In this document: positions 1 through 33,994 of the stretch, piece after piece
Layout of the letters: every line of letters begins with the position of its first letter
Position numbering within the stretch: the stretch's first letter is position 1
Assembly: GCA_030690985.1 (NCBI GenBank)
Contig: JAUYFG010000173.1
Location: forward strand, 1-33,994
From: Pseudomonadota bacterium
GTDB taxonomy: Bacteria > Pseudomonadota > Gammaproteobacteria > Burkholderiales > Thiobacillaceae
Direction: 5' to 3'
Length of the DNA stretch: 33,994 nucleotides
Notes under the pieces: generated by a model
What the model was told of the DNA's origin: nothing
Seen by the model: only the letters and a program-made list of their open reading frames with translations
The model's database searches: none
Position numbers and translations under genes: made by a program

Positions 1-159
1 AAGACGGGATTGAGCGAGGAGTTCGTCAGAATGGAGATAGCTAAAGAACCCGACAAGAACAGTCTGGTATTGAGGTCGACATGGTAAATATCCTTAGGTA
101 TCAATGTGTTACGATGACTTATTCTACCACAATCCAGCAACCTTTCATGCAGCGCGGGC
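1..159. other. Window edge without a supported gene
   Basis: I see no convincing coding region here. On the minus strand there is a promoter-like TAGAAT hexamer and an AAGGA motif followed by an ATG at about position 81, but that frame closes after 13 codons. It could be the start of a gene that has been broken, or of a leader peptide, but neither can be supported. Confidence 0.3.
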
Positions 160-402
160 TTAAGTTGAGAGGATTGGAGTGAATGTAGGGTAGTTGGTGG
201 TAGTGAGGGGCACGCCATGCATAAGCCCAAGCCCAAGACTGGGAATTGGATCAGGGAAGGTAGCATAGGTGGTATGCAGGTAATCCGACCCCGACAGGAT
301 GACACTGGCCGACGCGGGGAACGAGATGCTTCCAACGCCAAGCGCCATTAGTCCTGCCACGAGCGTCTTGCGCTGCCAATTCGTTTTCATTTCGGTGTTC
401 AT
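160..402 (-). CDS. Short exported protein, possibly a truncated PEP-CTERM-type protein
   Basis: This ORF encodes 80 residues. It has a clear signal peptide: positive n-region (KTNWQRK), hydrophobic core (LVAGLMALGVGSISF) and an ASA-type cleavage site near residue 33. A good Shine-Dalgarno (GAGGAG, about 9 nt before the ATG at 402) supports the start. The mature part begins with a GSDYLHTT stretch that resembles, from memory, the beginnings of some PEP-CTERM family exported proteins, but it is only about 47 residues long and has no PEP-CTERM tail. It lies just downstream of a real PEP-CTERM gene on the same strand. It may be a truncated paralogue or a genuine small exported protein; no function can be assigned. 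Confidence 0.5.
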   Translation of the reverse strand: MNTEMKTNWQRKTLVAGLMALGVGSISFPASASVILSGSDYLHTTYATFPDPIPSLGLGLMHGVPLTTTNYPTFTPILST

Positions 403-563
403 GGGTCTTTACTCCTCAAATCAAAATAAGTATGTCTTCTGTTTTGGCCGTGATGGCCGGCAAGGTCAGGGTGGTGGTCGGGTTTGGGGAATCTCCTCTT
501 TGTTTACGCTAAGCAGGGTCGGCCCAGGGGAACCGGGCCGCGCATCCTGGCCACAAGCTGCAA

Positions 564-1478
564 TTACGTGATCGCGCGCCGCCGCGCCAGGCCGAGCAGG
601 GCGAGGGAGGCGGGTTCGGGGATCGAGTCGGCCGCATAGACGATCCCCTGCTGCGCCGTGGTGGGGCCGGTGAGGGTGAAGGTGAAGGGCGGATCGGTGA
701 TGGCATCCATGACCGCGCCATTGCCGGCGATGGTGCTGTTGAAGGTATCCACCAACTGATTGCCGTTGAAGAAGCTGTTGGTCACATCGCCCACATTGTG
801 GGTGCCGAATTCGAACTTGATGACGTCAAGGAAGCCATTGAGGTTCACGTCCTGCCCCAGGGCCATGCTGATCAGGAAATGGCCGATATAGGGTGAGCCC
901 ACGGGCGGCAGGCAACCCAGGTTGGGCTTGCTGGTGTCGGCCACACAATCGCCGTTGAACTGCATGTTGATGGGCCCCAACCCGGCCGCCCCCATCGCTG
1001 CGGGACCGGCACCACCAAAATAGCCGGCAGTGCCGTCGATGTCCGTGATCATGACGTCGTAGAAGACGTCGAAGAAGCTGCTGACACAGACGGTGTCGCC
1101 GGTGTTGGCGTTGCCGGCCATGCTGGCGCCCAGGAAGCAACCGTGCGAGGTGCCTCCGCCGGGTCCGGCTGGATAGGGCAAGCCCAGGTAGGCCGCACCG
1201 GTGGATGGCGTGCCGGTGGAGAGGCTGATGCTGATGTTGGACTTGACCCAGCCGTAGCCGTCGACCGTGGCGGTGGGGGCGCCGGACAAGGTGCTGGTGG
1301 TGCCGGCGCCGGTCAGAGGCAGGAAGACATCGCCGTTGATTCCGCCCGACCCGAAACTCAGGAGCTGGGTGGCGATGGCGATGCTGGGGTCGATGTAGGT
1401 GGCCTGGGCCGGAAGGGATGCCAGGGCAAGCGATGCCACCCCGGGGACAGCAAGCAAGCTGAGCGCCTTCCTGACCAT
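564..1478 (-). CDS. PEP-CTERM sorting domain protein
   Basis: The product is a 304-residue exported protein of unknown function. The start at 1478 is chosen because GAGGAG lies about 7 nt upstream and because translation from there opens directly with a signal peptide (MVRKALSLLAVPGVASLALA, cleavage after AQA); the frame is open further upstream but without such signals. The mature part is rich in Gly, Ser, Thr, Asn and Asp, typical of extracellular beta-rich proteins. The C-terminus carries the PEP motif (SIPEPASLALLGLARRRAIT), the recognition sequence handled by exosortase/EpsH systems in Gram-negative bacteria. The hydrophobic stretch between PEP and the Arg cluster is unusually short, about 9 residues, which may affect anchoring. 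No exosortase gene is in the window. Confidence 0.85.
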   Translation of the reverse strand: MVRKALSLLAVPGVASLALASLPAQATYIDPSIAIATQLLSFGSGGINGDVFLPLTGAGTTSTLSGAPTATVDGYGWVKSNISISLSTGTPSTGAAYLGLPYPAGPGGGTSHGCFLGASMAGNANTGDTVCVSSFFDVFYDVMITDIDGTAGYFGGAGPAAMGAAGLGPINMQFNGDCVADTSKPNLGCLPPVGSPYIGHFLISMALGQDVNLNGFLDVIKFEFGTHNVGDVTNSFFNGNQLVDTFNSTIAGNGAVMDAITDPPFTFTLTGPTTAQQGIVYAADSIPEPASLALLGLARRRAIT

Positions 1479-1652
1479 GATGAACTCCTCGTAATGGTTG
1501 AAACTATCCGCCGGCAGAAGGCGTAAAAGTGATAAGCACACTTCATGCCAGGGTTTCAACTGCCAGTGAATACAGGAGATTGCGAGAATAGGGGGGGGTG
1601 CCGGCAAGGGTAAGTGTAAGAAATATCGACGCCCTGACGGCCACAAGCGCAC

Positions 1653-1920
1653 TTCAGTTCGAGTCGCCCAGGTCAGCGCGCCAAGCCGTTTCGGCCATTA
1701 CCGCGCAGAGAGCAACATAATCGGCTCGCGGCCGCGAATCGCGCTGAAGAAACCGTTGCAGGGTGCGCCGCGCGAGCCGATTTGTGTTCTGGAACACGAT
1801 GGGTAGGTTGAATTGCGCCCCCCCCCCTTGCCCAAAGGAGAGTGGAGGGAGACTGGCGGTGCATGCTCCGCCGGCGCCGGAGAAATCCCCCCCAGCCCCC
1901 CTTTGGAGAAGGGGGGCTGG
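1653..1920. repeat. Repeat-rich intergenic stretch with palindromes
   Basis: No gene is supported here. Two inverted repeats are visible. One has 12-bp arms at 1719-1730 and 1771-1782 (AATCGGCTCGCG and its complement). The other, at 1893-1919, is a C-run/G-run palindrome (CAGCCCCCCTT ... AAGGGGGGCTG) ending two bases before the nudB stop codon. The latter resembles a dispersed repeat seen in many proteobacterial intergenic regions whose translation reads like PPLEKGG; a related C-rich stretch lies at 1817-1850. The palindrome next to the stop could also act as a transcription end signal. Confidence 0.6.
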
Positions 1921-2355
1921 CTATCGCGCCTCGCCCAGCTTGCGGATCGCCTCCGCATTACTCCAGGAAAAACACTTCTCCGCCGCTTCCCGCCAGGGCA
2001 GCCAGAGCTGGTTCAGGTGTTCACGCGGGGAAAGGGTGGCCGGCAACGCTTCCGGCAGCAGCAGGCCGAACACATGCTCGCTGTTGTGGGTGACGCCGGG
2101 CGCGTAGCGGTGACGCCAGCGCGCGTAGATTTCAAACTGGTTCCGCTGCTTCCAATCGCTCAACACGAATCGGGCGGCATCCAGGCCGGTTTCCTCACGC
2201 ACCTCGCGGATGGCTGTCTCAAGCAGGGTTTCGCCGGCGTCCTGGCTGCCGGTGACCGATTGCCAGTAACCGGGCGCATCGGCGCGTTCCAGCAGCAACA
2301 CTTGCAGGTCCGGGGTATGAATGACGACCAGGACGGAAACGGGAATCTTGAACAT
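1921..2355 (-). CDS. nudB: Nudix hydrolase, dihydroneopterin triphosphate diphosphatase-like
   Basis: This 144-residue protein contains a complete Nudix box at residues 36-58: Gly36, Glu42, Arg50-Glu51, Glu54-Glu55, Gly57-Leu58. This motif binds the metal and cleaves nucleoside diphosphate-X substrates. The N-terminus (PVSVLVVIHTPDLQVLLLER) followed by the WQSVTG context resembles NudB, which removes pyrophosphate from dihydroneopterin triphosphate in folate synthesis. The length fits that family (about 150). The NudB assignment rests on sequence resemblance, so a more general Nudix function cannot be excluded. It stands alone, flanked by repeats on both sides, whereas in relatives I would expect it near aspS or other housekeeping genes. 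Confidence 0.85.
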   Translation of the reverse strand: MFKIPVSVLVVIHTPDLQVLLLERADAPGYWQSVTGSQDAGETLLETAIREVREETGLDAARFVLSDWKQRNQFEIYARWRHRYAPGVTHNSEHVFGLLLPEALPATLSPREHLNQLWLPWREAAEKCFSWSNAEAIRKLGEAR

Positions 2356-2521
2356 CGGGCCATGATGGGAGCGAAAAGAAGGCCCGGACTATCTCCGCTT
2401 GGCGCACCCGGCGCCAAGCGATTTCAGCAAACGTAGGGCGTATATGGACTCCTCCCGATAAGCAAGGAAGAGCGGGTCTATTTTTTCAAGGCGGATGCGG
2501 CCGGATCGGGGTGAGGCGCAG

Positions 2522-2591
2522 CGTTATCCACAGCCGCCCGACCGGGAGCGCGCCTCTCACGCCGGCGGAAGGGCGGGCGGCGGTGGATAAC
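2522..2591. repeat. Palindromic repeat with GTTATCCAC/GTGGATAAC arms
   Basis: Arms at 2522-2538 and 2575-2591 are reverse complements at 16 of 17 positions. The left arm contains a TTATCCACA string identical to a DnaA box, but the context is a palindromic repeat rather than an origin. Further GTGGAT strings follow downstream (about 2612). The stretch 2356-2757 holds no supportable gene. Confidence 0.6.
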
Positions 2592-2847
2592 CCGTCGCAC
2601 TCGGCGGAGCGGTGGATCGGGCCAGCGGTTTTTGCCACGGCAATCGGGATCAACTCGGCTACACGGGAAAAACAAGAGCGAATCACACATCCGGCGCCAA
2701 GGTGCGACTGCGCGCGTATATCCGACCTGTTTGTGGAGGGCGATGCCTCCTGTCCATGATCCTAGAAACCTCAGTTGGACGCGCCCGAGTGTGCGGTTTT
2801 CGGGTCGGCTGGCAAGGCGCGACGACGCGCGGGGTCGTTTCCCGCAA

Positions 2848-2912
2848 GGATAAGCAGGGACTTTGCCGCCGTCTTTTGGCGGCTTAGTCCTTCGCTTAGT
2901 AGTTTCATCAGG
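2848..2912. repeat. 65-bp direct repeat, copy 1 (hairpin unit)
   Basis: It matches the copy at 2987-3051 at 62 of 65 positions. Each copy can form an imperfect hairpin with AAGC..GGACT..GCCGCC pairing to GGCGGC..AGTCC..GCTT. Both copies lie inside the 354-bp element. Confidence 0.75.
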
Positions 2913-2986
2913 AGCAACGCAGCCAGGCGGCCCGAAAACCGTGCAATCGGGCGCGTAGCGGCGTCACCCAATGGGTGAGCGCCATC

Positions 2987-3051
2987 GGATAAGCAGGGAC
3001 TTGGCCGCCGTCTTTTGGCGGCTTAGTCCTTCGCTTAGGGGTTTCATCAGG
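2987..3051. repeat. 65-bp direct repeat, copy 2 (hairpin unit)
   Basis: This is the second copy of the hairpin unit, 74 bp beyond the end of the first. It differs from it at three bases, one beside the GCCGCC stem and two near the 3' end. Confidence 0.75.
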
Positions 3052-3114
3052 CGCTAACGCTGGCATCCATGCGGCCTCACAAGGGCTAAGGAGCGGTCAA
3101 CTGAGGTTTCTAGG

Positions 3115-3321
3115 ATGATGGCATCCGCGCGGCGGGGGCTGATTGGAAAAGCGGCCTCGAAGGCCATCGCCCTACTCAGACTCACCCACCGCCGGTTCAA
3201 CCTGTTTGCCATCACGTTGAACGTGCGCAAGGCGACGCAACCGGAACCGAAACTGAAGGCGATCTATGAGGCACTGGGGCTGCATCCCTTGCCGGGCGGG
3301 ACGAAAAAAATGGTCGCTTGA
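3115..3321 (+). pseudogene. Possible gene remnant beginning at the edge of the mobile element
   Basis: The frame encodes 68 residues, basic in the first half (LLRLTHRRFNLFAITLNVRK) and ending GLHPLPGGTKKMVA. Its first ATG falls within the ATGAT duplication bordering the 354-bp element, and there is no Shine-Dalgarno. It may be the tail of a longer gene, possibly a transposase, that has lost its front part, or merely an open frame in GC-rich DNA. I do not recognise the family. The following stretch, 3322-3569, holds nothing I can support apart from a short palindrome near 3516-3539. Confidence 0.25.
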
Positions 3322-3569
3322 ATCCTTCTCTCCCCACATAGGATCACGTGTAGTGACACTCGGGGAAATGGACTCATGTAACTTTATGTTTATTAAGGGG
3401 TTGTTTGGCAGGGCGTTAAAGATGGGCTAAACGGCGTCCATTCGAAGCGTGGGATGCTTCACTGATTTCATTCTGTGATGGGGAGACCAGAGTGGGGGCT
3501 GCGCAAGTCGCCTGCACGGGATGGCATATGACACATCCCGCCATTACAAACATTCGCAACCAGAACGAA

Positions 3570-4661
3570 TCACACATTGAACAAGAAATTCAGAACATCG
3601 CCATCTTTGACCACGTAATCCTTGCCTTCCGAACGCATCTTGCCGGCTTCCTTGGCGCCCTGCTCGCCCTTGCAGGCGATGAAGTCATCGAAGGCGATGG
3701 TTTGCGCGCGGATGAACCCCTTCTCGAAGTCGGTGTGGATGACCCCTGCCGCCTGTGGCGCGGTATCGCCCTTGTGGATGGTCCAGGCGCGCACTTCCTT
3801 CACGCCGGCAGTGAAATAGGTTTGCAGGCCGAGCAGTTCGTAGGCGGCCCGGATCAGGCGATTGAGGCCGGGCTCGTGCAAGCCCATCGACTCGAGAAAC
3901 TCCAGCTTGTCGGCTTCGTCGAGGGTGGAGATTTCCGCCTCGATGGCGGCACAGACAGCGACCACCGGGGCATGTTCCGCATCCGCGATCTGGTGTAGGC
4001 GATCCAGGTGGGGGTTGTTCTCGAAGCCGTCCTCGGCGACGTTGGCCACGTACATGGCGGGCTTGATGGTCATCAGACAGAGTGGCGCAAGCAGTTCCTT
4101 GTCGTCATCCGACAACTTCAGGCTACGCACCGGCTTGGCCTCGTTCAGGTGCGGCAGGATCTTGTCGTAGAGGGCCACCAGCTTGATGCCTTCCTTGTCG
4201 CCGGCACGGGCTTTCTTGCTGTCGCGGTGATGCGCCTTCTCGACCGTGGCCAGGTCGGCCAGCGCCAGTTCGGTAATGATGACTTCGATGTCGGAGATCG
4301 GGTCGACGCGACCCGCCACGTGAACCACGTTTTCGTCCTCGAAACAGCGCACCACATTGACGATGGCGTCGGTCTCGCGAATGTTGGCGAGGAACTGGTT
4401 GCCCAGTCCTTCGCCTTTGGAAGCCCCCGCCACCAGGCCGGCGATATCGACGAACTCGACGATGGCCGGGACCCTGCGTTGCGGTTTGACGATCGCTGCC
4501 AGTTGCTGCATGCGCGGGTCCGGCACTTCGACGATGCCGACGTTGGGCTCGATGGTGCAGAAGGGGTAGTTCTCGGCCGCGATGCCCGCTTGGGTGAGGG
4601 CGTTGAACAGGGTGGATTTGCCGACGTTGGGCAGGCCGACGATGCCGCATTTCAGACTCAT
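3570..4661 (-). CDS. ychF: Redox-regulated ATPase YchF (Obg-like)
   Basis: The 363-residue product has the P-loop GLPNVGKST at residues 9-17, a DIAG G3 motif and the NxxE variant of the G4 motif (NVAE) that in this family gives preference for ATP over GTP. It ends in a TGS-like domain that runs to the C-terminus (FLFNV). YchF proteins associate with ribosomes and respond to oxidative stress. The length matches the family (about 363). It follows pth with a 4-bp ATGA overlap, so the two are translationally coupled, within an apparent rplY-pth-ychF operon that is common in proteobacteria. Confidence 0.97.
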
Positions 4662-5263
4662 GACTTCTCCGATGGAGCGGGGGGTTTGGTGTGCCGAGTG
4701 TTTGCGTAATTGAGGGCCGCGTTCCAGTCGCCCTTGGCGATCAGCGGCCAGGCCAGCAGCGCGCGGTCGAGAGCGCCGTCGATCTGTTCCTGTTCCTCGC
4801 GGCGCGGCGGCTTGAGCACGTAATTGGCAACGATGTTGCGATCGCCCGGATGGCCGATGCCGACACGCAGGCGCCAGTAATCCTGGGTACCGAGGTGGGC
4901 GGTGATGTCCTTGAGGCCATTGTGGCCGCCGAGGCCGCCGCCGAATTTCAGGCGCAGGTCGCCTGGCGGGATGTCCAGCTCATCATGCACGACCAGCATT
5001 TCGCCAGGCGCGATGCGATGGAAGCGGATGAAGGTAGCGACCGATAGTCCGGAACGATTCATGAAGGTCTGCGGTTGCAACAACCAGACAGGAACCGCTC
5101 TGGCCTGCGCCACACGACCGTGAAAACGCGATTCGACGGCGAAGCAGGTACCCAGCTCGCGCGCCAGGCGCTCACAAAACCAAAACCCGGCGTTGTGCCG
5201 GGTTTTGGAATAGTCGGCGCCGGGATTGCCGAGGCCGACGACCAATCGTGGGGGAGTCTGCAC
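4658..5263 (-). CDS. pth: Peptidyl-tRNA hydrolase
   Basis: This 201-residue enzyme releases peptides from prematurely dissociated peptidyl-tRNA, recycling the tRNA in the cytoplasm. The N-terminal VVGLGNPG motif, the catalytic His23 in the TRHNAG motif, and the HDELDIPPG motif carrying the catalytic Asp are all present. The conserved [11 protein letters not shown] segment follows. The start at 5263 lies about 20 bp after the rplY stop, and the end overlaps the ychF start by 4 bp. Confidence 0.97.
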
Positions 5264-5283
5264 GACTCTGCCTTGAATCAGCC

Positions 5284-5883
5284 TCAGGCGGCGGACGCCT
5301 CGCCCTCTTCCGCCACCGCCTTGGTGACGAGGATGGTTGCCACGACGGGATCTTCACCGTGCAGGCCGGACAGTTCCACGCCCTGGGGCAGCTTCAGGTG
5401 GGACATGTGGAGGGATTGGTCGGCGCTCAGATCGTTGAGATCCACCTCGATGAACCCGGGCAAATCGGCCGGCAGACAAGCCACTTCCACTTCCGTGCAG
5501 ACGTGGCTGACCATGCCGCCGGACTTCTTCACGCCGGGAGAGGTGTCGGCATTGAGGAAGTGCAAAGGTACCTTGACGTGAACCTTCTGGTTGGCGTCGA
5601 CGCGCTGGAAATCGACGTGCTGCAGGAACGGCTTGTAGGGGTGCATCTGGAAGTCGCGCAGCAGCACGGATTCCTGGACGCCATCCAGATTGAGGGTCAG
5701 CACGGAAGAATGGAAGGCTTCGTTCTTGAGGCCGAAGTAGAGTTCTTTGTGGTCGAAGTCTACGGACTGGGCATCCTTGCCCGCACCATAAACGATACCG
5801 GGAACCCGGCCGGCGCGACGCAGGCGGCGGCTCGCTCCGGTGCCCTGGGTGTCACGCTTGACGGCGTTGATTTCGATTTGCAT
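5284..5883 (-). CDS. rplY: 50S ribosomal protein L25 (Ctc/TL5 type)
   Basis: At 199 residues this is the long, two-domain form of L25, as in Ctc/TL5, rather than the short form of E. coli. The N-terminal 5S-rRNA-binding domain contains the RVPGIVYG motif; the C-terminal beta-domain carries the HVDFQRV and EVDLNDL segments, with an acidic, Ala-rich tail. A strong Shine-Dalgarno (AAGGAG, 6 nt from the ATG) supports the start. It lies between prs and pth. Confidence 0.97.
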   Translation of the reverse strand: MQIEINAVKRDTQGTGASRRLRRAGRVPGIVYGAGKDAQSVDFDHKELYFGLKNEAFHSSVLTLNLDGVQESVLLRDFQMHPYKPFLQHVDFQRVDANQKVHVKVPLHFLNADTSPGVKKSGGMVSHVCTEVEVACLPADLPGFIEVDLNDLSADQSLHMSHLKLPQGVELSGLHGEDPVVATILVTKAVAEEGEASAA

Positions 5884-5946
5884 GTCTTGCTCCTTGAGGT
5901 AAAAAAAGGGCCGCCCGCGACCAGGCCGGCCCGGCTACGTGGCGCG

Positions 5947-6897
5947 CTATTCGCTGAACAGCGAGCTCACGGAATCTTCATCGCTGATACGGCGGATGGT
6001 TTCCGCCATCAGGTTGGCGACCGACAGTTGGCGAATGCGGGAACTGGCACGGGCATCGTCGCGCAACGGAATCGTGTCGGTCACGACCAGCTCGTCGAGC
6101 GCCGAATTGCTCACCCGCTCCACCGCACTGCCGGATAGAACGGCATGGGTGCAGTAAGCCACGACTCGCTTGGCGCCCTGTTCCTTGAGTGCATTGGCGG
6201 CTTCGCACAGGGTGTTCGCGGTATCGACCATGTCGTCCATGATCAGACAGGTACGGCCTTTCACATCGCCGATGATATTCATCACCTTGGCGACATTGGG
6301 CTTGGGACGCCGCTTGTCGATGATGGCGAGTTCGCATTCCAGACGCTTGGCGACAGCGCGTGCGCGCACCACGCCACCGACGTCGGGAGACACGACCATC
6401 AGGTTGTCGTAGTTCTGCTTCCAGATGTCGCCCATCAGGATGGGTGTGGAATAGATGTTGTCGACCGGGATATCGAAGAAACCCTGGATCTGATCAGAGT
6501 GCAGATCCATGGTCAGAACCCGATTGACCCCGACCACGGTGAGCATGTCAGCGACCACGCGAGCCGTGATGGGCACGCGCGCGGAACGGACACGGCGATC
6601 CTGGCGGGCATAACCGAGATAGGGAATGGCGGCGGTGATGCGTCCGGCGGAGGCGCGACGCAGGGCGTCCACCATCAACATGATTTCCATCAAGCTGTCA
6701 TTGGTGGGCGAACAGGTGGACTGGAGCACGAACACGTCCTTGCCGCGCACGTTCTCCATGATTTCCACGTTCACTTCGCCGTCGGAAAAGCGGCCGACAG
6801 TCGCGCGCCCCATGCTGATATTGAGGTAGCGCACCACATCCTCGGCAAGTTTGGGATGCGCATTGCCGGTGAACACCATCAAGCTGTCATATGCCAT
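5947..6897 (-). CDS. prs: Ribose-phosphate pyrophosphokinase (PRPP synthetase)
   Basis: The enzyme makes PRPP from ribose 5-phosphate and ATP for nucleotide, histidine and tryptophan synthesis. Class I motifs are present: the [12 protein letters not shown] region, the [18 protein letters not shown] segment, and the PRPP-binding loop [12 protein letters not shown] chose the ATG at 6897 (316 residues), preceded by AGGGG 7 nt upstream; an in-frame TTG at 6903 has no signal. The stretch GTTGCTGATGGC occurs twice just upstream of the start, a small local duplication. It lies downstream of tRNA-Gln in the order usual for betaproteobacteria, separated by a terminator-like hairpin. Confidence 0.97.
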
Positions 6898-6949
6898 CAG
6901 CAACCCCTGCCATCAGCAACCTACTGGTACTCATGCTCAGGTCAACAAA

Positions 6950-6977
6950 CAAAAAGCGTGCAGCCTGCGCTGCACGC
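6950..6977 (-). terminator. Terminator-like hairpin after tRNA-Gln
   Basis: On the minus strand an 8-bp stem (GCGTGCAG/CTGCACGC) with a 6-nt loop is followed by TTTTTGTTTG. It would end transcripts from the tRNA gene before prs, so prs probably has its own promoter in the remaining gap. Confidence 0.65.
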
Positions 6978-7019
6978 CCCGTCTGTCCGCCGGGGTGTAA
7001 GCCCTGTGCGAACCTTATC

Positions 7020-7094
7020 TGGCTGGGGAGGTAGGGATCGAACCTACGAATGCCGGAATCAAAATCCGGTGCCTTACCACTTGGCGACTCCCCA
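7020..7094 (-). tRNA. tRNA-Gln (anticodon TTG)
   Basis: A full cloverleaf can be drawn: 7-bp acceptor stem TGGGGAG/CTCCCCA, D arm GCC...GGC, anticodon stem CCGGA/TCCGG with loop TTTTGAT (anticodon TTG), T arm GTAGG-TTCGATC-CCTAC, discriminator G and a genomically encoded CCA. It lies between ispE and prs, a conserved position in betaproteobacteria. Confidence 0.97.
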
Positions 7095-7111
7095 AATTCG
7101 ACCGACGCACA

Positions 7112-7978
7112 TCAATCAGCAAAAGCGTAAAGCGGGTGCTGATCCATGCCATCGGCAACAAAACCTTCTATCGCGGGCAAGCCCGCTCCACCATGCTCGC
7201 TACGGATGCGGGCCAAGGCCGCTTCCGCCTGAACCCGTTCGAGAAACGCCACAAAAACGCATGCGCCCGAACCCGTCATACGCGCATCCCCGTAAGGTTT
7301 TAGCCAACCGAGAACCTCGGCGACCTCAGGGTGCTGCGCGCAGGCTATCGGCTCAAGATCGTTGTGCCCATAGCCATCCAAGAGGGCCGCGATTCTGACG
7401 GAGGGCGTATTTCGTGTCAATCCCGGATCAGCAAAGATCCTCGGGGTTGCCACATGCACGGGCGGAATCAGCACCAGGTAGGAGGCCGGCGCCGGCGTCC
7501 AGGGAGTGAGAATTTCGCCTACCCCTTCGGCGAAGGCGGAACGGCCGAACACGAACACCGGCACGTCGGCGCCCAGGCGCAGCCCCAGTTCCCGCAGTGT
7601 GCTTCTCGGCAAATCGAGGTGCCAGAGGCGGTTCAGCACCAGCAGTACCGTGGCGGCATCGGAACTGCCGCCGCCAAGCCCGCCGCCCAGGGGTAGGCGC
7701 TTGATCAAACGGATATCCGCACCGAGATAACAGCCGCTGTGCCGCTGCAACAGGCGCGCCGCGCGCCAGCACAAATCCTGTTCCGGAGCGACGCCGGGAA
7801 GGGGGCCAAGCAAGCGAATCTCTCCATCGCCACGTACCTGAATGTCCAGGCTGTCGCCGTAATCGAGAAAGATGAAGAGGCTTTGCAGCAGGTGATAGCC
7901 GTCCGGCCGCCGCCCTACCACATGCAGGAACAGGTTCAGCTTGGCCGGCGCCGGATAAATGGAAATTGAGCGTGTCAC
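7112..7978 (-). CDS. ispE: 4-diphosphocytidyl-2-C-methyl-D-erythritol kinase
   Basis: This GHMP-family kinase phosphorylates CDP-methylerythritol in the non-mevalonate isoprenoid pathway. The N-terminal PAPAKLNLFLHV motif and the ATP-binding loop PLGGGLGGGSSDAATV are present, as is the MTGSGACVF motif. The GTG at 7978 is preferred because it overlaps the lolB stop as GTGA and has GGGGCG upstream; an ATG at 8002 would add 8 residues. The coding sequence near the C-terminus (7170-7188) contains a 19-mer identical to one arm of a REP-like palindrome at 19204-19222, encoding the peptide GAGLPAI. That part may therefore be repeat-derived, although the reading frame stays open to the end. Confidence 0.95.
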   Translation of the reverse strand: MTRSISIYPAPAKLNLFLHVVGRRPDGYHLLQSLFIFLDYGDSLDIQVRGDGEIRLLGPLPGVAPEQDLCWRAARLLQRHSGCYLGADIRLIKRLPLGGGLGGGSSDAATVLLVLNRLWHLDLPRSTLRELGLRLGADVPVFVFGRSAFAEGVGEILTPWTPAPASYLVLIPPVHVATPRIFADPGLTRNTPSVRIAALLDGYGHNDLEPIACAQHPEVAEVLGWLKPYGDARMTGSGACVFVAFLERVQAEAALARIRSEHGGAGLPAIEGFVADGMDQHPLYAFAD

Positions 7979-8568
7979 GGCCGCGCCCCGCTCAGATCCC
8001 ATTGATCCACGACCAGCCGGATTTCCATGTCGTCGGCACGTCGGGCCACCAGTTTGCCGGGAAGAAAATGGTCGCCGGTCTGGGCGTAGCGGGAAAACTC
8101 GATGCGCCAGCCATCCTGCTTCAATTGCGCCAGCCTGCCGTCAGCATCGGCTTCCGCCTGATAGGGCACACCCGGACGCGGATTGCCGACCACCCACCAG
8201 GCCAGACCCTTGAGCGGCAGCGTCAAGCCCAACGCCTGGCGCACCAGGGTTTCCGCATCCGCCGCGCGGCTCAGATGACCTTTGGAATCACGCAACTCGA
8301 CACCCTGCTCATCACCGCGCAACTCGGCCACGCCCTGGCCTAGCGGGGTGCTCAGCAACAACTCCTGTTGCCTGGCGGCATGCCGCCAGGTCATGCCGCC
8401 GGAAAAAGATTCCTCGTTGGCTTTGAGTGATACCCGCCCTTCCAGACGGAAAGCGCTGGGTGGCGCCAGCAGGACGAGTGAAGGCGGCGCTGGCTGAAAG
8501 CCCGGTAACCCGGCGCAGGCCGCCAGCAAGCCCCCCAGCAACAGGGGCAATCCATGCTTGAAACTCAA
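7975..8568 (-). CDS. lolB: Outer-membrane lipoprotein insertion receptor LolB
   Basis: The 197-residue product begins with a lipoprotein signal peptide (LLLGGLLAAC, lipidated Cys18). Its body fits LolB: RLEGRVSLKANEESFSGGMTWRH near residues 43-65 and the LPLKGLAWWVVG segment. LolB sits in the inner leaflet of the outer membrane and receives lipoproteins from LolA. It overlaps the TPR gene upstream by an ATGA and ispE downstream by a GTGA, so the three are probably one transcript. Confidence 0.95.
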   Translation of the reverse strand: MSFKHGLPLLLGGLLAACAGLPGFQPAPPSLVLLAPPSAFRLEGRVSLKANEESFSGGMTWRHAARQQELLLSTPLGQGVAELRGDEQGVELRDSKGHLSRAADAETLVRQALGLTLPLKGLAWWVVGNPRPGVPYQAEADADGRLAQLKQDGWRIEFSRYAQTGDHFLPGKLVARRADDMEIRLVVDQWDLSGARP

Positions 8569-10271
8569 GGCGTCAGGCGCGAAACGACTTCGCGCAGGCT
8601 CTCATTGTCGGGGTTGACCTTGAGCGAACCCTGCCAGACGCGGCGGGCTTCATCGCGGTCACCCTTGCCATTTTTCAACCAAAGCGCCTCGCCCAGGTGC
8701 GCGGCGATCTCGGGATCGGGCTTGCTGTTGTAAGCGCGGCGCAAGTGATCGACTGCTTCAGGCATGCGCTTCTGCTTGAGCAGTGCCCAGCCCATGCTGT
8801 CCAGGATGAACGGGTCTTCCGGCGAGAGCTTCAGCGCCTGATTGAGCAATTCGACCGCTTCCGGCAGACGATTGGTGCGATCCGCCAGGGTGTAGCCCAG
8901 GGCGTTGTAGGCGTGAGCATGATCCGGCTTCAACTTGATCAGGCGGCGCAGATCCTGTTCCAGCACCTCCAGGCGATTCAGCTTTTCCGCCACCATGGCC
9001 CGGTCATAGAGCAACTCCAGAGCGTCAGGCATTTTCTCCAGAGCACGACTGAGCACCTCGAATACCGCCGGGTAGTTCTTGGCATCACGCAGGAGCAGCG
9101 CCTCGGTCTGCACCACCTGAATGCGTTCGGCATCGTCTTCGGCGCTCAGGCCGGCCAGCCAGTCGCGCGCCTCCTGAAGCCGGCCGAGACGGCTCAACAT
9201 GGCGGCAACACGCAACTGGGCCGCGAAACGATGGCGCCCGTCATCACACTGCTGGTACCACTTCAGCGCGACTTCAAACTGGTTTTCCGCCTCGGCCAGT
9301 TGCCCCAGGTAATAGCGCACGCTGGCAGCATCCGAGTGTCCAAGTTCGAGCGCCTTGAGAAATGCGCCACGTGCGCTGGCCAGGTCATTGGTCTGCATGG
9401 CAATCAGGCCCAGCGTGAAATGCGCTTCCGGATTGTTCGGCGCGTCCCGCGTCAGGCGTTCGAATTCAACCCGTGACTCGACAAAACGTCCGCCACGAGC
9501 CAATTGTTTGGCATAGGCCAGGCGCACCTCACGGGCATCGGGGTTGGCTTTCAGAAACTCACTCAGAAAAGCCTGCGCGGCGCCCTCCCCGTCCTTTTTC
9601 AGCAAGGCCTGGGCCTTGAACAGCGCCGCCGTCTCCCATTGCGGCCGCAGACGCAACGCTTCGTCCAGCGCGATCAGGGCGCGTGGCATCTGGTCGGCCT
9701 GCATGGCAACCTGGGCAATGGCGAAACTCGCTTCGGGCAAGGCGGGATAGGCCGTGGCCAGCTCGGAAACCAGATCCAGCGCGGCCTGTTTGTTCTTCTG
9801 GCGCGCGAACAGTGCATGTAACTGGGGGAAGACTTCCGCGCGGTTGCCAGCCTTCAACCAGGCCTCCAGATGCGGCTTGGCCTCCTTGACCCGGCCATTG
9901 GTCAGCAATAGCGAGGCCAGATTCTGAATCGCCTTCACGGAGTCCGGCTCCAGCTCCCGCCAGAGCTGGGCATTTCGCAAGGCCAGCGCGGGCAGACGCG
10001 CGTACTGCGCCAGATCGACCGCCCGTTGTGCAACCCGCGCATCCCGGGTCTTGGCCGCCAGATCCGAATAGGCTTCGGCTGATAGCCGCAACTCACCGCG
10101 TTGGCTGGCAATCTCGCCGAGCAATATCTGATACAGCATCTGGCTGGTCAGCCCCGTACTCGAAGGCCGGGCCTCGACGGGAACCGGCGCCGGCGCGACC
10201 ACGACCTGCGATTGGGCGCAGGCGGAGAGTGAAAAAACAAGGAGTATGGCGGTCAGGGGTTTGAGGTTCAT
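8565..10271 (-). CDS. Tetratricopeptide-repeat lipoprotein
   Basis: The start at 10271 gives a 568-residue protein with a lipoprotein signal (ILLVFSLSAC, Cys18); the frame is open 52 codons further upstream but covers a palindromic repeat and lacks signals. The rest is made of many TPR units, for example around AHFTLGLIAMQTNDLASA and HAYNALGYTLADRTNRLPEA. Proteins of this type in front of lolB are common in betaproteobacteria and are presumed periplasmic scaffolds attached to the outer membrane; the specific role is unknown. It overlaps lolB by 4 bp, heading the TPR-lolB-ispE operon. Confidence 0.9.
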   Translation of the reverse strand: MNLKPLTAILLVFSLSACAQSQVVVAPAPVPVEARPSSTGLTSQMLYQILLGEIASQRGELRLSAEAYSDLAAKTRDARVAQRAVDLAQYARLPALALRNAQLWRELEPDSVKAIQNLASLLLTNGRVKEAKPHLEAWLKAGNRAEVFPQLHALFARQKNKQAALDLVSELATAYPALPEASFAIAQVAMQADQMPRALIALDEALRLRPQWETAALFKAQALLKKDGEGAAQAFLSEFLKANPDAREVRLAYAKQLARGGRFVESRVEFERLTRDAPNNPEAHFTLGLIAMQTNDLASARGAFLKALELGHSDAASVRYYLGQLAEAENQFEVALKWYQQCDDGRHRFAAQLRVAAMLSRLGRLQEARDWLAGLSAEDDAERIQVVQTEALLLRDAKNYPAVFEVLSRALEKMPDALELLYDRAMVAEKLNRLEVLEQDLRRLIKLKPDHAHAYNALGYTLADRTNRLPEAVELLNQALKLSPEDPFILDSMGWALLKQKRMPEAVDHLRRAYNSKPDPEIAAHLGEALWLKNGKGDRDEARRVWQGSLKVNPDNESLREVVSRLTP

Positions 10272-10332
10272 GGCTGAGAATCCGGGGGGCGTCGGGACAT
10301 TATGCTGGCCCGGGATAATATGGGCAAAGCGC

Positions 10333-10399
10333 GTAGGGCGGAACGCGAAGCGGTTCCGCCGAAATAGGGGGCGGATCTCCCTTCGGGCATCCGCCCTAC
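10333..10399. repeat. Palindromic repeat (GTAGGGCGGA family) between divergent genes
   Basis: The outer arms are GTAGGGCGGA at 10333-10342 and its complement at 10390-10399. There are inner hairpins GGCGGAACGC-gaa-GCGGTTCCGCC and a CTTCGGG turn. It occupies much of the gap between the TPR lipoprotein gene and mutM, so the promoters of both must lie beside or within it. Confidence 0.75.
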
Positions 10400-10438
10400 C
10401 CAAGCGATTGCGCCCCCTCACGAACACTGCCCCGCTCC

Positions 10439-11254
10439 ATGCCCGAACTCCCCGAAATCGAAACCGTGCGCCGCGGCCTCGCCCCGCATTTGAACGGGCG
10501 CGGCTTTGTCGCCGCCGTCGTGCGCGAGGCCCGGTTGCGCTGGCCGGTACCGGCCGATCTGGATGCGCGGATACGCGGCCGTCGGATACTCGACTTACAG
10601 CGGCGCGGGAAATATCTGCTCATGCAACTGGATGATGGCTGGCTCATCTGCCATCTGGGCATGTCCGGCAGCTTGCGCCTGCTGCCATCCGACACGCCCC
10701 TGCGGAAACACGACCACATCGACCTGCTGCTCGATGACGGACAAGTGTTGCGTTATCACGACCCGCGCCGCTTTGGCGCCCTGTTATGGAGCGCCGATCC
10801 CGCCAACCACCCGCTCATCGCCACGCTGGGCGTGGAGCCGTTGTCCGACGACTTCGATGGCCCCCACCTGCACGCCCTCTGCCGGGGCCGCTCCAGCGCG
10901 ATCAAGCAGCTCATCATGGATGCCCACCTGCTGGTGGGGGTGGGCAACATCTATGCCAATGAAGCGTTGTTCCATGCCGGCATCGACCCGCGCACGCCCG
11001 CCGGCCGCCTTTCCCGGCCTCGCAGCGCGCGTCTGGCGGCCGCCATCAAGGAAATCCTCCTGCTCGCCATCGCGGCCGGCGGCAGCACTCTGCGCGACTT
11101 CGTGGATGGACATGGCAACCCCGGCTGGTTCCAGCAGACCTACCGAGTCTATGGCCGCGCCGGACAACCCTGCGCGATCTGCGGCAGTACCATCCGCACC
11201 CTGCGCTTGGGCGCGCGCGCCACCTGCTACTGCCCACGCTGCCAACATCGTTGA
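10439..11254 (+). CDS. mutM: Formamidopyrimidine-DNA glycosylase
   Basis: This 271-residue base-excision repair enzyme removes 8-oxoguanine and formamidopyrimidines and cleaves the strand. The N-terminus [14 protein letters not shown] provides the catalytic Pro2 and Glu3. The helix-two-turn-helix segment ([17 protein letters not shown]) is intact, and a four-cysteine zinc finger closes the protein (CAIC...CPRC). No clear Shine-Dalgarno precedes the ATG, but the N-terminal catalytic proline fixes the start. It is followed by a weak hairpin with a T-run at 11268-11287. Confidence 0.97.
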
Positions 11255-11267
11255 ACGAGTGCCCACT

Positions 11268-11287
11268 CCCCTGAAAAACAGGGCTTT
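11268..11287 (+). terminator. Weak hairpin after mutM
   Basis: A short stem (CCCTG/CAGGG) with an A5 loop is followed by CTTTTAT. It may attenuate read-through from mutM into the GTPase gene; the TATGCTAGAGT stretch immediately after it could be the -10 region of the next gene. Confidence 0.35.
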
Positions 11288-11367
11288 TATGCTAGAGTGG
11301 CCGCCAGCATTTGCAGTCAAGCACGCCGGAAAACACGCCGACCCAAGGCGCCCTGGAGGAACACTGT

Positions 11368-13332
11368 ATGAGCACCGCCTCGCTTGCCAACGATTTCGAA
11401 CTCTATAGCCAATGGCGCGAAGATCTTTCCCGCCGCATCGCCGACTATCGGCAATGGCTGAATCGGGAAGATCTCAACGACTCGCAACGAGATCTGCGTC
11501 TGCAACAGGTGGTCGAGCGGCTCGCGGAAGACAAGTTGCACGTCGCTTTCGTCGCTGAGTTCTCGCGCGGCAAATCCGAGCTGATCAATGCCATCTTTCT
11601 GCCCGGCCTCAAGCAACGACTGCTTCCCTCCACCGCCGGGCGCACCACCATGTGCCCCACCGAACTCCTCTACGACGCCGGCAAGCCTCCGAGAATCGAA
11701 CTGCTGCCGATCGAAACCCGCGCCGCCAGCGCCACCATCGCGGAATACAAGAATTACCCCGAGGAATGGAAAATTATCGGCATCGATCCCACTTCGGCCG
11801 AAAACGTCACCCAGGTGATGCTGGAGGTCTGCCGGGTCAAGAATATTTCTCACGATGACGCGATCAAATTCGGCCTCTTCGACCCGAACAACAGCGATCC
11901 CCGCAATGGCCTCAACGACGATGGCACGGTCACCGTCCCGGCGTGGCGCCACGCCGTCATCAACTTCCCGCATCCTTTTCTAAAAAAGGGCTTGGTGGTC
12001 TACGACACACCCGGCCTCAACGCCATCGGCGTGGAACCGGAACTCACCTTCAACCTGCTGCCCAACGCCCATGCCGTGCTGTTCGTGCTGGCGGCCGACA
12101 CCGGCGTCACCAAATCCGACATCGAAGTCTGGCGCAACCATATCTACGCGCGCGGCAAGAACCGCGGTCGCCTGGTGGCGCTCAACAAGATTGACGGCCT
12201 CTGGGACGAACTCAAGACCGAAGCCCAGATCAACGCGGAAATCGATGACCAGGTGAAATCCTGCGCCGACCTGCTCGGCGTCGACAGATCGCAGATTTTC
12301 CCGGTGTCCGCGCAGAAAGGCCTGCTGGCGAAAATCAACGGCGATGCCGCCCTGCTGGAAAAAAGCCGTCTCACCGCCCTCGAAAAAGCGCTGTCGGAAG
12401 AATTGATTTCCTCCAAGCAAGCCATCGTGCGCGACCAGACCGATGCCGAACTCTCAGACCTGCTCGATTCCAGCGTATCCCTACTGGAAGCACGGCGGCG
12501 CGGCATCGAGGAACAAGTGACCGAACTCAAGGGCCTGCAAGGCAAGAATCAGGATGTGGTGGAACACATCATGCTCAAGATTTCCGGCGACAAGGAGACC
12601 TTCGAACGGGGACTGCAACAATTCCAGGCCCTGCGTTCGATCTTTTCCCAGCAGAGCATCAAGCTGTTCTCCCAGATCGGCATGGACATTCTTCGCAATG
12701 AAGTCCGCGATGCCCGCGAAGCCATGGTGCAGAGCCGCTTCACCAAGGGCATCCGCGACGCCATGAGCAGTTTCTTCAAGCATGTGGATAGCCATCTCGA
12801 CACGGCCAACGGTCAGGTCGAAGAAATCAACAAGATGATGGACGCCATGTACCAGAAGCTGAACCGCGACCACGGCATCAACCTTGTCGCCATCCCGCCC
12901 TTCTCGATCCTGCGCTACCGCAAGGAAATCCAGCGCCTGGAAAGCGCCTACGACCAGCAGTTCAACACCTTCTACACCTTCCTCACCACTGAGCAGTACA
13001 CCCTCACGTCGCGCTTTTTTGAAACCCTGGCGTCGCGCGTGGTGCAGGTATTCGAAGTACTCAACAAGGATGTGGGCGGCTGGCTGAAGGCCGTGATGTC
13101 GCCGATGGAAGGCCAGGTGCGCGAACACCAGATGCAACTGCGCCGGCGCCTGGAAAGTGTCAAACGCATCCACAAAGCGGCCGACACCCTGGAAGGCCGA
13201 ATCGGCGAACTGGATCAGATGCATCACGAGGTTTTGCGCCAGATAGAAGAAATCGGCAATCTGGCGAATCACATCCGCGGCTTGCTGGTGGAACCGTCAG
13301 GCGAAACGCGGGGATTCGCAATGGCGGCCTGA
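11368..13332 (+). CDS. Dynamin-family GTPase
   Basis: The start at 11368 is preceded by GGAGGAA 7 nt upstream and gives 654 residues. The G domain shows a P-loop AEFSRGKSEL (residues 63-72), a candidate switch I Thr in GRTTMCPTELLY (91-102), G3 DTPG (213-216) and G4 NKID (273-276). The second half is mainly helical and charged, with a predicted coiled-coil character (LEARRRGIEEQVTELKGLQ), as expected for the stalk of bacterial dynamin-like proteins, which bind and remodel membranes. The P-loop has Ala in place of the first Gly, as in other members with EFSxGKS loops. It stands alone and is closed by a strong terminator; no partner gene is adjacent. The cellular role is unknown. Confidence 0.88.
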   Translation: MSTASLANDFELYSQWREDLSRRIADYRQWLNREDLNDSQRDLRLQQVVERLAEDKLHVAFVAEFSRGKSELINAIFLPGLKQRLLPSTAGRTTMCPTELLYDAGKPPRIELLPIETRAASATIAEYKNYPEEWKIIGIDPTSAENVTQVMLEVCRVKNISHDDAIKFGLFDPNNSDPRNGLNDDGTVTVPAWRHAVINFPHPFLKKGLVVYDTPGLNAIGVEPELTFNLLPNAHAVLFVLAADTGVTKSDIEVWRNHIYARGKNRGRLVALNKIDGLWDELKTEAQINAEIDDQVKSCADLLGVDRSQIFPVSAQKGLLAKINGDAALLEKSRLTALEKALSEELISSKQAIVRDQTDAELSDLLDSSVSLLEARRRGIEEQVTELKGLQGKNQDVVEHIMLKISGDKETFERGLQQFQALRSIFSQQSIKLFSQIGMDILRNEVRDAREAMVQSRFTKGIRDAMSSFFKHVDSHLDTANGQVEEINKMMDAMYQKLNRDHGINLVAIPPFSILRYRKEIQRLESAYDQQFNTFYTFLTTEQYTLTSRFFETLASRVVQVFEVLNKDVGGWLKAVMSPMEGQVREHQMQLRRRLESVKRIHKAADTLEGRIGELDQMHHEVLRQIEEIGNLANHIRGLLVEPSGETRGFAMAA

Positions 13333-13352
13333 ACCGCAGAGAGCCTTATGTG

Positions 13353-13382
13353 CGAAGCCCCGCCAGCATCGGCGGGGCTTCG
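13353..13382. terminator. Bidirectional terminator between dynamin-like gene and moaE
   Basis: A perfect 12-bp stem (CGAAGCCCCGCC/GGCGGGGCTTCG) with a 6-nt loop lies between two convergent genes. The T-tract on the plus side is weak (TCGTTTGTT). Confidence 0.7.
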
Positions 13383-13472
13383 TCGTTTGTTGGCTGCGTG
13401 CGGACCCGTTACTCGTAGTCAGGCACCAAGAATCGAATGGATGGGGGTGTCCTCGCGTTTCAACGTGACTGA

Positions 13473-13934
13473 CTACTTGCCTGAACCACTCCAGCGCGCC
13501 ACCGCCCGATCATCGCTTTCGCGCGCGTCCACCCAGCGCTCGCCTTCCGGGGTGACTTCCTTCTTCCAGAACGGCGCCTGGGTCTTCAGGAAATCCATGA
13601 TGAACTCGCAGGCGGCGAAGGCATCGCCACGGTGGCCGGAGGCGACGGCCACCAAAACGATGGGTTCGGTAGGTTGCAACGTGCCGACGCGGTGGATGAC
13701 GGTGGCGTCGAGCACTTCCCAGCGCTGCCGGGCGTCCTCGACAATTTGCGCTAAGGCCTTCTCGGTCATACCCGGGTAGTGCTCCAGGCTCAGAGTCGAC
13801 ACACCCTGCCCTTCATTGATGTCGCGCACCAGGCCGAGAAAGCTGGCGACGGCGCCGACTTTCGGGTTGGTCTGGTAGAGGGCGCCGACTTCGGCATTGA
13901 GATCGAAGGCTTCGGTCTGGACGGCGATTTTCAT
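13473..13934 (-). CDS. moaE: Molybdopterin synthase catalytic subunit
   Basis: The 153-residue protein is the large subunit of molybdopterin synthase, which with MoaD puts the dithiolene sulfurs into cyclic pyranopterin monophosphate. Family motifs are present: FLGLVRD, LEHYPGM, HRVGTLQPTEPIVLVAVAS, HRGDAFAAC, and the KTQAPFWKKE segment with the active-site lysines. It is the last gene of the moeA-moaD-moaE series, 37 bp after moaD. Confidence 0.97.
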   Translation of the reverse strand: MKIAVQTEAFDLNAEVGALYQTNPKVGAVASFLGLVRDINEGQGVSTLSLEHYPGMTEKALAQIVEDARQRWEVLDATVIHRVGTLQPTEPIVLVAVASGHRGDAFAACEFIMDFLKTQAPFWKKEVTPEGERWVDARESDDRAVARWSGSGK

Positions 13935-13947
13935 TCAGCCACCTCGC

Positions 13948-13970
13948 TTGGTTACCACCTTGGTTACCAC
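13948..13970. repeat. 12-bp tandem duplication between moaD and moaE
   Basis: TTGGTTACCACC is followed directly by TTGGTTACCAC, just ahead of the moaE start and beside the moaD stop. It may be a slippage product. Confidence 0.6.
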
Positions 13971-13971
13971 A

Positions 13972-14229
13972 TTAGCCGCCTGTGACCGGCGGAAAGATCG
14001 CAACTTCATCGTTCTCATGCAGCGCCGCATCTTGTTCGACCAGGTCCTGGTTGATGGCGACCCGGTAGGCACGTCCTGTCGCCAGTTCCTCAGTCCAAAC
14101 GCCGCCACGTTGCCGCAACCAGTCGAGCAGATCGGTCAGGGTGGCCACACTTTCCGGAAGTTCCGGCATTTCCTGGCCAGTGGCGAAGACCTCACGCAAA
14201 CGGGCGAAATAAAGCAACCGGACTTTCAT
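13972..14229 (-). CDS. moaD: Molybdopterin synthase sulfur-carrier subunit
   Basis: This 85-residue ubiquitin-fold protein ends in the essential Gly-Gly (FPPVTGG) that is thiocarboxylated to carry sulfur. The start at 14229 overlaps the moeA stop as ATGA, and the protein opens with the typical MKVRLLYFARLRE. The longer open frame upstream is out of the family and overlaps moeA. Confidence 0.96.
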   Translation of the reverse strand: MKVRLLYFARLREVFATGQEMPELPESVATLTDLLDWLRQRGGVWTEELATGRAYRVAINQDLVEQDAALHENDEVAIFPPVTGG

Positions 14230-15449
14230 TTGAGCAACTCCGACAAGGGAATGAAGCGCACCGAATCGCCGTTCATGACGCTGGCCCCGGCTTCGATATC
14301 GACCAGGCCATCGGCCCAGGCCAATGAGGTGAGCACCCCGGAACCCTGGTTGGGATAGAGCATGGCCCAACCGTCCTCCAGGCGGGCGCGCAGAAACTCC
14401 CGGCGTTTTCCCGCTGATTTGCCAATGCCGGGCCAGTCAAACCCGGCCGGCACGGTGAAGGCGGCGGCAGGCTGGGACTCAGCGCCCATGCGACGCAGCA
14501 GAAAGGGGCGCACGAACAGACAGAACACCACGAATGCCGAGACCGGATTACCCGGCAGACCGAGGAAATCGGCGTTGCCGACGCGGCCATAAACCAGGGG
14601 CTTGCCGGGCTTCATCGCCACTTTCCACATCGAAAGGCGGCCGAGTTGCTCCACGGCGGCCTTGACGTGATCCTCTTCGCCCACCGAAACGCCGCCGCTG
14701 GTGATGACCACATCGGCGGCCTGCGCCGCGCGCTCCAGGGTGGCGATGGTGGCCTCCAGGCGATCCGGCACCTGGCCCAGGTCGATGACTTCGATTCCCA
14801 TCTGGGTGAGCAGGGCAATCAGGGTGGCGCGGTTCGAGTTGTAGATGCGGCCAGGGGCCAGTGGCTGGCCGGGCAGGACGATTTCATCGCCGGTGAAGAA
14901 CACGGCAGCCTTCAGGCGGCGCACCACGCCAAGCTCGGTCGCCCCCACCGAGGCGGCCACACCCAGTTGCGCCGGGCCAAGACGAGTGCCGGCTTCCAGC
15001 ACGGTCTGTCCGGCGCGAATGTCCTCGCCGGCACGGCGGATGTGGCTGCCCGCTTTGGGAGTGGCGGTGAGACGGACTTTGCCGTCATAGGCCTCGCAGT
15101 CTTCCTGCATCACCACGCAATCGACGCCGGGCGGTACTGCCGCCCCGGTGAAAATACGGGCCGCCGTACCGGGCACCAACTCGCTGCCCAAGGTGCCGGC
15201 GGGAATGCGCTGTGATATTGGCAACCACGCAGGCACCCCGGTCGCGTCACTCCAGTCGGCAAAGCGCAGGGCGTAGCCATCCATCGCCGCGTTATCGAGC
15301 GGCGGCACCGTGACCTCGGCCACCAGCGGGATGGCCAGGACGCGGCCCAAAGCCGCTTCGGCCGGACAGGTTTCGTGATCGGAAATCGGCGCGGCGGCGG
15401 CAAGCAGGCTCGCCAGGGCTGCGTCAACAGAAAGCGGGGAATCACTCAT
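14226..15449 (-). CDS. moeA: Molybdopterin molybdenumtransferase
   Basis: The 407-residue enzyme inserts molybdate into adenylylated molybdopterin. Motifs include DNAAMDGYA near residue 53, RIFTGAAVPPG, the SGGVSVGEEDH loop and the LPGNPVS motif. The length fits (about 400). It overlaps mobB upstream and moaD downstream by 4 bp each, so the four genes mobB-moeA-moaD-moaE form one operon. Confidence 0.97.
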   Translation of the reverse strand: MSDSPLSVDAALASLLAAAAPISDHETCPAEAALGRVLAIPLVAEVTVPPLDNAAMDGYALRFADWSDATGVPAWLPISQRIPAGTLGSELVPGTAARIFTGAAVPPGVDCVVMQEDCEAYDGKVRLTATPKAGSHIRRAGEDIRAGQTVLEAGTRLGPAQLGVAASVGATELGVVRRLKAAVFFTGDEIVLPGQPLAPGRIYNSNRATLIALLTQMGIEVIDLGQVPDRLEATIATLERAAQAADVVITSGGVSVGEEDHVKAAVEQLGRLSMWKVAMKPGKPLVYGRVGNADFLGLPGNPVSAFVVFCLFVRPFLLRRMGAESQPAAAFTVPAGFDWPGIGKSAGKRREFLRARLEDGWAMLYPNQGSGVLTSLAWADGLVDIEAGASVMNGDSVRFIPLSELLK

Positions 15450-15934
15450 TGTGCGTACTCAAAAATGAAGGCCAGGATGGCCTCGATGTCATCGATGGGA
15501 AGGTATTTGATCTGGCCGGGCGGCGGCTGATCCGCCGCCACGGCGATGAAGTTTGCATCATCCGGATGCAGCCAGGGCCGTTCATTGGCGCTGCGCCAGA
15601 CCTCCAACTTGGGAATATCGGCGTGCTTGTAACCTTCCACCAACACCAGATCGCAGGGTGACAGGCGCTGCAAATGTTCGTCCAGCCCGGGTTCCCGCGC
15701 GCCGCGTAATTCGTTCACCAGCATCCAGCGATGCGGCGAAGTCAGCAGCACTTCCTGGGCGCCCGCTGCGCGATGCCGCCAGGAGTCCTTGCCCGGCACA
15801 TCCACCTCGAAATCGTGATGGCTCTGCTTGAGCACGGAGACGCGAAGACCGGCCGCCCGCAGCCTGGGCAGGAGTTTTTCAATCAAGGTGGTCTTGCCGC
15901 CGCCGCTGTAACCCGCGATGCCGAGTGCTTTCAT
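15446..15934 (-). CDS. mobB: Molybdopterin-guanine dinucleotide biosynthesis adaptor MobB
   Basis: This 162-residue P-loop GTP-binding protein (GYSGGGKTTL at residues 7-16) assists the conversion of molybdenum cofactor to its guanine dinucleotide form. Further motifs are KQSHHDFEVDVPGKDSWRHR and DLVLVEGYKH. The ATG at 15934 has GGAGA 9 nt upstream; an in-frame TTG at 15949 is less likely. It is the first gene of the minus-strand molybdenum cofactor operon and is divergent from moaA. Confidence 0.95.
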   Translation of the reverse strand: MKALGIAGYSGGGKTTLIEKLLPRLRAAGLRVSVLKQSHHDFEVDVPGKDSWRHRAAGAQEVLLTSPHRWMLVNELRGAREPGLDEHLQRLSPCDLVLVEGYKHADIPKLEVWRSANERPWLHPDDANFIAVAADQPPPGQIKYLPIDDIEAILAFIFEYAQ

Positions 15935-16040
15935 GGGCGAATTCTCCAATCACACAGGGCACCCGTTTCATGACCAAAGTCAAGGTTCGAGCCAATGGGA
16001 ACCCGGATCATGCTTCGCATCGCGCCTCCAGAAATTTACG

Positions 16041-16068
16041 AGTGCTATATTCTGCCGTACATAACGCT
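16041..16068. promoter_or_regulatory. ModE-like operator between mobB and moaA
   Basis: An imperfect palindrome reads AGTGCTATAT-TCTGCCG-TACATAACGCT. It resembles the ModE molybdate-regulator site (TATAT and TA(C/T)ATAACG half-sites with a short spacer), and ModE is known to act on moa genes in E. coli. It lies 20 bp before the moaA start and in the divergent gap serving the mobB operon. The match was judged by eye against a remembered consensus; TATATT could also serve as a -10 element. Confidence 0.5.
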
Positions 16069-16088
16069 TTTTGGGCGCGACCGCTGCC

Positions 16089-17096
16089 ATGACCACCGCA
16101 TTGACCACCTCATTGACCATGAACCCGCTTGTTGATCGCTTCGGACGCACCATCGAATACCTGCGGCTTTCCGTGACGGATCGCTGCGATCTGCGTTGCG
16201 CCTATTGCATCCCGGAAGGCTTCAAGGACTTCGAGGAGCCGGAACACTGGCTCAACTTCGATGAACTGGAACGCCTGCTCGGGCTGTTCGCCAGTCTGGG
16301 TATGAAACGCGTGCGTCTGACCGGCGGCGAGCCGCTGCTGCGCCGCAATGTGGTTGATCTGTGTGGGCGCATTGCCGCCCTGCCAGGTATCGAGGACCTG
16401 TCGCTGTCCAGCAATGCCACGCAACTGGCCAAGATGGCCGGCGACCTCAAACAGGCCGGTGTCACCCGCCTGAATATCAGTCTCGATTCCCTGCGCCCGG
16501 AAGTGGTGGAGAAGATCAACGGCCGCCCGGTGCTGGACCAGGTGCTGGATGGCCTGGAGACCGCGCGCGCGGTGGGTTTCGCCCCGATCAAGGTCAACAT
16601 GGTGGTGATGCAGGAAAACGCCGACGACATCGACACCATGGTCGCCTACTGCATGGAACGCGGCTTTGTCCTGCGCCTGATCGAACTCATGCCGATGGGC
16701 GAAACCGCCCGGCGCATGGGCTACGTTGACCTGCAACCGGTCATCGCCCGCCTGCGCCAGCGCTTCGGCCTGGTCGACACCCTGATGCCTCGCGGCGGCG
16801 GGCCGGCGCGTTATCTGGGCACACCTGACGGCCGTTTCACGGTGGGCTTCATCACCCCCATCTCGCAGCACTTCTGCGAAACCTGCAATCGCGTGCGCCT
16901 GACCGTGGATGGCGTCCTGCACCTGTGCCTGGGGCAGGAAGAGCGTATGGACTTCCGCGTCCTGATGCGCGCCGGCGCTTCCGACGCCGATCTGGTCGAC
17001 GCCATCCACCGCGCCATCGACATGAAGCCGGAACGCCATGAATTCCGCGAGCAACCGCAAAAACTGGTGCGTTTCATGAGCATGACCGGCGGTTGA
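16089..17096 (+). CDS. moaA: GTP 3',8-cyclase (radical SAM, molybdenum cofactor step 1)
   Basis: The enzyme starts molybdenum cofactor synthesis from GTP. The radical-SAM cluster CDLRCAYC (Cys33, 37, 40 from the chosen start), the TGGEPLLRR segment, the C-terminal cluster CETCNRVRLTVDG...C, and the C-terminal Gly-Gly (MSMTGG) needed for activity are all present. Starts at 16089 (335 residues) and 16119 (MNPLVDRFGR, 325 residues) are both possible; neither has a strong Shine-Dalgarno, and the intervening codons are a small tandem repeat of TTGACCAC. It is divergent from mobB. Confidence 0.97.
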   Translation: MTTALTTSLTMNPLVDRFGRTIEYLRLSVTDRCDLRCAYCIPEGFKDFEEPEHWLNFDELERLLGLFASLGMKRVRLTGGEPLLRRNVVDLCGRIAALPGIEDLSLSSNATQLAKMAGDLKQAGVTRLNISLDSLRPEVVEKINGRPVLDQVLDGLETARAVGFAPIKVNMVVMQENADDIDTMVAYCMERGFVLRLIELMPMGETARRMGYVDLQPVIARLRQRFGLVDTLMPRGGGPARYLGTPDGRFTVGFITPISQHFCETCNRVRLTVDGVLHLCLGQEERMDFRVLMRAGASDADLVDAIHRAIDMKPERHEFREQPQKLVRFMSMTGG

Positions 17097-17159
17097 GGCG
17101 TTGAGAGACCCTTGTCCGCACAGTAGAATCACGCAAATTCTTGTAATCGGAGTGACACG

Positions 17160-17264
17160 ATGAACATCTTCAGCAAATACAACCTGCCTTTCACTTTGAT
17201 CATTGCCATGATTGCCTGGGCCTGGCTCAGCCTGTTCTCGGTGATACTGGGTTCGTTGTTCTGA
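17160..17264 (+). CDS. 34-residue single-pass membrane protein
   Basis: ATG at 17160 follows GGAG 8 nt upstream and encodes MNIFSKYNLPFTLIIAMIAW and 14 further residues ending SVILGSLF. There is a short polar N-terminus and then one continuous hydrophobic helix of about 25 residues with an aromatic WAW patch. I do not recognise a family. It lies 63 bp downstream of moaA and could share its transcript. The last 34 bp of the gene are duplicated at 17404-17437, on the other side of a palindromic repeat. Confidence 0.6.
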   Translation: MNIFSKYNLPFTLIIAMIAWAWLSLFSVILGSLF

Positions 17265-17265
17265 T
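17232..17265. repeat. 34-bp direct repeat, left copy (3' end of small ORF)
   Basis: It matches 17404-17437 at 33 of 34 positions and includes the stop codon of the small membrane protein gene. The two copies bracket 138 bp that contain a perfect palindrome. Confidence 0.85.
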
Positions 17266-17326
17266 CGTGCTTATCGGGTTGTCACACCCACCCGATGTAG
17301 AGGCTCGTGATTTCGTGGCATGGGCT

Positions 17327-17399
17327 GTAGGTTGGGCAAAGCGAAGCGTGCCCAACGAACCGCCGCGATGTTGGGCACGCTTCGCTTTGCCCAACCTAC
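17327..17399. repeat. Palindromic repeat with perfect 30-bp arms
   Basis: The arms at 17327-17356 and 17370-17399 are exact reverse complements (beginning GTAGGTTGGGCAAAGCGAAG), with a 13-nt loop. It belongs to a type of intergenic palindrome (GTAGG...GCGAAGCG...) of which the elements at 10333 and 32664 look like distant relatives. Confidence 0.9.
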
Positions 17400-17403
17400 G
17401 TCA

Positions 17404-17437
17404 CTGTTCTCGGTGATCCTGGGTTCGTTGTTCTGAT
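17404..17437. repeat. 34-bp direct repeat, right copy
   Basis: This copy repeats the last 11 codons and stop of the small ORF with one synonymous change (ATA to ATC), but has no start codon of its own. Confidence 0.85.
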
Positions 17438-17445
17438 TTATCCGA

Positions 17446-17490
17446 ACCGCAATGAAAAAGCCCCGCATCGCGGGGCTTTTTCATTGCGGT
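17446..17490. terminator. Strong bidirectional terminator
   Basis: A perfect 21-bp stem (ACCGCAATGAAAAAGCCCCGC and its complement) with an ATC loop contains an A5 tract on one side and T5 on the other, so it can stop transcripts from both directions. It separates the moaA/small ORF side from rpoH, whose stop lies 10 bp beyond. Confidence 0.92.
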
Positions 17491-17499
17491 GAAGCCGGA

Positions 17500-18351
17500 T
17501 CAGGCGGTCAGTGCCGCGCGCATTTTCTGCAAAGCCTTGGCCTCGACCTGACGCACCCGCTCGGCGGAAATGCCATACACGGCGGCCAGTTCGTGCAGCG
17601 TTGCGGGGTTTTCCTCGTTCAGCCAGCGCGATTTGACGATATGCCGGCTGCGCTCATCCAGACTTTCCAGAGCACGCGAAAGGCCCACGGTGGCGAGCTT
17701 CTCGCGTTCCTTGTTCTCGATATGCTGGGTCGGCTCGGCATTCGGCGCGGCCAGGTAAGCGATCGGCGCGAAGCTCTCCTCATCGCTGTCCACACTCGGC
17801 TCCAGCGACACATCCTGCCCGTACATCCGGATTTCCATTTCCCGCACGTCCGAGTGGTTGACATTGAGCGCGCGCGCCATTTCTTCGACGGCGCCACTGC
17901 TGAGGCTGCCATCGCGCTTCTTCATGCTGCGCAGGTTGAAGAACAGTTTGCGCTGCGCCTTGGTGGTCGCCACCTTGAGCAAACGCCAGTTCTTCAGGAT
18001 GTACTCGTGGATTTCCGCCTTGATCCAGTGCACCGCAAACGACACCAGACGCACCCCCCGTTCCGGGTCATAACGCTTCACCGCCTTCATCAGGCCGACA
18101 TTGCCTTCCTGGATCAGGTCGGCATGCGGCAGGCCGTAACCCAGATAACCGCGCGCAATGGCCACCACCAGACGCAGATGCGACAACACCAACTGGCGGG
18201 CCGCTTCGACATCTTCGTTTTCATGAAAACGCACGGCCAGGTCATGTTCCTGCTCGGCGGTCAGCAGCGGGAAGCGATTCACCGCCTGGATGTAGCTTTC
18301 CAGACTGCCTAACGTGGACGGGACGGGGAAATCAAGCGCGGTAGCGGTCAT
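17500..18351 (-). CDS. rpoH: RNA polymerase sigma-32 (heat-shock) factor
   Basis: This 283-residue sigma factor directs RNA polymerase to heat-shock promoters. Region 2 (LVLSHLRLVVAIARGYLGYG, DLIQEGNVGLMKAVKRYDPE, VRLVSFAVHWIKAEI), the RpoH box (QRKLFFNLR) and region 4 (VYGISAERVRQVEAKAL) are intact. The ATG at 18351 has AGGAG 7 nt upstream; the longer frame starts with TTG. A perfect CIRCE operator lies just upstream, indicating control by the HrcA repressor. In many proteobacteria rpoH follows ftsX directly; here about 2.6 kb of decayed accessory DNA separates them. Confidence 0.97.
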   Translation of the reverse strand: MTATALDFPVPSTLGSLESYIQAVNRFPLLTAEQEHDLAVRFHENEDVEAARQLVLSHLRLVVAIARGYLGYGLPHADLIQEGNVGLMKAVKRYDPERGVRLVSFAVHWIKAEIHEYILKNWRLLKVATTKAQRKLFFNLRSMKKRDGSLSSGAVEEMARALNVNHSDVREMEIRMYGQDVSLEPSVDSDEESFAPIAYLAAPNAEPTQHIENKEREKLATVGLSRALESLDERSRHIVKSRWLNEENPATLHELAAVYGISAERVRQVEAKALQKMRAALTA

Positions 18352-18384
18352 CTGCTTACTCCTATTACTCAAGTTTTTCGAATA

Positions 18385-18411
18385 TTAGCACTCGCTTGAA
18401 TGGAGTGCTAA
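18385..18411 (-). promoter_or_regulatory. CIRCE operator in the rpoH promoter
   Basis: The sequence is an exact TTAGCACTC-N9-GAGTGCTAA, the HrcA-binding CIRCE element, 33 bp before the rpoH ATG. On the minus strand its far arm supplies a plausible -35 (TTAGCA) and its near arm runs into TAATAT, a plausible -10, with an 18-bp spacer. HrcA would therefore cover the core promoter. HrcA itself is not in the window. Confidence 0.95.
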
Positions 18412-18559
18412 GCGCCGAAGCGAATACCCGAGTTTTTTTGTCGGCATTGGTCGATCAGCCTGAGCGCACGGCTTGTGGGGCAATGGGCACGGCGCTGTGC
18501 AAAATAGCCAATCGACTCATATCAATCCGGCCGCTCCTCCCGGTATGGCCGGCACACTC

Positions 18560-19100
18560 CGTAGACAGTGTAGTTTGAAAACCACCGGGGTCTGGCAGGC
18601 CACCGGCGGATTCGCGCTCAACGATCTCGATGGCCGTGGCGATCAGCTCGAACTCCGTGGGCTTGCTTCTGAAGGTCTTGCCAGCGGTTTGCTGCGTTAT
18701 GGCCACCCGCTGGGCAACGACGGTGCTCGCGTCGAACTGCGCGCCTCCCATCTGCGTTACCGACTCGGCGACAGTTTTTCCGCCCTCGACGCAAGGGGGC
18801 AGGCCACCACCTGGGGCGGCGATCTGCATTACCCGATCCGCAGAAGCCAGAACGCAACCTCAACCTGACCGCCAGCCTGGAGCGGCGCGAGAGCGCCGAC
18901 GACAACCTGGGCATAGCCACCCGCCGCCACGAGATCGACAGCCCTCGCCTGGGCATCACCGGCGACCGCATCGACGCGGCCTGGGGGGTGGCTACAGCCA
19001 GTACAGCCTCATGCCGGGCCGCGACGCCAATGGCGACAACAGCGATGGCAGCGGCCAGCACAGCGCGCGGGCCTGGGCGCAACTCAGCAAACGCTTCTGA
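18560..19100 (+). pseudogene. FhaC/ShlB-type two-partner secretion transporter remnant
   Basis: Three frames in succession resemble the C-terminal beta-barrel of FhaC/ShlB outer-membrane transporters: GDQLELRGLASEGLASGLLR and ASHLRYRLGDSFSALDARG (to about 18850), then NLNLTASLERRESADDNLGI and RLGITGDRIDAAWG (18853-18984), then GGYSQYSLMPGRDANG to a TGA at 19098-19100. The second shift falls in a run of six G, so it may be a true mutation or a sequencing error; the first does not. Both the POTRA part and the end of the barrel are missing. It is a dead fragment of the exporter for a large FhaB-type adhesin, a remnant of which lies at 19984. Confidence 0.75.
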
Positions 19101-19168
19101 TGATGTCCGGCGAGCGTCGTTGCGGCCGAGCGCTATCGATGCTTCGGGAAAGCGCAACTGAATCTCCC

Positions 19169-19222
19169 GTGGGAGCGGGCTTGCCCGCGATACGACGGTG
19201 TTCATCGCGGGCAAGCCCGCTC
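19169..19222. repeat. REP-like palindrome
   Basis: Perfect 19-bp arms (GAGCGGGCTTGCCCGCGAT at 19173-19191 and its complement at 19204-19222) surround a 12-nt loop. The right arm is identical to a 19-mer inside ispE (7170-7188), and both are followed closely by CGCTACGGA. Confidence 0.85.
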
Positions 19223-19255
19223 TTGCGCGCTACGGAAGAGCCATTCCGGGGCGCC

Positions 19256-19663
19256 TCAGCCGCCCGCCGTCCAGTTCTCCACCGCCAGACCGGAAAAACG
19301 GCGGAAATCCGCCTCATTGTTGGTCACCAACACCGCACCCAGGCTCAGGGCGTGGGCGGCGATCAGCTTGTCCAGGGCGTTGCGAGCGCGTTGCGGATCA
19401 GCCAGGCGTACCTCGGCGTAGGCACGGGCGGCGGCTGCATCAAAGGGGGCCACCACGACATCCTCCCGAATACCGTCCAGCAGAAAACGGCGCAATGTCC
19501 GTGCTTCGAGCCTGGCGGCCAGAATGCCGAACTCCAGTTCCGCCAGGGTGATGGCGGACATCAGCAATTCGCCGTAGTAGCAGGCCTCCATGCGAGCCGC
19601 CAGATGGGGCAAAGCGCCTTGCATCACATCGATGCAGACATTGGTGTCGAGCATGTACTTCAT
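19256..19663 (-). CDS. vapC: VapC-type PIN-domain toxin ribonuclease
   Basis: The 135-residue protein begins MKYMLDTNVCIDVM, giving the first PIN acidic residue (Asp6), followed by Glu42 in LAELEFG, Asp98 in NALDKLIAAHAL and the TNNEADFRRF block. These acidic residues hold the metal ions for RNA cleavage; VapC toxins typically cut tRNA or rRNA. It overlaps vapB by ATGA, the usual toxin-antitoxin coupling. It sits in the decayed island between rpoH and ftsX and looks intact, with no shift or missing catalytic residue. Confidence 0.93.
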   Translation of the reverse strand: MKYMLDTNVCIDVMQGALPHLAARMEACYYGELLMSAITLAELEFGILAARLEARTLRRFLLDGIREDVVVAPFDAAAARAYAEVRLADPQRARNALDKLIAAHALSLGAVLVTNNEADFRRFSGLAVENWTAGG

Positions 19664-19920
19664 GGCATCGCCCTGGCCAGAGGCGCCCAGTTCCGCTCTG
19701 GCTCCTCGCCCGGATCGGGGCGGCCGTCGGGAAACATGTCCGGCCCGCCAAGCGCGGCAAACTTGGCCGCCAGCCCCGTCAACCGGCGGGGCTCCAGCCG
19801 GATCAACACCCCCTCCGGCACCACCTCGATTTCCACTTCCTTCACTTCTGGTGGCAACTGCATTTCCTTCGGAATCCGTACCGCCTGCGAATTGCCGCTC
19901 TTGAAGACTCGTGTGCGCAT
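19660..19920 (-). CDS. vapB: VapB-type antitoxin (AbrB-like)
   Basis: The 86-residue protein starts with an AbrB/SpoVT-type DNA-binding domain (MRTRVFKSGNSQAVRIPKEM ... VEIEVVPEGVLIRL) and ends in a Pro/Asp/Glu-rich tail (DMFPDGRPDPGEEPE) that would bind and block the toxin. The ATG at 19920 has GGAG 5 nt upstream; a longer start at 19932 is possible. Antitoxins of this type usually repress their own operon together with the toxin. Confidence 0.9.
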   Translation of the reverse strand: MRTRVFKSGNSQAVRIPKEMQLPPEVKEVEIEVVPEGVLIRLEPRRLTGLAAKFAALGGPDMFPDGRPDPGEEPERNWAPLARAMP

Positions 19921-19931
19921 GATCCACTCCA

Positions 19932-19941
19932 TGTATATACA
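19932..19941. promoter_or_regulatory. Possible vapB operator palindrome
   Basis: TGTATATACA is a perfect 10-bp palindrome 11 bp before the vapB start, in an AT-rich spot unlike the surrounding GC-rich DNA. VapB family dimers often bind such sites; this is inference from position and symmetry. Confidence 0.4.
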
Positions 19942-19983
19942 GTGCGCACAGTATAGGTCCGATGCCTTGCCCGTGAGAACACC

Positions 19984-20538
19984 ATGAACCACAGCTATCG
20001 ACTGGTCTGGAACGACCGCGCCCAGCGTTATGTCCCCGCCCCCGAAACCGCCCGCGCCCGAGGCAAATCCGCCGGCGGGCGGGCACCGTTGGTTCTGAGT
20101 CTGGCAGCGTTACTCGCAGTACCCGCCTGGGCCGGGCCACCCGCGCTCGACGCCCTGCCCGAAGGAGGACGGGTCAGCGCCGGGCAGGCCGTTATCAGCC
20201 AGGTCGGCGCCCGCATGGAGGTGGTACAGGGCAGCGAGCGTGCCATCCTGGAATGGAACCGCTTCGACATCGGCGCACATCTGAAATCCGCCATGAGGGG
20301 TTTTCTCCACAGCGGGTACGAGGGTGCCGGCAAGCCGGTGGTGGTGGACAAGAACCGCGCCTGGCTGCATCACATCGAGTTTCTGCTGGGGATGGAACCG
20401 GATGCGTGCCTGCTGGTGCCGGTACGCGATCTGGCGCAGATCTACGATTCCATCGAGGCGCGCCACCAGCAGACGATCCTGGTGGATTTCATCGATCATC
20501 TGGCGGACTTTAACGTGAAACAACGGCCATGCCCGTAG
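19984..20538 (+). pseudogene. Chimera: FhaB-type secretion leader fused in frame to a sulfotransferase-like fragment
   Basis: Residues 1-10 (MNHSYRLVWN) and the long signal peptide to about residue 50 (LSLAALLAVPAWA) match the extended signal peptide of FhaB-type two-partner secretion exoproteins. Residues 58-98 (LPEGGRVSAGQAVISQVGAR ... EWNRFDIGA) are the start of the TPS domain. From about residue 99 (codon near 20278) the sequence changes to one resembling bacterial sulfotransferases (GKPVVVDKNRAWL, ACLLVPVRDLAQIYDSIEAR), ending at a stop in a repeat. The frame is continuous across the junction, so a fused, exported fragment could be made, but neither half is complete. A sulfotransferase 3' piece follows at 20733. 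Confidence 0.65.
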
Positions 20539-20568
20539 GAGCGAGCTTGCTCGCGAGGCCGCTCCTAC
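20535..20568. repeat. REP-like palindrome (GTAGGAGCG family)
   Basis: The outer arms are GTAGGAGCG and CGCTCCTAC, with an inner GCGAGC/GCTCGC hairpin. It overlaps the stop codon of the chimeric ORF. Confidence 0.8.
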
Positions 20569-20633
20569 GGCGGGTTTCATTTTCCGGGGTGGCCATCCGG
20601 CCATGACGGTTAACGTAAAACAACCACGCCTCT

Positions 20634-20692
20634 GTAGCGCAGGCGTCCCGCCTGCATTCAGCGCCGAGAGCAGGCGGGGACGCCTGCGCTAC
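20634..20692. repeat. REP-like palindrome (GTAGCGCAGGCG family)
   Basis: Arms of 22 and 23 nt beginning GTAGCGCAGGCGTCCCGCC are complementary except for one extra G. This family differs in sequence from the neighbouring element at 20535. Confidence 0.85.
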
Positions 20693-20732
20693 AAGGGCGT
20701 CCGGTTTCATCATTCGGGGCGGCGGGGCCGCC

Positions 20733-20939
20733 ATGCCCGTTAGCCGCTTCGGCCGCGCCGACCAGTTGTTTGCCAAGGAAAAGATCATCGGCGCGCCGCT
20801 GTCCTCCATCAATGCAGTGCTGGATTTGCCTCAGGCGATCAAGGATCGGCTGTTTTTCCTGCGCTTCGGGGATTTGATGGCGCGCCCGGAGGAAACGATG
20901 GGGCGGGTGTTCGACTGGCTGTACCCCGACGCGCGTTGA
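20733..20939 (+). pseudogene. Sulfotransferase-like C-terminal fragment
   Basis: The 68-residue frame reads FGRADQLFAKEKIIGAPLSS then RLFFLRFGDLMARPEETMGR and VFDWLYPDAR. The F(L/V)RF-DL--P---M pattern matches the end of sulfotransferase domains, including the 3'-phosphate-binding side of the PAPS site. It appears to be the tail of the gene whose middle part is fused to the FhaB leader at 19984-20538; a central portion is missing and replaced by repeats. Confidence 0.55.
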
Positions 20940-21003
20940 GCGCTGGCGGTGTGCAGCGCCTACGGTTCCGGGGGGGACTCCAGATTGGTCATTAATGTCG
21001 ACA

Positions 21004-21900
21004 TTAGTCGTTCTGCCGCAGGGCGCGGCTGACAGCGAAGTAAGCGCCCAACCAGCCGAGCATCGACGAGAACAGAAGCAGAAGGCCGGTTTCCTGGAGA
21101 GAGAGACCGGCCAGGAGGAATTGCGAGCCATAGGCGGCGGCAACCTGGGCGACGCTGCTTTCCAGGAGCAGGCCGCCGGCGATCACCAGCAACCAGCCGG
21201 CGAGACCGCCGGCGAGACCCTGGATGCCGCCGAAATAGAGGAAAGGGCGACGGATGAAGCGGTCGGTGGCACCGATCAGACGGGCGACTTCGATCGCGTC
21301 CTCCTGCGCGTAAATTTGCAGGCGGATCGTGTTGCCGGTGATGGCCGCGAGCGCCGCGCCGAGCACAACAATCAACATGCCGACCAGGTCGCGGCCCAGT
21401 TGCATGAGGGCGGCAAGGCGCTTGATCCAGTCGCTATCCACCAACACCCGTTCGACATCCGGATTGCCTTTGACTTCTGCGGCCAGCAACTCCAGAGCCT
21501 CCGGCGTGGTCTCCTTGGGGGTGAGCACCAGGGTATGCGGCAGCGGATTTTCCGGCAGGCCGACAGCGACTTCGGCGAGGCCAGCGGCCTCCAGACGTTT
21601 GATGCCGGCGTTTTTACTGATGAACAACACCTCGGCGACATCGGCGCGCTTTTTCAGGCTCGCGGCGAGGGCACGTGCTTTTGTCTCATCCACTTCCTTG
21701 AAGAAGGCGGTGACTTCCGCCTGCGGTTTGACGCCGCCGGCCGCGCGTTCCAGGTTGCTGAGCAGCACATAGAGGCCGGCGGGCAGGCTGACCGCCACCC
21801 CGATCACCAGGATGGTGAACAGGGTGGCGACCGGCGCGGCGCGGAATTGCTCGGCCGCAATCTTGAGGCTGTGCAGGTGGTGGGCGAGCCAGGCTTTCAT
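21004..21900 (-). CDS. ftsX: Cell division ABC transporter-like membrane protein FtsX
   Basis: This 298-residue protein has one N-terminal membrane helix (TLFTILVIGVAVSLPAGLYVLL), a periplasmic domain of about 110 residues and three C-terminal helices, as in other FtsX proteins. With FtsE it couples ATP hydrolysis to peptidoglycan hydrolase activation at the division septum. Its ATG overlaps the ftsE stop by one base (TGATG). The stop codon lies inside the palindrome TAATGTCGACATTA (20993-21006), at the border with the decayed island. Confidence 0.96.
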   Translation of the reverse strand: MKAWLAHHLHSLKIAAEQFRAAPVATLFTILVIGVAVSLPAGLYVLLSNLERAAGGVKPQAEVTAFFKEVDETKARALAASLKKRADVAEVLFISKNAGIKRLEAAGLAEVAVGLPENPLPHTLVLTPKETTPEALELLAAEVKGNPDVERVLVDSDWIKRLAALMQLGRDLVGMLIVVLGAALAAITGNTIRLQIYAQEDAIEVARLIGATDRFIRRPFLYFGGIQGLAGGLAGWLLVIAGGLLLESSVAQVAAAYGSQFLLAGLSLQETGLLLLFSSMLGWLGAYFAVSRALRQND

Positions 21901-22568
21901 CAGGAGACCTGCTTACCGTAGGCCAGGGTGACCTTGCGGCCGCCATAGCGGTTGATCAGTTCCTGGTCGTGGGTGGAAATGATGAGGGTGACGCCGACTT
22001 CGTTGAAGGCGCGAAACATGTCCATGATGTCACGGGCATAGGCGTCGTCCAGGTTGGCGGTGGGCTCGTCGGCCAGCACCAGGGCGGGACGGCTGACGAT
22101 GGCGCGGGCGATGCACAGGCGCTGCTGTTCGCCGCCGGAGAGCGTGATGGGGCGGGCGCGTTCCTTGTTGAGCAGGCCGACCTTGTCGAGGGCGGCGCGC
22201 ACCCGGCGGGCGGCGTCGTTGCCGATCACGCCCTGGATATGCAGGGGCATCAGTACGTTGTCGAACACGCTGCGGTCGTACAGCAACTTGTGGTCCTGGA
22301 AGATCAGACCGATGTTGCGGCGGAAGAAGGGCAGCGCCGGGCGTTTCATGCGGCCGACGTTCTGGCCGTTGACGATGATGTGGCCGTTGGTGGGACGCTC
22401 GATGGCGGCAATGAGCTTGAGCAAGGTGCTTTTGCCCGCGCCGGAATGGCCGGTGAGGAACACCATTTCGCCTTGTTCGATCACCAGCGAGATATTGGAC
22501 AGTGCTTCGTGGCCGCCAGGGTAACGCTTGGTGACTTCGGAGATTTCGATCAGCGGCGGTGCGGACAT
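21900..22568 (-). CDS. ftsE: Cell division ATP-binding protein FtsE
   Basis: The 222-residue ABC ATPase shows Walker [10 protein letters not shown]-loop ([17 protein letters not shown]), signature LSGGEQQR, Walker B LVLADEPT and the H-loop STHDQE. The start at 22568 lies only 2 bp after the ftsY stop, so translation is probably coupled; the frame is open well upstream into ftsY but that part is antisense to the family. It partners FtsX. Confidence 0.96.
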
Positions 22569-22570
22569 GG

Positions 22571-23635
22571 TCAGGTGAACAGCGCGTCCACGAATTCGAC
22601 GACACGGAACGGTTGCAGGTCGTCCAACCCCTCGCCGATACCGATGAAGCGCACCGGCACTGCTTGCTTTTGACCAAAACGCGCAGCCAGCGCCGCGATG
22701 ACGCCGCCCTTGGCGGTGCCGTCCAGTTTGGTCATGACCAGGCCGGTGAGGCCCAGCGCCTCGTCGAAGGACTTGACCTGCGTCAGCGCGTTCTGGCCGA
22801 TGTTGGCATCCAGCACCAGCAGCACTTCGTGCGGCGCGCTGGGATCGACTTTCTGGATCACCCGCTTGACCTTGCGGATCTCTTCCATCAGGTGCAACTG
22901 GGTGGGCAATCGCCCGGCGGTGTCGGCCAACACCACATCGATGCCACGCGCGCGGGCGGACTGGATGGCATCGAAAATCACGGAGGCGGAGTCGCCGGCC
23001 TGCGAGGAAATCACTTCCACATTGTTGCGCCTGCCCCACTCGGCCAACTGCTCGCGCGCGGCGGCACGGAAGGTATCGCCGGCGGCCAGCAGCACACTCT
23101 TGCCCTCGGCCTGGAAACGTCGCGCCAGTTTGCCGATGGTGGTGGTCTTGCCGGCGCCGTTGACCCCGGCCAGCATGATCACAAAGGGTTTGTTGCTGCT
23201 GGTGTCGAGCGGCCGCTCCAGCGGCGCCAGCAGATCCACCAACTCGGCCTTGAGCGCATCGCGGAGTTGGCTGGCATCGGTAAGGCGCTCGCGTTTCACG
23301 CGGCCGCGCAGTTTGTCGATCAGATGCTGGGTGGCTTCGACGCCGACATCGGCCGAGAGCAACACCGTTTCCAGCTCTTCGAACAGCGCATCATCGATCC
23401 TGGCGCCGACGCCGAACAAGCCGGTGACCTGGCTGGAAAAAACATTGCGGGTGCGCGACAGGCCGCTCTTGAGGCGCTGCGCCCAGGAGAGCTTCGCGGC
23501 GGGAGGGGCGGGTTCCGGAGCAGGCGATGCGACCGGCTCCAGCGCCATCTCGGCTACAACGCCGGTTGCCACCGGCGCGGCAACCTCGGTGGCAACATCG
23601 AGCTGCGTCTTGCGGGATTTTAAGAAACCAAACAC
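22571..23635 (-). CDS. ftsY: Signal recognition particle receptor FtsY
   Basis: At 354 residues it has a short acidic/Ala-Pro-rich A domain (about 50 residues) and the full NG GTPase: [34 protein letters not shown]. It docks the SRP-ribosome complex at the inner membrane. Translation appears to begin at a GTG (23635, MFGFLKSRK). It heads the ftsY-ftsE-ftsX operon and is divergent from the M16 peptidase genes. Confidence 0.96.
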
Positions 23636-23717
23636 GGGGAATGAGCGTCAGAGGCTGCGTTATAAGCCGAGAAATTCTATCATGCGCCCCCCTCTGCCCC
23701 GCCTTGGCCACCCCTCC

Positions 23718-25076
23718 ATGAAGAGATTGTTATTTGTCCTGAGCATTGCCGTCACCGCCGCAGCCCACGCCGAAATCGTCGATCAGACGCTCGCCAATGG
23801 CATGCGCGTCATCGTCAAGACCGACCGCCGCGCCCCGGTGGCGGTATCGCAGGTCTGGTATCGCGCCGGCAGCATGGACGAGAGCTATGGCACGACCGGC
23901 GTGGCGCATGTGCTGGAGCACATGATGTTCAAGGGCACCCCTGAGGTGCCGGCCGGCGAATTCTCGCGCCGCATCGCCGCCGCCGGTGGGCGCGAAAACG
24001 CCTTCACCTCGCGCGACCACACCGCTTATTTCCAGACCTTGCAGAAGGATCGCCTGGAATTGGCCCTGAAATTGGAGGCCGACCGCATGGCGCATCTGGT
24101 GTTGTCCGCCGACGAGTTCGCCAAGGAAATCCAGGTAGTCATGGAAGAACGGCGGCTACGCACCGAGGACAGCGCGCAGGGGCTGCTTTACGAAGGACTG
24201 ATGGCCAGTGCATTCCAGGCGCATCCGTACCGGCATCCGGTCATCGGCTGGATGAATGATCTCAAGAACATGAGCGTGGACGACGCGCGCGCCTGGTATC
24301 AACGCTGGTACGCCCCCAACAACGCCACGCTGGTGGTGGCGGGCGATGTCGACCCCACCCAGGTGTTCGCCTGGGCGCAACAGTATTTCGGCCCGCTCGC
24401 CGCCCGCCCTCTGCCGCTGCGCAAGCCGCAACACGAGCCGGAACAGAACGGCGCAAGGCAGGTGACGGTGAAAGCGCCGGCCAAGCAGCCGGTGGTGGCG
24501 CTCGCCTGGCAGGCGCCGACCCTGACCGACGCGGAGAAGGACAGTGACCCCTATGCCCTGGAAATTCTCGCCGGGGTACTGGACGGCCACGCCTCGGCGC
24601 GTCTGAACCAGTCCCTGGTACGGGAGAAACGCCTGGCCACCGAAGCCAGCGCCGGCTACGACGCGGTCTCGCGCGGCCCCGCCCTGTTCATGGTCGATGC
24701 CACACCGGCCGAGGGCCATACGGTGGCGGAACTCGAAGCGGCGCTGAAGCAGGAAATCGCCCGCATCGTGAAGGACGGCGTCGATGAGAAGGAACTCGCC
24801 CGAGTCAAGGCGCAGGTACTGGCGAGCCAGGTGTATCAGCAGGACTCCTTGTTCTATCAGGCCATGCTGATCGGCGAGTGGACCACCGCCGGACTCGATT
24901 ACCGGGCGCGCGACATCCGTTTCCGCAAATTGAGGGAAGTCACCGCCGAGCAGGTGCGCGCGGTGGCCGCGAAATACCTGGTGGACAGCACATTGACCGT
25001 GGCGCAACTCGACCCGCAACCGCTGGACAGCAACAAACCCGCCAAACGTGGCTTCGGAGGCCGTCATGCGAATTGA
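23718..25076 (+). CDS. M16 family zinc metallopeptidase (catalytic partner)
   Basis: The 452-residue protein begins with a signal peptide (MKRLLFVLSIAVTAAAHA) and is therefore periplasmic. The inverted zinc motif HVLEH is at residues 64-68, with the third ligand Glu144 in VVMEERR, and the FTSRDHTAY substrate-binding stretch between. It resembles processing-peptidase-type M16 proteins that work as pairs. The next gene encodes the partner without the zinc motif. An ATG overlap with that gene's likely original start (25066) shows they were translationally coupled. Confidence 0.95.
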   Translation: MKRLLFVLSIAVTAAAHAEIVDQTLANGMRVIVKTDRRAPVAVSQVWYRAGSMDESYGTTGVAHVLEHMMFKGTPEVPAGEFSRRIAAAGGRENAFTSRDHTAYFQTLQKDRLELALKLEADRMAHLVLSADEFAKEIQVVMEERRLRTEDSAQGLLYEGLMASAFQAHPYRHPVIGWMNDLKNMSVDDARAWYQRWYAPNNATLVVAGDVDPTQVFAWAQQYFGPLAARPLPLRKPQHEPEQNGARQVTVKAPAKQPVVALAWQAPTLTDAEKDSDPYALEILAGVLDGHASARLNQSLVREKRLATEASAGYDAVSRGPALFMVDATPAEGHTVAELEAALKQEIARIVKDGVDEKELARVKAQVLASQVYQQDSLFYQAMLIGEWTTAGLDYRARDIRFRKLREVTAEQVRAVAAKYLVDSTLTVAQLDPQPLDSNKPAKRGFGGRHAN

Positions 25077-26520
25077 GCGCCATCAACCCGTCATTCCCGC
25101 GAAAGCGGGAATCCAGTTCGTTCATCAAACCTCACTCAGCCCGACAAACTGGATTCCCGCTGGAGCCTGCCCTCGACTCCGATCGGGGACGGGAATGACG
25201 GTGGTGCCCAAGCTCGTTCTTTTCCTTTCGGCCATCCTCCTCGCGCCCGCCGCCCTGGCCGGCCTCGACATCCAGAACTGGACCACGCCGCAGGGCGCGC
25301 GCGTCTACTTTGTCGAAAACCACGAATTGCCGATGCTGGACATCAGTGTCGATTTCGACGCCGGCAGCGCCCGCGACAGCCGCGAAAAATCCGGCCTCGC
25401 CAGCCTCACCCGCCATGTCATGGCCCTGGGCGCGGGTCATTACGAAGAGCGTGACATCGCGGAAAAGATGGCCGACGTGGGCGCCAATCTGGGCGGCCGC
25501 CTCGATGCCGACCGCGCCGGCTTTCAGGTGCGCACGCTCTCCGGCAAGACGGAACGGACTCAAGCCGTTGATCTGCTCGCCGCCATCCTGTCCGCGCCGC
25601 GCTTTGCCGCCGGCATCCTGGAGCGGGAGAAAGCGCGCGTCATCGCCGGCTTGCAGGAGTCTGAAACGCGCCCCGAGTACATCGGCGCCAAGGCCTTCCA
25701 GGCGGCGATCTACGGTGACCACCCCTATGCGCTCAACGAAGGCGGCGAACTGGAAACGGTAGCGAAACTCGGGCGCGACGACCTGGTCGCCTTCCATCGC
25801 AGCTATTACCGGGCGCACAACATGGCCATCGCGGTCATGGGCGACATCAGCCGCGCGGAAGCGGAAAAACTGGCGGCAAAACTGGCCAGCGGCCTGCCGC
25901 CGGGTGAAGCGCCCAGCGCGATTCCGCCGGTCAAAGCCATGCCGCAGGGTAAGCAACAAGTCATTCCCCACCCCGCCACGCAGAGCCATCTGTTCATGGG
26001 GCTGCCTGGCCTCAAACGCGAGGACCCGGATTACTTCCCGCTCTATGTGGGCAACTACGTCCTCGGCGGCGGCGGCTTCGATTCGCGCCTGACCAAGGCC
26101 ATCCGCGACAAGAAGGGCCTGGCCTACAGCGTCTACAGCTACTTCATGCCGATGCGCGAACGGGGGCCGTTCCAGATCGGACTGCAAACCCGCCGCGAAT
26201 CCACCGACGATGCGGTTCGCTACGCTCACCACATCCTGCATGCCTACCTGGAAGAAGGCCCCAACGAGGCCGAGCTGACCCAGGCCAAGAACAACCTGGT
26301 CGGCGGTTTTCCCATGCGCATCGACAGCAACAAGAAAATTCTCGAATACCTGGCGGTGATCGGCTTCTATCGCCTGCCGCTGAACTGGCTGGACACCTAT
26401 ACCGCCCAAGTGGAAGCGGTCAGCCATGACGACATCCGGCGCGCCTTCCGCGCGCGGGTATCGCCGGCGGCGATGAGCACCGTGATCGTGGGTGGACAGC
26501 GTGAAGGCCAAAGCAAATAA
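25066..26520 (+). CDS. M16 family peptidase-like protein (non-catalytic partner), signal peptide interrupted by a repeat
   Basis: From 25195 the protein has a normal signal peptide (MTVVPKLVLFLSAILLAPAA) and 441 residues of M16 fold. The zinc motif is absent: the position reads LTRHVMALGAGHYEE. The C-terminal RREST and R/Y motifs (AIRDKKGLAYSVYSYF) that shape the substrate chamber are present. The best Shine-Dalgarno (GGAGG) however precedes the ATG at 25066 (MRIERH), overlapping the preceding stop. Between the two ATGs lies a 112-bp PAKAGIQ-type palindromic repeat kept in frame, giving a 484-residue form with a 43-residue repeat-derived extension. The ATG at 25195 lies within the repeat's right arm and has a G-rich stretch before it, so it may be the working start. 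Confidence 0.9.
   Translation: MRIERHQPVIPAKAGIQFVHQTSLSPTNWIPAGACPRLRSGTGMTVVPKLVLFLSAILLAPAALAGLDIQNWTTPQGARVYFVENHELPMLDISVDFDAGSARDSREKSGLASLTRHVMALGAGHYEERDIAEKMADVGANLGGRLDADRAGFQVRTLSGKTERTQAVDLLAAILSAPRFAAGILEREKARVIAGLQESETRPEYIGAKAFQAAIYGDHPYALNEGGELETVAKLGRDDLVAFHRSYYRAHNMAIAVMGDISRAEAEKLAAKLASGLPPGEAPSAIPPVKAMPQGKQQVIPHPATQSHLFMGLPGLKREDPDYFPLYVGNYVLGGGGFDSRLTKAIRDKKGLAYSVYSYFMPMRERGPFQIGLQTRRESTDDAVRYAHHILHAYLEEGPNEAELTQAKNNLVGGFPMRIDSNKKILEYLAVIGFYRLPLNWLDTYTAQVEAVSHDDIRRAFRARVSPAAMSTVIVGGQREGQSK
25089..25200. repeat. Palindromic repeat of the VIPAKAGIQ type inside a coding sequence
   Basis: The left part is a hairpin (CGTCATTCCCGCGAAAGCGG...) and the right part ends CGGGAATGACG, complementary to the left end. 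Repeats of this type are widespread in beta- and gammaproteobacteria, where their translation reads VIPAKAGIQ. This copy lies between the start codon and the signal-peptide core of the second M16 gene. Confidence 0.9.
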
Positions 26521-27046
26521 CACGGTCCGCATCATCGGCGGCCAATACCGCAGCCGGGTGTTGCATTTCCCCGATGCTCCCGGCCTGCGACCGACGCCGG
26601 ACCGGGTGCGGGAAACCCTGTTCAACTGGCTCGGCCAGCGCCTCGACGGCCTGGTCTGCCTGGATGCCTTCGCCGGCAGCGGGGCACTCGGCTTCGAGGC
26701 CGCCTCGCGCGGCGCCGCGCGCGTGGTGATGCTGGAACAGGAACGCAGCGCTCACGAAGCGCTGCTGAAAAACGCACAAACACTGGCGCTATCCGGCGTG
26801 GAAATCCTGCGCCGCGATGCCCGCAGCCATCTCGCAACTAGCGGCGACAGCTACGACCTGATCTTCCTCGACCCCCCCTTTGCCAGCGATTTGTTGCAGA
26901 TCATCCTTCCGCTCGCGGCGACACGCCTGGCGGCTGACGGTAGAATCTACGCCGAATCACCCAGGCCGCTGGTGCCGGAAGGCATGACGGTGTTGCGCCA
27001 GAGCCGGGCTGGGCAGTCCCACTTCTGTTTGCTGGAGCTTGCTTGA
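26501..27046 (+). CDS. rsmD: 16S rRNA (guanine(966)-N(2))-methyltransferase
   Basis: This SAM-dependent methyltransferase of about 181 residues modifies G966 of 16S rRNA. The N-terminal IIGGQYRSRVLHFPD and RPTPDRVRETLFNWL, the SAM-binding DAFAGSGALGFEAASRGA and the catalytic LIFLDPPF motifs are present. Candidate GTG starts are 26501 (GGTGG 5 nt upstream) and 26492; both overlap the M16 gene. It overlaps coaD by a TTGA. Confidence 0.93.
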   Translation: MKAKANNTVRIIGGQYRSRVLHFPDAPGLRPTPDRVRETLFNWLGQRLDGLVCLDAFAGSGALGFEAASRGAARVVMLEQERSAHEALLKNAQTLALSGVEILRRDARSHLATSGDSYDLIFLDPPFASDLLQIILPLAATRLAADGRIYAESPRPLVPEGMTVLRQSRAGQSHFCLLELA

Positions 27047-27525
27047 AACGCATCATCGTCTACCCCGGCACCTTCGACCCGGTGACCCGTGGACACGAAG
27101 ACCTGGTGCGGCGTGCGCTAAAGCTGTGCGACGAAGTGGTGGTGGCGGTGGCGGACAATGCGCCGAAGAGCCCTTGCTTCAGCCTGAACGAACGAGTCGA
27201 GTTGCTGCGCCTGGCCCTGGCCGATCTACCGGGACTGCGGGTACAGCCGTTCAGTGGATTACTGGTCGATTTCGTGCGTAGCGTTGGGGCCAACCTGGTG
27301 TTGCGCGGTCTGCGCGCGCTATCGGACTTTGAATTCGAGTTCCAGTTGGCGGGTATGAATCGCCACCTGGACCCGGAGATGGAAACGGTTTTTTTGACGC
27401 CGGCGGAACAGTACATGTTCATTTCCGCCAGCATGGTGCGTGAAATCGCGCGGCTTCATGGGGATGTGAAGCCGTTCGTACATCCCGAGGTGGCCAAGCG
27501 ACTGGCCGCCAGATTCAGCAATTGA
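27043..27525 (+). CDS. coaD: Phosphopantetheine adenylyltransferase
   Basis: The 160-residue enzyme forms dephospho-CoA from phosphopantetheine and ATP. The nucleotidyltransferase motifs YPGTFDPVTRGH and the ISASMVREIA (SxxxVRE) are present, along with VLRGLRALSDFEFEFQLAGMN. Its start is a TTG at 27043 that overlaps the rsmD stop codon, consistent with coupled translation of rsmD-coaD. Confidence 0.97.
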   Translation: MKRIIVYPGTFDPVTRGHEDLVRRALKLCDEVVVAVADNAPKSPCFSLNERVELLRLALADLPGLRVQPFSGLLVDFVRSVGANLVLRGLRALSDFEFEFQLAGMNRHLDPEMETVFLTPAEQYMFISASMVREIARLHGDVKPFVHPEVAKRLAARFSN

Positions 27526-27795
<270 letters not shown>

Positions 27796-27813
27796 CACGC
27801 CGGCCAGCCTTCA

Positions 27814-27844
27814 GAAAAAAGCGCGGCTGGGCCGCGCTTTTTTC
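27814..27844. terminator. Bidirectional terminator after ferredoxin
   Basis: A perfect stem (GAAAAAAGCGCGGC and its complement) with a TGG loop includes A6 and T6 tracts, so it can serve both the ferredoxin transcript and the convergent PilZ gene. Confidence 0.92.
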
Positions 27845-27876
27845 ATCCCAGGCTCTTTTCCGCCACGCCAGTCTTA

Positions 27877-28037
27877 GGGGCCGTAAACGAATAACTAGAA
27901 CGTTCTGGCCGCGTTGGCGGGATGCGCTGCGGCGTTGCCGGCCACTTGCAGGGAGCGGGCCATGCGGCGCGACCGGCGCCTTGCAGCGCATCCCGCCAGC
28001 ACACCCATAATCGTCCAAGTTATTCATTTACGGCCCC
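27877..28037. mobile_element. 161-bp MITE-like element beside the PilZ gene stop
   Basis: The ends begin GGGGCCGTAAA(C/T)GAATAACT and are reverse complements over about 26 bp with three mismatches. The trinucleotide TTA flanks both sides (27874-27876 and 28038-28040), as a target duplication would. Inside is a second perfect 16-bp inverted repeat (TGGCGGGATGCGCTGC at 27915-27930 and its complement at 27983-27998). No ORF is present. The right-hand TTA is the stop codon of the PilZ gene, so the element went in immediately after it. Confidence 0.7.
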
Positions 28038-29615
28038 TTACTTTCCCCTTGGCACCAGCGGCGGCTCGGCATCTTCCATCTGGAAGCGATATATATCCAC
28101 GCTGGGGGTGGACTCCAGGCGCGCGTCCACCTTGATGTTGTGCTTGCCCTGTGCGGTGCGCACTTCGGCCAGGACACCCGGCGCAAAGGTGCTGGGCAGG
28201 GAAAGCAGCATCGGCACCTGGCGGGTAATCGGGTTGGGCAGGAGCAACAGGCCAGGCCATTGGCGGCCGTTATCGATACGGCGCAATTGCACGGCATCGG
28301 CCTGGGGCGCCAGGAGCTGCACACCAAAGAACATTTCGCCCGTCCCCGAAATGCGAAACCAGCGCACCAGACCTATGCTCCAGGCGCCGCTGGCCTGAAG
28401 CAAGCCCACCACATCACCCACCCGGATCTGCACGCCGGGGCCGCTATGGCGCAAGGCCAGACCACCCATGCTGTCGTCCACGATCCGGCAACGTACCCGC
28501 GCGAGTGGCGCCTCGTTGCCGCCGGCGCTGAAGTGGGCGGCATTACCGGCCTGCGGCGGTGAGATCAGGTGATGCAGGGCCTTGAGACCAAAGCCGACTT
28601 CGAATTCGCGTTCGTCCTGATACCGACGGCGTTGCGCCATGCGTTGCAGGGAAGCGCCCCAGTTGAGCTTGAGGCGACGCAGCATGGTGACGTAGGCGGG
28701 ATCGCGCGCGACTTCGGGCAGACCGAGTTTCTCGATGTCTTCCTGGCCACGCAGATGCGAGCTGAGCAGTGCCAGATGCTTGGCCAGATCGGTGGTGTTG
28801 AGCAACAGTTCCCAACGCGGGCTCATGGGGTGCGGCTCGCGCGCGAGGGGACGCGGCGGGGCATCGGTATTGACCTCGATCAGGAACAGGCCGACATGGC
28901 TCTGAGTGGACTCATCGGCCGGGAACAGGCGCGCCAGATTGGAAAAACGGGCAATGATGTCCTTGGTCCAGGGCAGTTCGCTTTGCGGAAAGTGGTAAGG
29001 GTCGGACAGTGCCATCAGCAACGTGTCGAGGTAGATCCGCTCCAGCGACAGCATCTGCTTGCTGCCCTCCTGGACCACATCCTTGAGGCCACTGCGCAAG
29101 GCATAGTTATAGGTCTGGTGCAAATCCATCCAGAGCCCATGCGGGCAGGACTCATGCGTCTCGTAGCAGATTTCCAGGAGTGACTGCAAAGCCAGAAGAA
29201 TGCGTTGCAGGTATTGCGGCACCGGATTGCCGCCAAACAAATGGAAACGCTGCCCCAGCCATTCGAGGGTCAACACCTTGTAGCAATCGGCGGTTTCCAG
29301 CAGAAGACGCCGCGCCAGTTCCGCATTGCGATGCTGCCTGGTGGGCAAAGGCAGAGGAACCGACCCGTATTGCTCGCGCAAGGAGCCGACCACGTCATCC
29401 ACCACACGGTAGAGACGCTCGGCCACTTTGCTGCGCACATCATGGGAAACGTCGGAGCGATTGAGGGTGGCCAGATAATCGGCCAGTTCCTCCGCCGCCT
29501 CGGCGGGGTTGGACATGGGCAAGCGCAGGAGCCAAGCATCAACTTGCTTGGGCTTTGTCTCCAAGCTTATAGTGCGCGCCGGCTCGCAAGCGGGCAGGAC
29601 GTATCTGGGTTGCAT
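28038..29615 (-). CDS. PilZ-domain protein
   Basis: The 525-residue protein ends in a PilZ-like domain (from about residue 370): RVRCR fits the RxxxR motif and DDSMGG fits (D/N)xSxxG, the two elements that bind cyclic di-GMP, followed by the beta-barrel (QIRVGDVVGLLQASGAWSIG). The preceding 360 residues are mostly helical and of unknown role; no signal peptide or membrane segment is visible, so it is cytoplasmic. The start at 29615 is supported by AGGAG at somewhat long spacing; MSNPAEAAEE at 29516 is an alternative. It is divergent from the YqhA-like gene. Confidence 0.75.
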   Translation of the reverse strand: MQPRYVLPACEPARTISLETKPKQVDAWLLRLPMSNPAEAAEELADYLATLNRSDVSHDVRSKVAERLYRVVDDVVGSLREQYGSVPLPLPTRQHRNAELARRLLLETADCYKVLTLEWLGQRFHLFGGNPVPQYLQRILLALQSLLEICYETHESCPHGLWMDLHQTYNYALRSGLKDVVQEGSKQMLSLERIYLDTLLMALSDPYHFPQSELPWTKDIIARFSNLARLFPADESTQSHVGLFLIEVNTDAPPRPLAREPHPMSPRWELLLNTTDLAKHLALLSSHLRGQEDIEKLGLPEVARDPAYVTMLRRLKLNWGASLQRMAQRRRYQDEREFEVGFGLKALHHLISPPQAGNAAHFSAGGNEAPLARVRCRIVDDSMGGLALRHSGPGVQIRVGDVVGLLQASGAWSIGLVRWFRISGTGEMFFGVQLLAPQADAVQLRRIDNGRQWPGLLLLPNPITRQVPMLLSLPSTFAPGVLAEVRTAQGKHNIKVDARLESTPSVDIYRFQMEDAEPPLVPRGK

Positions 29616-29739
29616 GTGTTCCCGTTACTCCTACGAGGGATTCGACGCTTCCGCTAACTGCGTCGGACCGTCGCATTCTACCTTCCGATATTCCCCCCCG
29701 GAACGGCATTTTCCCCTCCTGTATCCCGGAGTCCTGGCG

Positions 29740-30306
29740 ATGAACCTGATCGAAAAAATCTTTGAAGGCTTGCTCTGGCGCAGCCGCTACGTGGTGCTCT
29801 TCGCGGTGGTGGCGAGCATGGCCGCCGCCATCGCCATCTTCTACATGGCCACCGTGGACGTGGTCTATCTGGTCTCCCACATCCTGCATTACGCCGACCC
29901 GGAACTCACTGGCGAAGCGCGCAAGGTGCTGCACGACGAAACCATTACTCATGTGGTTGAGGTGGTGGATGGCTATCTGCTCGGCACGGTGATGCTGATT
30001 TTCGCCCTGGGCATGTATGAGTTGTTCATCAGCGACATCGACGAAGCCCAGCACAGCAAGGCCTCCAGCGCCATTCTGGTCATCCACAGCCTGGACGACC
30101 TGAAACAGCGCCTGGCCAAGGTCATCATCATGATCATGATCGTCACCATCTTCGAACTGGCTCTGAAGTTGAAAGTGGGCGGCGCGCTCGATCTGCTCTA
30201 TCTGGCCGGCGCGGTCGCCCTGATCGGCCTGGCGCTGTACCTGACTCATGCCTCTGACGGGCATGGCGGGCAGCCCACCGAGCGGCAAGCCGATAAATCC
30301 CACTGA
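29740..30306 (+). CDS. YqhA/UPF0114 family membrane protein
   Basis: The 188-residue protein has three or four membrane segments (VVLFAVVASMAAAIAIFYMA, GYLLGTVMLIFALGMYELFI, VIIMIMIVTIFELAL, LLYLAGAVALIGLALYLT). The GMYELFISDID motif is typical of the UPF0114 (YqhA) family, whose function is unknown. The ATG at 29740 has GGAG about 9 nt upstream. It lies 48 bp before the thioredoxin-like operon and may be co-transcribed with it. Confidence 0.88.
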   Translation: MNLIEKIFEGLLWRSRYVVLFAVVASMAAAIAIFYMATVDVVYLVSHILHYADPELTGEARKVLHDETITHVVEVVDGYLLGTVMLIFALGMYELFISDIDEAQHSKASSAILVIHSLDDLKQRLAKVIIMIMIVTIFELALKLKVGGALDLLYLAGAVALIGLALYLTHASDGHGGQPTERQADKSH

Positions 30307-30354
30307 ACCACTCCGGGCTCACCCGGTCTGAAACGCTTTTGCCAGGACAGCGCC

Positions 30355-30804
30355 ATGATTTCACGCCTCAGCCTCTTCCTCTTTCTCCTCGCCGGCGCCT
30401 TCAGCGCCCAGGCCTTCACGTTCACCGACAGCAAGGGCAAGACCCAGAGCCTGGATCAGTACAAGGGCAAATGGGTACTGGTGAACTTCTGGGCCACCTG
30501 GTGCCCGCCCTGCCTGGAAGAAATTCCCGACCTCGTCGCCCTGCACGAGAGCAAGAAAAACAACCTGGTAGTCATCGGCGTGGCACTGGATTACCGCGAC
30601 CCCAAAGAAGTCTTGCAGTTTTCCGAGCAGATGATGATTTCCTACCCGATGGTACTGGGCGACCACAAACTCGCCGCCCAGGTCGGCGCCATTCCCGGCC
30701 TGCCCACCACTTACCTGTTCAACCCGCAGGGCAAACAGGTGGCCTACAACGTCGGCGCCGTTACCCGCAACGCCATCGAAACCTACATCCGCAAGAAGAA
30801 ATAG
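30355..30804 (+). CDS. TlpA/ResA-type periplasmic thioredoxin
   Basis: The 149-residue protein has a cleavable signal peptide (MISRLSLFLFLLAGAFSAQA) and a thioredoxin fold with the active site WATWCPPC (Cys50, Cys53). The cis-Pro loop (IPGLPTTYLF) follows. TlpA/ResA proteins reduce disulfides in the periplasm, often for cytochrome or copper-site maturation. It is followed after 10 bp by a second thioredoxin-fold gene and then by outer-membrane and adaptor genes, an unusual context for this family. Confidence 0.93.
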   Translation: MISRLSLFLFLLAGAFSAQAFTFTDSKGKTQSLDQYKGKWVLVNFWATWCPPCLEEIPDLVALHESKKNNLVVIGVALDYRDPKEVLQFSEQMMISYPMVLGDHKLAAQVGAIPGLPTTYLFNPQGKQVAYNVGAVTRNAIETYIRKKK

Positions 30805-30814
30805 GGAGACCGTC

Positions 30815-31327
30815 ATGCGCTGGCTCAGCCTTGTTCTCACGCTCGCTTTTGCCCTGCCCGCCCTGGCCGAAGTGCGCGATCCGCACAGCCACTTCTTCAT
30901 GTCCAGGATGGGTGATTTCAAGGACGAACTCAGCACCGCCAAACAGGACGGCAAACAGGGCGTGCTGATCATGTTCGAAATGGAAGAGTGCCCGTTCTGC
31001 GCGCGCATGAAGGGCACGGTGCTCAACCAGTCCGAAGTGCAGGACTGGTACCGCAAACACTTCCTCATCTACACGGTGGACGTGAAAGGCGGCACCGACC
31101 TGACCGACTTCCAGGGCAACGCCACCAGCGAAAAAGCCTTCGCCCTGGCCAACCGGGCGCGCGCCACCCCCACCTTCCTGTTCTTCGACCTGCAAGGCAA
31201 CGCCATCACCCGCTTCACCGGCGCCACCCAGACGCCCGAGGAATTCATGCTGCTCGGCCGTTATGTGGTGGAAGGCGCCTACAAAACCCAAGCGTTCAAC
31301 ATCTACAAGAAGGCCGCCAAACCATGA
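30815..31327 (+). CDS. SoxW/DsbD-C-type periplasmic thioredoxin-fold protein
   Basis: The 170-residue protein has a signal peptide (MRWLSLVLTLAFALPALA) and a thioredoxin fold with the redox pair in EECPFCARM (Cys59, Cys62). The cis-Pro segment is RATPTFLFF. It resembles thioredoxin_2/SoxW-like proteins. The stop overlaps the ATG of the TolC-like gene (ATGA), so it is firmly part of this operon. GGGAGA precedes its start. Confidence 0.9.
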   Translation: MRWLSLVLTLAFALPALAEVRDPHSHFFMSRMGDFKDELSTAKQDGKQGVLIMFEMEECPFCARMKGTVLNQSEVQDWYRKHFLIYTVDVKGGTDLTDFQGNATSEKAFALANRARATPTFLFFDLQGNAITRFTGATQTPEEFMLLGRYVVEGAYKTQAFNIYKKAAKP

Positions 31328-32616
31328 GACGCTGGTTGCCGCTCCTGGCACTCCTCGCCGGCAGCGCCCTGGCGACCGCAATGGCAGCCGAGCCGGCGCC
31401 GACCCTCACCCTGGAAGCCGTGCTGGCTGCCGCCGAAGCGCCGCACCCCGACCTCGACCTCGCCCGCGCGCAACAGGCCGGCGCCCAAGCCGAACAACAA
31501 CTCGCCGCGAGCCTGAGTGACTTCCGCGTCAGCCTCGAAGGCACGCTGCGCACGGGGCGCAACCCGTTTTATAACGACCGTTTCCACCCCGACCACCAGG
31601 CCCGGCTCAACGCCCGCAAGACCCTGTTCGACGCCGGCCGCCAGGACAGCGGCCTCGCCGCCGCGCGCGATGAAAGCGCCGCGCGTGGCCTGCAACTGCT
31701 CGACACCCGCAGCCAGCGCCGCCTCACCCTGATGGCGCGCTACTTCGATTCGCTCCTGGCCGACATGCAATACGCCGCCGACACCGAGTTCATGGCGACC
31801 GCCTATGTGGCGTGGGACAACGCCCGCGACCGCCAGGCACTAGGCCAGATGGCGCAATGGGAACTGGCCGAACTGGAAGCGCGCCATCTCGACAGCCGCG
31901 CCCGGCGCAACGACGTACTCCGCAAATTGCGCGACAAGCGCATGCAGCTTGCCGTTGCCCTCAACCGCCCGCAAACCGTGCAGGAAGACCTGGTCGACCC
32001 CAAGCTCACCGGCAATGAACGCAAGCTGCCGGAACTGGCGCCGCTGCTCGACGCCATGCTCAGCCACAACCCACGCCTGCTGGCCCAGAAGCAATTGCTC
32101 ACCGCCACGCAAAGCCGCATCGAAGGCGTGCGCGCCGACAACCGCCCCAGCGTCGAATTCGAAGCGGAAGCCGCCGCCTGGAGCCGTGATGCCAGCACTC
32201 GCGACGACCTCCGCGCCGGCCTCAACTTCGTCTGGCCGCTATGGCAGGGCGGCCGCGTCGATGCCCGCATGGCGCGCGAACAAGCCACCTTCATGGAACG
32301 CCAGGCCCAGCACGACAAACTGCAATTGGAACTGCGCCAGACCCTGGCCGACACCTGGGAAGAAATCCAGGTGTTGCGTGAATCCGAACGCGGCAGCAGC
32401 CAGGCCAACGCGCTCTACCGCGACCTCGCCCTGGAAAAAGCGCGCGCCGAATACGAACTGGAACTGAAAACCAACCTGGGGGCGAGCATGGCCGAAACCC
32501 AGTCCGCCCAATTGCGCAAACGCGCTGTCGAATATCGCCTGGCACTCGCCTTCGCGCGCCTGGAATCCCTGCTGGGCGCAGCGCTGGAAACAGTGAAAGT
32601 GGAGGAAAAGAAATGA
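31324..32616 (+). CDS. TolC-family outer-membrane channel protein
   Basis: The 430-residue protein begins with a signal peptide (MRRWLPLLALLAGSALATAMAA) and shows two duplicated helical halves with the usual TolC features: LTLEAVLAAAEAPHPDLDLA, FVWPLWQGGRVDAR, and LRKRAVEYRLALAFARLESLLGA. It would form an outer-membrane exit duct. It overlaps the preceding thioredoxin gene and the following adaptor gene by 4 bp each. Confidence 0.9.
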   Translation: MRRWLPLLALLAGSALATAMAAEPAPTLTLEAVLAAAEAPHPDLDLARAQQAGAQAEQQLAASLSDFRVSLEGTLRTGRNPFYNDRFHPDHQARLNARKTLFDAGRQDSGLAAARDESAARGLQLLDTRSQRRLTLMARYFDSLLADMQYAADTEFMATAYVAWDNARDRQALGQMAQWELAELEARHLDSRARRNDVLRKLRDKRMQLAVALNRPQTVQEDLVDPKLTGNERKLPELAPLLDAMLSHNPRLLAQKQLLTATQSRIEGVRADNRPSVEFEAEAAAWSRDASTRDDLRAGLNFVWPLWQGGRVDARMAREQATFMERQAQHDKLQLELRQTLADTWEEIQVLRESERGSSQANALYRDLALEKARAEYELELKTNLGASMAETQSAQLRKRAVEYRLALAFARLESLLGAALETVKVEEKK

Positions 32617-33458
32617 ATCCGTGTCTTGTCGAGGCTTTGCGAAACACGCAACACAGTGATTCCGTAGGGTGGATAAGCGAAGCGCATCCACCATTGACGG
32701 CGAAGGTGGTGGATGCGCTTCGCTTATCCACCCTACCGCTTCTGTTCGCTTTGGTCGCCGGTAACGCCCTCGCTGCGGACCTCCCCGCCACACTCGACTG
32801 GTCCGGCCGTATCAGCCTCACCTTGCCGGTCGCCGGCGTGATCGAACAAGTCAACGTCCAGGCCGGCCAGACGGTGAAAAAGGACGAACTGCTCGCCGCC
32901 CTCAACCCCACCTTGTTCAAAGCCGGCATCGCCGAAACACGCGCCGATCTCGACCGTTTCACGCAAGAAGAAGCCGACGCCAGCCGCGACCTCGACCGGG
33001 TCAAGGAGCTCTACGCGCGCACCGTCTCCTCCACCACCGAACTCGACGCCGCCAAACTGCGTCATGCCCGCGCCCAGGCCGGGCTGGCCGCCGCCCAGGC
33101 ACGGGTGGAAAAAGCCCGCCGTCTGCTCGTCGAATCGGAACTGCGCGCCCCCTTCGCCGCCATCATCCTCGCCCGCCACGGCGAACCCGGTCTGGTCATC
33201 ACCTCCCCCTGCCAACCCGCCGCCGTCGTCAGCGTCGCCCGTGCCGACGAATGGCTGGCACGCGCCCCCATCGAAGCCGCCCAGGCCGCCAACCTGCGCC
33301 TCGGCGAAGAAGCCGGCGTACAGATCGCCGGCCAGAGCATCAAAGGCCGCATCCGCGCAATCACTGCGCAACCGGAAGGCCGCGCCCTCCTCGACGTCGC
33401 CCTCCCGCGCAACCCCGGCACCTATGCCGGTCAGGCCGCCAGCATTCACCTGCCCTGA
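32613..33458 (+). CDS. Periplasmic adaptor (membrane fusion) protein with a repeat inside its leader
   Basis: The 281-residue protein has a lipoyl half (LPVAGVIEQVNVQAGQTVKK), a short alpha-hairpin (TRADLDRFTQEEADASRDLD ... RVEKARRLLVESELRAPFA) and a beta-barrel part, as in small RND-type adaptors. The start at 32613 has GGAGG and overlaps the previous stop. Between this start and the hydrophobic leader (LSTLPLLFALVAGNALAA) lies a palindromic repeat (32664-32736), translated as VGWISEAHPPLTAKVVDALR. Thus the first 40 or so residues include repeat-derived sequence; a GTG at 32707 or 32710 (VVDALRLSTLPLLF) would give a leader of normal length. No pump gene follows. Confidence 0.88.
   Translation: MNPCLVEALRNTQHSDSVGWISEAHPPLTAKVVDALRLSTLPLLFALVAGNALAADLPATLDWSGRISLTLPVAGVIEQVNVQAGQTVKKDELLAALNPTLFKAGIAETRADLDRFTQEEADASRDLDRVKELYARTVSSTTELDAAKLRHARAQAGLAAAQARVEKARRLLVESELRAPFAAIILARHGEPGLVITSPCQPAAVVSVARADEWLARAPIEAAQAANLRLGEEAGVQIAGQSIKGRIRAITAQPEGRALLDVALPRNPGTYAGQAASIHLP
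32664..32736. repeat. Palindromic repeat with perfect 29-bp arms inside the adaptor gene
   Basis: The arms at 32664-32692 and 32708-32736 (beginning GTAGGGTGGATAAGCGAAGC) are exact complements, with a 15-nt loop. Such GTAGGGTGGATAAGCG..GCATCCACC palindromes are common between genes of proteobacteria; this one lies within the coding frame. Confidence 0.92.
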
Positions 33459-33506
33459 GTCGCGCCTCCCGGCGCCGCGCGATCGAGTCCCGAGACGACT
33501 GGGGGA

Positions 33507-33938
33507 TTACGCGGCGCGATTCGCCTTGCCCACCCGATACGCCGCCAACAAGGCCGCCTTGAGATCTGAGTGGCCATCCAGATCGCGCACCCCCAGCGTC
33601 CGCTCCGCGATCTCTCTGACGACTTGCAAGTCCTGTTCCTCGCGCCAATCCCGCTCGAACCGAGACCAGTCGAAGCAACCGTCATGGCAACTTTGCGCCG
33701 CCACTCCGGTGGCATCGGAGAACACGATCTCGTGCGACTCCATGACTTCATAAAGGTAGGAATAAGGATCGATGCCGCCGGTCCTTGCCAGGAGCAGATG
33801 GAAATTCGGCACCTCCCCGACGTAGCTATCCAGGTCGATGGTGGCATCGAGTTCGTAACCGGTCTTTAACACCTCCTCCCCAAAATTTCTCTGTTTTGCG
33901 TGAGATACATGATGTAACTCATTGATTATTTGTTTCAT
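33507..33938 (-). CDS. Hypothetical protein, family not recognised
   Basis: The ATG at 33938 gives 143 residues (an in-frame TTG lies one codon earlier). The protein is soluble and acidic, with no signal peptide or membrane segment. It has a Trp/Asp/Glu-rich centre (CFDWSRFERDWREEQDLQVV) and a C-terminal helix (LKAALLAAYRVGKANRAA). I do not recognise it. Its 5' part and upstream region (33880-33994) are clearly more AT-rich than the rest of the window, which could mean recent acquisition or a promoter region. It is convergent with the adaptor gene, with a 48-bp gap. Confidence 0.6.
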   Translation of the reverse strand: MKQIINELHHVSHAKQRNFGEEVLKTGYELDATIDLDSYVGEVPNFHLLLARTGGIDPYSYLYEVMESHEIVFSDATGVAAQSCHDGCFDWSRFERDWREEQDLQVVREIAERTLGVRDLDGHSDLKAALLAAYRVGKANRAA

Positions 33939-33994
33939 CAACCCGGCAATTCATTTTGTTGTGCCATAATATTTTTACTGGCAAGGCTTTTTCC

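Follow-up and report, generated by a model that had tools for sequence, protein, structure and literature searches.

The window, ie the whole stretch of 33,994 nucleotides that was analysed, carries towards its right-hand end the gene for an outer-membrane efflux factor, followed directly by that for a periplasmic adaptor (Table 1). The adaptor matched TIGR01730 with 105 bits (cut-off 94.9). Its ATG at 32613 is preceded by GGAGG at a spacing of 7 nt and shares an ATGA overlap with the stop of the efflux factor gene. A palindrome begins 51 nt from the first base of this ATG and ends just before the core of the signal peptide; its two arms are 30 nt each, 100% complementary, and separated by a loop of 13 nt. 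The reading frame stays open from the ATG through the palindrome into LLFALVAGNALA and then ADLPATLDW. The first-pass annotation had placed a palindrome between the GGAGG-ATG and the signal-peptide core of the adaptor with the frame intact, which was confirmed; the arms, described there as perfect over 29 bp, are perfect over 30 nt. The palindrome score was 30 and none of ten shuffled windows gave 15 or more, so a chance palindrome was rejected. Folding of the RNA from 32590 to 32760 gave a minimum free energy of -84 kcal/mol (z -7.4), ie a very stable hairpin. In what follows G000 is the genome of the window, other G numbers are the genomes compared and L numbers are the sequence stretches surveyed.

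Table 1. Features of the window and N-terminal in-frame insertions found in the survey of G000. Positions are those of the window unless an L number is given.
Feature	Position	Strand	Basis or remark
Outer-membrane efflux factor, OEP/TolC type, upstream gene	31324..32616	+	Pfam PF02321 (scanned from 31318); start per gene caller
Stop TGA of efflux factor	32614-32616	+	Overlaps adaptor ATG
Periplasmic adaptor ORF (RND_mfp/HlyD type), insert in signal-peptide n-region	32613..33458	+	PF13437 (HlyD_3), PF13533, TIGR01730
Inserted DNA, approximate extent	32616..32736	+	Net +111 nt relative to G016 and G017
Left flank travelling with the repeat, partly common to a subset of copies	32616..32663	+	Sequence comparison
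Left arm, GTAG-tagged REP	32664..32693	+	Palindrome search
Loop separating the two REPs	32694..32706	+	Palindrome search
Right arm, inverted REP, CTAC end	32707..32736	+	Palindrome search
Signal-peptide hydrophobic core and c-region (LLFALVAGNALA)	32737..32774	+	Aligned with empty orthologues; cleavage site inferred
M16 peptidase-like gene (M16b), second n-region insert	25066..26520	+	Pfam search, orthologue comparison
CGTC-tagged REP dimer in M16 leader	25089..25200	+	Net +132 nt relative to commonest junction length
GTAGGTTGGGC-type dimer, intergenic contrast case between moaA and rpoH	17327..17399	+	Palindrome search
FlgH, exported/leader-type insertion	L141:4228		Manual reading
NirF-like, exported/leader-type insertion	L191:1152		Manual reading
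YfiR, exported/leader-type insertion	L201:10419		Manual reading
Pseudopilin GspH-like, exported/leader-type, two elements in leader	L295:8068	-	Manual reading
Periplasmic-binding-like protein, exported/leader-type, weak case	L295:15751-15836 (element)		Manual reading
NifQ-like gene, cytosolic insertion	L152		Manual reading
Glycosyltransferase-like gene, cytosolic insertion	L297:9634		Manual reading

The element at 32664 is a GTAG-tagged REP dimer, or REPIN. It reads GTAG-GGTGGAT-AAGCGAAGCGC-ATCCACC, mirrored at the opposite end, and its arms form a head-to-head inverted pair with the GTAG ends outward. Copies of this family are dispersed in G000 with differing flanks, and gave at least 80 matches in roughly 30 regions; the count covers both strands, includes partial and tandem copies, and is a lower bound because only the best 40 of 63 candidates were scored. 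Four Y1 transposase domains were found. A RAYT at L154:2595-3113 (REP_Tyr_transpos NF047646, 197.8 bits) is flanked at about 2447-2572 and 3156-3232 by copies of the GTAG family, both of a close sub-variant with a GCGATAGCGC core, and this RAYT is the putative source of mobility for the GTAG element. The repeat in the M16 leader belongs to a different family, with a CGTC end, a short stem, a head-to-head dimer and many copies (at least 69 matches in G000 over both strands, from the best 40 of 131 candidates scored). Two arrangements of REPs elsewhere in G000 were also seen. At L155:2449-2665 (contig C282) five REP units stand in tandem with a 54-nt spacing, close to the contig end. On the minus strand of L039:736-2103 (contig C15) a single ORF fuses a Y1 transposase half resembling a RAYT to a second half that, from a reading of its sequence, was labelled uracil-DNA-glycosylase-like, the two being joined via REP-encoded linkers.

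The adaptor junction was scored in 19 genomes of the genus, G000 among them. Short leaders (MMLR-T/A-L) straight after the overlapping ATG represent the empty site in G019, G016 and G017, and the site is filled in G000 and G006. The adaptor of G006, at 92% protein identity, carries this insert too, likewise in frame, on contig JAUXXW010000178.1, and an assembly artefact of a single MAG was rejected for that reason. The insert is longer than the palindrome, and a left flank of up to 48 nt resembles the sequence beside a subset of the family's other copies. Between start and core, also in frame, the adaptor of G022 carries a single REP-like hairpin (GTGGGAGCGGGCTGGCCCGCG), which is not a scored palindrome, and that of G005 an imperfect palindrome (CCTGTAGTGCCGGCG...CGCCGGCGCTACAGG). 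By eye both resemble REP types elsewhere in the compared sequences; these two inserts and the M16b insert of G017 gave self-matches only at E 1e-4 within the sequence set compared. G000 and G006 differ at 1/60 sites in the arms and 10/61 in flank plus loop (Fisher p=0.008). Five of the seven changed codons in the left flank are non-synonymous, and 34 of 49 in the rest of the adaptor gene are synonymous. The palindrome is kept and the peptide beside it is not, either by selection on the hairpin or by homogenisation. Two further peculiarities of adaptor genes were noted. In G009 and G008 (L015, L016) extra residues stand right after the signal-peptide cleavage region, those of G009 being a TSVATSVATSV-type tandem repeat. 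The adaptor match of G017 (L034, G017:C126:31496-32138) is split across two frames, possibly a frameshifted copy or an assembly error.

The first-pass annotation had reported the same arrangement, with a different repeat family, at 25066. This was confirmed with a qualification. An in-frame leader insert of a different family is present there, the dimer at about 25089-25200 is imperfect (best stem 25104-25161, score 15), and an in-frame ATG at its end, 25195, could start a normal signal peptide. M16b inserts occur in 4 of 21 genomes (G000, G011, G014 and G017), all of them different, and the remaining 17 junctions are short. The G011 insert is a GTAGGAGCCTGGCTG palindrome. Those of G014 and G017 are not scored palindromes; the former matches other loci, and the latter resembles, by eye and reversed, a portion of the sequence inserted in the NirF leader of G011. 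FlgH had a match in 20 genomes, of which 19 were examined (the G020 match is split): a GTAGGTTGGGC dimer is common to G000 and G006 and a GTAGGGTGCGCC dimer is present in G012, each in frame in the lipoprotein leader. The NirF-like gene (15 genomes) has differing in-frame inserts after an overlapping start in G000, in G007 and G021, in G002 and in G011, the frame of the last resting on one comparison in which no palindrome scored. Lengthened NirF-like n-regions in which no palindrome scored were seen in G006 and G016 (L341, L342) and in G020 and G014 (L348, L350); they are possibly decayed inserts. Nine GspH orthologues were examined among 12 genomes with a match, and their leaders were too variable to score. 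The YfiR case was examined in G000, and a hydrophobic stretch precedes its element. The FlgH, NirF-like (Cytochrom_D1) and YfiR families come from profile searches; the GspH, NifQ-like, glycosyltransferase, binding-protein and NirF names come from manual reading.

The survey of G000 took in the window and 100 stretches, 1,018,784 nt of about 3.96 Mb, with 925 called genes. A signal-peptide or TM-like N-terminus was assigned to 255 of these (27.6%) by a crude hydrophobicity rule, not by SignalP. Because stretches chosen around copies are biased to repeat-rich places, two further sets were added, one of 40 contigs taken at steps of about eight and one of 20 large-contig stretches. The survey yielded 324 palindromes with a score of at least 14. 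Outside called coding sequence lay 304 of the 324, a figure that takes in several N-terminal cases, both window ones too, because the caller places those gene starts later. Elements between co-directional genes (n=199) lay at a median of 37 nt past the upstream stop. By manual reading there were nine N-terminal in-frame insertions, seven in exported or leader-type genes and two in cytosolic ones (Table 1), and a coincidence limited to HlyD and M16b was rejected on the strength of the additional cases. The binding-protein-like case is weak and has an in-element ATG with an SD. The exported share of 7/9 exceeds the base rate of 27.6% (p=0.0025), as does the 5/7 left when the two window genes are removed (p=0.020). 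Other candidates (L284, L292, L298, L299, L300, L191:6719, L162 and L140 among them) were rejected as intergenic because the usual start, or an SD-bearing start, follows the element. L211:697 and L135:6334 were left out of the N-terminal count as doubtful cases; the latter, at 6334-6408, is an in-frame REP dimer just past an N-terminal TM segment. In-frame dimers were also seen within genes labelled by manual reading as histidine kinase-like (L164:3383-3455), metal ATPase-like (L138:3177-3267) and helicase-like (L173:17906-17961).

A scan including gene N-termini, as the first-pass annotation had proposed, was carried out on 1.02 Mb of G000. Per kb there were approximately 1.7 palindromes in non-coding DNA; n-regions had about 0.9 (7 within 7,566 nt), the opening seven codons of the remaining genes about 0.14 (2 within 14,070 nt) and coding interiors about 0.02 (15 listed, in frame). 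These densities are rough, the sample being partly taken around copies and the gene starts being predicted. The suggestion that n-regions are tolerated is upheld: in several species of the genus, different in-frame inserts occupy the same n-regions, and G000 and G006 have the HlyD insert in common. The stronger suggestion, of a preferred landing site, is borne out only in part: it gains from the seven exported cases against two cytosolic ones and loses from the 304 palindromes outside called coding sequence. Within coding sequence n-regions are over-represented, and this could come from insertion preference or from selective survival.

As a control across genomes, the distance from the upstream stop to the downstream core was taken for each gene-genome pair. 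In-frame N-terminal inserts were found in 10/84 exported pairs (m16b 4/21, hlyD 4/19, lolB 2/16, oep 0/18, trx2 0/10) and 0/107 cytosolic pairs (ychF 13, moeA 14, moaD 14, rsmD 22, coaD 22, ftsE 11, ftsX 11; Fisher p=0.0002), a comparison that is partly ascertained because M16b and hlyD were picked for their G000 inserts, and in which relatives are also non-independent. With events counted once and G000 removed, the numbers were 6/79 and 0/100 (p=0.0066). Exported genes picked without regard to G000 inserts (44 pairs) gave one shared, uncertain in-frame event, a weakly palindromic lolB extension common to G008 and G009. Cytosolic junctions were hit as well, with inserts between stop and start at ftsY-ftsE in G006, G022 and G011, at moeA-moaD in G012 and at moaD-moaE in G016; the large oep insert of G008 likewise lies before its ATG. 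There were ftsE-ftsX inserts in G022, G016 and G014, the ftsX case of G016 being ambiguous because the insert frame is open into the gene. Judged by distance, pth (14), ispE (16) and fdx (20), all outside the 107, had no in-frame insert; an extra 117 nt at pth of G010 is located upstream of its ATG.

From the observed identity and copy number of the element, its family on both sides of a RAYT, the empty and filled sites, the recurrence and the retained frame, it is probable that these are REPIN insertions near upstream stops, which survive in frame as cleavable extensions of the n-region. REPINs are mobile elements that are not autonomous; a RAYT probably moves them. In G000 the elements lie mostly at gene junctions, often shortly past the upstream stop, and because an ATGA overlap leaves little intergenic room, a surviving insertion would tend to fall within the opening codons of the gene that follows. 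In an exported protein the roughly 12 to 60 added residues would merely lengthen the n-region, and in-frame insertions would survive because the lengthened n-region is cleaved off. The persistence of REPINs is reportedly the subject of a separate REPIN paper. Contrary to this scheme, the FlgH ATG lies about 22 nt past the upstream stop, ie there is no overlap, and the cytosolic genes at L152 and L297 also have N-terminal in-frame elements. The scheme also competes with a reading in which the element is 5'-untranslated, with the true start lying within or past the repeat and an upstream frame that stays open fortuitously or as a remnant; in the portions of Di Nocera et al. 2013 (PMC3733652) on this point, a downstream start is preferred for many N-terminal REPs. 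Alternative starts are available at several genes: the ATG at 25195 in M16b, in-element GTG codons at 32706/32709 in HlyD, with an ATG in that place in G006, an ATG within the FlgH element and, in G000, G007 and G021, ATGs past the NirF element. A codon-usage gene caller picks 25195 and 32706, yet in an SD scan of the G000 HlyD, M16b, FlgH and NirF genes the listed in-element or downstream start codons had no SD match. In M16b of G014 an SD-like stretch does accompany a GTG immediately ahead of the h-region, and the second GspH element holds a TTG with an SD match. YfiR of G000 has no start codon within or past the element ahead of its hydrophobic core. In the same interval M16b of G017 offers a single one, a TTG where the insert begins on its left. 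No start codon was found past the element in HlyD of G005, M16b of G011 or GspH of G000, and FlgH of G012 offers after its element just a TTG inside the hydrophobic core. Since certain leaders lack any start codon past the element, at least part of it is probably translated there. Moreover, all nine independent events that were collected irrespective of frame (HlyD of G005 and G022; M16b of G011, G014 and G017; NirF of G007/G021, G011 and G002; FlgH of G012) keep the frame set by the ancestral-type start, for which chance gives at most (1/3)^9. Starts downstream of the repeats, which the first-pass annotation had named as grounds for abandoning its view, are thus possible for M16b of G000, HlyD, FlgH and NirF, fail for YfiR of G000 and nearly fail for M16b of G017, and we regard an untranslated element as rather unlikely. 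Under the insertion scheme, translation would begin at the ancestral start, and export and cleavage would be normal.

That the hairpin is kept to tune expression, by lowering translation or protecting the upstream message and setting the subunit ratio, is improbable. A very stable mRNA structure lying 50 nt into the second gene would suit such a role, as would the conserved arms in G000 and G006; arm conservation is also expected from gene conversion among copies or arms, and since close relatives carry different elements or none at the HlyD site, there is no conserved regulatory structure. E. coli REPs less than 16 nt from a stop can reduce translation, according to the available part of PMC12306157, whereas the gap between upstream stop and palindrome is here 47 nt, outside the published range (within 15 nt of the stop). 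It is more doubtful still that the transposition machinery targets such places, for example translation-coupled stop/start junctions, with the n-region preferred at the insertion step. Different repeats hit the same few junctions recurrently, and a stop-proximal bias of REPs is published (PMC3733652, in the part available), which would fit targeting. No target sequence was noticed, in what was not a systematic search, most elements lie outside called coding sequence, and the inserts at ftsY-ftsE, ftsE-ftsX, moeA-moaD and moaD-moaE lie between stop and start, as expected of broad insertion with selection. Insertion near stops with survival as a cleavable extension is the reading judged most probable here. 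At crowded junctions the n-region serves as a refuge in which insertions are tolerated, recurrent in the genus and above expectation among N-terminal insertions.

The GTAG-tagged REPs and REPINs described in the accessible sections of PMC3733652 have the same terminal GTAG, short stem-loop, head-to-head dimers and high copy number, the same location mostly at gene ends, a RAYT flanked by copies, and some copies in ORFs, including the N-terminus. Unlike the copies described in those sections, the N-terminal ones reported here occupy signal-peptide n-regions in exported genes that are conserved, have come up independently more than once among orthologues, and in some cases have no later start codon. 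The term 'signal peptide' is absent from the main text of that paper. The element at 25066 shares with its CGTC-tagged REPs, as far as those sections describe them, the CGTC ends, the ATTCCCGC...GCGGGAAT stem, the CCA-type tail and the head-to-head dimer, and differs in being inserted in the leader of an exported protein. The palindromic elements of Rickettsia and Wolbachia (RPE/WPE) are likewise palindromic mobile repeats in frame within proteins; in the consulted portions of PMC10969869 and PMC2229807 they have other hosts and varied proteins, and are not a signal-peptide phenomenon. Some R. conorii CGTC families are equated with RPE-4 and RPE-6 in the part of Di Nocera et al. consulted (PMC3733652); the window elements were set beside RPE by description, not sequence, and are not classed as such. 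In the MITE-derived signal peptides of Delihas (Yersinia YPO1552, PMC2229807, in part) a mobile repeat likewise contributes in frame to a signal peptide, there as a new exported ORF partly made of MITE, here as an existing signal peptide lengthened on the n side. Intragenic and N-terminal REPs are thus already published; among the top-ranked matches in the openly licensed literature, none described insertions that recur in the n-regions of signal peptides.

Many REPs at ORF starts are treated by Di Nocera et al., in the sections available, as possible start-site misannotation (PMC3733652). Empty-site orthologues place some REPs downstream of the start of ancestral type. This points to the n-regions of cleavable leaders as a class of coding sequence in which repeats are far more readily accepted than in the interiors of genes. 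It makes available a natural series of n-region extensions and a testable example of selection sorting mobile-element insertions, and in practice calls for care when start sites are called or signal peptides predicted in genomes rich in REPs. A wider proposal is offered tentatively, as possible though on balance doubtful: a genus-wide safe harbour, in which several families repeatedly enter n-regions at crowded junctions and are translated as cleavable extensions, diversifying leader length and charge and possibly tuning export or expression.

Longer inserts with inverted-repeat ends (...CCTCAG / CTGAGG...) were also seen, in the window at 2779-2956, itself an imperfect inverted repeat, and at moeA-moaD of G012 (L238), trx2-oep of G008 (L083) and ftsE-ftsX of G016 (L080). 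By eye, those of G012 and G008 have CCGAGTGTGCG in common with the window copy, which suggests a second, MITE family at gene junctions.
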